Shown in pieces: positions 1-64,000 of a DNA stretch of 64,000 nucleotides; position 1 is the stretch's first letter, and each line of letters begins with the position of its first letter. Position numbers and translations under genes: made by a program. The stretch lies in contig NZ_CP013747.1 of the NCBI RefSeq assembly GCF_001484605.1, positions 3,348,001 through 3,412,000 on the forward strand, read 5' to 3'. Under the pieces are notes generated by a model. That model saw only the letters and a program-made list of their open reading frames with translations, searched no databases and was not told where the DNA came from. This stretch comes from Pseudarthrobacter sulfonivorans. GTDB taxonomy: Bacteria > Actinomycetota > Actinomycetes > Actinomycetales > Micrococcaceae.

Positions 1-348
1 CTGGTTCCAGCTCTTGAGCCAGGCGGTCATTTTCTCGATTTCGGGTCCTTGGGCGGCTTTGATTCTGGTGGCCAGGTCGGTCACCGTCGCTGGGATGCCT
101 TCCTTCTCCAGCATCAGGTCCGACATTTCCACGGCCTGGGCGTGGTGCCGGATCATCAGCTGTGCGAACACGGCGTCGGCTTCATTGAACTCGGCAGCTG
201 CCGGCGCGGAGCTGGAGTGCATTCCGGAGCCGCCGTGGGTCATGTTCGGCATGCTGCTTCCGTCAGAACCGGTGGAACCGGTGGAGCAGCCGGCCAGGGC
301 AATCGCTGCGGCGATGGTGAGTGCGGACAAGGTCAGGGTTTTTTTCAT
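1..348 (-). CDS. DUF305 lipoprotein of the copper operon (3' end outside window)
   Basis: The coding sequence begins at ATG 348 and runs off the left edge, leaving 116 residues. It opens with MKKTLTLSALTIAAAIALAGC, a lipoprotein signal with a lipobox cysteine (about residue 21), so the protein should be anchored outside the membrane. The mature part starts with a Met/His/Ser-rich stretch and continues into a DUF305 helical region (MIRHHAQAVEMSDLM), whose paired histidines and methionines are typical of this family. DUF305 proteins are common in copper and heavy-metal clusters, and metal binding is the usual proposal. It is the last gene of the minus-strand run copZ-copB-DUF6153-DUF305, 104 bp after the previous stop. 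The family assignment is firm; the exact role is inferred from context. Confidence 0.85.
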   Translation of the reverse strand, partial: MKKTLTLSALTIAAAIALAGCSTGSTGSDGSSMPNMTHGGSGMHSSSAPAAAEFNEADAVFAQLMIRHHAQAVEMSDLMLEKEGIPATVTDLATRIKAAQGPEIEKMTAWLKSWNQ

Positions 349-452
349 GAGAATCAGGGTCCTTCGAAGGATCAGCAGGCGTCTGGCGCCGTTGCGGATG
401 TGTGCGGTGTGGGTGTGTGGGGGCGCCGGGCAGGACGCGGCGCAGGGCAGAT

Positions 453-911
453 CTACGTCCGGCTGATGCAGAGGTCGCCGGGGGAAGGACTGCCCGGCAG
501 ATAGGAATAGCTGTCGGTGGCCAGGGCTGTGGCGATGACGTCAAGGGCAGGGAACGGCGTGGTGCCGGGCAGCGGCGCCGATAGGGAGGTGTTGGCCGGG
601 GATAGGACGCAGGCCGCGTCCATGCCCGCCATCGCCGGGCAGCTGCCGGGAGTGGTGCAGGGAGACACCGTCCCGGACACCGGTGCCGCTGGATCCAGCG
701 GTGCCGCCGGCGTATCGGCGTTGGAGGACTGGGCGGCCGTATGCCCTCCGTGGCCGGTGTGGGGCCCCTGGATCTGCGTCAGGGTCATGTCCGTGCCGAC
801 CAAGAAAGCCGTGGGCATGGTGTGGGCGCCTGACATGATGTGCATCCCGAAAATCCCGGCGATGACAGCCAGCAGCCCGGTCAGCAGCACTGCACGGTGG
901 AGGATCGCCAT
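453..911 (-). CDS. DUF6153-like small membrane protein in copper operon
   Basis: This 152-residue protein starts at ATG 911, only 4 bp after the copB stop, so it is almost certainly translated with the copper pump. The N terminus is one hydrophobic segment (about residues 4-25, LLTGLLAVIAGIFGMHIM). A His/Met/Cys-containing extracytoplasmic part follows, with an HTGHGGH cluster near residue 55 and several Cys and Met residues around 85-110. The form (one signal-anchor helix followed by a low-complexity tail ending in a disulphide/metal-type region) resembles DUF6153 proteins found beside actinobacterial copper genes. A role as a surface metal-binding accessory is inferred from position and composition. 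Family recognition is from memory and moderately sure. Confidence 0.7.
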   Translation of the reverse strand: MAILHRAVLLTGLLAVIAGIFGMHIMSGAHTMPTAFLVGTDMTLTQIQGPHTGHGGHTAAQSSNADTPAAPLDPAAPVSGTVSPCTTPGSCPAMAGMDAACVLSPANTSLSAPLPGTTPFPALDVIATALATDSYSYLPGSPSPGDLCISRT

Positions 912-915
912 GGTT

Positions 916-3069
916 CTAACGTACCTGTGCGGGATTGAGTTTCACGCGGCGCAGCAGCTGGGCGTTCAACGCCACCACGATGGTGGACACTGACATCAGC
1001 ACGGCGCCGGCCGCGGGGGACAACACCACCCCGGCGAAGGCCACCACGCCCGCGGCCAACGGGACGGACAGGACGTTGTAGCCGGTGGCCCAGATCAGGT
1101 TCTGCCACATCTTCCGGTAGCTGGCCCGCGACAGGTCCACCATGGACAGCACCGCGCGGGGGTCATTGCCGGCCAGGACCACACCTGCTGATTCCATCGC
1201 CACGTCCGTGCCGGCGCCGATCGCGATGCCGACTTCAGCCCTGGCCAGCGCCGGGGAGTCGTTGACGCCGTCGCCCACCATCGCCACTTTCAGCCCGCGG
1301 CCCTGGAGCTCGGCGACCTTCTTGTCCTTGTCCGCCGGAAGGACTTCGGCGAAAACCTCGTCAATGTTCAGCTCTTCGGCGACGGCCTGGGCCACCTGGC
1401 GGGCGTCACCGGTGATCATGGCCACCTTGATGCCCCGGTTCTGCAGGGCCGCCACGGCCTGGCGGGATTCCGGTCGGATGGCGTCTTCGAGGCTGACGGC
1501 TCCGAGGATAGTGTTCCCGTCGATCACGTGCAGGACGGCCGCGCCGCGGTCCATCCAGGTTCGGGTGGAGCGGGCCAGCGGTTCAGGCTCGACGGCGCCG
1601 AGCTCGCGCAGGAGCGCGGGCCCGCCGACGTGAACTGTCCGTCCGTCGATGGTGGCCCGGACGCCGCGGCCGGTGAGGGACGAGAAGCCGGTGGCATCGG
1701 GGATGGTCAGGTTCCGCTGGCGTGCGGCACGGACGATGGCCCGTGCGACGGGATGTTCACTGTCGGATTCCACCGCAGCGGCTAGGGCCAGCAGGCGGTC
1801 AGTATCCCCGTCCGCAACGGCTGCGATGTCCTTCAGATCCGGTTCGCCCGTGGTCAGGGTACCGGTTTTGTCGAAGAGGACGACGTCGATGGTCCGCATG
1901 CGTTCCAGGGCCATCCGGTTCTTGATCAGCACTCCGGCGCGCGCTGCCTGTTCGGTGGAGATGGCGATGACCAGTGGGATGGCCAGGCCCAGGGCGTGCG
2001 GGCACGCGATGACCAGGACAGTGACGGTGCGGGTGACGGCCTCCGGGACGCTGCCCAGCAGCGCCCAGACGATGAACGTGATGAGGCCCGCGCCGGCCGC
2101 GAAGTAGAACAGGAACGCCGCGGCACGGTCGGCCAGCGCCTGGGCCCTGGACGAGGATGCCTGCGCCTCGGCCACCAGGCGTTGGATGCCGGCCAGCGCG
2201 GTGTTTTCCCCGACGGCGGTCACCTGGACCCGGACGGTGTTGTCTGTCGCGACGGTACCGGCCACCACGGAGTCCCCGGGGGCGCGGGGAACGGTTTTGG
2301 ATTCGCCGGTGATCATGGACTCGTCGAACTCGGCCTGGCCTTCGACGACGGTGCCGTCGGCTGGCATGCGGGCGCCGGAGCGGACCAGGACGATGTCGCC
2401 TTCACGAAGTTCGGACACGGGCAGGGTCTCCGTGCCGGAGCCGGTGACACGTTCGGCTTCGTCCGGGAGCAGTGCCGCGAGGGCGTCCAGCGCCCCTTGC
2501 GCGGAACCGAGGGCCCGCATTTCGATCCAGTGGCCCAGCAGCATGATCGCGACCAGCAGCGCCAGTTCCCACCAGAAGTCCAGGTCGAACCCGCCGATGC
2601 CTAAGGTGGTGACCCAGGACGCGGCAAAGGCTACGGTGATGGCCATGGCGATCAGCAGCATCATCCCCGGCTGACGGTTCTTCAACTCCTGGACGCCGCC
2701 TTTGAGGAATGGCTGTCCTCCATAGAGGAAAATCACCGTTCCCAGCACAGCCGGGATCCAGGTTGAGCCGGGGAATGCCGGTGGCATGTAGCCAAGCAGG
2801 TGGCCCACCATCGGGCTGAAGTAGACCACCGGCACGGACAGGACCAGGGTGAGCCAGAACCTGTTTTTGAACATGGCGGTGCTGTGCCCGGCGTGCTGCC
2901 CGTGGCTGTGGACTGCATGGTCATCGTCCTGAGCACCATGCTGCTGGTGGGCGTGTCCGGCGTGATCTGTGGGCGGGCTTGCCACCGACGTAGCCTGGCC
3001 CGGTAGGGTCTGCGGTGCCTGGTGGCCGGCGTGGTCTTCCCCGCCGTGGTGTTCGTGGTGATTTTCCAT
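916..3069 (-). CDS. copB: Copper-translocating P1B-type ATPase, CPH class (CopB-like)
   Basis: A 717-residue heavy-metal P-type ATPase that should export copper across the cytoplasmic membrane using ATP. The N terminus is not an HMA domain but a His-rich tail (many HxH/HAGH repeats in the first ~65 residues). The rest has the expected order: transmembrane helices, the TGES actuator loop, the transport-site CPH motif at residues 356-358, the DKTGT phosphorylation site, and the GDGVNDSPALA hinge. CPH rather than CPC places it in the CopB-like (P1B-3) group, linked to Cu(II)/Cu(I) or silver efflux. It lies 68 bp after copZ and 4 bp before the DUF6153 gene. Full length for the family. The metal is inferred from class and neighbours. 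Confidence 0.93.
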   Translation of the reverse strand: MENHHEHHGGEDHAGHQAPQTLPGQATSVASPPTDHAGHAHQQHGAQDDDHAVHSHGQHAGHSTAMFKNRFWLTLVLSVPVVYFSPMVGHLLGYMPPAFPGSTWIPAVLGTVIFLYGGQPFLKGGVQELKNRQPGMMLLIAMAITVAFAASWVTTLGIGGFDLDFWWELALLVAIMLLGHWIEMRALGSAQGALDALAALLPDEAERVTGSGTETLPVSELREGDIVLVRSGARMPADGTVVEGQAEFDESMITGESKTVPRAPGDSVVAGTVATDNTVRVQVTAVGENTALAGIQRLVAEAQASSSRAQALADRAAAFLFYFAAGAGLITFIVWALLGSVPEAVTRTVTVLVIACPHALGLAIPLVIAISTEQAARAGVLIKNRMALERMRTIDVVLFDKTGTLTTGEPDLKDIAAVADGDTDRLLALAAAVESDSEHPVARAIVRAARQRNLTIPDATGFSSLTGRGVRATIDGRTVHVGGPALLRELGAVEPEPLARSTRTWMDRGAAVLHVIDGNTILGAVSLEDAIRPESRQAVAALQNRGIKVAMITGDARQVAQAVAEELNIDEVFAEVLPADKDKKVAELQGRGLKVAMVGDGVNDSPALARAEVGIAIGAGTDVAMESAGVVLAGNDPRAVLSMVDLSRASYRKMWQNLIWATGYNVLSVPLAAGVVAFAGVVLSPAAGAVLMSVSTIVVALNAQLLRRVKLNPAQVR

Positions 3070-3137
3070 TATTGCCCTCCGGTGTGGAAGTCGTCCCTGA
3101 CGGCGTCAGCAAAGCTGTCCTCAGGGCTGGAGGTGGA

Positions 3138-3452
3138 CTATTTGCCGCTGAGGCTGTACCCGGCGGCGGTGACGGCGTACCGGACGGATGCCTCCGTGTG
3201 GGGTCCGGAGACGCTCAGGCGTGAGGTCCCTCCGGCGACAAGCCCGACGGAGGCCGACGTCACGCCGTCGAGCGCGGTGACTGCCTTTTCAACGGTCTGG
3301 ACACAGTGCCCGCACGTCAGGCCGGTGACGGAGTAGTCCGTCCCTTCTGCCTGGGGTGACGGCTGCTCCGTCGAAGGGGTGGAGCAGCAGCTGCACCCTG
3401 CGTTTTCAGCTGCAACGATGGGCAGTTCGGTCCGAATCTCGGATGCACGCAT
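3138..3452 (-). CDS. copZ: Copper chaperone with HMA domain (CopZ-like)
   Basis: A heavy-metal-associated domain protein of 104 residues that should carry Cu(I) to the adjacent ATPase, which itself lacks an HMA domain. The C-terminal two thirds is a ferredoxin-like HMA fold with the metal loop GLTCGHC (Cys47 and Cys50). The short N-terminal extension adds Cys20, Cys22 and Cys23 (CSCC), a possible second site. The ATG at 3452 was chosen because an AAAGGA ribosome site lies about ten bases upstream; the open frame continues to 3605 but that part reads through the promoter and operator. First gene of the copper operon. Confidence 0.88.
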   Translation of the reverse strand: MRASEIRTELPIVAAENAGCSCCSTPSTEQPSPQAEGTDYSVTGLTCGHCVQTVEKAVTALDGVTSASVGLVAGGTSRLSVSGPHTEASVRYAVTAAGYSLSGK

Positions 3453-3561
3453 ATCAGTTCTGTCCTTTGCAAGAGAGGTCGTGATGAGGTGCTGGGGTTG
3501 ATCGGCTGTGAGGGCCGGAATCGCGCTGGCCTGGACAAACCACTTCACTGGCAACACCCCG

Positions 3562-3590
3562 AGAATACCCCCATGGGGTATATCTTGCAA
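3562..3590 (-). promoter_or_regulatory. copZ promoter with CsoR-type operator in the spacer
   Basis: Read on the minus strand there is TTGCAA (3590-3585), a 17-bp spacer, then TATTCT (3567-3562), a good sigma-70 promoter. The spacer region holds the inverted repeat ATACCCC-N3-GGGGTAT (3565-3581), which matches the G/C-tract pseudo-palindrome bound by CsoR copper repressors. Repression by blocking polymerase and release on Cu(I) binding would follow. No csoR gene is present in the window, so the regulator must be encoded elsewhere. Confidence 0.8.
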
Positions 3591-3612
3591 TGTGCCGGTG
3601 CCCACACTTCAG

Positions 3613-3972
3613 TCAGCCGTGGCTGGGTTCCCCGGTGACGGTGTGGTCGGCGTGGTTCAAGCCTTCCAGGACAAGCCGGGCCAGGTGGCCGTCCGCGATG
3701 CTGTAGACCACCCTGCGGCTGACCTTTTGCGTGCTGACGAGGCCGCTGAAGCGGAGTTTGGCCAGGTGCTGGCTGACTGAGGTCCGGGAGGCTCCGGTGC
3801 GTTCCACCAGGGTGGTGACGTCCGCCGGTTCCTGGGTCAGGAGCCAGAGAACGTGCAGGCGGGTGGGATCGGAGAGCATCCGGAACGTGGCCGTCGCGGC
3901 ATCCAGCCGGCGGGCATCGGGGAGCCTGGGGTGGTGAAGGCTCGGTGTGTTGACGCCCTGGGCCTCTTGCAC
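3613..3972 (-). CDS. ArsR/SmtB-family metal sensor with alpha-5 site
   Basis: A 119-residue winged-helix repressor. The helix-turn-helix is around residues 53-76 (GASRTSVSQHLAKL). It has no ELCVCDL-type cysteine site. Instead the last helix carries Asp94-x-His96-x10-His107-x2-His110, which fits the alpha-5 metal site DxHx10Hx2[EH] of SmtB/CzrA-type sensors for Zn, Co or Ni. The C terminus ends with two more histidine-containing positions. It starts 4 bp after the MFS gene stop, so both are one transcript from the promoter near 5250, giving simple autoregulation. Metal specificity is an inference from the motif. Confidence 0.87.
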   Translation of the reverse strand: MQEAQGVNTPSLHHPRLPDARRLDAATATFRMLSDPTRLHVLWLLTQEPADVTTLVERTGASRTSVSQHLAKLRFSGLVSTQKVSRRVVYSIADGHLARLVLEGLNHADHTVTGEPSHG

Positions 3973-3976
3973 CGGA

Positions 3977-5206
3977 TCACCCTTTCCTGATGGCCGGTTC
4001 TGAGCCGGTTCTGGAGGCAGCCGGCCAGAATTTCAAGGCCGCTGCTGTACTGATCATAGACACCACAGCCAGGACTGCTGCGGCCGCGGGCTGGCCAGCG
4101 GACGCGCCGATCCAGCCAGCTACAGGGTAAGTGATGATGAAGCACGCGTGGGAGAGGGAGAACTGGGCGGTGAAAATGTAGGTCCGGGTGCTTTCCGATG
4201 CGGAGCGGCGCAGCAGCCGGGCCGAAGGGGTGCTGATCATCGAGGTCCCGGCCCCCAGAGCAACCCAGAGCCCCAGCAGCATGAGCCACGGCCCGGCTGT
4301 CGCCAGCAGGACAAACGTGCCGGCGAGGCCAATGCCAATAAGCGCAGCTCCGGACATCATCAACGAACGGTCGGCTATTCGGTCCAGTGCCCTGGGTGCG
4401 CTGAGCGCGACAGCCATCGAGCCGGCGCCGTAACAGGCCAGGGCGATGGCGACGTCGGCGTTGGAACCTGCGAACAGGTCCCGGGCATATACCACCGTGT
4501 TGACCAGCACCAGGGCTGTAGCGGCCGCAACGGCCAGATTGAAAGCGAGGAGGCCGCGCAGTTCCGGCGTCTTCGCAAAGATCCGTGCACCGAGCGTGGT
4601 ACGCCGCCAGAGTGATCCTTCCTGACGGGCTGCCGGTGTTGCAGGCAGTCTGGTGGTCACCACCAAGGCCGCGGAGAACATAAAGCCTGCCACGGTGCCG
4701 AGGAAAAGTTCGTGGAAGGAAAGTACAGACAGCAGTCCTGCGGCCAGGGCCGGGCTGACCAGGGATTCCAGGTCATACGCGAGACGGGAGAGTGACAAGG
4801 CCCGCGTGTACTGCCGTTCATCGGAAAGCACCACCGGGATCAGGGACTGGAAGGCCGGCGTGAACGTAGCCGAAGCACTCTGAAGGACAAAGACCAGCAC
4901 GTAGATTTGCCAGGCCTGATCCACCGCGGGCAGCATCAGGGCGATTCCTCCACGGATCAGGTCCGCGGCAACCAGGACCGGCTTTTTTGGCAGCTTTTCC
5001 ACGAGTGCCACCATGACTGGCGCGACGAAGACGTAGGCCAGCATTTTTATGGTCAGCGCTGTCCCGAGGACGGCCCCGGCCTGCGCTCCTGCAAGGTCGA
5101 ACGCCAGCAGTCCGAGGGCCACAGTCAGCAAACCGGTCCCCAGCAACGCAACAATCTGGGCTGAGAAGAGCTTCCGGTAGGCGCGGACGGCCAGAACTTC
5201 GATCAT
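3977..5206 (-). CDS. MFS efflux transporter, probable metal-ion exporter
   Basis: A 409-residue major facilitator superfamily permease with about 12 hydrophobic segments from residue 12 to 400. Charged inter-helix loops are present in the normal places (EKLPKKPV after helix 2). MFS genes paired with an alpha-5-type ArsR regulator are often nickel, cobalt or zinc exporters (NreB/CnrT-like), and this pairing plus the neighbouring copper operon favours metal export. A drug or organic substrate cannot be excluded from sequence alone. ATG 5206 has GAGGGATCC upstream as a ribosome site. First gene of the MFS-arsR operon, which is followed by the convergent end of the copper promoter region. Confidence 0.8.
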   Translation of the reverse strand: MIEVLAVRAYRKLFSAQIVALLGTGLLTVALGLLAFDLAGAQAGAVLGTALTIKMLAYVFVAPVMVALVEKLPKKPVLVAADLIRGGIALMLPAVDQAWQIYVLVFVLQSASATFTPAFQSLIPVVLSDERQYTRALSLSRLAYDLESLVSPALAAGLLSVLSFHELFLGTVAGFMFSAALVVTTRLPATPAARQEGSLWRRTTLGARIFAKTPELRGLLAFNLAVAAATALVLVNTVVYARDLFAGSNADVAIALACYGAGSMAVALSAPRALDRIADRSLMMSGAALIGIGLAGTFVLLATAGPWLMLLGLWVALGAGTSMISTPSARLLRRSASESTRTYIFTAQFSLSHACFIITYPVAGWIGASAGQPAAAAVLAVVSMISTAAALKFWPAASRTGSEPAIRKG

Positions 5207-5231
5207 GAGGATCCCTCAATCGAAACAACAT

Positions 5232-5255
5232 GTGCGTACTTATGCACTTATTGTA
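5232..5255 (-). promoter_or_regulatory. Candidate ArsR operator and -10 of the MFS-arsR operon
   Basis: An inverted repeat GTGCGTA-CT-TATGCAC (5232-5247; 7-bp arms, one mismatch) lies just upstream of the MFS start. On the minus strand TACAAT (5255-5250) overlaps its edge as a -10 box; no convincing -35 was found. Size and position suit binding by the ArsR dimer encoded downstream. The assignment is inferred. Confidence 0.5.
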
Positions 5256-5439
5256 GACACGACGCCGGGAGGTGACGTCCAGGCCAACCTCGAGCGGGGG
5301 GCACAGGAAACTCTGGGTCACCAGCTCTATTTCCCGAACCTAGACTAAGACTTGCTTACTGTGCTCTTGTTTTTAGATAAAGATGTCTTTCTGTTCACTA
5401 GTGTTACGCGGGTCACAGAGAAGGAAGGACGCCGTAGCA

Positions 5440-6846
5440 ATGACTGCAACAAAAGCACAAAACGTATCCCGCTCCTCAATAGGGGCCCTGCTTGCCTCAA
5501 ACTCGTCCTGGACCGAGCTGAAACGGGCCGCCGGAGAACTGCAGCAGATCCAGGTGAAGGACGGCTCGATACCTGATCGGCGGGACCATGACCGCGCCCT
5601 GTACGAGGTCGCCACGATCTCGGCTTCAATCAGGGATTTGGCCCCTTCGTTCCCGCACGACGCGGAGTATCTGGCCCGGCTCGAAGTTGACTTCGAGCGG
5701 TGGGCTGCTTCCGCGTTCGGGGTCCCGGACTTCCTGGATTCTCTGCTCGCATTCCAGCCACAGCAGCACCGAATCGACGGACTGCCGCATCTGGTGGTTT
5801 TCCCTATGTATACGCAGAACGGCAGCCCCAACCGCTTCGTGGAGGCCGTGCTGTTCGAAGTAGTGTGGCCGGAGTTCATCGCTGAACTCGAAGGTGCAGA
5901 GTATTCGAACCAGCTGTTCGTACCCATCCGCTTCATCGACTTCACACCCGGCTATGACACGAACTCGGCGGTGTTGTTTCCTGAGAGCGTAGCCGTCCGT
6001 GAAACGCCGCAGTTCACCTGGGGTGGTATTTTCGCGGATCGCGAGGCTGAGCGGTTCCGGAGGGTGGTGGCCGCAGCCAGCGACATCACGTCCCTCACTC
6101 TCCCCGACGGAGCGCGTCGGCTGCTTGAAGACCCTCAGCTGGCCATGGAAACCTTCGTGATGTGGGATCTGATCCATGACAGGACGCACATGCGCGGGGA
6201 TCTGCCGTTTGATCCGTTCATGATCAAGCAGAGGATGCCGTACTTTCTCTACACCCTGGAAGAGCTGCGGTGCGATCTGACGGCATTCCGCGAATCCGTC
6301 CGTATCGAGAGGGATGAGAACGCGGCGCCGGAGGCGCGAAACCACGCGAAACTCGTCCAGTATGCCGTCATCTTCGACCGGATTTTCCGGTTCGCGATGA
6401 CAGGAAGCCGGGTCCGTAATTACGACGGCCTTGGCGGTCAGCTCCTTTTCGCCTGGATGCACCAGCACAAGGTGCTTCATTGGACGGACTCGAAACTGTC
6501 TATCGACTGGTCGGAAGCGCCCGAGGTCGTTATCGAACTCGGGAAGCGGATCGAGGAGCTGTACTGGCGTTCAATTGACCGCCCGAAAACCGCTCACTGG
6601 CTTGCGGCTTATGAATTCATCAGCGCCACAGTCACTCCGAACCCCGCATCCCTCTGGGCCAAGGGGCCCGAGGCGCTGGCCCTTGACGGCCCTCCTCGGG
6701 GCCTGACCGACCAGGTGCTGGATGACGAGTTCCCACTTTCAATGTTCTACGAAGCACTGGAGAAAAAGATGAGAAACGTCATCGAATCGACGGCCGGAAT
6801 CACCGGCGAGCCCAACGGCGGCAACAGCCGCAAGGACGCGGCATGA
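5440..6846 (+). CDS. DUF6421 family protein
   Basis: A 468-residue soluble protein that I recognise as the actinobacterial DUF6421 family; its activity is not established. Visible landmarks are the conserved block HDRTHMRGDLPFDPFM near residue 255 and a second His-rich block (MHQHKVLHW) near 345, which could form a metal or active site. No signal peptide or membrane segment is present. ATG 5440 was chosen because AGAAGGAAGG lies ten bases upstream; the open frame starts at 5383 but without a good ribosome site. The next gene, an SDR enzyme, overlaps the stop by 4 bases, so the two are translationally coupled and probably work in one pathway. Confidence 0.82.
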   Translation: MTATKAQNVSRSSIGALLASNSSWTELKRAAGELQQIQVKDGSIPDRRDHDRALYEVATISASIRDLAPSFPHDAEYLARLEVDFERWAASAFGVPDFLDSLLAFQPQQHRIDGLPHLVVFPMYTQNGSPNRFVEAVLFEVVWPEFIAELEGAEYSNQLFVPIRFIDFTPGYDTNSAVLFPESVAVRETPQFTWGGIFADREAERFRRVVAAASDITSLTLPDGARRLLEDPQLAMETFVMWDLIHDRTHMRGDLPFDPFMIKQRMPYFLYTLEELRCDLTAFRESVRIERDENAAPEARNHAKLVQYAVIFDRIFRFAMTGSRVRNYDGLGGQLLFAWMHQHKVLHWTDSKLSIDWSEAPEVVIELGKRIEELYWRSIDRPKTAHWLAAYEFISATVTPNPASLWAKGPEALALDGPPRGLTDQVLDDEFPLSMFYEALEKKMRNVIESTAGITGEPNGGNSRKDAA

Positions 6847-7574
6847 TGGCTCCCGACGGACCCAGGACCGTCATGGTGGCCGGCTCCACCAGCGAGGCCG
6901 GGACCGCCGTCGTATCGGCCCTCAGCGGCGCCGGATTCCGCGTCGCCGCCGTGGACCTGGACACTGAACGCGTGCAAAACCTCGCACAGTCCTGGCCCAA
7001 CGTCACCGGCTACACCTGCAACCTCGCAGAACCCGCGGCCGTCCGGGAACTGGCGTCCTCGGTCCGCCGGGACCTTGGACCCCTCGATGGCCTGATCCAC
7101 CTGGTGGGCGGCTGGCGCGGCGGCGACGGCATACCGGGGCAGGAGGACTCCGACTGGGACTTCCTGCACACCAGCGTCCTGACGACACTGCGAAACACCA
7201 GCCGCGCCTTCTACGACGACCTTGAAAAGTCCCCGGCGGGCCGACTGGCCATCGTGTCTGCCCAGGCAGCTGCCAATCCCTCCGCAGGTGGTGCCGCCTA
7301 CGCGGCGATCAAGGCCGCTTCCGAGGCCTGGACGCTGGCGGTGGCCGACGGCTTCCGCAGCTCACAATCCGGCAGCACGAACGACCGGCAACCGCAGCGG
7401 TCAGCTGCCGTCGTGTTCGTGGTCAAGGCCCTCGTCGACGACAAGATGAAGGCTACCCAGCCCGACCGGAAATTCCCGGGATTCACCCATGTGAAGGATC
7501 TCGGAGCCGCTTCGGCCGCCCTGTTCAGCAGGTCCGCCGCCGAACTCAACGGTTCCCGCCTACCCCTGGTCTGA
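6843..7574 (+). CDS. SDR-family NAD(P)-dependent oxidoreductase
   Basis: A 243-residue short-chain dehydrogenase/reductase. The Rossmann dinucleotide loop is VAGSTSEAG (residues 12-20), a variant of TGxxxGxG. The catalytic residues expected of the family are in place: Ser139, Tyr153 and Lys157 (YAAIK). The adenine-ribose acidic residue after beta-2 (VDLDTER, about residue 38) suggests NAD(H) preference. Translation starts inside the stop of the DUF6421 gene (ATGA overlap). Substrate is unknown. The coupling with DUF6421 and the amino acid transporter 136 bp downstream hint at a small catabolic or modification pathway. Confidence 0.85.
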   Translation: MMAPDGPRTVMVAGSTSEAGTAVVSALSGAGFRVAAVDLDTERVQNLAQSWPNVTGYTCNLAEPAAVRELASSVRRDLGPLDGLIHLVGGWRGGDGIPGQEDSDWDFLHTSVLTTLRNTSRAFYDDLEKSPAGRLAIVSAQAAANPSAGGAAYAAIKAASEAWTLAVADGFRSSQSGSTNDRQPQRSAAVVFVVKALVDDKMKATQPDRKFPGFTHVKDLGAASAALFSRSAAELNGSRLPLV

Positions 7575-7710
7575 TCTTTCACCTATCCCGACCGGGAAGC
7601 AGGTAGGGAGATCGACCAAGCGCCAGTACAGGCGCGCCCGCACGCCGACCTGCGTGCAGGCAGTCAGAAAACAATCCCATTCATGGGCCACACCAACCAA
7701 GAGGTAAACA

Positions 7711-8640
7711 ATGTCGTTTTCTCCGTCCAAGAGGACAAAGGCACTGGCGAGTCTCGCCATCGGCCTTCTTTCTCTGACCGGTTGCACCAATGCATCACAG
7801 ACCTCGGGGGGAGCTGCCCCGGGTTCCACTGGCTTTGATCCCGCCTCTGTGGCCAGGGACGATGCCCTCGCCGCGAGCGTCCCTGAGGCCATCAGGAGCA
7901 AGGGCACCCTCACGGTGGGTGCCGACACAACGTACGCACCTGCCGAATCCCTGGGCGGCGCCGATGGCCAGACCCCGGTGGGCTACAACGTGGATTTCGC
8001 CAAGGCCATCGGTGCGACCCTCGGCCTGAAGGTCAGGGTCCAGACGTCGGAATTCACGGGAATCCTGCCCGCTCTCGGTGCCAAGTACGATCTGGGAATC
8101 TCCTCCTTCACAATCAACGCGGAGCGTCTGAAGGCCGTCAACATGGTCAGCTACTTCAATGCCGGCACGTTGTGGGCCGTCCAGAAGGGCAACCCGAAGA
8201 ATTTCAGCGTCGATGACATCTGCGGCAAAACCGTGGGGGTGCAGACCGGCACCACCCAAGAGGACCCCGACGTCTCCGGCCGGTCCAAGGCATGCACGGA
8301 TGCCGGAAAACCGGGCGTCAACGTCGTCACTTTGAAAACGCAGACAGATGTGACTACCCGTCTGGTGAACGGCAGCATCGACGCCATGGCCGCCGATTCC
8401 CCCATCATCGGCTATGCCCTCTCGCAGACCGGCGGCAAGCTGGAGGCCCTGGGCGATGTCTACGCTGCGGCACCGCAAGGTATCGCGGTCGCCAAGAGCG
8501 ACACTGCCCTGTCCGAGCTCATGAAAAACGTCATGAACAAACTCATCAGCAACGGGACCTACGGGAAAATCCTGGACACCTGGAGCAACACCAAGGGCGC
8601 CGTCACGAAGTCTGAAGTGAACCCGGCGGTAGGCAATTGA
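7711..8640 (+). CDS. Amino acid ABC transporter substrate-binding lipoprotein
   Basis: A 309-residue solute-binding protein of family 3 (polar amino acids, GlnH/HisJ type). It has a lipoprotein signal peptide ending at the lipobox cysteine near residue 25 (LLSLTGC). The mature part has the SBP_bac_3 fold: an early strand TLTVGADTTYAP, the ligand-domain motif GYNVDFAKAIG, and the central GKTVGVQTGTTQ. A clear AAGAGGTAAACA ribosome site precedes ATG 7711. First gene of a three-gene importer in which each gene overlaps the next by four bases. The substrate is likely an amino acid or an ectoine-like compound, but the sequence does not fix it. Confidence 0.9.
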   Translation: MSFSPSKRTKALASLAIGLLSLTGCTNASQTSGGAAPGSTGFDPASVARDDALAASVPEAIRSKGTLTVGADTTYAPAESLGGADGQTPVGYNVDFAKAIGATLGLKVRVQTSEFTGILPALGAKYDLGISSFTINAERLKAVNMVSYFNAGTLWAVQKGNPKNFSVDDICGKTVGVQTGTTQEDPDVSGRSKACTDAGKPGVNVVTLKTQTDVTTRLVNGSIDAMAADSPIIGYALSQTGGKLEALGDVYAAAPQGIAVAKSDTALSELMKNVMNKLISNGTYGKILDTWSNTKGAVTKSEVNPAVGN

Positions 8641-9598
8641 GCACCCTCGCACCCACCGATACCAGCGACCGCAGGACCGGTGCCGCGCACCGGAAACCGG
8701 AACTGATCGACGCCGTTCCGGTCCGCCATCCCGGCCGCTGGGCCGGCGCCGTCCTCATCCTGCTGTTCGCCGCGCTGCTGGGCCAGAGCCTGGTCACCAA
8801 TACTAATTTCCGCTGGGACATCGTCGGCACCTATTTCATGGACGTGCTCGTCATCCAGGGCATCGGCTGGACGTTGCTGCTGACAGTTCTCTCGATGGCG
8901 ATCGCCATCATGCTGGCCATTCTCCTGGCCTTCATGCGCCAGTCGGACAATCCCCTGTTCCGCGGCGTGAGCTGGACCTGGGTCTGGTTCTTCCGCGGCA
9001 CACCGGTCTACACCCAGCTGGTGTTCTGGGGCCTCATTTCCGTTCTTTATCCCAAGATCGCCCTGGGGATTCCATTCGGACCGGAACTGTTCAGCTTCAG
9101 CACCCAGGACGTGATCACCGCCTTCATGGCAGCAATCCTGGGACTGGGGCTGAACGAGTCAGCCTATCTGGCCGAAATTTTCCGCGCCGGCCTGAAGTCC
9201 GTCGACTCCGGCCAGATGGAAGCCGCCGAGGCCCTGGGGATGCGCAAGTCCAAAATCATGTGGCGGATCATTCTGCCCCAGGCCATGCGCGTAATCGTGC
9301 CACCCACCGGCAATGAGACCATCGGGATGCTCAAGACCACCTCGCTGGTGCTCGCGGTGCCGTTCACCCTGGACCTGACATTCGCAACCAACGGCATCGC
9401 CAACCGCAGCTATCTGCCGATTCCGTTGCTGATCGTGGCCGCTCTCTGGTACCTCGTGATCACCAGCATCCTGATGGTGGGCCAGTACTACGTTGAGCGC
9501 CACTTCGGAAAGGGCGTGGACAACATCGTCCCTGCCCCGGTCAAGCCGACCCCTGCGGCCGCCGCAGCCAAAGCACCCAAACAAGAGGATGAGCTACC

Positions 9599-9602
<4 letters not shown>
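8637..9602 (+). CDS. Amino acid ABC transporter permease
   Basis: A 321-residue inner-membrane permease of the HisMQ/GlnP type. Starting at TTG 8637, it overlaps the upstream stop (TTGA). After a 35-residue cytoplasmic N terminus come about five to six membrane helices. The coupling loop [19 protein letters not shown] near residue 198 contains the EAA motif that docks on the ATPase. The C-terminal tail is Ala/Pro/Lys-rich. One permease gene is enough for a homodimeric channel. The gene sits between its binding protein and ATPase. Confidence 0.9.
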
Positions 9603-10387
<785 letters not shown>

Positions 10388-10402
10388 CGGCTCAACCCAG
10401 AC

Positions 10403-10441
10403 GGTCCGGGCGTGATGTGCGAAGGTGATCATGCCCGGACC
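10403..10441 (+). terminator. Hairpin after the amino acid ABC operon
   Basis: GGTCCGGGCGTGAT (10403-10416) pairs with ATCATGCCCGGACC (10428-10441), a 14-bp stem with one G-U pair and an 11-base loop, 15 bp after the ATPase stop. There is no long T tract, as is usual for G+C-rich actinobacterial terminators. Confidence 0.65.
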
Positions 10442-10590
10442 GGCTTTGGTGTCTACGGCCGGGTCACTCGAGCCAAGCCTCGGCGACGCGTCGCGCGAAT
10501 CGGAGTAGCCGCAGGTCAAAGACTCCGGCGCGGTGGCGCGCTGGCTATGATCGAGGTACTGGGTTCTGAGCTGAGGGGGAACACTGGCTG

Positions 10591-11259
10591 ATGAGTGCCG
10601 TTACTGTCGCGCGCAACGTCCGCGTCGCTATCTGGACTGTCATGGCGGTCCTAGTGGCTGGGGGCGTGATCTGGTTCGCCGTGTTTACCGCAAACAAACC
10701 TGCCACGCCCGCGCCGCCGGCGACCGCTGATTCCCAGGTGGCGAGGGAAGACAGCCACCGGCTCACCAGCCCACCGGCCGAAAAAGCCCAGCTGGTCGAG
10801 TTTCTGGACTTCGAATGCGAGGCCTGCCGCGCCGCCGAGCCCTTGGTGGCGGAGCTGAAGGAGGAGTACGGGGACAGGATCACGTTCACCCACCGCTACT
10901 TCCCCCTGCCCGGACACCTGAACTCCGGCACCGCAGCGCTCGCTGTCGAAGCCGCCGCGCGCCAGGGGCACTACGAAGCCATGGTCACGAAGCTGTTCGC
11001 GACCCAGCCGGAGTGGGGCGGAAAGCAGGACTCCCAGGCCGCCCTCTTCCGGACGTACGCCGAAGGGCTCGGCCTCGACATGGCCCGGTTCGATCAGGAC
11101 GTTGCGGCCGAGGACGCCAAGGAACGGATCCGCCGGGACATCGCGGACGGCAAAACCCTCGGCGTCACCGGCACCCCGACGTTCTTCCTCAACGGCGAAA
11201 AACTCACGCTGAACACCGAAGCCCAGTTCCGGCAGCTGCTCGACGACGCCGTCAAGTAG
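10591..11259 (+). CDS. DsbA-like membrane-anchored thioredoxin-fold protein
   Basis: A 222-residue protein with one N-terminal membrane anchor (about residues 12-33) and a DsbA/thioredoxin-4 domain outside the membrane. The active site is Cys76-Glu-Ala-Cys79 in the FLDFECEAC context, and the cis-proline loop is GVTGTPTFF near residue 190. Such proteins oxidise or isomerise disulphides in exported proteins in actinobacteria. It stands alone, 200 bp after the ABC operon and convergent with clpC. A GAGGGGGA stretch lies about 14 bases before ATG 10591. Confidence 0.88.
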   Translation: MSAVTVARNVRVAIWTVMAVLVAGGVIWFAVFTANKPATPAPPATADSQVAREDSHRLTSPPAEKAQLVEFLDFECEACRAAEPLVAELKEEYGDRITFTHRYFPLPGHLNSGTAALAVEAAARQGHYEAMVTKLFATQPEWGGKQDSQAALFRTYAEGLGLDMARFDQDVAAEDAKERIRRDIADGKTLGVTGTPTFFLNGEKLTLNTEAQFRQLLDDAVK

Positions 11260-11644
11260 CGCCGTCACGTAGCGGCCCCGAGGTGGCGCCGGGCCTACGC
11301 CCGCAGCTCCCGGTCAATCCGTTCCATGCGGGCCCGCACCAACTGGAAACGCGCGTCCCCAGATCCGGTCAATCGTGCCAAAGATTTTGGGAGTTGCAAC
11401 GACCGTGCCGCATTAACAGAGAAATCGCCCGGGAAACAGGAAGCACACGCAGCAGGAGAAGGATGAGTTCTTCGCGGTGCTCGATACACGGTTCCTGGAA
11501 TGGCAGCATTCATCCAGCGCCAGTACGACTCCTCCGCATAGCCGTTTAGCCAGCCAATACCTGCCGCCAGGCGACCTGTGATTCTCCGGGCCGTGACACC
11601 GGACTTCAGCCCGCCTCGACGGTAGTCAGACGTGGTTTTCCTGG
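11260..11644. other. Intergenic gap between dsbA-like gene and clpC
   Basis: This 385-bp gap between convergent genes has no convincing gene. On the minus strand a short open frame ending at 11295 finishes with RARMERIDRELRA, which reads like the C terminus of a real protein, but its upstream part does not look coding; it may be a gene remnant. No clear terminator hairpin was recognised. Confidence 0.35.
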
Positions 11645-14140
11645 TTAGCTCGCGGCCGGCAGTGCGTCCGGGATCCGGGGTTTCGTGTTTCCTGCGAAGG
11701 TGAACTGCGCGTCGTCGCCGTCGCCATCCACGTCCACCACAACGATGTCGCCCGGGTGGATCTCTCCGACGAGAATCTTCTCGGAGAGCTGGTCCTCGAT
11801 CTCGCGCTGGATGGTGCGGCGCAGCGGCCGCGCACCCATGGCCGGGTCATACCCGCGGGTTGCCAGCAGCACCTTGGCTGCGGTGGTGAGCTCGATACCC
11901 ATGTCCTTGTCTGCCAGGCGCTGCTCCAGGCGGCCGATCATCAGGTTCACGATCTGGATGATCTCCTCCTGGGTCAGCTGGGGGAACACGATGACGTCGT
12001 CAACACGGTTCAGGAACTCGGGGCGGAAGTGCTGCTTGAGCTCCTCCGTGACCCGGGCGCGCATCCGGTTGTAGCCGGTCTGCGTGTCCGTGCCCGATTG
12101 GAAGCCGGTGGTGACGCTCTTGGAGATGTCCCGCGTGCCCAGGTTGGTGGTCATGATGATCACCGTGTTCTTGAAGTCCACCACCCGGCCATGGCTATCG
12201 GTCAGGCGGCCGTCTTCCAGGATCTGCAGGAGTGAGTTGAACAGGTCCGTGTGCGCCTTCTCCACCTCGTCGAAGAGGACCACGGAGAACGGACGACGCC
12301 GGACCTTCTCGGTCAGCTGGCCGCCTTCGTCGTAACCGACGTAGCCCGGAGGGGCACCGAATAGCCGCGACACTGTGTGCTTCTCCGAGTACTCGGACAT
12401 GTCCAGGGTGATCAGTGCGTCGTCCTCGCCGAACAGGAATTCGGCCAGGGCCTTGGCGAGTTCGGTCTTGCCGACGCCCGTGGGCCCGGCGAAGATGAAC
12501 GAACCGCCGGGACGCTTCGGGTCCTTCAGGCCTGCACGGGTACGGCGGATGGCCCGCGAAACCGACCTAATCGCCTCATCCTGGCCCACCACGCGCTGGT
12601 GCAGCTCGTCTTCCATCCTCAGCAGACGGCTGGACTCCTCCTCGGTCAGCTTGAACACCGGAATACCGGTGGCATTCGCCAGCACCTCCGCGATCAGATC
12701 CTCATCCACCTCGGAGATATCGTCCATGCCGCCGGTCTTCCAGTGGCGTTCCTTCTCTCGACGCTGCGCGACGAGCTTCTGCTCCTGGTCGCGCAGCGAA
12801 GCGGCACCCGCGTAGTCCTCCGCATCCAACGCGGACTCCTTCTCCATCTTCAGCTTGGCGATCCGCTCATCCATGGCCTTCAGCTCCGGGGGAGCGCTCA
12901 TCCGGCGGATGCGCAGCCGGGCACCGGCCTCATCGATCAGGTCGATCGCCTTGTCCGGCAGGAAGCGGTCCGAGATGTAACGCTCCGAAAGGTTCGCCGC
13001 GGCGACCAGCGCGCCGTCGGTGATGGTGACCCGGTGGTGCGCCTCGTACCGGTCACGCAGGCCCTTGAGGATCTCGATCGCGTCGGCCACGGAGGGTTCC
13101 TGAACCTGGATCGGCTGGAAGCGGCGCTCAAGCGCGGCATCCTTCTCGATGTGCTTGCGGTAGTCATCCAGCGTCGTGGCACCAATGGTCTGCAGCTCGC
13201 CCCGGGCCAGCAACGGCTTCAGGATCGAAGCCGCATCGATCGCACCCTCGGCCGCACCGGCACCGACAAGGGTGTGGATCTCATCAATGAACAAAAGAAT
13301 ATCCCCGCGGGTGCGGATCTCCTTCAGGACCTTCTTCAGCCGCTCCTCGAAGTCACCGCGATACCGGGAACCGGCCACCACGGAGCCCAGGTCCAGGGTG
13401 TACAGCTGCTTGTCCTTGAGGGTTTCCGGCACGTCGCCGCGGACGATGGCCTGGGCGAGGCCTTCGACGACGGCGGTCTTGCCGACGCCGGGCTCACCGA
13501 TCAGGACAGGGTTGTTCTTGGTACGCCGCGACAGGACCTGCATAACGCGTTCCATCTCGGATTCGCGCCCGATCACGGGATCCAGCTTGTTCTCCCGCGC
13601 AGCCTGCGTCAGGTTGCGGCCGAACTGGTCCAGCACCACGGAACCGGCAGGAGTACCTTCCGGCTGGCCCGGGCCTAGGTCTGCGCCCGTGGTCTCCTTG
13701 CCCTGGTAACCCGAGAGGAGCTGGATGACCTGCTGGCGGACCCTGTCCGGGTCCGCGCCGAGCTTGACGAGCACCTGCGCGGCAACACCCTCACCCTCGC
13801 GGACGAGACCGAGCAGGATGTGCTCGGTGCCGATATAGTTGTGGCCCAACTGCAGGGCCTCGCGCAGGGCCAGCTCCAGCACCTTCTTGGCGCGCGGGGT
13901 GAAGGGGATGTGGCCGGATGGGGACTGCTGGCCCGGGCCGAGGATCTCCTGCACCTGCTCACGCACGCCGTCGAGCGAAATGCTCAAGGACTCAAGAGCT
14001 TTGGCGGCAACGCCTTCACCTTCATGGATCAGACCCAAGAGGATGTGTTCGGTACCAATGTAATTGTGGTTCAGCGTGCGTGCCTCTTCTTGGGCAAGCA
14101 CAACTACTCGACGGGCACGGTCCGTAAATCGCTCAAACAT
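11645..14140 (-). CDS. clpC: ATP-dependent Clp protease ATP-binding subunit ClpC
   Basis: An 831-residue class I Clp/Hsp100 unfoldase that feeds substrates to ClpP. The start at ATG 14140 ([11 protein letters not shown]) is the conserved ClpC start; the open frame extends to 14302 without homology. Two Clp N repeats occupy residues 1-150, the first AAA+ module has GEPGVGKTA and FIDEIHTL, a UVR-type coiled middle domain follows near 415-460, and the second AAA+ module has GPTGVGKTE. The C terminus ends with an Asp/Gly-rich tail (VDVDGDGDD). Full length and intact. It is essential in relatives and usually controlled by ClgR. No ClgR box was identified here. Confidence 0.97.
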
Positions 14141-14488
14141 TTCGCCACACTCCTGGCTGCCGCCTACTTTGATGCTACGTCGCCGCAGGCCCTCATGGGG
14201 TGTTCGTCGAGACGCAGGATAGAAAGAGCCGGGTTCCCGTGACTTTCCCATGTAAGCGGCAGGGGTTTTCGCACCGCTATCCGCCACGTCACCGCGTGTC
14301 ACCGTGTGGGCGCAGAGGCACCCGTTCTACACAGTGCGGCACACCCCCGTAGCCCTGACGCCGGTTGCCGCCGCAGTCGCTGCGGGCTCAACGCCACCGC
14401 CGGCCTCCACCTCCGGCGGCGCAACGCCATCGTGAGCGTCCTCGGCGGAACCGCCGTCCACGTGGCACTGGCATCCACACTCGCTGCC
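14141..14488. other. Divergent intergenic region clpC / gcv operon
   Basis: About 350 bp between the clpC start and the gcv promoter. It must contain the clpC promoter on the minus strand, but no box could be assigned with confidence. Short open frames here do not resemble proteins. Confidence 0.4.
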
Positions 14489-14517
14489 TTGCACGCGGCC
14501 TGAAATCCGGCTAACCT
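14489..14517 (+). promoter_or_regulatory. Promoter of the glycine-riboswitch transcript
   Basis: TTGCAC (14489-14494), a 17-bp spacer and TAACCT (14512-14517) form a good promoter. The predicted start near 14524 is about 30 bases before the first aptamer, as expected for this leader. Not verified by mapping. Confidence 0.6.
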
Positions 14518-14554
14518 GTGAGACGTGTCACGGACAAAGTGGCACATGCTTTTG

Positions 14555-14757
14555 ATCTGCGGCGGGAGAGTCCTGCCGGTACGTTCAGCAGGCGCCGTAG
14601 GAGCAAATCCTCCCCAGGAATCTCTCAGGCCCACGTACCGCCGCGGTTAGGCAACTCTGGAAAGTAGTCCGGCAACGGGCTCACCGACGGTGCAAGCGTC
14701 ACCCTGCGGCAAGCAGGTGGGCGCGGAAACTCTCAGGTCCAATACAGAGCGGGGAGG
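14555..14757 (+). ncRNA. Tandem glycine riboswitch (gcvT motif), two aptamers
   Basis: Two glycine aptamers follow each other in the leader of gcvP. The first (about 14558-14645) has GGCGGGAGAGTCC near its 5' side and ATCTCTCAGGCCC on its 3' side, enclosed by a GCGGCGG/CCGCCGC-type closing stem. The second (about 14646-14757) has AACTCTGGAAAG and GGAAACTCTCAGGTCC. The GGAGAG ... CTCTCAGG pairs are the hallmark of the gcvT riboswitch. High glycine should turn expression on, as for other glycine-cleavage operons. Boundaries are approximate. Confidence 0.93.
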
Positions 14758-14808
14758 AACCCGAATCAATGTGGCGTACCCAGCGCGCCACCTGAATTAT
14801 GGAGTTCC
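14751..14808 (+). promoter_or_regulatory. Likely translational expression platform before gcvP
   Basis: GAGGAAC (14754-14760) can pair with GTTCCTT (14804-14810) next to the GGAG ribosome site of gcvP (14801-14804). Nested inside is a perfect GTGGCG/CGCCAC stem (14771-14776 and 14786-14791). No U tract follows, so control of ribosome access is more likely than termination. The folding is read by eye. Confidence 0.5.
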
Positions 14809-14811
14809 TTC

Positions 14812-17664
<2,853 letters not shown>

Positions 17665-17686
17665 ATTCCTGTGAAAGGCTTTCACA

Positions 17687-18799
<1,113 letters not shown>

Positions 18800-19069
18800 G
18801 GTGCTACGGGTTCCGTTGCGGCTGACATCCTCTGCGTGCTGCTCCTTCGTCGCTTTGACGCACGCTGCCGGATGCCACCCACAACGGAACCTCCCCGGGG
18901 GTTGGCGTTGACCGTCCCCCTAGGTGCTTAGGAAGTGCCGCCGACCCTGGCGGTGAGCGGATTCCGGAAGCGTGCGTCAGAGGCGAGGAACGAGCCAGCA
19001 CGCGGAGGAATTCGGTCACCAGCCTCCCAACCCGACCACAACTGACTTCGAAACGTAAGGAAACACAAC
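18800..19069. repeat. Nested inverted repeats between gcvT and gcvH
   Basis: GGTTCCGTTG (18809-18818) is perfectly inverted as CAACGGAACC (18882-18891). A roughly 40-bp unit at 18831-18869, containing the 17-mer TCGCTTTGACGCACGCT (18850-18866), occurs again in inverted, slightly diverged form at 18966-19006. The same 17-mer recurs between glyA and sdaA. The gap contains no gene and ends with the GTAAGGA ribosome site of gcvH. The repeats may be REP-like elements or an RNA-processing site. Confidence 0.75.
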
Positions 19070-19449
19070 ATGGCTAAGGTTGCCGCTGAACTGAAATACT
19101 CCGCCGAGCACGAGTGGATCGCCTTTGATGGCTCTGGTCCGTCCGTTGTTGGCGTGTCCGCTGTTGCCGCTGAGGCGCTGGGTGACATCGTCTACGTGGA
19201 CCTGCCCGAGGTTGGCTCCACGGTCACCGCGGGGGAGACCTGCGGCGAGATCGAGTCCACCAAGTCCGTTTCTGACCTGTACTCCCCGGTGACGGGCGAG
19301 GTCACGGAAATCAACGAAGACGCCGTCGGCGATCCCGCACTGATCAACTCCGATCCGTACGGTGCCGGCTGGCTGTTCAAGGTGACCGTCGAGTCCGAGG
19401 GCCCGCTGCTCTCCGCCCAGGAGTACGCCGAAGTAAACGGTGGCGAGCT

Positions 19450-19453
<4 letters not shown>
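19070..19453 (+). CDS. gcvH: Glycine cleavage system H protein
   Basis: The 127-residue lipoyl carrier of the glycine cleavage complex. The lipoylation lysine lies in the block [15 protein letters not shown] (about residue 67). EHEWI at the N terminus and the Gly-rich turn before the C terminus ([13 protein letters not shown]) are typical. Its stop overlaps the GTG start of glyA by four bases (GTGA), so the two are coupled. The lipoate may be supplied by the LipA gene farther down the same run. Confidence 0.97.
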
Positions 19454-20775
<1,322 letters not shown>

Positions 20776-20978
20776 CGTCCGGGACCGGCGGACCGGACTT
20801 TTCACGCGTGCTGCGCCCCACCGGCTCCCTAGCCTCGCAAGCTCGGCCAGGGAACCCGGCCGGCGTGGGCCCACCTCGCTTTGACGCACGCTTTCGAAAA
20901 GCCTGGCTCCGCCGGCCCCTCGTGCAGCACCGTGTTCGGGCGCACATCTCTGAAGAATTACTTAGTTAGGAAACGCAC
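20776..20978. repeat. Repeat-bearing gap between glyA and sdaA
   Basis: A 203-bp gap with a second exact copy of TCGCTTTGACGCACGCT (20876-20892), flanked upstream by CACGCGTGCTGCGCC, which resembles the other end of the gcvT-gcvH repeat with about 45 bp inserted. No gene is seen. GTTAGGAAAC serves as ribosome site for sdaA. Confidence 0.65.
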
Positions 20979-22376
20979 ATGGCCGTTGGAGTCTTTGATT
21001 TGTTCTCCGTCGGGATCGGGCCTTCGAGCTCTCACACTGTTGGGCCCATGCGGGCTGCTGCGGTGTTTGCTGAGGAGGTGAAGGGCTCCGGCAGCCTGGA
21101 CAAGGTGGCCGGGCTGCGGGTGGACCTGTACGGGTCGCTGGCGGCAACCGGCCACGGCCACGGCACCATGACGGCCGTCCTGCTGGGCCTGGAGGGTTTC
21201 CACCCCGAAAAGATCCTGCCGGCCGAGGTGGAGGAGCGGCTCGCCGCCATCGCCGAAACCGGCACCCTCCAGCTCGCCGGTTCCGTGCCCCTGCCGTACG
21301 GGGTCAAGGACATGGTCCTGCGCCCGCTCACAGTCCTGCCGCGGCACACCAACGGCATGACCTTCACGGTCACTGACGAGGCAGGCGAGGTCCTGCACAA
21401 GGCCACGTTCTTCTCCGTCGGCGGCGGCTTCATCGTCCGCGAAGGCGAAGAGGACGCGGCCCTGAAGGAACTCGACGAGTCCAAGAAGGAACTGCCGCTG
21501 CCGTTCCGCACCGCCGCGGAGCTGCTGGGCCGGTGCCAGTCCAAGGGCCTGTCCATCGGCGACATCATGTTCGTCAACGAGCGCGCTTCCCGCACCGAAC
21601 AAGAAATCCGCGAAGGCCTGCTGCACATCTACTCCGTCATGGAGGAGTGTGTGGCAACCAGCCTCAAGCGCGAGGGGCTGCTGCCCGGCGGACTGAAGGT
21701 CCGCCGTCGTGCTCCGGACTGGCATGAGCGGCTCGAAAAGGAGGACAAAGACCGGGACCCGAAGTACTGGCAGGAATGGGTGAACCTCATCGCCCTGGCA
21801 GTGAACGAGGAGAACGCGTCCGGCGGCCGGGTTGTCACGGCACCCACCAACGGCGCCGCGGGGATCATCCCGGCGGTCCTGTATTACGCACTGCATTTCG
21901 CACCCGGCATGGACAAGGCCACGCAGGAAGACCGCGACGACGTTGTGGTCAAGTTCCTGCTCACGGCCGGTGCCATCGGGGTGCTGTACAAGGAGCAGGC
22001 GTCCATTTCGGGTGCCGAGGTGGGCTGCCAGGGTGAGGTGGGATCGGCGTCGTCCATGGCGGCCGGCGCACTCGCCGAGGTGCTGGGCGGCACACCCCAG
22101 CAGGTGGAGAACGCGGCGGAGATCGCGATGGAACACAACCTGGGCCTGACGTGCGATCCGATCGGCGGGCTGGTCCAGGTGCCGTGCATCGAACGCAACG
22201 CGATCGCGGCGGCGAAGGCCATCAACGCCGCGAAGATGGCGCTGTGGGGGGACGGTACGCACCGGGTGTCCCTGGACGAGGTGATCGTGACCATGCGCGA
22301 GACCGGCAGGGACATGAGCTCCAAGTACAAGGAAACAGCCATGGGCGGCCTCGCCGTCAACGTAGTGGAATGCTAA
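20979..22376 (+). CDS. sdaA: L-serine ammonia-lyase (single-chain, Fe-S type)
   Basis: A 465-residue L-serine dehydratase that converts serine to pyruvate and ammonia with a 4Fe-4S cluster. It is the single-chain form with beta domain first ([20 protein letters not shown]) and alpha domain second (EEC near 225; [39 protein letters not shown]). The cluster-type cysteines in the second half are present. In this operon it drains the serine made by GcvPTH and GlyA into central metabolism. It precedes lipA by 13 bp. Confidence 0.96.
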
Positions 22377-22389
22377 GGGAAGAGAACTG

Positions 22390-23400
22390 ATGACACTGGC
22401 ACCAGAAGGCCGGAAGCTGCTGCGCGTTGAGCAGCGCAACTCTGCAGTACCTGTGGAGCGGAAGCCGGAGTGGATCAAGGCGAAGGTCCAGATGGGTCCG
22501 GAGTATGTCCAGCTCAAGAACCTGGTCAAGAAGGAAGGCCTGCACACGGTGTGTGAGGAGGCCGGCTGCCCGAACATTTTTGAGTGCTGGGAAGACAAGG
22601 AAGCCACGTTCCTGATCGGCGGGTCCGAGTGCACCCGGCGCTGTGATTTCTGCCAGATCGACACGGGCAAGCCGTCCCCGGTGGACATGTTTGAGCCGAC
22701 GAAGGTGGCCCGGTCGGTCCTGGCCATGCAGCTGCGCTACGCCACAGTCACGGGGGTGGCCCGGGATGACCTGGCCGATGAGGGTGTCTGGCTGTATGCC
22801 GAGACGGTCCGGAAGATCCACGAGCTGAACCCGGGCACCGGTGTCGAACTGCTGATCCCTGACTTCTCCGGCAAGCCCGAACACATCGCGGCGATCTGTG
22901 ATTCGAAGCCGGAGGTCTTCGCGCACAACGTCGAGACCGTGCCCCGGATTTTCAAGCGGATCCGGCCCGCGTTCCGGTATGACCGGTCCCTGGATGTCAT
23001 CACCCAGGGCCGCAAGCTCGGGATGGTGACCAAGTCCAACCTGATCCTGGGCATGGGCGAGACCCGTGAGGAAATCTCCGAGGCGTTGCGGGACCTGCAT
23101 GAGGCAGGGTGTGACCTGATCACCATTACCCAGTACCTCCGCCCGAGTGAGCGGCACCTGCCGGTGGACCGCTGGGTCAAGCCGCAGGAGTTCGTGGACC
23201 TGCAGGACGAGGCCAACGAGATCGGCTTCCTCGGCGTGATGTCGGGCCCGCTGGTCCGTTCCTCCTACCGTGCCGGCCGGCTCTGGGCCACCGCGATGCG
23301 CAAGAAGGGCTGGGAAATCCCCGCCGAACTCGCCCACATCGAGTCCTCCGGCAGCACCCGCCAGGAAGCCAGCTCATTGCTGGCAGCCCACGCCAGCTGA
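22390..23400 (+). CDS. lipA: Lipoyl synthase LipA
   Basis: A 336-residue radical-SAM enzyme that inserts two sulphurs into octanoyl chains on carrier proteins. The auxiliary cluster motif [12 protein letters not shown] and the radical-[11 protein letters not shown] are both present, followed by the conserved RSSYRAG near the C terminus ([10 protein letters not shown]). Placement 13 bp after sdaA and within the glycine-cleavage transcript suggests it supplies lipoate for GcvH. No lipB or lplA is present in the window. Confidence 0.97.
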
Positions 23401-23441
23401 CCGCTCCTGTGTTCAGAGCCGAGATCCAGAAAGGACCAAAG

Positions 23442-24272
23442 ATGTTCCCTACAAGAATCGAAATCATCCCCTCAACCGGGATTGTTGACCAGGTCCAGGC
23501 GCTGGTTCCGCTGACCACCACGCTGACCATGACGTGCCTGCCGCACCACGGCATCGAGCGGACCATGCGCGCCTCGGTGGAGCTGAGCACGCTCGGCTAC
23601 ACCGTCATCCCGCACCTGGCCGCGCGCAGCATCCACGACCGGGCCGAGCTGACCCGGATCATGCGGGAGTGCGACGGCGCCGGGATCGGCGAGGTGTTTG
23701 TGATCGGCGGCGACCGGAAGCAGCCCGCCGGACCGTACGAGTCAGCCCTCCCGCTGCTCGAGGACATCGCCCAGTACACCGGTGGCCGGATGCGGGCAGG
23801 CGTGGCAGGCTACCCGGAAGGCCACCCGACGGTGGCGGCCCTGGACCTGATCGACGCCCTGCAGGACAAGCAGCACCTGGCCACGCACGTGGTCGCCCAG
23901 ATGTGCTTTGACGCCCCCAAAATCCTCGACTATGCGGCGCTTCTGCGCCGCGAAGGCGTGAACCTGCCCGTCTGGGCGGGCGTGGCGGGGTCCGTCCCGC
24001 GGACCAAGCTGGTGGCACTTGCCTCGCAGATCGGCGTCGGAAGTTCCCTGAAGTTCCTCAGCAGCAAAGGAACTTTGGCGCGCAAGCTACTCAGCGGCGA
24101 TCGCTACTCACCTCACACCCTGGTGGCCGGGCTCGAAAGCCAGCCCGGCATAGCAGGGATCCACCTCTACAGCTTCAACAACCTCGATGCGGTCCCCAAC
24201 GAAGCGGGCCTCGCATCATCCCCAACGGCACTCCAGCCAGCATCGATTCGAGGAGCAGCACGTGAGTACTGA
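23442..24272 (+). CDS. Methylenetetrahydrofolate reductase-like protein
   Basis: A 276-residue TIM-barrel protein of the MTHFR family, predicted to reduce 5,10-methylene-THF to 5-methyl-THF or to act on a related folate. Recognisable parts are the early strand TRIEIIPSTG, VIPHLAARS, and FVIGGDRKQPAG. ATG 23442 follows an AGAAAGGA ribosome site. The family is clear, but it is shorter and more divergent than housekeeping MetF; in C1 clusters such paralogues may have a catabolic role. Its stop lies 11 bases inside the next gene. I leave out a symbol because the physiological direction is uncertain. Confidence 0.85.
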   Translation: MFPTRIEIIPSTGIVDQVQALVPLTTTLTMTCLPHHGIERTMRASVELSTLGYTVIPHLAARSIHDRAELTRIMRECDGAGIGEVFVIGGDRKQPAGPYESALPLLEDIAQYTGGRMRAGVAGYPEGHPTVAALDLIDALQDKQHLATHVVAQMCFDAPKILDYAALLRREGVNLPVWAGVAGSVPRTKLVALASQIGVGSSLKFLSSKGTLARKLLSGDRYSPHTLVAGLESQPGIAGIHLYSFNNLDAVPNEAGLASSPTALQPASIRGAAREY

Positions 24273-25758
24273 AACCGTCACCACCCCGGGCAACACGCCC
24301 CACCTTGAACGCCAGCTCAGCAACAGGCACATCCAGCTGATCGCCATTGGCGGCGCCATCGGCACGGGCCTGTTCATGGGCTCAGGCAAAACCATCTCGG
24401 CCGCCGGCCCGTCCGTCATTTTCGTTTACATGATCATCGGCTTCATGCTGTTCTTCGTGATGCGGGCCATGGGCGAACTGCTGCTTTCCAACCTGCACTA
24501 CAAGTCCTTCAGCGACTTCGCCGCTGACCTCCTGGGCCCCTGGGCCGGTTTCTTCACCGGCTGGACCTACTGGTTCTGCTGGGTGATCACAGGCATCGCG
24601 GACGTCATTGCCATCGCCGCCTACTCGGAGGAACTCTGGCCAGGAGTGCCCTTGTGGATTCCGGGCATCGCCACCGTGGTGATCCTCCTGGTCCTGAACC
24701 TCGCAACGGTGCGGGCATTCGGTGAGACCGAGTTCTGGTTCGCGCTGATCAAGATCATCGCCATTGCGGCCCTGATCATTGTGGGCCTCTTCATGATCTT
24801 CAGCGGTTTCCAGTCCGACGCCGGCCCGGCCACCTTCAACAACCTGTGGAGCCACGGCGGGATGTTCCCGAACGAATTCATGGGCTTTGTAGCAGGCTTC
24901 CAGATCGCCGTTTTCGCCTTCGTGGGTATTGAACTGGTAGGCACCACCGCCGCCGAGGCCAAGGACCCGGAGAAGAACCTGCCCAAGGCCATCAACTCCA
25001 TCCCCATCCGCGTTCTGCTCTTCTACGTAGGCGCCCTCATCATCCTGATGTCCGTCACCCCGTGGACCCAGTTCCAGGCCGGCCACAGCCCGTTCATCGC
25101 CATGTTCTCCCTGGCCGGCCTCGGCGCCGCGGCCACCATCGTGAACCTGGTGGTGCTCAGCTCGGCCATGTCCTCGGCCAACTCCGGCATCTACTCCACG
25201 TCCCGCATGGTGTACGGCCTGGCCCAGGAGGGCGACGCCCCCACCGTGTTCAGCAGGCTGTCCAGCCGCAAGGTCCCGCAGAACGCCCTGTTCCTCTCCT
25301 GCATCCTGCTGCTCTCCGGCATCGTCCTGATGTACGCCGGCAAGGACATCGGCAAGGCCTTCGACATGGTCACCACCGTGTCCGCCGTCTGCTTCGTCTT
25401 TGTCTGGTCCATCATCCTGGCCAGCTACCTGAAGTTCCGTTCACGCCGTCCGCACCTGCACGAGTCATCCAAGTACAAAATGCCCGGCGGCGTCCCCATG
25501 GTCTGGGTGGTCTTCGCGTTCTTCGCCTTCGTCCTGTGGGCACTGACCACGCAGCCGGACACGCTGGTGGCGCTGCTGGTCACCCCCATCTGGTTCATCC
25601 TGCTGGGCGTCGCCTGGATCATCCTGCGCAAGCGCCCGTCCCACCTGGCCCGCTACGCGGAGTTCCAGAAGGACCTCGCCGGCGAGAAGGAAGTGGCAGA
25701 GGAGAAGGCCCTGGCCGACGCTGAGCTGGCCGACGCGAAAGCTTCGCGGGAGAACTAA
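24262..25758 (+). CDS. cycA: D-serine/D-alanine/glycine transporter CycA-like permease
   Basis: A 498-residue APC-family amino acid permease with 12 predicted helices. The block NRHIQLIAIGGAIGTGLFMG and later stretches (FVGIELVGTTAAE, DPEKNLPKAINSIPIR, SANSGIYSTSRM) closely resemble CycA, the proton-coupled importer of glycine, D-alanine and D-serine. GTG 24262 was chosen because GAGGAGCAG lies just upstream and the following residues have the family pattern; it overlaps the MetF-like stop by 11 bases. Import of glycine fits the riboswitch and the glycine cleavage genes. The highly charged tail is rich in Glu, Ala and Lys. Confidence 0.92.
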   Translation: MSTETVTTPGNTPHLERQLSNRHIQLIAIGGAIGTGLFMGSGKTISAAGPSVIFVYMIIGFMLFFVMRAMGELLLSNLHYKSFSDFAADLLGPWAGFFTGWTYWFCWVITGIADVIAIAAYSEELWPGVPLWIPGIATVVILLVLNLATVRAFGETEFWFALIKIIAIAALIIVGLFMIFSGFQSDAGPATFNNLWSHGGMFPNEFMGFVAGFQIAVFAFVGIELVGTTAAEAKDPEKNLPKAINSIPIRVLLFYVGALIILMSVTPWTQFQAGHSPFIAMFSLAGLGAAATIVNLVVLSSAMSSANSGIYSTSRMVYGLAQEGDAPTVFSRLSSRKVPQNALFLSCILLLSGIVLMYAGKDIGKAFDMVTTVSAVCFVFVWSIILASYLKFRSRRPHLHESSKYKMPGGVPMVWVVFAFFAFVLWALTTQPDTLVALLVTPIWFILLGVAWIILRKRPSHLARYAEFQKDLAGEKEVAEEKALADAELADAKASREN

Positions 25759-26613
25759 GTGGCAACCGAACATGTTCTGACCGTCAACTGCGCCGAGTCC
25801 CCGGGGATCGTCCACGCGATCACCGGGTACCTGCTGGACCACGACTGCGACATCATCGACACCAAGCACTTCGGTGACCGCCAGGCCCGGCAGTTCTTTA
25901 TGCGGGTGCATTTCGAATCCGGCAAGCAGCCGCTGACCACGGAGGACCTGCGCCGGGACTTCGAGCCGCTGGCCGCTGAGTGGGCCATGAACTGGCAGCT
26001 GGAGCCGCACGGCCGCAAGCGCCGGGTCCTGGTGATGGTGTCCAAGTTCGGGCACTGCCTCAACGACCTGCTGTTCCGGGCCCGCACGGGCGATCTGCCG
26101 GTGGAAATCGTGGCCGTGGTCTCCAACCACACGGACCACGAGGAACTGGTCAAGTGGCACGGCATCCCGTTCTTCCACCTCCCGGTCACACAGGAGACCA
26201 AGCCGGCGCAGGAAGCGCGACTGCTGGAGCTCGTGGACGAATACAACGTGGAGCTGGTGGTCCTGGCCCGCTACATGCAGGTCCTCAGCGACGAGCTGTC
26301 AGCCCAGCTGACGGGCCGGACCATCAACATCCACCACTCGTTCCTGCCCAGCTTCAAGGGCGCCAAGCCGTACCACCAGGCCTACGACCGCGGCGTCAAG
26401 ACCGTGGGCGCCACGGCGCACTACGTCAACGCGGAGCTGGATGAGGGACCGATCATCGCCCAGCAGGTCATCGACGTGGACCACACGTACACGGCCGATG
26501 ACCTGGTGCGCGTGGGCCGCGACGCTGAGTGCAAGGCGCTGAGCAACGCGGTCCGGTGGCACTGTGAAGGCCGGGTAATGCTCGACGGCGGGCGCACAGT
26601 CGTTCTGCGCTGA
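25759..26613 (+). CDS. purU: Formyltetrahydrofolate deformylase PurU
   Basis: A 284-residue enzyme that hydrolyses 10-formyl-THF to formate and free THF. An N-terminal ACT-like domain (about residues 5-80) precedes a formyltransferase-type catalytic domain with the family's NIHHSFLPSFKGAKPYHQAY segment (His and Asp catalytic region, residues ~193-213). GTG 25759 directly follows the cycA stop with no gap. PurU would recycle THF when glycine cleavage overproduces C1 units, so it closes the pathway of the operon. The end of the gene is partly repeated 110 bp later (GGCCG..TA.TGCTCGACGGCGGG pattern). Confidence 0.97.
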   Translation: MATEHVLTVNCAESPGIVHAITGYLLDHDCDIIDTKHFGDRQARQFFMRVHFESGKQPLTTEDLRRDFEPLAAEWAMNWQLEPHGRKRRVLVMVSKFGHCLNDLLFRARTGDLPVEIVAVVSNHTDHEELVKWHGIPFFHLPVTQETKPAQEARLLELVDEYNVELVVLARYMQVLSDELSAQLTGRTINIHHSFLPSFKGAKPYHQAYDRGVKTVGATAHYVNAELDEGPIIAQQVIDVDHTYTADDLVRVGRDAECKALSNAVRWHCEGRVMLDGGRTVVLR

Positions 26614-26706
26614 CCGTTCCTGCCCGTCCCCGCCTACATTCGGGGGAGTGGGGTGGGGCCGCATCCGGGCTGCGGGCCGCGTAGTGCTCGACGGCGGGGC
26701 GCTGGC

Positions 26707-27480
26707 TCAGGCGCGTTGCTGGAAGTGTGTGGGCGGAACCCCGCCCGGGAGCGTGCGCAGCATCCCTTCGGCGGCGTCGCGGATGGTCAGGTTCCGATGG
26801 CTCGATGCGAGCGTGAGCATCTGCAACGCCGCCTCGTAGGAGCACCCGTTCTGGCCCATGATCACACCGCAGGCGACGTTGACCGCGGTGCGGCTGGCCA
26901 TGGCTGCGCGGAGGTCCGCGGATTGGGCCAGGCCAGCCCGGACCTGCAGTGCCAGGACCAGGCTCGTGGCCGCCACGTCGGAGAACGCCAGCGCCCGGCT
27001 GGCGACAACCGGGGTGAACACGTTCGTTTCCGCCGAATACAACGTGAGTGCGGCCCGGTAGCCGCGTTCCAGCGGCAAGGGCACGGCGACAGCGGAGCGG
27101 AAGCCGGCTGACCTGAGACTGGCCGGGTACTCGTCCCAGCGCTTGTCCGGGCAGTGATCATTGAGAATGATGGTCAGGCGGCCGCCCAGTGCCCGCGAGG
27201 TGGGACCCCGTCCGGCGAGCTGGTCCCACCGGGATAGGCCGCCGGCGGCGTCGGTGGTTGCCGCTGTGAAGGGCGTCCCGTCCGGCCGCACGAGCGTCAC
27301 CGTGCTCTCCACGGGGTGGCCGGCAATCTCGCTCACGGCGGACGCTGCAATCCGGGCCAGCGCGCACGCCGATGCCGCTTCCGAGTGTCCGCGGATATCC
27401 AGCAGGACCCCCGAGACGCGCCAGTCCACCTGTTGATCGATCATCATGCCCCAGTCCCCCATGTGTCGGTACGTCCTCAT
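26707..27480 (-). CDS. GAF and ANTAR domain protein (antiterminator type)
   Basis: A 257-residue regulator with a GAF sensor (about residues 30-185) and a C-terminal ANTAR RNA-binding domain (residues ~195-245, starting ASRTAVNVACGVIMGQ). ANTAR proteins bind paired hairpins in nascent RNA and prevent termination. The target RNA is unknown. ATG 27480 gives the longest form; an internal ATG at 27462 is an alternative. It is convergent with purU and divergent from a toxin-antitoxin pair. A similar GAF-ANTAR gene lies at 28172-28906. Confidence 0.85.
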   Translation of the reverse strand: MRTYRHMGDWGMMIDQQVDWRVSGVLLDIRGHSEAASACALARIAASAVSEIAGHPVESTVTLVRPDGTPFTAATTDAAGGLSRWDQLAGRGPTSRALGGRLTIILNDHCPDKRWDEYPASLRSAGFRSAVAVPLPLERGYRAALTLYSAETNVFTPVVASRALAFSDVAATSLVLALQVRAGLAQSADLRAAMASRTAVNVACGVIMGQNGCSYEAALQMLTLASSHRNLTIRDAAEGMLRTLPGGVPPTHFQQRA

Positions 27481-27574
27481 CGTAAAAGGCCCGGCCGGGG
27501 TGGCACACGAGTAGTGAGTACTCGCTTTTTGCGGGCCCGCCGAAGATTTGCGTTTCTGGCGTTTCGTACGTTTT

Positions 27575-27588
27575 TATACTTCTATACA
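27575..27588 (+). promoter_or_regulatory. Promoter/operator region of the TA pair
   Basis: TATACT-TC-TATACA contains two TATAC repeats eight bases apart, about 20 bases before the antitoxin GTG. The first TATACT suits a -10 box with TTTCTG 16 bp upstream. The repeat could be the autoregulatory operator. The leader is very short and no ribosome site is seen. Confidence 0.4.
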
Positions 27589-27604
27589 AAACAGGCGCTA
27601 GACT

Positions 27605-27868
27605 GTGACTGTGGAAACTGAACCCAGCTCCGTCACCGTCGGAGCTCTGCGTGAGCATCTGCCCGACGTCGTCAATAGGGCGAACTACGGGCATGAGCGA
27701 GTTCAGATCACGCGCCACGGTAAGCCTGTGGCTTTCCTCATCGGCGTCGAGGACTTCGCACGCCTGGAGGAACTCGAAGACGCCGTGGATCTCGCCGAAT
27801 TCCGGGCCGCCAAAGCCGACGACGATGGCCGTCGAGTGAGCCTGACTGAACTTCAGGCCGAACTCTAA
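27605..27868 (+). CDS. Type II antitoxin, Phd/YefM family
   Basis: An 87-residue antitoxin. The N-terminal DNA-binding part (VGALREHLPDVVNRANYG) and the strand ITRHGKPVAFLIGVEDFARLE are diagnostic of Phd/YefM. The C-terminal, likely disordered part (residues 55-87) is rich in Asp, Glu and Ala and should wrap the toxin. GTG 27605 is used, with GTG 27611 as an alternative. The toxin follows after two bases. Confidence 0.9.
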   Translation: MTVETEPSSVTVGALREHLPDVVNRANYGHERVQITRHGKPVAFLIGVEDFARLEELEDAVDLAEFRAAKADDDGRRVSLTELQAEL

Positions 27869-27870
27869 AC

Positions 27871-28134
27871 GTGGCCGGCTACGCGGTCGAATTCACCGCC
27901 GGAGCAGCCAAGGAAATCCGCAAACTGGAGACTGGTACGCGCAAGCGAATCCTGGCGTCTGTCGCGGGGCTGGCAAATGATCCGCGACCCGCTGGATGCA
28001 AGAAGCTTGCTGGCGAAGAGACCGCCTGGCGGGTCCGCATTGCTGACTATCGCGTTCTCTACGAAATCCATGACGACGTTCTGACCGTCCTCGTTGTGCG
28101 GGTCGTGCACCGACGCGAGGTCTACAAGAGGTGA
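27871..28134 (+). CDS. Type II toxin, RelE/ParE family
   Basis: An 87-residue RelE-fold toxin, probably an mRNA interferase acting at the ribosome. Landmarks are AVEFTAGAAKEIRKL, the central CKKLAGEETAWRVRIADYRVLYEI, and the C-terminal VRVVHRREVYKR, whose basic residues (Lys, Arg, and the terminal His-Arg-Arg/Tyr) make the usual active surface. GTG 27871 follows the antitoxin by two bases, so the pair is coupled. The module is complete. Confidence 0.92.
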   Translation: MAGYAVEFTAGAAKEIRKLETGTRKRILASVAGLANDPRPAGCKKLAGEETAWRVRIADYRVLYEIHDDVLTVLVVRVVHRREVYKR

Positions 28135-28171
28135 CGCCCGCCTGGCTGGCGCGGACAACCCTAAGTCAGTG

Positions 28172-28906
28172 CTACATGTCGAAGTAGGTGGCGGCTTCCT
28201 CGCCCGAGACCTTCCGGACGATCTCGTCGGCCACGTCCCGGAGCTTCTGGTTCCGGTGGCTGGAGACCTTCATCAGGATGGACATCGCCTCGGTCTGGCT
28301 GCAGCGGTTCTGGGCCATGATGATGCCGCAGGCAAGGTTTATGGCAGTACGGCTCATCATCGCCGCGCTCAGGTCATCAGCGGCGCTCTCTGCGGTTCCC
28401 ACCCTGACTGCCAGGCGGACGGCACTGCCGGCGACGTCGGCGAAGCTTGCTGCCTCGCCGATGGTCTCCTCGGTGAATACGCCAGTGGCCGGCGCGAAGA
28501 AGTTCAGGACTGCGGCCGCGTTTTCGCCGAGTTCAAGCGGGACGCCCAGGACGCTGTGGATGCCCTCCTCGATCAGGCGTTCCTGGTAGCTCGGCCAGCG
28601 CGGGTCGGAGCGGACATCGGCCAACAGCACGGGGGTCGCTGCCTTCAACGCTGCGAGGCAGGGCCCGTCGCCCACGGCCTGTTCGATGCGGTCCAGATGG
28701 ACGGCGCGCTCGGTGCTCCCGCCCACCGTTGTGGTTTTCCTGGCGTGCTTAAGCGTGACCCCGCACTCCACCGTGGCGCCGGCCGAGCGGCTCAGTGCGG
28801 ACGCGGCGATGATCGAGAGCCCGCCCAGGAAATCAGCCACCGATCCCGTGCCGATAATCAGGTCCTGCAGCTCCAGGAGCAACTCATGTTCGGGCGAATT
28901 GGTCAT
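28172..28906 (-). CDS. GAF and ANTAR domain protein (second copy)
   Basis: A 244-residue GAF-ANTAR regulator similar in layout to the protein at 26707. The GAF domain spans about residues 20-175 with PCLAALKAATPVLLADVRSDPRW, and the ANTAR domain begins with SRTAINLACGIIMAQ near residue 190. ATG 28906 (MTNSPEH) is preferred over TTG 28912. The gene follows, by 35 bp, a small unnamed protein on the same strand and may be cotranscribed with it. Its RNA target is unknown. Confidence 0.87.
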   Translation of the reverse strand: MTNSPEHELLLELQDLIIGTGSVADFLGGLSIIAASALSRSAGATVECGVTLKHARKTTTVGGSTERAVHLDRIEQAVGDGPCLAALKAATPVLLADVRSDPRWPSYQERLIEEGIHSVLGVPLELGENAAAVLNFFAPATGVFTEETIGEAASFADVAGSAVRLAVRVGTAESAADDLSAAMMSRTAINLACGIIMAQNRCSQTEAMSILMKVSSHRNQKLRDVADEIVRKVSGEEAATYFDM

Positions 28907-28941
28907 GCCCAAATCTAGGCCGAACGGCGGGCGCTCACAAG

Positions 28942-29157
28942 CTATCCGGCCGCCTGCGGGGCCGCCACTTTGATGATCTCCAGGGCGTCAGGATCCAGCA
29001 GCTTCCGCGCGCCGGTCCGCGCGTCCCTGATCCAGATCAGGTCCAGGGAATGTACGACGTCGGTCACCCGGCCCTTGTGGAAGAGCTTGCCGTTGTGCCA
29101 CGCCTCGATGTGGTCGCCGAGTTGGATTCTTACCGTCTGCACCTTGTCAGTGATCAT
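28942..29157 (-). CDS. Small protein of an unnamed beta-rich family (copy 1)
   Basis: A 71-residue protein with no family I can name. Its pattern, GDHIEAWHNGKLFHKGRV then LIWIRDARTGARKLLDP then LEI, is shared by two other proteins in this window (56893 and 57239) and by a pseudogene at 38581. Alternating hydrophobic residues suggest a small beta barrel. ATG 29157 was chosen because homology begins just after it. It lies directly upstream of a GAF-ANTAR gene on the same strand. Confidence 0.75.
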   Translation of the reverse strand: MITDKVQTVRIQLGDHIEAWHNGKLFHKGRVTDVVHSLDLIWIRDARTGARKLLDPDALEIIKVAAPQAAG

Positions 29158-29236
29158 GCTGTGCCCCCTGCTGGTTGTCCCCGTATGCCCAGCATGCCCC
29201 GGCCAGGTTGCCGCAGTGTTTCTGCCGGGTAAAAGC

Positions 29237-29263
29237 CCGGATTTCGACAAGCTCAACCACCGG
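29237..29263. repeat. REP-like repeat in the ppsR leader
   Basis: CCCGGATTTCGACAAGCTCAACCACCGG is a copy of the repeat seen at 34831-34879, 38527-38578, 63544-63566 and 63687-63736. Here it ends 16 bases before the ppsR start, so it must be transcribed in the leader. Confidence 0.75.
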
Positions 29264-29279
29264 ATGGTGGAATGCCTTC

Positions 29280-30098
29280 ATGACCAATGACGAGATTCGG
29301 CCTGTCTACTTCCTTTCGGACAGCACCGGCATCACCGCGGAAACGCTCGGGAACACCTTGTTGACGCAGTTCCCCGCGAACAACTTTGACCGCATCACGG
29401 TCCCGTTCATTACCACCGCCGAACAGGCCAGGACCGTGGTGGGCACCATCGACAAACTGGTCGCCACCGGCCCGAGGCCCATCGTCTTTTCCACGGCCGT
29501 CAGCAGCGACATCAGACAGGCCATTGCAACGTGCCAAGGGATCATCGTGGATCTGATCGGGACGCATGTGGGACAGCTGGAGGAAGCCCTCGGTTCCCCG
29601 GCCAGCGCTGAACCCGGCAGGGCCCACGGCCTCGGCAACGCGGAGCGGTATCAGTCCCGGATGGCCGCCGTCGAGTACGCCATGGAACACGACGACGGCC
29701 AGAGCCTGCGGGCGCTGGAAAAGGCTCAGGTCATCCTGGTGGCACCGTCCCGCTGCGGAAAAACGCCCACCACCATGTACCTGGCGCTGCAGCACGGCAT
29801 CTTCGCCGCGAACTTCCCGCTGGTGGACGAGGATTTCCAACGGGAAGGGCTGCCCAGGCCGCTGCGGCCTTTTGTTGAGAAGTGTTTCGGGCTGTCCTCC
29901 AACCCCCTGCGGCTGAGCCAGATCCGCACCGAGCGGCGCCGCGGCTCACCGTACGCGTCGCTGCGGCAGTGCGGCTTCGAGCTGCGCAGCGCCGAGCAGC
30001 TATACGTCTCCCACCGGATCCCTTACTTGAATTCGGCCACCGTGTCCGTGGAGGAAATGGCCGCCACCATCCTGCAGCGGATGAACCTCAAACATTAG
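29280..30098 (+). CDS. ppsR: Kinase/pyrophosphorylase PpsR (PEP synthase regulator)
   Basis: A 272-residue DUF299-family bifunctional protein that phosphorylates PEP synthase with ADP and removes the phosphate with inorganic phosphate. VYFLSDSTGITAETLG at the N terminus and the P-loop-like APSRCGKTPTTMYLA near residue 150 are characteristic. ATG 29280 was chosen since MTNDEIRPVYFLSDS is the family start. It precedes ppsA by 153 bp, which matches the usual regulator-target pair. Confidence 0.95.
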   Translation: MTNDEIRPVYFLSDSTGITAETLGNTLLTQFPANNFDRITVPFITTAEQARTVVGTIDKLVATGPRPIVFSTAVSSDIRQAIATCQGIIVDLIGTHVGQLEEALGSPASAEPGRAHGLGNAERYQSRMAAVEYAMEHDDGQSLRALEKAQVILVAPSRCGKTPTTMYLALQHGIFAANFPLVDEDFQREGLPRPLRPFVEKCFGLSSNPLRLSQIRTERRRGSPYASLRQCGFELRSAEQLYVSHRIPYLNSATVSVEEMAATILQRMNLKH

Positions 30099-30154
30099 GG
30101 AAAATTTTCACAAGCCCGGTGTGGCGCACATCATGTTGGAAAGAGTGGCCTAGA

Positions 30155-30172
30155 CCTGTCACTGTAGACAGG
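30155..30172. promoter_or_regulatory. Inverted repeat upstream of ppsA
   Basis: CCTGTC-ACTGTA-GACAGG, perfect 6-bp arms with a 6-bp spacer, 80 bases before the ppsA start. It could be an operator or a leader hairpin. No matching regulator is known to me. Confidence 0.45.
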
Positions 30173-30251
30173 ATCCGCGCCCACCAACCGGCCACAGCCG
30201 CGAGCGGGCAGCGCCCCGGCATGCCATCATCCCTGCAAAGGAGCAGCAAAT

Positions 30252-32651
30252 ATGACAACAGACATCCTGTGGTTCTCAGAACTCGGACTCAAGGACCTGG
30301 ACCGGGTAGGCGGCAAGAACGCCTCCCTCGGCGAGATGGTGCAGAACCTCACCTCCGCCGGCGTCCAGGTCCCTGACGGCTTTGCCACGACGGCCGACGC
30401 CTACCGCAGCTTCCTGGCTGACTCGGGCCTGGACCAGAAGATCGCGGACCGGCTGGTGGGCCTGGACACCGATGACGTGACGGCCCTAGCAGCAGCGGGC
30501 AAGGAAATCCGGGCGCTGATGCGCGAGACGCCCTTCCTGCCGGACTTCGAGGCGCAGATCCGGAACGCCTACCAGCAGCTGGTGGACAAGCACGCGGGCT
30601 CCGAGGACCTCTCCTGGGCCGTCCGTTCCAGCGCCACGGCGGAGGACCTCCCTGATGCCTCCTTCGCCGGGCAGCAGGAGACCTTCCTGAACGTCCGCGG
30701 CATCGAGAACATCCTGATCGCCATCAAGGACGTGTTCGCGTCCCTCTACAACGACCGGGCCATCGCCTACCGCGTGCACCACAAGTTTGAACACGCCGAG
30801 GTGGCACTCTCGGCGGGCATCCAGCGGATGGTGCGCTCCGACGTCGGGGCTTCCGGAGTTATGTTCACCATGGATACTGAGTCCGGGTTCCAGGACGCCG
30901 TGTTCGTCACGTCGTCCTACGGCTTGGGCGAGGCCGTGGTCCAGGGCGCCGTGAACCCCGATGAGTTCTACGTCTACAAACCCGCGCTGCAGGCCGGCCG
31001 CCCCGCCATCCTCAAGCGCGGCCTGGGCGAGAAGGCCCTCCAGATGACCTACACCAACAGCCAGGAGATCGGCCGGACCATCGACTTCGTGCCGGTGGAG
31101 GCCTCCTTGCGGAGCCGCTTCAGCCTCAGCGACGCCGACGTCGAGCAGCTGGCCCGGCACGCCGTCGCCATCGAGAACCACTACGGCCGTCCCATGGACA
31201 TCGAATGGGGCAAGGACGGGACCGACGGCGGCCTGTACATCCTGCAGGCACGCCCGGAGACGGTGCAGTCCCGCCGGGCCGCCGGCAGCCTCAGCCGTTT
31301 CCGCCTCAACGCGAGCGGCCGGGTCCTGGCCGAGGGCCGCGCCATCGGTCAGCGCATCGGTGCCGGCAGCGTCCGCATCCTCACATCCATCGACCAGATG
31401 GCCGCCTTCAAGACCGGCGACGTCCTCGTCGCGGACATGACCGACCCGGACTGGGAACCGATCATGAAGCGCGCCTCCGCCATCGTCACCAACCGCGGCG
31501 GACGCACGTGCCACGCGGCCATCATCGCCCGCGAACTGGGGATCCCCGCCGTCGTCGGCACCGGAAGTGCTACGGATTCCCTCTCCGACGGCCTCGAAGT
31601 GACCGTCTCCTGCGCCGACGGTGAGACCGGCACCATCTACGAAGGGCTCCTGGACTTCAGCGTCGAGGAAACCGCCATCACCGAGCTGCCGGACGCCCCG
31701 GTCAAGGTCATGATGAACGTCGGAACCCCGGAGCAGGCGTTCACGTTCGCCCAGCTGCCCAACCACGGCGTGGGCCTGGCCCGGCTGGAATTCATCATCA
31801 ACCGCCAGATCGGCATCCACCCCAAGGCGCTCCTGAACCTGGACAGCCAGCCGGCGGACGTGGCCGCGGAAATCCGGGAACGGATAGCGGCGTACAGCAG
31901 CCCGCGCGACTACTACATCAAGCGCCTGGCCGAAGGGGTTTCCACCATCGCGGCGGCCTTCGCGCCGGAGCCGGTGATTGTGCGCATGTCCGACTTCAAG
32001 TCCAACGAGTACGCCAACCTCATCGGCGGACCGGCCTACGAGCCGCACGAAGAGAACCCGATGCTCGGCTTCCGCGGCGCCTCCCGGTACCTGGAGCCGT
32101 CCTTCCGGGACTGCTTCGACCTCGAGTGCGAGGCCCTGTCCTTCGTCCGCAACGAGATGGGGCTGACCAACGTCAAGCTCATGATCCCGTTCGTGCGGAC
32201 CCTGGACGAGGCCCGCGGCGTCATCGAGCTGCTGGCAGAGAACGGCCTGGTCCGTGGCGAGAACGGCCTCGAAGTGATCATGATGTGTGAGATTCCGTCC
32301 AACGCCCTGCTCGCCGACGACTTCCTGGACTACTTCGACGGCTTCTCCATCGGCTCCAATGACATGACCCAGCTGGCCCTGGGCCTGGACCGGGATTCCG
32401 CGATTGTCTCGGGCGGCTTCGATGAACGCGATCCTGCCGTCAAGAAGCTCCTCAGCATGGCCATCAAGGCCTGCAAGGCGCGCGGCAAGTATGTCGGCAT
32501 CTGCGGCCAGGGTCCCAGCGACCACGCGGACTTCGCCGAGTGGCTGGTCCAGGAAGGCATCGATTCCGTCTCCCTGAACCCGGACACCGTGGTGGACACC
32601 TGGCTCCGGCTCGCCGGCACCCCGGTGATTGAGTCTGTCGAAGTCCGCTAA
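30252..32651 (+). CDS. ppsA: Phosphoenolpyruvate synthase
   Basis: A 799-residue PEP synthase (pyruvate, water dikinase) that makes PEP from pyruvate and ATP, a gluconeogenic step. The nucleotide-binding domain ([35 protein letters not shown]) is followed by the swivelling phosphohistidine domain with catalytic His421 in [22 protein letters not shown], and a TIM-barrel C domain ([40 protein letters not shown]). It aligns end to end with E. coli PpsA. Activity should be controlled by PpsR from the gene upstream. The last codons (32622-32645) resemble the interspersed repeat sequence, perhaps by chance. Confidence 0.97.
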
Positions 32652-32655
32652 ACGC

Positions 32656-32690
32656 ACGACGTCGGCACCCGGGTTGGGTGCCGACGTCGT
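32656..32690. terminator. Terminator hairpin after ppsA (convergent)
   Basis: ACGACGTCGGCACCC (32656-32670) and GGGTGCCGACGTCGT (32676-32690) form a perfect 15-bp stem with loop GGGTT, four bases after the ppsA stop and downstream of the convergent gene at 32753. Almost the same hairpin occurs at 33912-33946. Confidence 0.85.
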
Positions 32691-32752
32691 TCTGGCGCTA
32701 CGCAGGTTCCTTGTCGAGACCTAAATATCGGTGGCGCCAAGGAATATGCGGG

Positions 32753-33727
32753 TCACGGTCGGGTTTGCGCGTCGAAAACCGCAGAACGCGTACGACGGCG
32801 GGGCACGCCAGCCGCTGCCAGCTTGCGTTCCAGCTTGCCGGGCTGCATCAGATCGGCCCAATCCCACCTCACCACGTTGAACCCAGTGGCCCGGATTCTG
32901 TTCTCGCGCGTCTTTTCCTCCACCACCGCCTGCGACGCGGTCCGGCCCTTGAGGTACTCGGGTTTGAGGTACTTCTCCTCGCCATCGAATTCGCCAACAA
33001 CCTTGGCCTGCTTCCAATAGAAGTCGGTGTAGCCCACCAGGCCGTCCCTGTCGTGGATGGCTTGCTGCAGGACCGGGGCTTCGAAGCCGGCCACGTGGAT
33101 AAGGGCGCGGCTGTAGGACTCCCCTGCGGAACCGGACAAAGGGTCCGCGAAAGCCACGGCGGTCAGTATCCTCCGCCCCGCAGCCGTGGAGTACATAGAT
33201 CCGATACCTGCCTCCAGTTCAGCCGTCGTCACGGCAGGCAGCCGCAGGGTCCGGTCTGGTCGAAGCACATGGTCCAGGGGTGCGGCAGCTTCGGTGAAAG
33301 GCGTGAACGCCGCCAGGTCCAGGACAGTGCGGATGCGGCCGGTGACGAGCAGGCCCTCCCGCCGGACCACCATCAGACCCGCCGGCGCAGCAAAGTGGCG
33401 GCGGACTCCAGCACGTGACCGGCCGCCGTCGTTCTTCATGGTGAGGGCCTGGACCGGGTGGTTCAGGCCGATGGTGGGTATTCCCCACACGCTGGCGGCA
33501 GAGTGGCGGGCGAAGACCGTGGGTTTCTCGAACGTTTCCGCAGCGGCCTGGACGCGGAGGCGATACTGGTCCCACGGCTTCAGCCCCTTCCACGTGGGCC
33601 CGTCGGTGTAGACGCCGTGCCGGACGCGGACCAGGGAACCGGCCTTTACGCGCTTGGCAAGGTCATCCGGGGTCAACCCGTGAAGGACGCGGTCGCGGGC
33701 CAAGAGAAGCGGTGGAAGATCCGTCAT
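32753..33727 (-). CDS. AbiEi/endonuclease-like protein of unknown function
   Basis: A 324-residue protein of a type common in Arthrobacter and relatives. The N-terminal part (residues 1-70) looks like a type IV antitoxin AbiEi winged helix (LTPDDLAKRVKAGSLVRVRHGVY). The C-terminal part has a Vsr/DUF559-like endonuclease layout: ESYSRALIHVAGF, GYTDFYWKQAKVVGEFDGEEKY and a terminal Arg/Lys-rich stretch (residues ~210-290). The Asp/Glu/Lys pattern FDGEEKYL is consistent with a nuclease core. No partner toxin gene is adjacent. The gene is flanked by two near-identical hairpins, which may mark insertion. Function is uncertain. Confidence 0.65.
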   Translation of the reverse strand: MTDLPPLLLARDRVLHGLTPDDLAKRVKAGSLVRVRHGVYTDGPTWKGLKPWDQYRLRVQAAAETFEKPTVFARHSAASVWGIPTIGLNHPVQALTMKNDGGRSRAGVRRHFAAPAGLMVVRREGLLVTGRIRTVLDLAAFTPFTEAAAPLDHVLRPDRTLRLPAVTTAELEAGIGSMYSTAAGRRILTAVAFADPLSGSAGESYSRALIHVAGFEAPVLQQAIHDRDGLVGYTDFYWKQAKVVGEFDGEEKYLKPEYLKGRTASQAVVEEKTRENRIRATGFNVVRWDWADLMQPGKLERKLAAAGVPRRRTRSAVFDAQTRP

Positions 33728-33911
33728 GTAGCGAAGATGCCAGCTGCGCGCCCTCGGCGCGAGGGGTAGGTGCCGCTATGTGGAGAAGTCCTGGCGACGC
33801 GCTTGTCCGTTTCCGACCCGCACCTCCACGGGCGCACCCGGAATACGGACTGCGTCGTGGAATATCGGCCTCGAAAACGAATTTGCGCGTCACAGAACCG
33901 GAGAGGAACGC

Positions 33912-33946
33912 ACGACGTCGGCCCCCGGTTGGGTGCCGACGTCGAA
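33912..33946. terminator. Second copy of the ppsA-type hairpin
   Basis: CGACGTCGGCCCCC and GGGTGCCGACGTCG form a stem with one mismatch around GGTT, just downstream of the VOC gene on the minus strand. The 5' flank AACGCACGACGTCGGC is identical to that at 32651-32666. Confidence 0.7.
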
Positions 33947-33954
33947 CGTTAATG

Positions 33955-34356
33955 TCAGACCTGGTTGATGCGGATCATGTTGCCGGACGGGTCGCGGAAG
34001 GCGCAGTCGCGCGGGCCCCACGGCTGGACGATGGGTTCCTGGAGCACCTCGGCGCCGGACGCCCGGAGGGTTTCGAAGGTGGCGTCGAGATCGTCCGTGT
34101 TGAATACGAGCATGGGCATAACGCCCTTGGTGAGCAGCTCCTGGATGGCGTCCCCGTCGGCCTGGGAGCGGCCGGCGTGCGGAGGGCTGAGGACGATCTC
34201 GAGGTCGGGCTGGGCGGCACTGCCGAGTGTGACCCAGCGCTGTCCGTCCGAGCCGACGTCGTTCCGGACTTCCAGGCCAAGGGCGTCACGGTAGAAGGCG
34301 AGGGACTCATCGAGATCGTTGACAGTGACGTGTGCGTACTTCAATGAAATGTTCAT
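33955..34356 (-). CDS. VOC family protein (glyoxalase/bleomycin resistance fold)
   Basis: A 133-residue vicinal-oxygen-chelate protein with two beta-alpha-beta-beta-beta units. Landmarks are KYAHVTVNDLDESLAFYRDALGLEV and the C-terminal PWGPRDCAFRDPSGNMIRINQ. The metal-type His near the start and Glu-equivalent positions are present, though which residues bind metal cannot be settled by eye. ATG 34356 follows the AraC gene by 22 bp. The pairing suggests the enzyme's ligand induces it through the AraC regulator. Confidence 0.85.
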   Translation of the reverse strand: MNISLKYAHVTVNDLDESLAFYRDALGLEVRNDVGSDGQRWVTLGSAAQPDLEIVLSPPHAGRSQADGDAIQELLTKGVMPMLVFNTDDLDATFETLRASGAEVLQEPIVQPWGPRDCAFRDPSGNMIRINQV

Positions 34357-34378
34357 GTCTCCCACGCTAGGGGAGTGG

Positions 34379-34804
34379 CTATGAAGAGGCTTCTTCAATC
34401 CTGCTCGGTTTGCGCGAGGGCCGGGTGTGCTGCCGGGCGATGCACGTGGGCATTGCTTTCACGGCGTGGTGTTCGCGGGCCCGGTAGGCGCTGGGCGTTA
34501 TGCCGACGATCTCGGTGAACCGCGAGCTGAACGAACCCAGGGACGTGGAGCCCACTTCCATGCACGCGTCGGTCACGCTAACGCCGGCGCGCAGCAGCGC
34601 CATGGCACGTTCGATCCGCCGCGTCATGAGGTAGTTGTATGGCGTTTCGCCGTAGGCCGCCTTGAACTGGCGGGAGAAGTGCGCCGCTGACATAAGGGCG
34701 CCGGCGGCCATGGTGGGCACGTCCAGTGGCCGGGCGTACTCGCGGTCGATCAGGTCCCGGGCCCGGCGCAAATGGGCCAGGTTGGCCAGCTCCTGCGGTG
34801 TCAT
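34379..34804 (-). CDS. AraC-family transcriptional regulator (short form)
   Basis: A 141-residue protein with an AraC/XylS helix-turn-helix domain (residues 10-110, FSRQFKAAYGETPYNYLMTRRIERAMALL and the second HTH ending ITPSAYRA). There is no cupin or other sensor domain, so it may act with a separate input. The last 30 residues are basic. It lies 22 bp before the VOC gene in the same direction and likely controls it. Confidence 0.85.
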   Translation of the reverse strand: MTPQELANLAHLRRARDLIDREYARPLDVPTMAAGALMSAAHFSRQFKAAYGETPYNYLMTRRIERAMALLRAGVSVTDACMEVGSTSLGSFSSRFTEIVGITPSAYRAREHHAVKAMPTCIARQHTRPSRKPSRIEEASS

Positions 34805-34830
34805 GAGGCAAGTCTAGTAGCGCCCCACTC

Positions 34831-34955
34831 CCGGTGGTCGAGCCTGTCCGCCCGGTGATTGAGCTTGTCGAAATCCCGGCGATGCGGAAACGGCGTGGCG
34901 CTACGGAACCGGCCTGGCGATCGATTCGTGTCACGATGCAGCGTGGCGCTACGCA
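34831..34955. repeat. Cluster of interspersed repeats
   Basis: A partial CCGGTGGTCGAGCCTGTC (34831-34848) and a full CCGGTGATTGAGCTTGTCGAAATCCCGG-type copy (34852-34879) sit side by side, followed by TGGCGCTACG at 34896 and TGGCGCTACGCA at 34944-34955. The TGGCGCTACGCA box recurs at 32692-32703 and 38430-38441. The 215-bp gap holds no gene. Confidence 0.75.
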
Positions 34956-35019
34956 TATGCCGTGAAAATGCTCGGGCAGCCGTGCCAGACAGACAGCTGT
35001 GCATGGAGCATACTGAGGC

Positions 35020-35418
35020 ATGACTGACCGCGACGACTTCCTAGCCTGGGTAAAGTCCGCGCTTTACGAAGCGGAACTAGCCCTTCACAACGGCGATTCG
35101 GCCCCGCGCCGGGCAATCTGGTCACGTAACGAACCCGTGAGCATCCTGGGTGCGTGGCGCAACGCCTATGGCCAGCATGAGCTGGACGGGCTCTTCGCCG
35201 ACCTCGAGAAGAGTTTCTCCGACTGCACGTCGTACACGTTCGAACTGCAGGCGTATGACGTCTTGGATGACATGGCCTATACCGCCGGACTGGAGCAAAC
35301 CTCCGCCTCCGTCAACGGTCAGCCGCGAAGCTACACCTTGCGTGCCACGCAGGTGTATCGCCGCGAAGGCGGCGAATGGAAGGTGGCCCATCGGCATGCC
35401 GACACTGTTGTCGAGTGA
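35020..35418 (+). CDS. NTF2-like (SnoaL/DUF4440) protein
   Basis: A 132-residue single-domain protein with the cone-like NTF2 fold: a long first helix (FLAWVKSALYEAELALHNGD), NEPVSILGAW, and a final strand REGGEWKVAHRHADTV. Members bind small ligands or act as isomerases or stress proteins; no specific role is evident. It stands alone, upstream of the iron-box gene, with 200 bp between them. Confidence 0.8.
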   Translation: MTDRDDFLAWVKSALYEAELALHNGDSAPRRAIWSRNEPVSILGAWRNAYGQHELDGLFADLEKSFSDCTSYTFELQAYDVLDDMAYTAGLEQTSASVNGQPRSYTLRATQVYRREGGEWKVAHRHADTVVE

Positions 35419-35571
35419 CCGTGCCACGCGCGTCGCGTGAACCGGGTAGAGATCCGTTGCCGGGCGTCGAACCGCAGTTAGGCGCGGACAGGACGCGGCC
35501 CTTTACGCCAGAAGGTGGAGAAATAGGGTACATTTTGTTTTCTTAATTCACCAACGCCCGGTGTACTCTTC

Positions 35572-35590
35572 CAAGGTTAGGCTTCCCTAA
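35572..35590 (+). promoter_or_regulatory. DtxR/IdeR-type iron box
   Basis: CAAGGTTAGGCTTCCCTAA matches 15 of 19 positions of the DtxR/IdeR consensus TTAGGTTAGGCTAACCTAA, and TTAGG-CTTC-CCTAA inside it is a perfect palindrome. It lies 30 bases before the start of the adenylation-acyltransferase gene, just after a possible -10 (TACTCT). Iron-loaded DtxR would repress. The consensus is known; binding here is inferred. Confidence 0.7.
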
Positions 35591-35620
35591 ATCGCCGAAG
35601 ACACCTATGGACCACACGCT

Positions 35621-38143
35621 ATGAGCACCCAACTTGACCTTCAACGCCTGTCGCTTGCCTCGAACCTCGCGAGCAACGGTGACAGGACTGCCGTTGCCAC
35701 CAGCAATGGTGTCTTGACGTATCGGGAACTGGCCGACCGTGTTGAGGAGCTGGGCCGGCGACTCGGTACCGAACGACGCCTGGTGGCCCTGACGGCCGGT
35801 AACGATGTTGACTCGCTGGTGGGGTACTTGGCGGCCATGGCGGCCGGTCATCCGCTGATCCTCCTGCCCGCGGACAAGCCTGCTGCCCTGGAGTCCCTGG
35901 TCGCGGCCTATGATCCGGACGTTATCCTCAGTTCCGCGAACGGCCGGACAGTACTGGAGGAGCGACGGCCTGGCACCGGACACACCCTGCACCCGGACCT
36001 GGCCCTTCTGTTGAGCACCTCGGGTTCCACCGGGTCACCCAAGCTTGTGCGGCTGTCCTACGACAACCTCCAGGCGAACGCAGAGTCCATCGCGGAATAC
36101 CTCGGCATCACGGAGTACGACCGGGCAATGACCACGCTGCCCATGTCCTACTGCTATGGACTGTCAGTGATCAACAGCCACCTGCTGCGTGGTGCCAGCC
36201 TCGTCCTGACGGATCTGTCCGTGGTGGACCCCTGCTTCTGGGATCTGTTCCGCAGCGAGGGTGCCACATCGTTCGCAGCCGTTCCCTACACCTTCGAGTT
36301 GCTCGAGCGGGTGGGGTTCGCCGCGATGAATCTGCCCACGCTCAGGTATGTGACCCAGGCTGGCGGCAGGCTCGGCCCCGACCTGGTCCGGCGTTACGCC
36401 GGACTGGGCGCAAGGAGCGGCTGGGATCTCTTTGTGATGTACGGCCAGACGGAGGCCACCGCACGCATGGCATACCTCCCTCCCCGGCTGGCAGGTACGT
36501 CGCCGGGCGCCATCGGAATCCCTGTCCCCGGCGGCGCCTTCCGGATAGACCCGGTCCCTGGACTGGAGCATGGGGAGCTGGTCTATTCCGGACCCAACGT
36601 GATGCTGGGTTACGCACAGACGCCGGAGGACCTCGGCCTCGGGCGGACTGTGGATGAACTCCGCACCGGAGACCTGGCACGCCAGACCGCTGACGGACTG
36701 TACGAGGTAGTGGGAAGGCGCAGCCGGTTCGTCAAGATCGTCGGCCTCCGCGTCGACCTTGGACAGGTGGAACGGATCCTTGCCGACCTTGGTATTCAGG
36801 CCGCGAGTGCCGGCACGGACCAGGGACTCGTGGTCGCCGTCGAGGGTGAACACGACCCAGCGCTGCTGGGCAAGCTCCTCGCCCAGGGCATAGGCTTGCC
36901 ACGCGCTGCCCTGGAAGTCCATGCGGTCCGGGAGCTTCCGCGCCTGGCGTCCGGCAAGCTGGACTACCCGGCCGTCCTGGCCCTCGCCAAACCCACAGTT
37001 CAAGACGCGCCTTCCAGCGCGAACTCCGGAGCTAAGCCGCGGGACAGTGTGGTGCGCATCTTTGAAGACACGCTGGAGCTGGAAGACATTTCCGACGACG
37101 ACACGTTCGTTTCGCTGGGCGGGGACTCGCTTTCGTATGTGGCGGCGTCCGTGCGGCTTGAGCAGGCATTGGGACATTTGCCCCCGGATTGGCATATCAC
37201 CCCGGTGGGAGTGCTGGGGGCCCGCTTTGAACAGCCGCGGCCGCGGAAGCGCCGCCCCTTCGCCCGGCTTGAAACCAGCATTGTGCTGCGGGCGGTCTCC
37301 ATTTTCCTGATTGTCAGCACCCATATTGGATTCCTGCACTGGCAGGGTGCGGCCCACGTGCTCATGGCTGTTGCGGGGTTCAACTTCGCACGGTTCCAGC
37401 TGTCCGGGGAACGCATGCCGCGGCTGCGGAAGCAAGTGGCCAGCCTGGCCAGGGTGATCGTCCCCAGCATGGTCTTCATCGGCTTCGCCTACCTGATCAC
37501 CGACAGATACAGCCTGGCGAATATCGTCCTCCTGAACGCCATTATCGGACCCGAAGAGGTGACCACCCGGTCGCATTTCTGGTTCATCGAGGTGCTCGTC
37601 TACGTGTTGGTCAGCATGACGGCCCTGCTCGCCCTGCCCTGGGCAAGCCGTGCCGAAAAGCGCTTCCCGTTCCTTTTTCCGCTCGTGCTGCTCGCCGCCG
37701 GGCTGCTCACCCGCTATGAGCTTTTTGAGCCGGGAATTCCGCACACAACGCCCATATTCTGGCTTTTCGCGCTGGGATGGGCGGTTGCCCGGGCCCGCCA
37801 TATTCTTCAGCGAGGCGCCGTCAGTGTCGTTGCCGCTTTGACCATCCCGGGGTTCTTCGACAACCCCGCCCGTGAACTGACTGTCCTGGCCGGGATACTC
37901 CTGCTTCTCTGGCTGCCCAGCATTCCCGTCCCGGCCGGACTCCGGCGCCTCACCGTTCTGCTGGCCAGCGCGTCCCTGCACATCTATCTGGTGCATTGGC
38001 TGGTCTACCCGCTGCTGGTTGAGCTCAGTCCCGCCCTCGCCGTTGTGGCCTCATTGGCCGCAGGCTCCGCGTACTGGGCACTCTGCAGCCTGGCGCCAAC
38101 GGTCATCGGCCGCACCAAGAGGCGGATCCTATCCGCCCGGTGA
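35621..38143 (+). CDS. Adenylation-carrier-membrane acyltransferase fusion protein
   Basis: An 840-residue three-part protein. Residues 1-450 are an AMP-forming adenylation domain with the phosphate loop LLSTSGSTGSPKLV, YGQTEAT, and an A8-type region ELRTGDLARQ; the last core lysine is in LASGKLDYPAV. Residues ~465-545 are a peptidyl/acyl carrier with Ser503 in LGGDSLSYVAASV for phosphopantetheine. Residues ~560-835 are ten or so membrane helices of an acyltransferase-3 type, starting LRAVSIFLIVSTHIGF with its catalytic-type histidine. It would activate an acid or amino acid, load it and transfer it at the membrane. An iron box upstream suggests induction by iron starvation. Substrate unknown. 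Confidence 0.82.
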   Translation: MSTQLDLQRLSLASNLASNGDRTAVATSNGVLTYRELADRVEELGRRLGTERRLVALTAGNDVDSLVGYLAAMAAGHPLILLPADKPAALESLVAAYDPDVILSSANGRTVLEERRPGTGHTLHPDLALLLSTSGSTGSPKLVRLSYDNLQANAESIAEYLGITEYDRAMTTLPMSYCYGLSVINSHLLRGASLVLTDLSVVDPCFWDLFRSEGATSFAAVPYTFELLERVGFAAMNLPTLRYVTQAGGRLGPDLVRRYAGLGARSGWDLFVMYGQTEATARMAYLPPRLAGTSPGAIGIPVPGGAFRIDPVPGLEHGELVYSGPNVMLGYAQTPEDLGLGRTVDELRTGDLARQTADGLYEVVGRRSRFVKIVGLRVDLGQVERILADLGIQAASAGTDQGLVVAVEGEHDPALLGKLLAQGIGLPRAALEVHAVRELPRLASGKLDYPAVLALAKPTVQDAPSSANSGAKPRDSVVRIFEDTLELEDISDDDTFVSLGGDSLSYVAASVRLEQALGHLPPDWHITPVGVLGARFEQPRPRKRRPFARLETSIVLRAVSIFLIVSTHIGFLHWQGAAHVLMAVAGFNFARFQLSGERMPRLRKQVASLARVIVPSMVFIGFAYLITDRYSLANIVLLNAIIGPEEVTTRSHFWFIEVLVYVLVSMTALLALPWASRAEKRFPFLFPLVLLAAGLLTRYELFEPGIPHTTPIFWLFALGWAVARARHILQRGAVSVVAALTIPGFFDNPARELTVLAGILLLLWLPSIPVPAGLRRLTVLLASASLHIYLVHWLVYPLLVELSPALAVVASLAAGSAYWALCSLAPTVIGRTKRRILSAR

Positions 38144-38580
38144 GCCGGGTTACCCTCCTGCCCAGGTGCGCTCCAAAGACCACGGCAAAACCCGGGACAC
38201 ACCGGGCTATTGCGTGTCCCGGACGAAGGAAGTGGGGAGAAACGCCCGACGGCGGCAGGCGCCCCGCAGCCCGCGCCGGTTGGCTGCCCCTCTGGAGCCC
38301 TATCGGGCTGAGGCGCCGGGCGCTCAGCTGCGACATTTTATAGGCCTAAGTGTTAGAAATCGGCAAGGATTCTCGCATTTACGGACTCAGTACCTGCTGC
38401 CCGCCGGTCGTAGCGACGCGCAAACGGCCTGGCGCTACGCAAGCGCTTTGGGGACACAGAAATACGCGTGTCGCCAGAGCGGTTGTGCGTCCTGAGTGAA
38501 CATGCGCGTCGTCAGCACGCGAAGGCCTCGGTGGTCGAGCCTGTCAGTAATCCCGGTTCGACGGTCTCAACCACCGGGAA
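38144..38580. repeat. Gene-free gap with repeats
   Basis: A 437-bp stretch without a credible gene. It holds TGGCGCTACGCA (38430-38441), ATGCGCGTCGTC near 38500, and an inverted pair of the REP-like repeat: TCGGTGGTCGAGCCTGTC from 38529 and TTCGACGGTCTCAACCACCGGG to 38578. Several repeat families therefore meet here, next to a pseudogene. Confidence 0.7.
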
Positions 38581-38738
38581 TCAGCGGCAGATCGCGGCTC
38601 GGGCCGCCACGCGAGCGATCTCCAGGACCCGGGGATCCAACAACTTCCGTGTGCCGGTGTTCCCGTCGTAGATCCAGATCAGTTCCACTGAACGGACGAC
38701 GGCGGTGTCCCTGCCCTGGTGAAAGAGCTGCCGTTATG
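38581..38738 (-). pseudogene. Broken copy of the small unnamed family
   Basis: On the minus strand the frame ending at 38581 reads LFHQGRDTAVVRSVELIWIY then DGNTGTRKLLDPRVLEIARVA, closely like the protein at 28942-29157. Just upstream the codons for HNG are out of frame by one base (CATAACGGCAGCTC where CAT AAC GGC AAG CTC is expected). The whole N-terminal third is missing, replaced by the end of the GntR gene. It is a truncated and frameshifted relic. Confidence 0.8.
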
Positions 38739-38746
38739 CCCGGCTG

Positions 38747-39418
38747 TCAGTCGTCGGTGGGGAGAACTGAGGTAATTTCCGAGATGGGCCGAAGGTGCAG
38801 TTCGAGTAGTTGGAGTGCGGCGGCCGCATCGTGCTTCGAGAGGGCATCGACAATGGCTCGGTGTTGCTTGTTGATGATTTCCACCCGCTCTGGTCTGGCG
38901 GTCAGGGCTCGGACGGCGACTCGCTGCTGACGGGAGCGTAGGGTGTCATAGAGTTCCGTGAGAACCGTGTTGTCAGCCGCAGCAACCATGGCCCGGTGAA
39001 AGCGCCGGTCGAGGTAAGACACGGTGAACCAATCTAGAGCGTCGCCGGCCTCTTCCATCTGCTCAATCAGGCCAAACATCTCGACCGGCACTCTACGCTC
39101 TAGCGCGCACATAACACTGAGGGCGTGACCTTCAATGAGCAGGCGAGTCCGGTAGACCTCTTCCAGTTCGCGGGAGGTTACAGTCCGAACTTGTGCTCCC
39201 TTGCGCGGCAGCAAACTTATGAATCGCTCAGCCGCCAGTTGGTGGAAAGCTTCACGGACTGGCGTGCGGGAAACGCCAACAGCCTCACTAACCCACTGCT
39301 CATCCAAGAAGCGACCAGCTTCTATGCTGCCCCTGATGATTTCGTCACGCAGCCACTCGTACACGCGGATTCTAGCTGGTCCGGCCTGCGTGGGAGGAGG
39401 AACCTCGATGTCCGTCAT
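38747..39418 (-). CDS. GntR-family regulator (FCD subfamily)
   Basis: A 223-residue repressor with an N-terminal winged helix (residues ~15-80, GVSRTPVREAFHQLAAERFISLLPRKGAQV) and an FCD ligand-binding domain (residues ~90-215) with metal-site histidines in FHRAMVAAADN and the C-terminal ELHLRPI. ATG 39418 has AGAAGGTAACT upstream. It diverges from the aldolase-nitrilase-ABC operon and should control it, with the pathway substrate or an intermediate as ligand. Confidence 0.9.
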   Translation of the reverse strand: MTDIEVPPPTQAGPARIRVYEWLRDEIIRGSIEAGRFLDEQWVSEAVGVSRTPVREAFHQLAAERFISLLPRKGAQVRTVTSRELEEVYRTRLLIEGHALSVMCALERRVPVEMFGLIEQMEEAGDALDWFTVSYLDRRFHRAMVAAADNTVLTELYDTLRSRQQRVAVRALTARPERVEIINKQHRAIVDALSKHDAAAALQLLELHLRPISEITSVLPTDD

Positions 39419-39448
39419 AGTTACCTTCTCTTCGGTGGGCGAGCGTGT

Positions 39449-39587
39449 GTATATGCCTCGTATACTCAGCGTCACGCAAAACAGATCTTTCCTAAAGCAA
39501 TGCGTCGGCAAGCCTTACTAGGCTTCACCCGCGCCACGTTCACAGTGGCATTATTTTCGCCATATCTCAAGTATCCCTTGTGTATAC
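39449..39587. promoter_or_regulatory. GTATAC-type operator sites for the GntR regulator
   Basis: GTATA-TGCCTC-GTATAC (39449-39465) lies before the GntR gene and TGTATACG (39581-39588) before the aldolase gene. FCD-type GntR proteins often bind short palindromes around GTATAC or TGTACA. Two sites in a divergent region fit control of both directions. The assignment is inferred. Confidence 0.5.
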
Positions 39588-39663
39588 GTGACGGATATGT
39601 TCTTCTGTAGTGACCGCGGATGTGGCGCGGGACACGTCGGCTAGTTCTTATGAGGAGTAATCC

Positions 39664-40434
39664 ATGTATGCAGTTCCCCCCAACCGCCAGTTCGCCGTAT
39701 GGCTGTCCGACCCCAGTTTTGCGGCTGCCGAGATAGCTCGCGGCATTGGCTACGGGGCCGTTGTCTTGGACATAGAGCATGGCTCTTTCGACCTTGCTGA
39801 CCTTGAGCGCTTTATCCCCTTCCTTAAGTCCCTGGACTTGGATGTCATTGCAAAGGTTCTGGGTCCGGAGCGCGGCCCAATCCAGCAGGCGCTTGACTTC
39901 GGTGCCAATGCAGTGGTGATTCCCCACGTTGAGAATCTTGCCCATGCACGGGCAGTCACTGCTTTCGCCAAATTCCCGCCGCTGGGCGACCGGAGCTTCG
40001 CTGGTGGCCGGACCAGCTCTTACGGCGGATTTACTGACGAGTGGGTTGCTGAACAGGATGCCAAGACCCGCTGCTACCCGATGATTGAAGATGCGGGCGC
40101 ACTGGACGACGTCGAGGCCATCCTCGCCCTGGACACTGTTGACGGTGTGTTTGTCGGCCCGTCGGATCTCTCGTTGCGCCGAAACCGGGGTGCGTACTCG
40201 CGTAAGGAAGGCGATTTTGCTGACCTGGAGCGCGTAGCCAAGGCAGCGGCGGCTGCGGGCAAAGCCTGGGTCTTGCCGGCGTGGAGCCTTGAGGAAAAGG
40301 AATTCGCGCTTCGAAACGGTGCTGATCAGCTGGCTCTCATCATGCAGCACGGCGCCCTCATGACGGGTCTCTCCGCTCCGTTTGAGCAGGCCCGCACGCT
40401 TGCCGATTCGCGCTCGTCCCATGCGCACGTATAA
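39664..40434 (+). CDS. HpcH/HpaI aldolase / citrate lyase family protein
   Basis: A 256-residue class II (metal-dependent) aldolase-type TIM barrel. VLDIEHGSFDLADL near residue 35 holds the Asp-x-Glu-His motif, and PMIEDAGALDDVEAIL and FVGPSDLSLRRN (residues ~140-170) are the usual metal and substrate loops. Such enzymes cleave 2-keto-4-hydroxy acids to pyruvate plus an aldehyde. First gene of a six-gene run under the divergent GntR regulator; it probably does the last carbon-carbon cleavage. The exact substrate is not evident. Confidence 0.88.
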   Translation: MYAVPPNRQFAVWLSDPSFAAAEIARGIGYGAVVLDIEHGSFDLADLERFIPFLKSLDLDVIAKVLGPERGPIQQALDFGANAVVIPHVENLAHARAVTAFAKFPPLGDRSFAGGRTSSYGGFTDEWVAEQDAKTRCYPMIEDAGALDDVEAILALDTVDGVFVGPSDLSLRRNRGAYSRKEGDFADLERVAKAAAAAGKAWVLPAWSLEEKEFALRNGADQLALIMQHGALMTGLSAPFEQARTLADSRSSHAHV

Positions 40435-40496
40435 CGCAACAGAGCCTCCTCGACCTGCCTGATCGATCAAGTCCAAATAACTCAGAAGGAAAATTT

Positions 40497-41297
40497 ATGG
40501 TCAGCATCGCCGTAGCCCAGTTCGCTCCAGGTCTTGACAAGCTGCAGAACGAAAAAACCATTGTCGAACTCGTGAGGGAGGCCGCGCAGTTGGGCGCCCG
40601 TCTCGTCGTTCTACCCGAGTATGCGATGTTCACCGCACCGTCAATGGACCGTAGTTTCTTGGAGACAGCGGAAACACTATCAGGACCGTTCGTCACGAAT
40701 CTGGCGACTCTTGCCCGAGAACTGGATATCTTCGTCGTAGCCGGCCTCAATGAGGAACTGGAGGGCGGAGAGCAGATCTCAAACACCCTTGTAGCGCTCG
40801 GACCACAAGGCGACGTAGTCGCGGTGTATCGGAAACTGCATCTTTACGATGCCTTCGGCTACAAAGAATCTGATCTCGTGCGGCCTGGCGCGGTGGAAGA
40901 GCCAGAAACCTTCGAGGTTGATGGCTTCAGCTTCGGGATGCAGACGTGCTACGACCTTCGGTTCCCCGAGGTGACCCGGAGAATCGTAGACGCCGGCGCC
41001 CATGTTCTGCTTCTTCCCGCCGAGTGGGTGCCAGGTCCTCTTAAGGAAGATCACTGGACCACGCTGCTGCGTGCCAGAGCTATTGAAAACACTATCTACG
41101 TGGCAGCCGCCGATCAGTGCGCCCCCACCGGCGCAGGCAACAGCATGATCGTTGATCCCATGGGCGTCGTCCTGGCTTCATTGGGTGAGCAGACAGCCGT
41201 CGCCGTCGCAGACATCTCGGAGGAACGCCTGCGGGAAGTACGGCTGAAGAACCCAGCACTGGAACTTCGACGATTCAAAGTCGCAGCCAGCGACTGA
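40497..41297 (+). CDS. Nitrilase-superfamily carbon-nitrogen hydrolase (amidase)
   Basis: A 266-residue CN hydrolase with the full triad: Glu41 (VVLPEYAM), Lys113 (YRKLHLYD) and Cys151 (GMQTCYDLRFPE). The form is that of omega-amidase or N-carbamoyl hydrolase branches rather than true nitrilases. An AGAAGGA ribosome site precedes ATG 40497. Between the aldolase and the importer genes, it likely releases ammonia or an amine from the imported compound. Confidence 0.9.
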   Translation: MVSIAVAQFAPGLDKLQNEKTIVELVREAAQLGARLVVLPEYAMFTAPSMDRSFLETAETLSGPFVTNLATLARELDIFVVAGLNEELEGGEQISNTLVALGPQGDVVAVYRKLHLYDAFGYKESDLVRPGAVEEPETFEVDGFSFGMQTCYDLRFPEVTRRIVDAGAHVLLLPAEWVPGPLKEDHWTTLLRARAIENTIYVAAADQCAPTGAGNSMIVDPMGVVLASLGEQTAVAVADISEERLREVRLKNPALELRRFKVAASD

Positions 41298-41407
41298 CAC
41301 TCCTCGCCGTCGTCGCCCCCGTTTTCCAGCACCTTCGACACGGCCAAGTCCATCCCAACCGGAGCGAGTCCGGTTTCGAAAACCCCAAGTACATCCGGAG
41401 GCATACA

Positions 41408-43003
41408 TTGTTTGGAAATAAGTTCGCACGGCCGGCAATGGCCGGCCATGAAACCCGCCGCCTCTCAAAGGTAGCTAGTCTGACCGCGTTGGCAGCAGCC
41501 AGCGTGCTGGCGTTGAGCGCATGCGCGGGTGGCGGCGGCACGGAGAGTAGTGGTGCGGGAACGGAATCGCTGCGGTTCGGCATCTCGAACGAACCCGCCA
41601 ACCTGATCACGGGAGTCGACCAAGGCACCGTCGGCAACACCATGATGACTCTCATCCACCGCGGCCTTATGTCCTATGACAAGGAAGGCAAAGTGATTGC
41701 AGGTCTCGCCGAGTCAGTGGAAATGACCGATCCCATTACCTACACATTCAAACTCCGTCCCAATTTGACCTTCCATGATGGCTCTCCGGTTACAGCCAAT
41801 AACGTGAAGGCATCCCTGGAGTACTACGCCAATAAGGCCAACGGTTCGACGTTGTTCGTCGGACTGCAGGACATTAAGAGCGTCGAGGTCAAGGACGACC
41901 ACTCTGGGGTAATTCATCTCTCGGGTCCGAACTCAGCGTTCCTGGAGTACCTGGCGATTCCCACAGCAGCCATCGTTCCGGACAAGTCCCTCGCAAAAGA
42001 CATCCCGAACCAGATCGGCGCAGGGCCCTACACCTTGAAGGAACACAACCGCGGTGTCAACCTGGTCCTGGACAAGTTCGACCAGTACTACGCTGCCGAC
42101 CAGGTCAAGCTCCCCGGCATCGATATGTCCTTCTACAGCGACGGCTCTGCAAGGACCAACGCGCTTCTCGGTGGAGATGTGGACATCATCGATTACGTGC
42201 CGTGGCCCGATTACGATAGGGTCTCCGGCACGAGCGGCATGACGCTCGACGCGCAGTCCGGCCCCCTCCAGTTCATCCAGTTCAACGTTACGAAGGGCCC
42301 CTTCGCTGACGCCAAGGTCAGGCAGGCTGTTGCCTACGCCCTGAACCGTGAAAACGCCGTCGAGGCGGCTTTCCAAGGCCATGGCGAACCACTCGCGGGC
42401 GTAAAAATCCCAGAGGACAATCCTGCTTACGACCCCGCCAACACCGGGCTTTTCGGCTACGACGTTTCAAAGGCCAAGGCGCTGCTGGCCGAAGCCGGAT
42501 ACCCCGATGGTTTCGAAGCCAAGATGCTGACTACATCCCAGTACACGTTCCTGCAGGATACGGCTTTGTCCGCCCAAGCAGACCTTTCCGCGATAGGAAT
42601 CAAAGTCACCCTTGACGCTCCTGACTGGTCGACGAGGGTTGCCAAGGGCAACTCGGGCGACTACGACCTCGCCGTCGCCGGCGGTGCCGGTATCGTGGCT
42701 GACCCGACGTACATCAAAGGACTCGTTTCCGGGCCGAACAGCTTCCTGCGGAGCTTCGGCTACGACAATCCTGCTTTGAACGCCAAGTTGGACGAAGGAC
42801 TGAGGGCAACGGACGACGCCGCTAAGAAAGCCGCCTACAACGACGCGCTGAAAATCATGCAGACTGACGTTCCCTACGCACCGATCAACACCCGCGAACA
42901 AGCCTTCGCATTCAACTCCAAAGTCAGCGGATTCAAGAACCTTCCCGGTTTCCTGAGCTTCTACAGCGGGTACTCCTTCGCCGATATCTCCCTCTCCGAA
43001 TAG
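41408..43003 (+). CDS. Peptide-type ABC transporter substrate-binding lipoprotein
   Basis: A 531-residue family 5 (DppA/OppA-type) solute-binding protein. It starts at TTG 41408, which has CGGAGG seven bases upstream; the first ATG in frame (41438) has none. A signal peptide runs to the lipobox cysteine (ALSACAGGGG, about residue 38). Typical blocks are YTFKLRPNLTFHDGSPVTANNVKASLEYY and QAVAYALNRENAVEAA. It delivers the ligand to the two permeases downstream. Confidence 0.92.
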   Translation: MFGNKFARPAMAGHETRRLSKVASLTALAAASVLALSACAGGGGTESSGAGTESLRFGISNEPANLITGVDQGTVGNTMMTLIHRGLMSYDKEGKVIAGLAESVEMTDPITYTFKLRPNLTFHDGSPVTANNVKASLEYYANKANGSTLFVGLQDIKSVEVKDDHSGVIHLSGPNSAFLEYLAIPTAAIVPDKSLAKDIPNQIGAGPYTLKEHNRGVNLVLDKFDQYYAADQVKLPGIDMSFYSDGSARTNALLGGDVDIIDYVPWPDYDRVSGTSGMTLDAQSGPLQFIQFNVTKGPFADAKVRQAVAYALNRENAVEAAFQGHGEPLAGVKIPEDNPAYDPANTGLFGYDVSKAKALLAEAGYPDGFEAKMLTTSQYTFLQDTALSAQADLSAIGIKVTLDAPDWSTRVAKGNSGDYDLAVAGGAGIVADPTYIKGLVSGPNSFLRSFGYDNPALNAKLDEGLRATDDAAKKAAYNDALKIMQTDVPYAPINTREQAFAFNSKVSGFKNLPGFLSFYSGYSFADISLSE

Positions 43004-43011
43004 GAGCCAAC

Positions 43012-43959
43012 GTGACGTCCTTTATCCTCCGTAGGGCGGGCATGGGAGCCGTACTGGTCTTCCTCGTCCTGACGCTGATCTTCTCAGCCATCCGGCTGAT
43101 TCCCGGGGACCCGGTCGAGCTGTTGCTGTCCAGCGGCAATACGAGTGCGAGTCCTGAAGTAGTGGAGCAAATGCGCGAGCAGTTGGGCCTGAACGGTTCA
43201 CTGCCTGTCCAATACTGGAACTTCCTGACAGGAATCCTCACTGGGGATCTGGGCGAATCCATCCGGACCGGAGACGCCGTATCCGAATCCATTGCACAGC
43301 GCCTACCCCGGACACTCGAGCTGGTTATATTTGCCACAGTTATCTCCATGCTCGTTGGAATTCCACTGGGAGCATGGGCTGCCGCCAGGGGCGGTTTCGT
43401 TGACAGCGCTGCAACCGTCCTGACGAGCCTGGGAGTGGCCCTTCCGGTCTACGTCCTCGGCACGCTTCTGATCCTCGTCTTCTCCCTGACACTGGGCTGG
43501 CTGCCCGCCGGCGGGTTCACGACCTGGCAGCAGAATCCGGGCAGGCATTTCCAGCTGCTCATACTGCCAGCCATCGCACTGTCGCTAGGGTTCACGGCTA
43601 TCATCGCCCGAATGACCCGGTCTGCGGTCCTTGAAACCATGGGCCAGGACTGGGTCAGGACAGCCACAGCCTTCGGGCACGGCCCCCTGAAAGTTTTCCG
43701 TCGCCACGTGCTCCGAAACTCGCTGACGCCGGTGACCACCGTCATCGGCCTGGGCTTCGGCACGCTCCTTGGATCCACCGTCCTGGTAGAGCGCGTCTTC
43801 AACTATCCCGGCCTCAGCAGCCTTCTCGTTGAATCCGTCTCGAACCGTGACTATGCCGTAGTTCAGGGGATCGTGATCATCATCGCGTTGTTGTTCATTC
43901 TCATCAACATTGTGGTTGACATCGTCTATGGCCTCCTGGACCCGAGAGTGAGGCAGTAA
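43012..43959 (+). CDS. ABC transporter permease, DppB type
   Basis: A 315-residue inner-membrane subunit with six helices. The first helix starts at FILRRAGMGAVLVFLVLTLIFS, the long periplasmic loop holds DPVELLLSSGN, and the coupling motif is RTATAFGHGPLKVFRRHVLRNSL (about residue 222). GTG 43012 is preceded by TAGGAGCC. The stop overlaps the next ATG by one base. Confidence 0.92.
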   Translation: MTSFILRRAGMGAVLVFLVLTLIFSAIRLIPGDPVELLLSSGNTSASPEVVEQMREQLGLNGSLPVQYWNFLTGILTGDLGESIRTGDAVSESIAQRLPRTLELVIFATVISMLVGIPLGAWAAARGGFVDSAATVLTSLGVALPVYVLGTLLILVFSLTLGWLPAGGFTTWQQNPGRHFQLLILPAIALSLGFTAIIARMTRSAVLETMGQDWVRTATAFGHGPLKVFRRHVLRNSLTPVTTVIGLGFGTLLGSTVLVERVFNYPGLSSLLVESVSNRDYAVVQGIVIIIALLFILINIVVDIVYGLLDPRVRQ

Positions 43960-44825
43960 TGACAAGCACAAAGCTGGCCCCGCCGAACATACGCTCTACC
44001 AAGTTCAGGCAGGCCATGGGGCCTCTCCGGAGTGCCGCCCTGGTCTATGTGGTTGTCATCATCATCGTGATGATTCTGGCACCTGTCATAGCGCCTTCGG
44101 ATCCGCTGGCTCAGGATATTGCGAACAAGAGACTGCCGGTCTTCACACCAGGCCATCTCCTCGGCACCGACGAGCTGGGCCGGGATGTCCTGACACGCAT
44201 CATGTACGGGGCGAGGATCGAACTTTTCATAGCCCTGGGTGCCACCGTTTTTGCCGCAATCGCAGGAACGTTTATGGGCATTGTGGGTGGTTTCTTCGGG
44301 GGAATAGCCGAGACCGTGACGATGCGACTGATCGTCGACGTCATTCTCGCTTTCCCTCCCATCATTCTCGCTTTGCTCGCCGTGACGATCTATGGGCCCG
44401 GGCCTATCACTTTGATCATGGTGATGGGCGTGCTATTCGCACCCACTTTCGCCCGCATCACCTATGGCCAGACGCTTTCAGTGAAGCGGGAAGAATACGT
44501 CGAAGCTGCCCGTGCATTCGGAGCTAAGACACCCGTAACCCTGTTCAAAGTCATCCTGCCGAATGTTTCCGCCCCCATTATTGTTCAATTCTCCTTGACG
44601 ATGGCACAGGCGATCCTGCTGGAATCCGGCCTTAGTTACCTGGGCCTCGGCGTTGTCCCGCCCGAACCCTCATGGGGAGCCATGGTCGCTGAAGGGCAGC
44701 GTTACATCACCAGTGACCCCATGGGCCTCCTGGTACCCAGCGCGGCACTCGTGCTAACCATTCTTGCGTTTGGCCTGCTCGGTGATGGGCTCCGCGCCTA
44801 TCTCGATCCGAAATCAAGGAAATAA
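43959..44825 (+). CDS. ABC transporter permease, DppC type
   Basis: A 288-residue partner permease. It has the N-terminal block unique to DppC (LAPVIAPSDPLAQD, HLLGTDELGRDVLTRIMYGARIEL) and six helices. The coupling loop is YVEAARAFGAKTPVTLFKVILPN near residue 180. ATG 43959 shares its first base with the end of the upstream stop (TAATG). Forms a heterodimer with the preceding protein. Confidence 0.93.
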   Translation: MTSTKLAPPNIRSTKFRQAMGPLRSAALVYVVVIIIVMILAPVIAPSDPLAQDIANKRLPVFTPGHLLGTDELGRDVLTRIMYGARIELFIALGATVFAAIAGTFMGIVGGFFGGIAETVTMRLIVDVILAFPPIILALLAVTIYGPGPITLIMVMGVLFAPTFARITYGQTLSVKREEYVEAARAFGAKTPVTLFKVILPNVSAPIIVQFSLTMAQAILLESGLSYLGLGVVPPEPSWGAMVAEGQRYITSDPMGLLVPSAALVLTILAFGLLGDGLRAYLDPKSRK

Positions 44826-44826
44826 T

Positions 44827-46494
44827 ATGAGCGCTCCAATACTCGAAATTAGCGGCCTCTCAGTTGAATTTCGGACCCATAAAGGATGGAGGGCTGTCAC
44901 GTCTGACGTTTCGCTGGATATCCGGCGCGGTGAAACGATCGCGCTGGTCGGAGAATCCGGCTCGGGCAAATCCGTTACAGCCATGTCAGTGCTCAACTTG
45001 CTTCCCAAGAATGCCCGGCGCCTGGGGTCTATTAAGTTTCAGGGCGAGGAACTGCTATCGGCCTCGGAGCCCCGTCTCCGCAAGCTGCGTGGGCAGGGAA
45101 TCTCCATGATTTTTCAGGAGCCCATGACGGCCCTCAACCCCGTCTACACGGTCGAAAGCCAGCTCTGCGACGCGATCCTGAGCCATCGGAAGATATCCAA
45201 GCAAGCCGCGTCGGAGCTGGCCCTGAAGCTTCTGCAACAGGTGCACATGCCCAGCCCGGAAAAGAAGCTCAAGCACTACCCTCACCAGCTATCGGGAGGT
45301 CAAAGGCAACGCGTCATGATCGCCATGGCTATCTCCTCCGAACCGCAGCTTCTCATCGCCGACGAACCCACTACGGCCTTGGACGTCACTGTCCAAGCGG
45401 AAATCCTGGACCTCCTGCTGGAACTCCAAAAGAAGATGGGGATGGCGGTCTTGCTGATCACTCACGACATGGGTGTGGTGGCCGACGTCGCTGACCGCGT
45501 CTTTGTGATGTCCAGCGGGAATGTCGTGGAGCATGCCAGGACAGAACAGCTGTTTGCGGCCCCTCAGGCGCAATACACGCGGGACCTGCTGAATGCGGTG
45601 CCGTACTTGGGCAAGAGCAACGGGAGAACCCGCATCCACGAACCCGAGAGCACGCTTGGAGACGAGCAATCCAGCCCCGTCCTCGAGTTGAGGGACACAG
45701 TCATCGAATATCCTGGGCGCCGGCGGCACGCAGGTTTCCGCGCAGTCGATGGCGTTTCATTCAGCATTAAGCAGGGCGAGATTCTCGGCCTTGTGGGCGA
45801 GTCCGGCTCCGGCAAGACGACTATCGGGAGAGCTGCAATCGGGCTTATCCCTGCCACCGGAGGGTCCATCCTGATCAACGGAGCGGATATTGGATCGGCG
45901 GATGAAAGGAAGAAGCGAGCGATCAGGAAGAACGTTTCCATCGTTTTTCAGGATCCTGCCTCTTCATTGAATCCGCGTGTTCCCATCGGGCGAACCGTCA
46001 CGGACCCCCTCCGCTGGGCAGGAACAGAGCTCAACAGCAAGCAACTCGACCAAAAGGCCCGGGACCTGCTCGACAGCGTCCGTATTCCCACTGACTGGGC
46101 CAGCCGGTATCCCCACGAGCTATCAGGCGGTCAGCGGCAACGCATCGGGATCGCCAGGGCCATAGCCATTGACCCGCTTCTCATGGTGGCTGATGAGCCG
46201 ACCTCAGCACTGGACGTCTCCGTGCAGGCATCCGTTCTGGAACTCTTGCTGGAGCTGCAGAGGACTATGGGGTTCTCCTGCCTTTTCATCAGCCACGACC
46301 TGTCTGTCGTCGAGAGGCTCTCCAACAGAGTGGCAGTGCTGAACAAGGGAACAGTGGTAGAAATCGGTGACACACATGACATCCTTCACAACCCGCAGCA
46401 CCCCTACACTCAGAGGCTGCTCGCTGCGGCACCTGTTCCTGATCCAGTAGTCCAGCGCCAGAAACGCCGCGATCGGATGTCCCTTGTGAGCTAA
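44827..46494 (+). CDS. ABC transporter ATPase with two fused nucleotide-binding domains (DppD-DppF)
   Basis: A 555-residue fusion of two ABC ATPases. The first half has GESGSGKSV, LSGGQRQRVMIAMA and DEPTTALDVT; the second half GESGSGKTT, LSGGQRQRIGIARA and [10 protein letters not shown]. Each half carries the oligopeptide-type C-terminal extension (HPYTQRLLAA in the second). ATG 44827 follows the DppC stop by one base. The fusion is a known variant of the Opp/Dpp system. Last gene of the operon. Confidence 0.94.
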   Translation: MSAPILEISGLSVEFRTHKGWRAVTSDVSLDIRRGETIALVGESGSGKSVTAMSVLNLLPKNARRLGSIKFQGEELLSASEPRLRKLRGQGISMIFQEPMTALNPVYTVESQLCDAILSHRKISKQAASELALKLLQQVHMPSPEKKLKHYPHQLSGGQRQRVMIAMAISSEPQLLIADEPTTALDVTVQAEILDLLLELQKKMGMAVLLITHDMGVVADVADRVFVMSSGNVVEHARTEQLFAAPQAQYTRDLLNAVPYLGKSNGRTRIHEPESTLGDEQSSPVLELRDTVIEYPGRRRHAGFRAVDGVSFSIKQGEILGLVGESGSGKTTIGRAAIGLIPATGGSILINGADIGSADERKKRAIRKNVSIVFQDPASSLNPRVPIGRTVTDPLRWAGTELNSKQLDQKARDLLDSVRIPTDWASRYPHELSGGQRQRIGIARAIAIDPLLMVADEPTSALDVSVQASVLELLLELQRTMGFSCLFISHDLSVVERLSNRVAVLNKGTVVEIGDTHDILHNPQHPYTQRLLAAAPVPDPVVQRQKRRDRMSLVS

Positions 46495-46535
46495 CTGCGC
46501 AGCCTGGACCCCAGCTGGCGCACCCATCCAGCGGA

Positions 46536-46606
46536 TGTGTCTCATAACCTAAGTGTCTTTTATCCCAAGAGTTGCGAGACGTCTCATCGGCTGTGTCTCA
46601 TAACCT
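46536..46606 (+). repeat. Direct repeats TGTGTCTCATAACCT around a GAGACGTCTC palindrome
   Basis: TGTGTCTCATAACCT occurs at 46536-46550 and again, identically, at 46592-46606. GAGACGTCTC lies between (46577-46586), and an inverted GAGACACA follows at 46678-46685. They may be recombinase sites, the end of a lost insertion sequence, or an operator array. No recombinase is nearby. Confidence 0.65.
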
Positions 46607-47065
46607 CTTTGCCTCGAAACTTATGCCATTGGAAGAGGGCGCCTGCCACCGACAACTGCGGCCCCGTGTCGCGAACCGGAGACACAACGGGTTTCCAAAT
46701 GCTTTTGCGGGGCTTGTGGGTCAGTAGGACCACTGCTCGAGTCCACTGCGGACATGGGTCTCGCATTTAGAGTTGCGCCTAATCGGAGATCTCAAGGGCA
46801 GTGGGTGGCTGCTTTTCTGGGGTGTCCCGTCAGGTCTAGAATAATTTCGGCAGCCGCGGAGCGATGGCACGTGGTTGCACCTGGTCTGCAGTGCGGCGGA
46901 CCTTCTCTTGTCTGACCTTTTTGGTGGCAACGTTCCCATCTGCCGAGCGGCGCTCCACGGATGGTGGTGGCCCACCCTCATCTGCCGGAAGAAGTTCCAG
47001 GTGCTGGGGAATTTGTCTCAATGCCGTGCCACGGCACCGGCATCAGATAAGGAAATATCCTGGAC
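46607..47065. other. Gene-free gap before the HNAGH protein
   Basis: About 460 bp of somewhat lower G+C with no credible gene on either strand. Short open frames here show no recognisable domain. Together with the direct repeats at its left, it may be an old insertion scar. Confidence 0.4.
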
Positions 47066-47647
47066 TTGCCCAGTGGGCCATATCAGAGCCCTGAAAAACC
47101 CTTTGTGGCCGCCGTTCACAACGCCGGACATGCACTGGGCTGCCTGGCAACCGGGCGCTCCCTGCAGTCCGCTGTCACCGGGCAAGTGTGCCGAGGGAAT
47201 CCGCTGGGCCTGACGCGCGGGTCTGATCGTTTCAGTTGGGCGGTGGTTTGCTGGAGCGGTCCGGCAGCCGAGGCGGTGCTGGCTACCCGTTCGGATACCT
47301 CGGTGCGGGAGGCGGCGGAGTGGATCTGGGCGCTGTACCAGGCTGGCCTGTCCGGCAGTCCGCCATCGGGTGACTATCCAGGGCCGGCGGCCACGGATCC
47401 TGCGGTGTTGGCCGTGGCGCTGTCCGTCGCCGACGCGAATTGGGCGGGGATTGAACGGATCGCTTCCGTACTCAGCGGAGCAACCCGCTCGGGGCACGGG
47501 GTCTCGGAGGTGAGCCCGAGGCTGATCAGGGACCTGATCGGAAGCAGGGACGGCGCGGACATCGCCGCCGCCTTCGGCATTTGGGAGCCGGCCATCGCCG
47601 AGGTGAAGGTTTACCACGGGCAACCGGCCGGGCTGCGCTGGCCCTAG
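47066..47647 (+). CDS. M41-peptidase-like protein with altered zinc motif (HNAGH)
   Basis: A 193-residue protein of unknown function. VAAVHNAGHALGCLATG (His18, His22) copies the FtsH-type HEAGHA helix, but the catalytic Glu is Asn19, and WSGPAAEAVLA near residue 65 matches the later G-AAE helix of that fold. So it looks like a catalytically dead or altered peptidase domain. The TTG start at 47066 lacks a clear ribosome site; GTG at 47105 is an alternative that would still keep the motif. It stands alone, downstream of a repeat-rich gap. Confidence 0.55.
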   Translation: MPSGPYQSPEKPFVAAVHNAGHALGCLATGRSLQSAVTGQVCRGNPLGLTRGSDRFSWAVVCWSGPAAEAVLATRSDTSVREAAEWIWALYQAGLSGSPPSGDYPGPAATDPAVLAVALSVADANWAGIERIASVLSGATRSGHGVSEVSPRLIRDLIGSRDGADIAAAFGIWEPAIAEVKVYHGQPAGLRWP

Positions 47648-47745
47648 CGGACCGTGTCGGTCCCAGGACGCTACGTGATTTCAGCTCTTGACGGCGGAGC
47701 TCTCATGGTCGGTAGGTCGTGGGGTGGTTGGGCGGAGGCCCGCCA

Positions 47746-48276
47746 TCATTCTCTGTCGGGGATAACCAGTACGGGCCGCTTCTGATGCCGAATCAGCAAC
47801 GCAGAAACAGAGCCTTCCAGAAGCCGGCTCATACGGGCGGTGATTTCTGGCCGGGGACCGCCGACGATGATCAGTGCCGCTCCGGTGCTTTCCGCCAGAC
47901 GGCTGAGGGCCTTGGCAGGGTCGCCGTTGAGAACGCGGAATGACCAGCGCTGTCCCGGCGGTCCGAGCTCCGATTCGAGACGTCGCAGGAGCTGCCCGGA
48001 AGGAAATTGTGCCTCTTCATTTACTGCCGGATCAAGGGAGTGTGCTGCGCGGGCATCATCTGGCTCCCATTCGGTCAGGTACGTGGCCGGGTCCACAAAG
48101 GCACACACGAGATGCAGATCCAGGCCGTCGGCGAGAGAGGCTGCCGCGCTCACCAGCTGCTCGGAGAAATCCCAGGCGGTCCCGAGTACGACCGGACCTT
48201 CCGGCCACTGCTCATCAGGCAAGGTGCGTAGCTCCGGACGATCCAAGGGCAGATTCTGCGGGCCACTGAGCCCCAA
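47746..48276 (-). CDS. Universal stress protein (UspA family)
   Basis: A 176-residue single Usp domain. The first strand VVLGTAWDFSEQLVSAAA and the ATP-type glycine loop VGGPRPEITARMSRLLEGSVS (G-x(2)-G-x(9)-GS variant) are present, though the loop is less canonical than in strong ATP binders. The gene follows the M1 peptidase on the same strand by 35 bp, so it may be the third gene of that operon. A role in stress or dormancy is inferred. Confidence 0.85.
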   Translation of the reverse strand: MGLSGPQNLPLDRPELRTLPDEQWPEGPVVLGTAWDFSEQLVSAAASLADGLDLHLVCAFVDPATYLTEWEPDDARAAHSLDPAVNEEAQFPSGQLLRRLESELGPPGQRWSFRVLNGDPAKALSRLAESTGAALIIVGGPRPEITARMSRLLEGSVSALLIRHQKRPVLVIPDRE

Positions 48277-48311
48277 CGTCGACCACAGTGCTCAGACTAG
48301 CCGTGAAACTC

Positions 48312-49721
48312 TCAGAGTCGGGGCAGTGGAAGCTGATACAGCCAGGGCGTGAGGATGGTGCGGGCGTCGAATCCCGGGACTGCACCGCAGATCCGGTCGG
48401 CGGTGGCGAACAGGTCGGGGGTGGTGACGGATCCGTGGCGGTGTTCGTCGGTCCAGGCTCTGAGGAGCCTGAAGAACAGGGCGTCGCCGGCGGCTCTGCG
48501 TAGGGCGTGGACGGCGAGGGCGCCGCGTGTGTAGACCCGGTCATCGAACATGTTGGCCGGGCCCGGGTCGCCCACGGCGAGGTCCTGGGCGTTGACGGAC
48601 AGTGCACGCCATGCAGCCTTGGCCTGGGTTGGTGCGGTGGAGTTTCCCGAGGCTTCTGACCAGAGCCATTCGGCGTAGCAGGCGAATCCTTCGTGGAGCC
48701 AGATATCGGACCAGGTGGCGGCGGTGAGTGAGTTTCCGAACCATTGGTGGGCCAGTTCGTGCGCTATGAGGCGCTGGGATTCCCAGCCCTGGTTGAGGTG
48801 GTTGGGTCCGAAGACGGACAGGGACTGGGCTTCGATCGGCATTTCTAGTCCGTCGGCGGGGACCACGACGGTGTATGTGGCGAAGGGGTACGGTCCGAAA
48901 CAGGTTTGGAAAGTGTCCATCATCTGCCCTTGGCGAGCCAGGGCGGTCCGGGCTTTCGTCATCAGGATTTGCGGTGCTGCCAGGAACTGGGGGACCGGAC
49001 GCGGCCCGTCGGGGCGGGCTGCCCGGTGGGCAGGGGGATGTGTGTGGAAGGTCAGGGGCTGGAGGTCGTAGCGGCCGATCTGGACGGTGGCAAGGTAACA
49101 TGCCATGGGTTCTGGCTGTTCGAAGACCCAGGTTTCGCGGCTGCCGTTGGCGTGGCGTGAAACCGGGACGCCGTTGCAGATGACCCGATAGTTGGCGTCG
49201 GTGGTGATCGTGTAGCCGTAGCTGGCTTTCTGGCCCGGGTGATCGTTGCAGGGAAACCATGTGGGGGCGCCGGTAGGTTGTCCGGCGACCAGGACCCCGT
49301 CGGTGAGTTCTTCCCAGCCGACTGCGCCCCAGATGCCGCGCAACGGCGCCGGGGTGCCGCCGTAGCGGACGTCGAGGCTGAAGCCGCTGCCGGCCGGCTG
49401 GGGCCGGTTTGGTGTGATGATCAGCTGGTTGCCGCGTTGAATGAACCGTGACCGTTTCCCGTCCAGCTGAAGCCTCAGCACGCGCAGCCCGGCAAGGTTC
49501 AATGTGATCGTGGTAAGTGCTGTGGAGGCCCGGGCCGTGATGGCGGCGTGGCCGGCGAGCCGGTTGGTGATGACCTGGTAATCCAGGTACAGCTCATAGC
49601 GGGAGACCTGGTAGCCGACGCTTCCGTGCCCGGGAGTGTAGGAGTCCGCAGCCACGAGATCTGCGGTGGCAGGCCGGGTCCGGATTCGTTCCCCGGCCGC
49701 GGGCTGGCGGTCGGCGTTCAT
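48312..49721 (-). CDS. M1-family zinc aminopeptidase, candidate polycation-degrading enzyme
   Basis: A 469-residue M1 metallopeptidase. Zinc ligands are His321, His325 (HELAH) and the downstream Glu in WLHEGFACYAEWLW; the exopeptidase loop is GLEMPIEAQS, the M1 GxMEN equivalent. No signal peptide is seen. Its ATG overlaps the stop of the poly-lysine-synthetase-like gene by four bases, so the two are coupled. Epsilon-poly-lysine-degrading enzymes (Pld) of Streptomyces are M1-type aminopeptidases encoded next to pls, so this one may trim or protect against the polymer. Family is certain, substrate inferred. Confidence 0.85.
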   Translation of the reverse strand: MNADRQPAAGERIRTRPATADLVAADSYTPGHGSVGYQVSRYELYLDYQVITNRLAGHAAITARASTALTTITLNLAGLRVLRLQLDGKRSRFIQRGNQLIITPNRPQPAGSGFSLDVRYGGTPAPLRGIWGAVGWEELTDGVLVAGQPTGAPTWFPCNDHPGQKASYGYTITTDANYRVICNGVPVSRHANGSRETWVFEQPEPMACYLATVQIGRYDLQPLTFHTHPPAHRAARPDGPRPVPQFLAAPQILMTKARTALARQGQMMDTFQTCFGPYPFATYTVVVPADGLEMPIEAQSLSVFGPNHLNQGWESQRLIAHELAHQWFGNSLTAATWSDIWLHEGFACYAEWLWSEASGNSTAPTQAKAAWRALSVNAQDLAVGDPGPANMFDDRVYTRGALAVHALRRAAGDALFFRLLRAWTDEHRHGSVTTPDLFATADRICGAVPGFDARTILTPWLYQLPLPRL

Positions 49722-52700
49722 GGCTCCCGGGCTTCCCGGGCAGGAACCGTGGCCGACGACGTGTCCGGCGGGTTGGTCCAGGGGCTGACGGGGTTGCCGA
49801 TCCAGTAACTGCCCGCAGGGACCGTTTCACCGCGCATGACCAGGGACGCGGGTCCGACGGTGCCCCCGGCACCGATCCGGGCGGCGGGGAGGATGACGCC
49901 GTGCGGGCCCATGGTCGCCCCTGCGTCAAGGGAGACGGTGTCGATACTCATGACCCGGTCATGGAAGAGGTGGGTCTGGACGACGCAGCCGCGGTTGACG
50001 GTGGAGCTCGGGCCGAGCGTGACGAGGTCCGCTTCGGGGAGCCAGTAGCTTTCGCACCAGGCGCCGGATCCGATGCGGGCGCCGAGGGCGCGCAGCCACC
50101 ACACCAGGGCCGGGGTTCCGGCCGCGGCGCGGGCAAACCACGGGGCAGTGACCATTTCGATGAACGTGTCCACCACCTCGTTGCGCCAGATGAACGAACT
50201 CCATAACGGGTGTTCACCAGGACGGATCCTGCCCACGAGCAGCCATTTGGCGGCGACGGAGCTCCCCGCTGCCACGGCACCGGCGGCCAAAACCACCACC
50301 GTACCGAGCAGCGCCGCGACGACGTAGCCGCCTCGGGCAGCCAAAAGGTCAAGAACGGTCAGGACCGCGGCGGCGATCGTGGCGGTCAGGATCACTGGGA
50401 CGCCGCGTCCTAGTTCCCAGCAGGACCGGTAAACCTTCAACCTCAGCGGAGGGTTGAAGGTCAGGCTCTGATCCATGTCCATCCGTGCCCTGCGCAGCCG
50501 GACCGGCGGGCTGCCCAGCCAGGAGGTCCCGGACTTGGCCTTGGCCGGTGTCGCGGAAAGGACAGCGATGAGGGAGTTCTTCGGGACGCTGCGCCCCGCC
50601 CCGGTCATCCCGGAATTACCCAGGAACGCCCGTTTCCCGATTTTGGCCCGGCCTATGCTCATCCATCCGCCGCCGAGTTCGTAGGAGGCGATCATGGTGT
50701 CATCGGACAGGAACGCCCCGTCTCCGACCGTGGTCATCGACGGCAGCAACAGCACTGTGGACGCTTCGACGTTCTTGCCCACCGTGGCTCCGAGGAGCCG
50801 CAGCCAGACGGGGGTGAACAGGCTCGCGTAGAGCGGAAAGAGGAGGTCCCTGGCAAGGTCCAGGAGGCGTTCGGTGGCCCAGACCCGCCAGCCGGTAAGG
50901 CTGCGGACCCGGTAGTGGCCAGGTGCCAGGCCCAGTCCGAGGAGTCGGACGATGGCGGCGATCAGGATCATGTTGGAGGCGAACCAGATGACCGCCGCCA
51001 CCGGGACCGCCCACAGCAGCACGGGCCAGGAGGACGAGAGTGAGTCCTGGCCGCGGACTGCGGCGATCACTACCAGCGCTCCCGCGGCTGCCGAAACGTA
51101 AGGGATGGTGGCAAGTACCGCGGAGGCCATCGCGTAGGCGGGAAACCAGATCATTGCTGTTACCCCGGACGGGGGAGGGGCGGGCCGGTGCTGCTGTGCT
51201 TTGCCGAGGCGCTGTGCCGGCGAGCCGGCGAAACGCTGGTTGGCCTTCACTTTGCCCAGTACCGCAGAACCCGGGGCGATTTCGGCGCCGGCGCCGATCT
51301 TTGTGCCGGCCATCAGGGTGCTGCGTGAACCTACGGTGGCGCCCGGACCTACCCGGATGTGTCCGATGTGCACCAGGTCCCCGTCGATCCACCATCCCGA
51401 AAGGTCCACTTCGGGTTCGATGGAGCAGCCCGTGCCCAGGCTCAGCATCCCGGTCACGGGCGGGACGGAATGCAGGTCCACGTCCTTGCCGATCTTCGCC
51501 CCGAGGGCCCGTGCATAGTAGGGTACCCAGGGTGCTCCGGCGAGGCTTACCGCGCCGGAGAGGTCCGAGATCTGTTCGGCCAGCCACAATCGCAGGTGCA
51601 CGTTCCCGGAGCGTGGATAGCTGCCTGGAGTGACGGCGCGGAGCAGGAGCCGGGCGGCGGCGGCAGAGATCGCCATTCGTCCCCACGGGCTGACGAAAAC
51701 TGCCCAGGAAGCCAGCACCCACCACCAGGACACAGCGGGGGCCAGCCGTAGGATCCCGGTGGACGCGAGGACGTTGTTGATGGCCATCAGGTACGTCAGC
51801 CACCGCATGGACACCAGAAGGTGCAGCGGGATCCCGGCAAGGAGTTGGAAAAGCTGTGACGTTATCGCTGGGGGCTTCACGGTGCGCACCTGGGAGGCGG
51901 ACGCTTCGCTGCCGCCGTCAGGGGAGGATAGGCGGGCCAGTTCGATCAGTGCGCCCAGACGTGGGCGGTCGTAGATGTCCGCGACCGTGATGGTGGGGTA
52001 GCGCACGCGCAGGGCCGAGACCAGCCTGGCCGCGGCCAGGCTGCCTCCGCCGTGGGCGAAGAAGTCTGCGTCCACGCCCTCAGGGGCGGCGCCCAGGACA
52101 TCGGTCCATTGATCCGCGATCCATCCGGAGCGGTCGTCCAGGTCCAGGCCTGGAGTTGATCCTCCCGCGGGTTGTGCTTCCAGCGGCCACGGCAGGGCAT
52201 TCCGGTCGACCTTGCCGCTGGTCTTGACTGGGAGGGAATCCACGCCGGCCAGCAGGGGGATCAGTGCTGCCGACAGCCTGTCGGCCAGCAGTTGCCGCGC
52301 CGCGGACAGGTCCGTGGCGGTGCCTGGTGCCGGCACCAGGTAGCCGACAAGGATTTGGTTGCCTGCTGCTGTGGTTTGCACGGCGGCCGCAGCCGAGTGG
52401 ATGCCCGGCAGGGACTGGAGGGCGGCGTCGATTTCTCCGAGTTCGATCCGGCGGCCGCCGAGTTTGACCTGTTCGTCGGCGCGTCCGACAAAGATGAGGC
52501 CGTCAGGTTCGTAGCGGACCAGGTCCCCGCTGCGGTATGCCCGGTCCCAGCCGAGGGTATCCATGGGCGCGTACTTTTCCGCGTCCTTGGCGGGGTCCAG
52601 GTACCTTGCCAGGCCCACGCCGCCGATGATCAGTTCGCCGGTCCCGCCCTCTGCCACCGGGATTCCTGCCGGGTCGACGACGGCCAGGTCCCAGCCGTCC

Positions 52701-53653
52701 AGGGGAAGTCCGATTCGCACCGGGCCAGTCCCGTCCATCCGCGCCGCGGACGCTACCACTGTTGCTTCGGTCGGGCCGTAGGTGTTCCATACCTCGCGTT
52801 CCTCCACCGCGAGACGGGCTGCGAGTTCCGGTGGGCAGGCTTCGCCGCCGAAGATCAGGAGCCGCACCGCCTCGAGGGATTCGGCGGGCCAGAGCCCTGC
52901 GAGGGTGGGGACCGTGGAGACGACGGTGATGCCGTTGGTGATCAGCCAAGGGCCCAGATCCATCCCGGTCCTGACCAGGGACCGTGGAGCCGGAACCAGG
53001 CAGGCGCCGTTGCGCCAGGCCAGCCACATTTCCTCGCAGGAAGCATCAAATGCCACGGACAGCCCGGCCAGGACCCGGTCCGAGGTCCCAATCGGCTCCG
53101 CTTGCAGGAACAGGCGCGCTTCGGCGTCGACAAACGCCGCGGCGGAGCAGTGTGTGACTGCCACACCTTTCGGGGTGCCGGTGGATCCGGAGGTGAAGAT
53201 CACCCACGCATCGTCCTCGGGTGTGGGTTGCCGGGGTGCGGGGAAGGGCCGGACCCGGTCCGGGGAGGTGATGATCTCACCTGCCCGCACGATCCCAGCA
53301 ACACCGGCCTCTTCGAAGACCAGCCGTGCCCGCTCGTCCGGGTCATCGGCGTCGACCGGGACATAGGCCGCGCCCACGTGCAGGATGGCCAGGATCGCCA
53401 GGTACAGCTCGTTTGTCCCCGAGGGGATCCGCACGCCGACCTTGTCGCCGGCGCCAATTCCGGCCTGGTGCAAGCGGCGGGCATAGACCTTCACATGGCG
53501 GAGCAGCTCCGCGTAACTGAGCGAGGTGCGCCCGTCGTCCAAAGCTGAGGAATCCGGAAACCCTTCAGCGCTTTCCAGAAGAATCTGCACCAGGGTGCGC
53601 GGCGGGGCGGCGTCAGCAGCGCGGGCCAGCTGCGGGCGGTGAGCTGTCACCAT
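49718..53653 (-). CDS. Epsilon-poly-L-lysine synthetase-like NRPS (Pls family)
   Basis: A 1311-residue single-module NRPS with the layout of Streptomyces Pls (~1319 residues). Residues ~30-480 are an amino-acid adenylation domain (VIFTSGSTGTPKGVAVTH, NTYGPTEATV, and VKTSGKVDRNALP as the last core lysine). Residues ~505-575 are a carrier with Ser538 in AHGGGSLAAARL. Then come six membrane helices that frame three tandem soluble domains with left-handed beta-helix repeats, as in Pls, which link monomers outside the thioesterase logic. Product: probably a homopolymer of lysine, diaminobutyrate or diaminopropionate. Substrate specificity cannot be set by eye. Confidence 0.88.
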   Translation of the reverse strand: MVTAHRPQLARAADAAPPRTLVQILLESAEGFPDSSALDDGRTSLSYAELLRHVKVYARRLHQAGIGAGDKVGVRIPSGTNELYLAILAILHVGAAYVPVDADDPDERARLVFEEAGVAGIVRAGEIITSPDRVRPFPAPRQPTPEDDAWVIFTSGSTGTPKGVAVTHCSAAAFVDAEARLFLQAEPIGTSDRVLAGLSVAFDASCEEMWLAWRNGACLVPAPRSLVRTGMDLGPWLITNGITVVSTVPTLAGLWPAESLEAVRLLIFGGEACPPELAARLAVEEREVWNTYGPTEATVVASAARMDGTGPVRIGLPLDGWDLAVVDPAGIPVAEGGTGELIIGGVGLARYLDPAKDAEKYAPMDTLGWDRAYRSGDLVRYEPDGLIFVGRADEQVKLGGRRIELGEIDAALQSLPGIHSAAAAVQTTAAGNQILVGYLVPAPGTATDLSAARQLLADRLSAALIPLLAGVDSLPVKTSGKVDRNALPWPLEAQPAGGSTPGLDLDDRSGWIADQWTDVLGAAPEGVDADFFAHGGGSLAAARLVSALRVRYPTITVADIYDRPRLGALIELARLSSPDGGSEASASQVRTVKPPAITSQLFQLLAGIPLHLLVSMRWLTYLMAINNVLASTGILRLAPAVSWWWVLASWAVFVSPWGRMAISAAAARLLLRAVTPGSYPRSGNVHLRLWLAEQISDLSGAVSLAGAPWVPYYARALGAKIGKDVDLHSVPPVTGMLSLGTGCSIEPEVDLSGWWIDGDLVHIGHIRVGPGATVGSRSTLMAGTKIGAGAEIAPGSAVLGKVKANQRFAGSPAQRLGKAQQHRPAPPPSGVTAMIWFPAYAMASAVLATIPYVSAAAGALVVIAAVRGQDSLSSSWPVLLWAVPVAAVIWFASNMILIAAIVRLLGLGLAPGHYRVRSLTGWRVWATERLLDLARDLLFPLYASLFTPVWLRLLGATVGKNVEASTVLLLPSMTTVGDGAFLSDDTMIASYELGGGWMSIGRAKIGKRAFLGNSGMTGAGRSVPKNSLIAVLSATPAKAKSGTSWLGSPPVRLRRARMDMDQSLTFNPPLRLKVYRSCWELGRGVPVILTATIAAAVLTVLDLLAARGGYVVAALLGTVVVLAAGAVAAGSSVAAKWLLVGRIRPGEHPLWSSFIWRNEVVDTFIEMVTAPWFARAAAGTPALVWWLRALGARIGSGAWCESYWLPEADLVTLGPSSTVNRGCVVQTHLFHDRVMSIDTVSLDAGATMGPHGVILPAARIGAGGTVGPASLVMRGETVPAGSYWIGNPVSPWTNPPDTSSATVPAREAREP

Positions 53654-53766
53654 CCCAGTGTGGCCGAAAAAGGGCCCTGACAGAACGCTCCTGCCCTAAT
53701 CAGTAGCCTCTTCAGCGAAGATTTCTGTTCGTATCAACCCGAACCACCGGGAGTAGTATCGGGGCC

Positions 53767-54276
53767 ATGCGTGACCTGGACGATAGGGAGTTGAGGCGCC
53801 GGCTGGAGTTGCTCGTGCCGTTCTTTCGGGCCCTCGGGTACCGGACTCTTGAAACGTACGCCGCGGCCGGGGTACTCACTACCCTGCCCGATGCTTCCTT
53901 CCCTGTGTCGGACGCCCGCTTCCGCCCAACGGCCGAGGGTTTGACCTGCCATCCGCATGGCCCGGTGTACTTCACTATCACCCGGGCCGGAGAACTGGAG
54001 CTCGGCACTGGCCTCGGAGTGCCTCTCACGGAGGCCATCATCAGGTACGTGCAGCTCGCGCGGGAACAGGATCTGGAGGACGCCGGCGACGAGGAAGGCG
54101 CCACAGAAGAATTCCCCCCGCCGCGTCTCGTTCTCGACACCGAAACGTCCCGGCTTTACATCGTGGCCGTTAGCCGGGCCCATGAACCCAAATCCCGTCC
54201 GAGCTTCATCCCGGTAGAGCAGTACATCCAAGAGCGGGCGCAGCTGTTCGTCGAAGCCTTTCGGGCCGCGCGCTGA
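53767..54276 (+). CDS. Unrecognised soluble protein
   Basis: A 169-residue protein I cannot place in a family. Two mixed alpha/beta halves (MRDLDDRELRRRLELLVPFF...; PPRLVLDTETSRLYIVAVSRAHEPK) are separated by an acidic stretch near 105-120 (EQDLEDAGDEEGATEEF). No signal peptide or membrane segment. Divergent from the pls-like gene (113 bp away) and convergent with the CYTH-CHAD gene (30 bp). Codon use is like its neighbours and the frame is complete, so it is likely real. Confidence 0.65.
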   Translation: MRDLDDRELRRRLELLVPFFRALGYRTLETYAAAGVLTTLPDASFPVSDARFRPTAEGLTCHPHGPVYFTITRAGELELGTGLGVPLTEAIIRYVQLAREQDLEDAGDEEGATEEFPPPRLVLDTETSRLYIVAVSRAHEPKSRPSFIPVEQYIQERAQLFVEAFRAAR

Positions 54277-54305
54277 AGCATCAGCACCGGCATGGGTCGT
54301 CACTT

Positions 54306-55820
54306 CTATAGGGAAGCGGCCGGGAACTTCTTCCATTGACGGTGGAAACGGGCTTCAGCTTCCACCGCAGCGGCCTGCTCCAGCGCGTGAAGCCGGCCAT
54401 AGGTGAACCCGTTTTCCCCCTGGACGAAGGCCTCGGCTCCGAGCCTGCGCAGCAGGTCCCGGGTGACGACGCTGTCCTGATGGTCGCCCAGGATCTTCTG
54501 GACATCCTGGGCCGCATCCGCGAGCCGGGCGGCCTTCTTGGGACTGATGGGCGTTGCTGCTTCGGCGGCGTAGCGCAGCCGTTTGCCGTCTTTCCTTGCC
54601 TCGTGCAGGGCTGGATGGTCGCTGGTTCCGGCCGGGTTCCGCTTAGCGTCCCGGACTGCAGCACGCAGGCGCTTGACGTCCCGTTTGACCAGCCGCGGGA
54701 TCACTTTGCGGGCCGGTTTGGCCGCAAGCGGTGACCGTGGCGGGCCGGTAAGAACGGTTTCGAGGGAGTCGAGGAGGCGGAAGTAGCGCGGCCCGTTCAG
54801 TGTTTTCAGTACTTTCGTGTGGGCTTTTTGGTAGTCGGCGTCGAGTTCAAGATCGATGCGGCGGGCGACGGGGCCCATAACAAGCTCACCCGGTTCTTCG
54901 GCGACCATGTCCTTGAGGCGGGCGTGCATGACTTCGGCGTCGCGGGCCGCACCGAGCACGCCGGCGAGCCACTTCAGTTCATCCCGGAGGGCGCCTACTA
55001 AGTTGGCGTCACCCAGCAGTTTCCTGAACGTCGCCAGCACCGAGCGCATTCTCCGCGTGGCTACCCGCATCTTATGGACCGCGTCCGGGGCGTCAAGCCG
55101 GACGAGGGGGTCCTGGGCCTTGAGCTCCCGGACTTGTTCGCTGAGATAGGCGAGCAGGACATCCGCCGCTGGGCTCTTGGGTTTCGGGTTCGGTGCTGAG
55201 TTCGTGGAGGCCTGCGGATCCCGGCCGAGCGCGCGGGCCAGCTTGGATGGATGGGCGGAGAGCCGGACGCCCGCAGCTGCCAGCCGGTCCTGAGCGGCAT
55301 CAAGCAGGTCCCGGGAGCCCTCGACGAGTTCGATCTCCCACTCACGCCAGCGCCGGAGAGCCCGTTTGGGCGTGAGGGTCTCGGCTTCCACGGTGTCATC
55401 ACTGACACTGGCGAGAACCTCGCCCTTCTTGTTCAGGAGACGGTGCACGATGCGTCGGGTCTTCAGCCTCGCGACCGGGTTCAGGGCCCGCCCTCTCGTG
55501 TGCACGCGCACGAGCTTCAGGAGTGCTTCGGGAACCCCATCGTCGACCTTGCCAAGCGGTTCGTGGAATTCCCTCCGCTCGTCCGCGGCGGAGGGGAGCT
55601 TCAGGTGCCATCCTGCGTCCTCGCCGCCGGTTCGTCGGCGGAGCGTTACCTGCGCAGATGCCAGGCGCAGGTCCTTGGTATCGAAGTAGTCGGCCTCCAG
55701 CCGGTGCTCCCCGGGCTTGTCCGTGCGGTCAACCCCGGGCAGGTCCTGGAATGAGGGAAGGAGGACCGAGTCCTCGACATCAAACTTCCGTTCGATCTCA
55801 ACAACCGGTGTTGTGGCCAT
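54306..55820 (-). CDS. CYTH and CHAD domain protein (polyphosphate/triphosphate binding)
   Basis: A 504-residue fusion. The CYTH domain (residues 1-205) begins with the diagnostic EIERKF and has the tunnel-type charged strands (VTLRRRTGG, WHLKLPS). The CHAD domain (residues ~220-500) is helical with many conserved His and Arg/Lys (HKMRVATRRMRSVLATF, HEARKDGKRLRYAAEA). CHAD domains bind inorganic polyphosphate, and CYTH enzymes act on triphosphates. Neighbouring ppk2 and the polycation synthetase make a polyphosphate link attractive. The role is inferred. Confidence 0.93.
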   Translation of the reverse strand: MATTPVVEIERKFDVEDSVLLPSFQDLPGVDRTDKPGEHRLEADYFDTKDLRLASAQVTLRRRTGGEDAGWHLKLPSAADERREFHEPLGKVDDGVPEALLKLVRVHTRGRALNPVARLKTRRIVHRLLNKKGEVLASVSDDTVEAETLTPKRALRRWREWEIELVEGSRDLLDAAQDRLAAAGVRLSAHPSKLARALGRDPQASTNSAPNPKPKSPAADVLLAYLSEQVRELKAQDPLVRLDAPDAVHKMRVATRRMRSVLATFRKLLGDANLVGALRDELKWLAGVLGAARDAEVMHARLKDMVAEEPGELVMGPVARRIDLELDADYQKAHTKVLKTLNGPRYFRLLDSLETVLTGPPRSPLAAKPARKVIPRLVKRDVKRLRAAVRDAKRNPAGTSDHPALHEARKDGKRLRYAAEAATPISPKKAARLADAAQDVQKILGDHQDSVVTRDLLRRLGAEAFVQGENGFTYGRLHALEQAAAVEAEARFHRQWKKFPAASL

Positions 55821-55933
55821 AGCAAATTTTACGTCCCCGGCCGCCGGGCACGACAGAAACTGTTATTCCCTCGAGTACGCGGCATTCGCCCTTGCTTGTT
55901 CCACCTGATTTAGCAGCTGCTGCTCCAGCGGGT

Positions 55934-56152
55934 TTATCCGTCAGCAGAGCTGTTCTTGAGGGTACGGTGCAGCCGGGTGCGGGCGCCGTTTTCGACCAGG
56001 GTCGGTACATAGGCACGAATGCGCCCACCATCCAGGCCATGGTATTCCTCGCCGACTATTTCGGTGATTAGCGTACGAGACGCCTCGGGGTAACGGGCCG
56101 CAAGCCGCTCCACAACACGTGTCACGAGATGTTCTTCAGTTTCGTTATCCAC
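55934..56152 (-). CDS. Three-helix-bundle protein (DUF3562-like)
   Basis: A 72-residue helical protein: VVERLAARYPEASRTLITEIVGEEYHGLDGGRIRAYVPTLVE is the typical three-helix dimerisation pattern of these small actinobacterial proteins. No enzyme motif. It follows the CYTH-CHAD start by 113 bp in the same direction and could share a promoter. Function unknown, possibly an adaptor. Confidence 0.75.
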   Translation of the reverse strand: MDNETEEHLVTRVVERLAARYPEASRTLITEIVGEEYHGLDGGRIRAYVPTLVENGARTRLHRTLKNSSADG

Positions 56153-56364
56153 CAGCCCAGTGTGAGTCTGCCCGTTCAGGACGTCAAGAAGATTAGGGAG
56201 GGTCTGGAGGCAAGCAAAAGCCCCGCCGATGGGGGACCGGCAGGGCCTTCGATCTCACGCTACCCGGCGGCGCTGAACACATCGAGTGGAAGAACCGCAG
56301 TCTCAGGCGGGAGCCTGCAACTATGTTGGATTGAAGAACAAGACATGCTCAGTGGATGGCCCGC

Positions 56365-56763
56365 TCAGAGCCGGCGGTCGGACAGCTCGGCGCGGGTCCG
56401 GAGCGCATCGGCGACGAACCAAGCGACTGCACGGACCACTGTCGCGCCGTCCGGGACAATCGGAGGAGCAGAGGCCCGCTGACGCCCTCTTTCAATGGAA
56501 CCCGGTCAGCAGCCTTGAGGTTGTGAGGAAAAAACCGGGCGCGGGTGCGAAGCCCCAGCGGAAGACCGGTTTCCCTTGCCTGACCTGTCCCGGGAGTTGC
56601 TGCACGCTTAGCCGGACGCTGCGTTGCATGACTCGGATGGTGGCGCCATGACGGATGTCTACAGCGATGTTCCGCGATCCTGGAATTCCAGGTTGTGAGA
56701 TTCGCGGCGTCAGTGAGGACGGTCCATACGCTCGAGCTCGTGGGCATGGATGAGCGTCTCCGC
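56365..56763 (-). pseudogene. Decayed SRPBCC (polyketide cyclase-like) gene
   Basis: Several minus-strand frames together read like one SRPBCC protein. ETLIHA is followed, one frame on, by SSSVWTVLTDAANLTTWNS (start at about 56745), then RNIAVDIRHGATIRV and FRWGFAPAPGFFLTTSRLL in another frame, and finally a C-terminal helix VAWFVADALRTRAEL ending at 56365. At least three frame changes are needed, so the gene is dead. Homology is by pattern only. Confidence 0.5.
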
Positions 56764-56892
56764 TCGAGAGGCCTTCCCCCTGGATTCCGCCGCCAACACC
56801 GGCGTTACCGGGCAGCGTCCCGCACGTGGGATCAGGACGTGCGGGGCAATGCTGCTGCTTTTCATCGGACACCGAAAAGTCATTCCACGACC

Positions 56893-57150
56893 ATGACCAG
56901 ATCACCGTCCGTTGTACTCAGTTGCTCGGAGCTTCGCCCCGGCGACCGCATTGAAGCCCGGTACGAGGACAGGCTCCTCTACCGCGGCCGAGTCCTAACA
57001 GTTATCCCCGACCTTGAACTCTTATGGATTGTCGACGCACAGACAGGTACCCGCCAACTCCTTGATCTGGATCAGATGAGGGTGTTGCGCTGCCCCGTGC
57101 GGGCACTACCGGACCTCCCTGGCCCGGAACGACTTCCAAAAGGCGCCTAG
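56893..57150 (+). CDS. Small protein of the unnamed beta-rich family (copy 2)
   Basis: An 85-residue protein with the same pattern as 28942-29157 and 57239-57484: ELRPGDRIEARYEDRLLYRGRV, then LELLWIVDAQTGTRQLLDLD. The conserved points are GDxI, RGRV, [LI][WF]WI-D, TGxR-LLD. The C terminus is Pro/Arg-rich. It is followed by a paralogue 88 bp downstream, a tandem pair, just before ppk2. No known function. Confidence 0.75.
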   Translation: MTRSPSVVLSCSELRPGDRIEARYEDRLLYRGRVLTVIPDLELLWIVDAQTGTRQLLDLDQMRVLRCPVRALPDLPGPERLPKGA

Positions 57151-57238
57151 CGGTCACGACCGAAGACACGCCCCGGACACGTTACGTCAACCTCGACAGC
57201 GCATACTGCGGGCATCAGACATTCAGAGGGGACCCAGC

Positions 57239-57484
57239 ATGACTGCAACGAAAAAGATCGCCATCAGCTCCTGCCTTGAACTAAACCTCGGCGATGAAAT
57301 TATCGCCACCTACAAGGCCGTCCTGGTCCACCGCGGACGCGTCACAGAGCTGGCCCCAGACCACGGACTGTTTTGGATCACCGATGACCTGACCGGAGGC
57401 CGCCGACTCCTGGACATGGCTGAACTGGAGATCTACCGCATCCAGGCCACGCCCAGCGCTACGGCCACGGCCGCGGCGGCTTGA
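57239..57484 (+). CDS. Small protein of the unnamed beta-rich family (copy 3)
   Basis: An 81-residue paralogue of the previous gene, with LNLGDEIIATYKAVLVHRGRV and LFWITDDLTGGRRLLDMAELEIYRI. AGAGGGGACC lies before ATG 57239 as ribosome site. The last ten residues are an Ala/Thr tail. It lies 140 bp upstream of ppk2 on the same strand. Function unknown. Confidence 0.8.
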   Translation: MTATKKIAISSCLELNLGDEIIATYKAVLVHRGRVTELAPDHGLFWITDDLTGGRRLLDMAELEIYRIQATPSATATAAAA

Positions 57485-57624
57485 CCCTCTCACTCACTAT
57501 TCGCGCCCTAGCGACCCGACCTTCCTGGAAGGAACCGTTCAGCACCCGCTGCCCTGAACGGCCTCGTACGGGATTGCCCTGTTAGACTGCGGGCGACACT
57601 TCGCGGCGCCATAGGGAGACCCGG

Positions 57625-58560
57625 ATGGTGGAGGCAGAGCAACCGTGGACCCCCGAGGACCCGTGGTGGGTCAGGGATAATCTTCGCCAAGCCATCGACC
57701 GCCTCGTCGAGCAGGGATACACAGTCCGCGGCGGGCAAGGCGAGGACCCGGAGCTCATCGACCCCGGCGGCTCGGCTGTTGAGACGTGGCGGGAGGACTA
57801 CCCCTACGACGAGCGGATGACCCGCGAGGCCTACGAGGCGGAGAAATACCTCCTGCAGATCGAACTGCTCAAATTCCAGTACTGGGGCCAGGACCGCGGT
57901 TTCAAGAATGTGATCGTTTTCGAGGGCCGCGACGCGGCGGGCAAAGGAGGGACGATCAAGCGCTTCACCGAGCACCTCGATCCCCGCTCCGCCAGGACCG
58001 TCGCGCTGGGCAAACCGTCGGACCGTGAACAGGGCCAGTGGTACTTCCAGCGATACATCCAGCACCTGCCCACGGCAGGTGAAATCGTGATGTTTGATCG
58101 TTCCTGGTACAACCGTGCGAACGTCGAACGCGTCATGGGATTCTGCACCGACGCGGAATACCAGGCCTTCATGACGCAGGCGCCGGTCTTCGAGGAAATG
58201 CTCGTCAACTCCGGGATCCACTTGAATAAGTTTTGGTTCTCCGTGACCCGCCACGAGCAGCGCACCCGCTTCGCCATCCGCCAGATCGACCCCGTCCGGC
58301 GCTGGAAACTCTCGCCCGTGGACCTTGCCTCCTTGGACCGGTGGGAGTCCTACACCGAGGCCAAAGAGCAAACCTTTCTCCGCACCGACACAGATCACGC
58401 ACCCTGGATCACCATCAAATCCAACGACAAGAAGCGCGGACGTATCAACGCCATGCGCTACTTCCTAAATCAGTTCGACTACGACGGCAAGAACACCGCA
58501 GTTGTCCACGACCCCGACCCGCTGATCGTGCGCCGAGGCCGGATAGCCGTCGGAGACTGA
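57625..58560 (+). CDS. ppk2: Polyphosphate kinase 2
   Basis: A 311-residue PPK2-family kinase that moves phosphate between polyphosphate and nucleotides. The Walker A loop is VFEGRDAAGKGGTIKRF (about residues 98-114), the lid region RWKLSPVDLASLDRWESYTEAKE carries the conserved basic residues, and Walker B-like MFDRSWYNRANVERVMGF is typical. Class I versus class II/III substrate choice (ADP or AMP) was not resolved. AGGGAGACC precedes the ATG. It lies near the CYTH-CHAD gene and the polycation synthetase. Confidence 0.95.
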   Translation: MVEAEQPWTPEDPWWVRDNLRQAIDRLVEQGYTVRGGQGEDPELIDPGGSAVETWREDYPYDERMTREAYEAEKYLLQIELLKFQYWGQDRGFKNVIVFEGRDAAGKGGTIKRFTEHLDPRSARTVALGKPSDREQGQWYFQRYIQHLPTAGEIVMFDRSWYNRANVERVMGFCTDAEYQAFMTQAPVFEEMLVNSGIHLNKFWFSVTRHEQRTRFAIRQIDPVRRWKLSPVDLASLDRWESYTEAKEQTFLRTDTDHAPWITIKSNDKKRGRINAMRYFLNQFDYDGKNTAVVHDPDPLIVRRGRIAVGD

Positions 58561-58962
58561 ACTTCCGCCGCGGAATCCCTTCGTTCGGGCCAGCTAGCAG
58601 GCGCATCCCAAAATGCGCTGACCCATCTGCACGATATCTCGATCTTGTCGGCCGGTGGACGAAGTGTGGCCCTGGATCATGGATGAAGGCCCCGCGACGG
58701 CGAGAACTTCATCGTCATCAGCGCTGACGCTGAAGTCGGAGACAAGATCGGACCAAACCACAACGCCATCCTCCGGGCCGAGCCCGGTTGCTGGAGTATC
58801 TGCCGTTCATTCTTCACCAGGTCGAAACCTGTCAAAATCCCAACACGTATCGGAGAATCAATTTCCGCCCCGATAAAGGTTCGCCTTACGACGGAGTGTC
58901 CGCCGTCCGGTCCGTGCAGATGACTTCTGACATTCCGTGCAGTCGGCTTCTGAAACTGACAA
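58561..58962. other. Gap between ppk2 and the exported protein gene
   Basis: About 400 bp with no intact gene. A plus-strand frame from about 58685 to 58922 reads DGENFIVISADAEVGDKIGP and beyond, which is protein-like, and may be a fragment of a deazaflavin-nitroreductase-type gene, but it lacks a start. Otherwise nothing was recognised. Confidence 0.3.
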
Positions 58963-59526
58963 ATGGAAACACGCGCTGGCTCATCCGTGCGGACTCCGGC
59001 AGGGACGGCCACAAGGATCGTCCGGGCGGCGGCGGCCCTTGCCTTCTCGGCTGCCCTCGCAGGGGCGGCGGCGCCACCTGCCACCACCGCGGATACCCTG
59101 TCCACTCTCGTGGTGTCTTCAGGTTCGCTTGGCTTCAGTTCAGCCCCCGCGTCAGTCTCGTTCGGTCTGGACGATCCGGGCGCCGCAGCCGCCATGGCCC
59201 TCCAGGGCGTCACGGTGAACGACAACCGCGCCGGCACCGCCGGCTGGAGCGCCTCACTTGCCCTCACCGACTTCACAGGTAATGCGACCGGAGCCGCCCT
59301 TTCCTCCACCGGCGCCACGTACACCCCGACGGCGGCCACGACGACAGGCACCGTAACCGTGACGGCATCCACGGCAACCGATCCGACCACGCCCAGGATT
59401 GTTCAGACCGCCACGGGTGTCTCCGGCAACAACACGGCAACCTGGAACGCAAGCCTGACCGTTCCGGTGCCAAACGATGCCGTGGTGGACACCTACACTG
59501 CAACGCTGACCTACTCCATCTCTTAA
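58963..59526 (+). CDS. Exported Ala/Thr-rich surface protein (WxL-like)
   Basis: A 187-residue protein with a likely signal peptide (about residues 18-45, RIVRAAAALAFSAALAGAAAP). The mature part is a beta-sandwich type rich in Ala, Thr, Ser and Gly, with LQGVTVNDNRAGTAGWSASL, a pattern seen in WxL-type and related surface proteins, and ends in LTYSIS without an LPXTG. It could be shed or held on the wall. The start at 58963 has only a weak ribosome site. Function unknown. Confidence 0.65.
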   Translation: METRAGSSVRTPAGTATRIVRAAAALAFSAALAGAAAPPATTADTLSTLVVSSGSLGFSSAPASVSFGLDDPGAAAAMALQGVTVNDNRAGTAGWSASLALTDFTGNATGAALSSTGATYTPTAATTTGTVTVTASTATDPTTPRIVQTATGVSGNNTATWNASLTVPVPNDAVVDTYTATLTYSIS

Positions 59527-59562
59527 CCAAACCGACGGTCTGGCCGCTGCACTTTCGTGAGT

Positions 59563-61656
59563 TCAACGATCCGAACGACGGGGGAGTTTGCGGGGCTGGG
59601 CGTTGTGAAGTGGGGGTTCCGGTGCATGTGTTTGTAGCTGCTTTGGTATTTCGTGGGCCGGGAGGGGCGCGCACCAGAGGTAGCCCTGGGCGTGGCGGAC
59701 ACCGAGCCTGCGTAGTTCGTTCAGCTGCGCCGGTGTTTCGACGCCTTCGGCGATGACGCGGAGGTTCAGGACGCGGGCCATGCCGAGGATGAGTTGGATG
59801 ATGGAGGCGCTGCTGGGATCTTTATAGCCGAGTTCTGACACGAAGGACCCGTCGATTTTCAGGGTGTGGGCGGATAGCCACCGGAGCTGGCTCAGGGATG
59901 AGTATCCGGTACCGAAATCGTCGATGGCCAGGCCGACGCCGCACGCATGCAGGCCTTGGATGATGGCGGTGGGCAGTTCGCGTTGATCCATGAGTACGGA
60001 TTCGGTGATTTCCAGGGTGACGGCGGCTGGGCTGATGCCCGTCGCGCGGAGAGCGTCCCGGACGGCGTCCACGAAGCGCAGGTCCTGGAGTTGGCGCACG
60101 GAGACGTTGACGAAGATCGTGAGATCCTTGGCGCCGGGCAGGGTATTGCGCCATTGTTGGGTCTGTTGGAGGGCTCGGTTGAGGACCCAGCTACCAATGG
60201 GAACGATCAGGCCACTGTCTTCGGCGAGGCTGATGAAGCTTGCGGGCTGGAGCAGGCCGTGTGTGGGGTGTTCCCAGCGCAGGAGGGCTTCGAGACCGAT
60301 CGGCGTCCCGGTTTTGACGTCGATCACGGGTTGATAGTGGAGTCTGAGCTCGTTCCGGTCCAGGGCGACGCGGAGGTCGGATTCGAGGTTGAGCCGGGCT
60401 GTGGCGGCGGCCTGAGTGCGGGAGTCACGGACCGCGATGCGGTCGCCGCCGGCGTTTTTGGCTTGGTACATGGCCATGTCGGCTGCGTCGAGGATGGTCT
60501 CCGCGGTGTCTCCCGGGCCGGCAGGAGCAATGCCGATGCTGATGTTCAGGAAAATTCGGCGGCCGCCCAGGGTGAAGGCCTCTTTGACAGCGGCGCGGAG
60601 CCGTTCGGCTACGGCGGTAGCCCCCGTTGCGTGCAGATTTTGGCAGATCACGATGAATTCGTCACCGCCGAACCGGCCAACGGTGTCGCCGGGACGGATG
60701 GCGGGACGGAGCCTGGCCGCGAGCTGAGTGAGGATGGCGTCGCCGGCGGCATGGCCGACGGCGTCGTTGACGGTCTTAAACCGGTCAACGTCGAGGAAAA
60801 ACACCACAACCCTGGATGCTTTGCGGCCCAGGAGGTCATGGAGGATGGTGTTGATCAGGATCCGGTTGGGTAGCCCGGTCAGGGCGTCATGGGATGCCTG
60901 ATGGGTCAGGACGGCTTCGGCCAGTTTACGGGCGGTGATGTCCAGGGCGGTGATGAGCACCCTGGTCCGGATGCCGGTGCCGGTGACCCTGACACTGGCC
61001 TGAATCCAACGCACGTCACCGGTTGGTTGGATGAGGCGCAGCTCCCGGTCAACATGCCGGGAACCGGCCCCGTCCAAAGAATGCCAGTCGGTCCTGACAC
61101 CGTCGCGGTCCTGGGGATGGATTTTTTCCAGAAGCATGGATACTGAGACGTTCTCGCCCGTGGTGAGGTCCAGAAGACGGCCAAATTCCTCCGAATGCCA
61201 CCACCGGCCCGAGGAGAAATCATATTCGGCGCTCCCCACATGGGCCATCTCCTGGGCTTCGATGAGCCGTTCGCGTTCGTTGCCGGCCTCGTCCTGCAGC
61301 TGCGCCACCGCAGTGACGTCCCGTGCGATGGTGGTGCTGCCGATCAGGATTCCGTCGGCGTCGAACCGGGGTGAGTGCGTGAGTGAAACCTCGGCGACCC
61401 GGCCGTCGTGGCGCCGCCAGCGCGCCCGGACCGCGCTGGAGCCTTTTCCGGCCCGGAGATGTTCCAGGACCTCACGGTGGAGGATGGTTCCGTTCGTGGT
61501 GGTCAGCAGGTCATAGTTCCGGCCGATTGCTTCGCCAGCGCTGAAGCCGAACATTTCGGCGGCGCCGGCATTCCAGGCAGTGATTGTTCCGTTCAGGTCA
61601 CCGCTGATGCGGGCCTCGGGGACGGCCGGCGTATGAAGCATCGGCACCTGTTTCAT
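59563..61656 (-). CDS. PAS-PAS-GGDEF-EAL cyclic-di-GMP protein
   Basis: A 697-residue sensor-type protein. Two PAS domains (about 10-120 and 125-245) precede a GGDEF domain with an intact active site at residues 330-334 and an RPGD inhibitory site (321-324) five residues before it. The EAL domain has EAL at 456-458 and the loop DDFGTGYSSL near 576. Both activities look intact. No membrane helix is present, so it senses a cytoplasmic signal. It stands alone, close to the insertion sequence. Confidence 0.95.
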   Translation of the reverse strand: MKQVPMLHTPAVPEARISGDLNGTITAWNAGAAEMFGFSAGEAIGRNYDLLTTTNGTILHREVLEHLRAGKGSSAVRARWRRHDGRVAEVSLTHSPRFDADGILIGSTTIARDVTAVAQLQDEAGNERERLIEAQEMAHVGSAEYDFSSGRWWHSEEFGRLLDLTTGENVSVSMLLEKIHPQDRDGVRTDWHSLDGAGSRHVDRELRLIQPTGDVRWIQASVRVTGTGIRTRVLITALDITARKLAEAVLTHQASHDALTGLPNRILINTILHDLLGRKASRVVVFFLDVDRFKTVNDAVGHAAGDAILTQLAARLRPAIRPGDTVGRFGGDEFIVICQNLHATGATAVAERLRAAVKEAFTLGGRRIFLNISIGIAPAGPGDTAETILDAADMAMYQAKNAGGDRIAVRDSRTQAAATARLNLESDLRVALDRNELRLHYQPVIDVKTGTPIGLEALLRWEHPTHGLLQPASFISLAEDSGLIVPIGSWVLNRALQQTQQWRNTLPGAKDLTIFVNVSVRQLQDLRFVDAVRDALRATGISPAAVTLEITESVLMDQRELPTAIIQGLHACGVGLAIDDFGTGYSSLSQLRWLSAHTLKIDGSFVSELGYKDPSSASIIQLILGMARVLNLRVIAEGVETPAQLNELRRLGVRHAQGYLWCAPLPAHEIPKQLQTHAPEPPLHNAQPRKLPRRSDR

Positions 61657-61879
61657 CGGCTGGATCCTGCAGATCTGGGATTGTGGCGCACGGGAAGTTC
61701 ACGGGGAAGAGCTGCTTGCTGGTTTCCCGCTTCCGGCCTGCTGGCCGGCTCATCGCGTGAGAGCAATTAGAAATCCGTGCTGTAGCCCCCACCATGAACG
61801 GATATCACCAACGGCGTGGTGTATGGCGTCACTTTGTGCCTCTTTCGGTTGAAAGTCAATTGATCGCGTTGACTCGTAG

Positions 61880-61929
61880 AAGATGCGCGCGTAGTGGGTA
61901 TCGAAGAATCATTTGGTAATGCGCGCGTA
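61880..61929 (+). repeat. Left terminal inverted repeat of the insertion sequence
   Basis: Double-box structure: AAGATGCGCGCGT at the tip and TGCGCGCGTA at the inner end, with AATCATTTGG between. It matches the reverse complement of 63157-63205 with few differences. Confidence 0.8.
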
Positions 61930-61978
61930 GCGGGGTGTCTGCGGCTGCCGGTTCGCTGGCGGGGGTAGGGCTGCTGCT

Positions 61979-63207
61979 ATGGAGCTGACGATGAGCGAAC
62001 GCAGGGCTGTCACGAAGGTTCTGGCCACGGAATACCGCCGTGCTTCCAAGGCCAGGAAGGGCGAGATCCTGGATCAGATCTGCGCGGTGACGGGCTGGCA
62101 CCGCAGTCATGCTCGCAAGGCGCTGGGTCTGGTCCTGAGGATCAGGGTTGTCCGTCCCCGCCCGCCGAGGCCGCTGGTCTATGACAGCTCTGTGATCGAC
62201 GCCCTGCGGTTCTGTTGGGCGGTGCAGGGCACGCCGTGCGGGCGGCTGCTGGCGGCGGCCCTGCCTGATCTGGTTCCGCGTCTGCGCCGGTTCGAGGAGC
62301 TTCAGATCGAGGACGGGACGGCGGCGCTGCTGTTGCGGATAGCGCCGGCGACCATTGACCGCCGGCTCAAGGCGGACCGGGCCAAACTGGATCCGCGGGG
62401 CCGGTCCCATACAAAGCCGGGAACGCTGCTGAAGGACTCCATCCCGATGCGGACCTGGGCCGAATGGGATGATGCTAGACCCGGTTTCGTGGAGATCGAC
62501 CTGGTCGGTCACGAGGGCGGCAATTCCCAGGGCGAGTTCTGTTTCACCCTGGATATCACTGACATCGCGACGGGCTGGACGGAGACCGTATCGGTGCGGA
62601 ACAAGGCGCAGAAGTGGGTGTTCGCCGCGATCAAAGAGGCGACCGCGAAGTTCCCCTTTCCCGTCCTGGGCATCGATTCGGACAACGGGTCCGAGTTCAT
62701 CAACTGGGGGCTTTTTCGCTGGTGCGAGCAGGAGAAACTGACCTTCACCCGGTCCCGGTCAGGGAACAAGAACGACGGCGCCACGTGGAGCAGAAGAACT
62801 GGCACATCGTCCGTCAGACCGTGGGTTACCACCGGTACGACACCCCCGGCGAACTGGATCTGCTGAACCGGATCTGGGAGCTGCAGCGGCTGCTGACCAA
62901 CCACTTCGGCCCCCAGCAAAAACTCGTCTTCAAGGAGCGCAACGGCGCGAAGACCACGAAGAAGTACGACCTACCTGCCACGCCATACCAGCGAGTTCTG
63001 GCCGACAAGGGCACGGTCCGCAAAACGGACAAAACCCGACTCGGCCGAGAAAACCAGCCCCTGAACCCGGCAGCCATTCAACGCCAGATCCAGGCACTCA
63101 CCGCCGAGCTACTGACGCTCACGACCAGCAAACAAGCCGCCAAACCCAAGCCCGCCACGCGCGCACTTCCGAATGATTCCACGAAGACGGCCACGCGCGC
63201 ATCTTGA
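61979..63207 (+). pseudogene. Integrase-core (DDE) transposase, frameshifted
   Basis: The reading frame from ATG 61979 gives an N-terminal HTH region (KGEILDQICAVTGWHRSHARKAL), then DDE-core motifs VEIDLVGHEGG and LGIDSDNGSEF with two catalytic Asp. At about 62781 one base is missing (GGCGCCACGTGGAG), so the frame leaves just before the catalytic Glu. The other frame continues with VEQKNWHIVRQTVGYHRYDT and ends at 63207. The layout resembles the ISNCY-type 'integrase' transposases. No slippery sequence, so this is decay or a sequencing error. Confidence 0.85.
63157..63205 (-). repeat. Right terminal inverted repeat of the insertion sequence
   Basis: ACGCGCGCA at the inner end and ACGCGCGCATCTT at the tip, with AATGATTCC between. 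It overlaps the last codons of the transposase, including its stop. Confidence 0.8.
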
Positions 63208-63744
63208 CATGATTCCTCGGGTTGATGCAGTCACGGCGCAGGTTTACCGGAATTGCGCTCACTGCCATCCGCGGCCGTTGCGGAGGTGCGGGTAAGGGGC
63301 TAGGTTCCCCTTGGGGGACGGGACGGTTCTCTGCACTTTATGGGCGCCTTCCGACGTCAACGTCGTGGAAGGGCATCTGAAAAGCAGTGCGTACGAAGCC
63401 AGCTGAGACTCCACGCGTCGCAGGATCCCTCGCCGCGCGGTGGCCGGCGGTCGCCCGGACTGCGGCCTTGACCTGCGCCCTGTTGTTCGTGAGCATGCTG
63501 CCCAATCCCTCCCTCGCTTTTGCGACGATTGCGCAATGTCCGCCCGGTGATTGAGCTTGTCGAAATTTTGACGCCGCAGGTCGACACGCACGTCTACTCT
63601 CGACGCGCCTCCGCTCTGACGCGCGCGAAATATGGGCCGCGTCAGCGGATATGCGAGTCGACAAGGGATATGCGCGTCGTCGCGGCCCGGTGGTTGAGCT
63701 CGCCGCGGCCCGGTTTCGGCAAGCTCAACCCACCGGCACCCTCC
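63208..63744. repeat. Repeat-rich gap before the paa promoter
   Basis: No intact gene in about 540 bp. A REP-like repeat lies at 63544-63566 (CCGGTGATTGAGCTTGTCGAAA) and an inverted pair at 63687-63736 (CCGGTGGTTGAGCTC and its reverse around CCGGTTTCGGCAAGCTCAAC). ATATGCGCGTCG-type boxes occur near 63645 and 63668. A minus-strand frame near 63338-63500 has no known homologue. Confidence 0.6.
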
Positions 63745-63792
63745 TTGACGCCCTCCGCGCCCTGCGCATATCCTGAACGAACGGTCGGTAAA
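63745..63792 (+). promoter_or_regulatory. paaA promoter with PaaR-type operator
   Basis: TTGACG (63745-63750), an 18-bp spacer and TATCCT (63769-63774) form a good promoter. GAACGAACGGTCGGTAA (63775-63791) right after the -10 matches the TetR-type PaaR operator (ACCGACCGTTCG core) of actinobacterial paa clusters. Phenylacetyl-CoA would relieve repression. Confidence 0.75.
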
Positions 63793-63830
63793 TAAATCGA
63801 ACCAATCCAGGCAGGTGCATAGGAGCAACC

Positions 63831-64000
63831 ATGGAAGCCAACGCCCAGCGCAACGCGGACAGCCAGGCCAAGGACAGCCAAGACGCGGACGGTCAGGCCA
63901 ACTTTGACCGCGTGATCGCCGAAGACTCCCGCATTGAACCAAAAGACTGGATGCCGGACGCTTACCGCAAGACTCTCCTGCGCCAGATCTCCCAGCACGC
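63831..64000 (+). CDS. paaA: 1,2-phenylacetyl-CoA epoxidase subunit PaaA (5' part)
   Basis: The first 56 codons are present. [21 protein letters not shown] followed by [12 protein letters not shown] is the typical start of PaaA, the catalytic subunit of the diiron epoxidase that opens the aerobic phenylacetate pathway. The Ala/Asp/Gln-rich first 20 residues are a common leader. An ATAGGAGCAACC ribosome site precedes the ATG. The rest of the gene and the cluster lie beyond the right edge. Confidence 0.93.

Follow-up and report, generated by a model that had tools for sequence, protein, structure and literature searches.

A second predicted poly-lysine synthetase-peptidase gene pair in Pseudarthrobacter, and a possible link of pls loci in its relatives to polyphosphate and phosphate starvation

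The window, a stretch of 64,000 nucleotides (G000:C1:3348001-3412000), is part of the 5.06-Mb genome of a soil bacterium whose relatives are Arthrobacter, Pseudarthrobacter and other Micrococcaceae. Its minus strand carries a pls gene (49718-53653) for a predicted epsilon-poly-L-lysine synthetase (Pls) of 1311 amino acids with an A-T-transmembrane/acetyltransferase-like architecture, together with a gene (48312-49721) for a 469-residue zinc metallopeptidase of the M1 family, a candidate poly-lysine-degrading enzyme with PF01433 and PF17900 domains. Divergent from pls is a plus-strand gene (53767-54276) for a 169-residue protein of unassigned family, which is supported by its codon-usage score and by homologs at the same place in two related loci, L039 (80%) and L040 (72%); a Pfam scan of this protein gave no match. 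A minus-strand ORF at 53734-54336 was rejected as a gene because the plus-strand frame has the better codon score.

Further neighbors are a CYTH-CHAD protein gene (54306-55820, minus strand; PF05235 CHAD, 213 bits, and PF01928 CYTH, 48.7 bits) and a gene for a three-helix-bundle dimerisation domain protein (about 55937-56152, minus strand; NF046112, 64 bits), whose GTG start at 56152 is our reading. On the plus strand, two paralogous small proteins of 85 and 81 residues (56893-57150 and 57239-57484), both with zero matches to Pfam or NCBIfam families, precede a class-I PPK2 of a stand-alone clade (57625-58560; TIGR03707, 370.2 bits against a cut-off of 301.8). Thus all the genes named in the first-pass annotation of this DNA are present, namely the Pls-type NRPS, the M1 peptidase, the CYTH-CHAD protein, PPK2, the small helical protein and the two small proteins, and the overlap it described between pls and the M1 gene is real, at 4 bp (ATGA). 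These genes do not constitute one operon, because PPK2 and the two small genes lie on the strand opposite to pls, M1 and CHAD. Likewise, the plus-strand 169-residue gene sits between pls and CHAD and diverges from pls, which means that pls and CHAD are not transcribed together.

Other features of the window include a plus-strand gene (35621-38143) for an 840-residue NRPS-like stand-alone enzyme with AMP-binding, carrier and acyltransferase-3 domains, and a third small protein resembling the 56893-57484 pair (28942-29157, minus strand), which adjoins ANTAR/GAF regulators. An integrase-core (rve) protein is encoded about 8 kb from pls (61979-62866, plus strand). A weak WxL-like match at 59194-59526 (plus strand; 22.8 bits, below the cut-off) marks a possible surface protein.

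Pls scores 693.3 bits against TIGR02353 (the Pls/PosA family; cut-off 423.1) over residues 602-1289, and profile searches also place AMP-binding and PP-binding domains in it. Its best sequence match in the PDB is the epsilon-PL synthase 7wew (E 1.9e-192), and the T-domain motif GGGS is present. Hydropathy analysis places hydrophobic runs near residues 596-614, 842-868, 871-914 and 1081-1140, in which the six transmembrane segments of the family, arranged in three pairs, are not cleanly resolved. Pocket positions were assigned through our own alignment to GrsA numbering, and as read in this way the residues are D A E S I G T V V, the same as in 7wew at all nine positions. An alanine at position 2 of the pocket denotes the lysine type, according to the available part of PMC10522769. 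A different monomer was considered for the window Pls, and the adenylation substrate code that the first-pass annotation had proposed to predict has now been read: as aligned here, the substrate pocket is of the lysine type.

The neighboring peptidase carries the HExxH-x18-E catalytic motif of its family, and an M1 gene lies beside pls in 79 of the 80 named loci of relatives, which supports the pairing of synthetase and degrading enzyme suggested earlier for this DNA. Family, motif and gene position together make the M1 protein a candidate peptidase of the PldII type.

The window pair is not the only one in its genome. A second Pls, encoded at 667200-671117 and also followed by an M1 gene, is 73% identical to the window Pls. 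This copy occupies the canonical place, argB/argC-qor-pls-M1-PPTase-pheT-pheS, where pls usually lies in many Micrococcaceae; the names argB, argC, qor, pheT and pheS are our reading of the sequences. Pls is common in the genus, being encoded in 164 of its 198 genomes. A tree built from 82 Pls proteins places the window Pls within a clade of 12 (support 100) consisting of the window, L039-L041, L042-L046 and L047-L049, and every locus in this clade is without the canonical flanks. The protein families, the order of the genes, the position in the tree and the presence of the canonical copy show that the window pls-M1 is a second, non-canonical pair.

The two pairs differ in a further neighbor. 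In many loci, a 4′-phosphopantetheinyl transferase (PPTase) gene adjoins M1, in the majority of cases in opposite orientation, and among the named loci this is the case for 26 of 34 in Micrococcaceae, 5 of 6 in Microbacteriaceae, the single one in Intrasporangiaceae and none of the 39 others. A Pfam scan placed seven of nine such proteins over a 25-bit cut-off, with those of L240 and L242 below it. A search between M1 and PPK2 for a gene in their own orientation turned up frames that looked spurious, the transferase being encoded on the other strand. In L042-L046, it directly follows M1 on the same strand, while in the Paeniglutamicibacter-type loci L081 and L083 it is located upstream of pls and divergent, rather than behind M1. 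The window and L039-L041 have no PPTase beside pls-M1. Only two PF01648 proteins are present in the genome: one is a 118-residue protein that is AcpS-like by size, and the other, the only Sfp-type transferase of the genome, adjoins the canonical pls-M1. Given this distribution, the PPTase of the canonical locus probably activates the window Pls in trans.

The absence of an adjoining PPTase might also be read as a sign that the window copy of pls-M1 is a silent or decaying remnant. Its upstream region carries no PHO-box-like repeat of the kind described below (the best match has four mismatches), and relatives on the same branch have broken neighbors, one of them (G148) being without M1. However, both the pls and M1 frames are intact in the window and all tested catalytic motifs are present, and we regard decay as rather doubtful.

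The first-pass annotation had treated the CHAD and PPK2 genes as members of the pls locus and had further proposed that synthetase, peptidase, CHAD, PPK2 and small proteins make, store or condense a polycation-polyphosphate pair. The genes are indeed adjacent in the window, and PPK2s of the window clade also occur near pls in G171, G020 and G148, two of which (G171 and G148) have a CHAD there as well. However, CHAD is found near pls in only 1 of the 80 named loci (L079), and within the nine genomes of the window-pls clade it lies within 8-10 kb of pls only in the window's genome, G171 and G148 (3/9). The CHADs of the latter two are 55% and 48% identical to the window CHAD, whereas their Pls proteins are 88-89% identical to that of the window. 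In the nearest relative (G171; L039), the place that matches the window CHAD retains only a 79-residue C-terminal piece (76% identity), and the PPK2 is in two pieces in different frames, such that its frame looks disrupted. Neither CHAD nor PPK2 occurs within about 8 kb of pls in L042-L046. Moreover, groups of CHAD, PPK2 and small proteins also exist away from pls (L150, L152 and L153), relatives of the 56893-57150 small protein are found in the vicinity of several PPK2 and CHAD genes, and CHAD is common genome-wide, being present in 16 of 19 relatives searched with one to four copies per genome where present. A single locus devoted to a polymer pair is thus very improbable. The window CHAD is probably not part of a pls system, and it was rejected as a member on the basis of its rarity at named loci, its remnant in G171 and its frequency elsewhere.

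The window PPK2 fares similarly. It is assigned to class I by the DRSWYN motif, in which Asn follows Walker B, a rule for this class given in the available part of PMC8776046. In the PPK2 tree, it falls in a mostly stand-alone clade whose members are usually far from pls, and outside the clade of PPK2s that are linked to pls; its nearest row (L144), at 99% identity, is not near pls, and neither is the 99% identical PPK2 of G042. For this reason it was rejected as a conserved partner of pls. The window CHAD and PPK2 look like chance neighbors, a loosely assembled group of polyphosphate genes without a conserved tie to pls.

Comparison with relatives nevertheless brought out a different PPK2, so that of the co-occurrence proposed earlier for pls, CHAD and ppk2, the CHAD and window PPK2 part is not conserved and a second PPK2 clade does lie inside pls loci. 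This other class-I clade follows pls-M1 in nine other Micrococcaceae genera (g9, g19, g20, g22, g23, g24, g26, g27 and g30). Among the matches listed, 44 of 45 typed genes of the linked clade lie at most 8.5 kb behind pls on the same strand, 1 of 22 other PPK2s with a typed Pls place in the genome is so placed, and the genomes of all 45 have pls. This distance count covers 118 typed PPK2 rows out of at least about 150, set against a selection of Pls rows plus three further places, with the frame-shifted G334 PPK2 (L253, linked) left out. In the PPK2 tree, from which identical rows had been removed beforehand as in the other trees, a script labeled 43 of 48 linked-clade rows as linked. One of the remainder, L171 (G288), appears unlinked only because a short locus was used, since in the longer L237 pls is 4.2 kb away; another row of the clade, L234, is a long branch.

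Among the 80 named loci, pls has a PPK2 no more than 10 kb away in 7 of the 34 from Micrococcaceae and in 1 of the 46 others, the latter being a distant family member, and most pls loci of the genus Arthrobacter have no PPK2 nearby. The named and the other loci overlap (e.g. L060 and L048), and so the locus panels are not independent. Linked-clade genes that are not near pls occur in G027, G107 and G091. Contig C55 of G148 (L041 and L156) holds several PPK2 copies: one belongs to the window clade and two to the linked clade, of which the first contains an internal stop and the second is spread over two frames. The pls gene of this contig has no M1 gene beside it.

The canonical locus belongs to a block of the chromosome that is conserved, and so vertical synteny by itself may account for part of the PPK2 linkage. 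In the strongest form of this argument, linked PPK2 stays near pls through a slowly changing block without shared function, and argC, qor, pheT and pheS do flank the locus in many genera. However, at L047-L049, which occupy a non-canonical place without those flanks, the order is different: the linked ppk2 is directly upstream of pls, whose start is at most about 45 nt after the ppk2 stop, and M1 and PPTase follow. In G148, the linked-clade PPK2 with the internal stop is also beside pls, about 1.1 kb behind it. The occurrence of all 45 typed linked genes in pls-bearing genomes, again among the matches listed, likewise argues against synteny alone, as does the apparent conversion in five genomes of a ppk2 promoter into a pls promoter, as described below. 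Overall, we consider synteny without function an unlikely account of the linkage.

Of the 48 regions upstream of linked ppk2 genes, 36 contain a GTTCA-N6-GTTCA direct repeat with no more than one mismatch, compared with 0.9% of random stretches, and backwards, scrambled and shifted control patterns reach at most 2 of 47. This arrangement resembles the PHO box of Streptomyces coelicolor, which consists of GTTCACC direct repeats of 11 nt (PMC4415409, in the part available). Because the repeat also precedes 10 of 36 PPK2s of the other clade, the association of the box may be with PPK2 and not with pls. The exact form GTTCAY-N5-GTTCAY occurs two to four times per genome in six relatives, while its reversed control occurs 0 times. 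Of these 19 exact matches, 7 precede pls or ppk2 and 7 precede another or no ORF, the Pfam scan covering loci other than L272 and L273; the remaining 5 stand before phoH, each in a different one of five genomes among the six.

In all five loci L042-L046, an exact repeat is positioned just before pls itself. The box is 22 nt away from a GTG, which is also its distance in front of ppk2 (that in G130 was taken by reading the sequence), and the bases that follow the box match the start of ppk2. For example, the first residues encoded at L045, VNAFDSSRHGFNVLDD, are like those of PPK2, VNVLDLSRHGFSVLDT. A search of all five genomes for a linked-clade PPK2 found none. The simplest reading of this pattern is that ppk2 was deleted from a PHO-box - ppk2 - pls unit, leaving the ppk2 promoter before pls, and we regard the pls genes of L042-L046 as putative targets of the Pho regulon. 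Beyond these loci the case for pls is modest, because 16 of 143 pls genes overall have a box upstream when up to one mismatch is allowed and the control patterns give 0 (backwards), 0 (scrambled), 5 (reverse complement), and 0 and 2 (shifted spacing).

The window differs from these relatives, given that the repeat is absent upstream of its ppk2 as well as its pls. A scan of the window for the box returned one match with one mismatch, at 43196, which is not above chance. Its genome has three exact matches, one of which is 45 nt before a glycerophosphodiester phosphodiesterase (GDPD) gene, while the other two precede nothing informative.

Because PHO-box-like repeats precede linked ppk2 and pls genes, poly-lysine synthesis in the relatives may be tied to phosphate starvation. 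The association of poly-lysine with polyphosphate that had been suggested for the window therefore stands in another form: it does not extend to the CHAD and PPK2 of the window, and it finds support in the relatives through the other PPK2 clade inside the pls locus and through the PHO-box-like promoters.

We favor, as somewhat better than an even prospect, an explanation in which a second pls-M1 copy, CHAD and PPK2 as chance neighbors, and an ancestral PHO-box - ppk2 - pls - M1 unit are combined. In this scheme, Pls would activate L-lysine with ATP, load it onto the carrier domain, which would have been activated in trans by the Sfp-type transferase beside canonical pls, and make epsilon-poly-L-lysine, a natural antimicrobial, at the membrane. 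The M1 peptidase would then trim the polymer, a role that PldII has in Streptomyces. The window pls clade probably descends from a unit with the order PHO-box - ppk2 - pls - M1, whose PPK2, of class I and of the other clade, would have given the synthetase ATP from polyphosphate under phosphate starvation. Three relatives keep this order, five seem to have lost ppk2 and kept its promoter before pls, and the window branch would have lost both.

Some energetic logic can be proposed for such a unit. Pls would spend ATP for each lysine, and class-I PPK2 can make ATP from ADP and polyphosphate, so that under PHO-box control a shortage of phosphate would lead to the use of polyphosphate; both this direction of PPK2 and this use of the polymer are our supposition. 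One alternative is that linked PPK2 works in the direction of polyphosphate synthesis, in which case it would provide a polyanion partner or a phosphate store rather than ATP. Class-I PPK2s are reversible, and the Corynebacterium glutamicum enzyme prefers synthesis, as stated in the available text of PMC8776046. However, the PHO-box promoters point to expression under low phosphate, a condition in which stores are normally consumed, and Pls uses much ATP, with the addition of PPK having raised the yield in Streptomyces albulus (PMC10012588, available portion). Both of these arguments are indirect, and we judge the synthetic direction to be distinctly unlikely.

The reason bacteria make polycationic homopolymers is described as unclear in the accessible part of PMC9606270. 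We speculate that in Micrococcaceae a PhoP-switched ppk2-pls unit may convert stored polyphosphate into ATP and ATP into a secreted polycation that helps to win phosphate, the window copy being a derivative that has lost the switch. We offer this full scheme tentatively, as possible rather than probable. If it is true, the polycation could win phosphate by killing neighbors or by drawing phosphate-rich polyanions to the cell. The presence of ppk2 in the pls locus and of PHO-box-like promoters would provide a testable physiological setting, and phosphate starvation is a growth condition to try for strains in which poly-lysine has not been seen so far.

A Pls with a peptidase neighbor, and Arthrobacter among the carriers of Pls, are already in print (PMC8117764, as far as its available part shows). 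The pls-pldII locus of S. albulus and its counterpart in Corynebacterium variabile, as described there, share with the window the Pls architecture, the lysine-type pocket and a peptidase gene beside pls. The window differs from both in being a second, non-canonical copy with no adjoining phosphopantetheinyl transferase, and the links of the relatives to PPTase, PPK2 and PHO boxes are absent from the available account of those two loci. Within the literature searched, which left most subscription journals outside and in which most sources were available in part, we found no report of a pls locus with a PPTase, a naturally occurring PPK2 or a PHO box. PosA, the delta-poly-L-ornithine synthetase of Acinetobacter baumannii (PMC10522769, part available), resembles Pls in its TIGR02353 family and domain order, but its pocket is D M E H N G T V S K, with Met at position 2 where the window Pls has Ala. 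The PHO boxes of actinobacteria (PMC4415409, same portion) have in common with the elements found here a GTTCA direct repeat with an 11-nt period, which in our case lies before ppk2, phoH and the pls genes of five relatives; the difference is that the elements reported here are PHO-box-like by sequence, and the window pls and ppk2 are without them. Finally, adding polyphosphate kinases to S. albulus raised both epsilon-PL and ATP, as reported in the available text of PMC10012588. That engineered ATP-regeneration system also brings a class-I PPK2 together with Pls, but there the PPK2 was introduced, whereas in the Micrococcaceae relatives it occurs naturally in the pls locus, which may represent a natural counterpart of the same ATP-supply trick.
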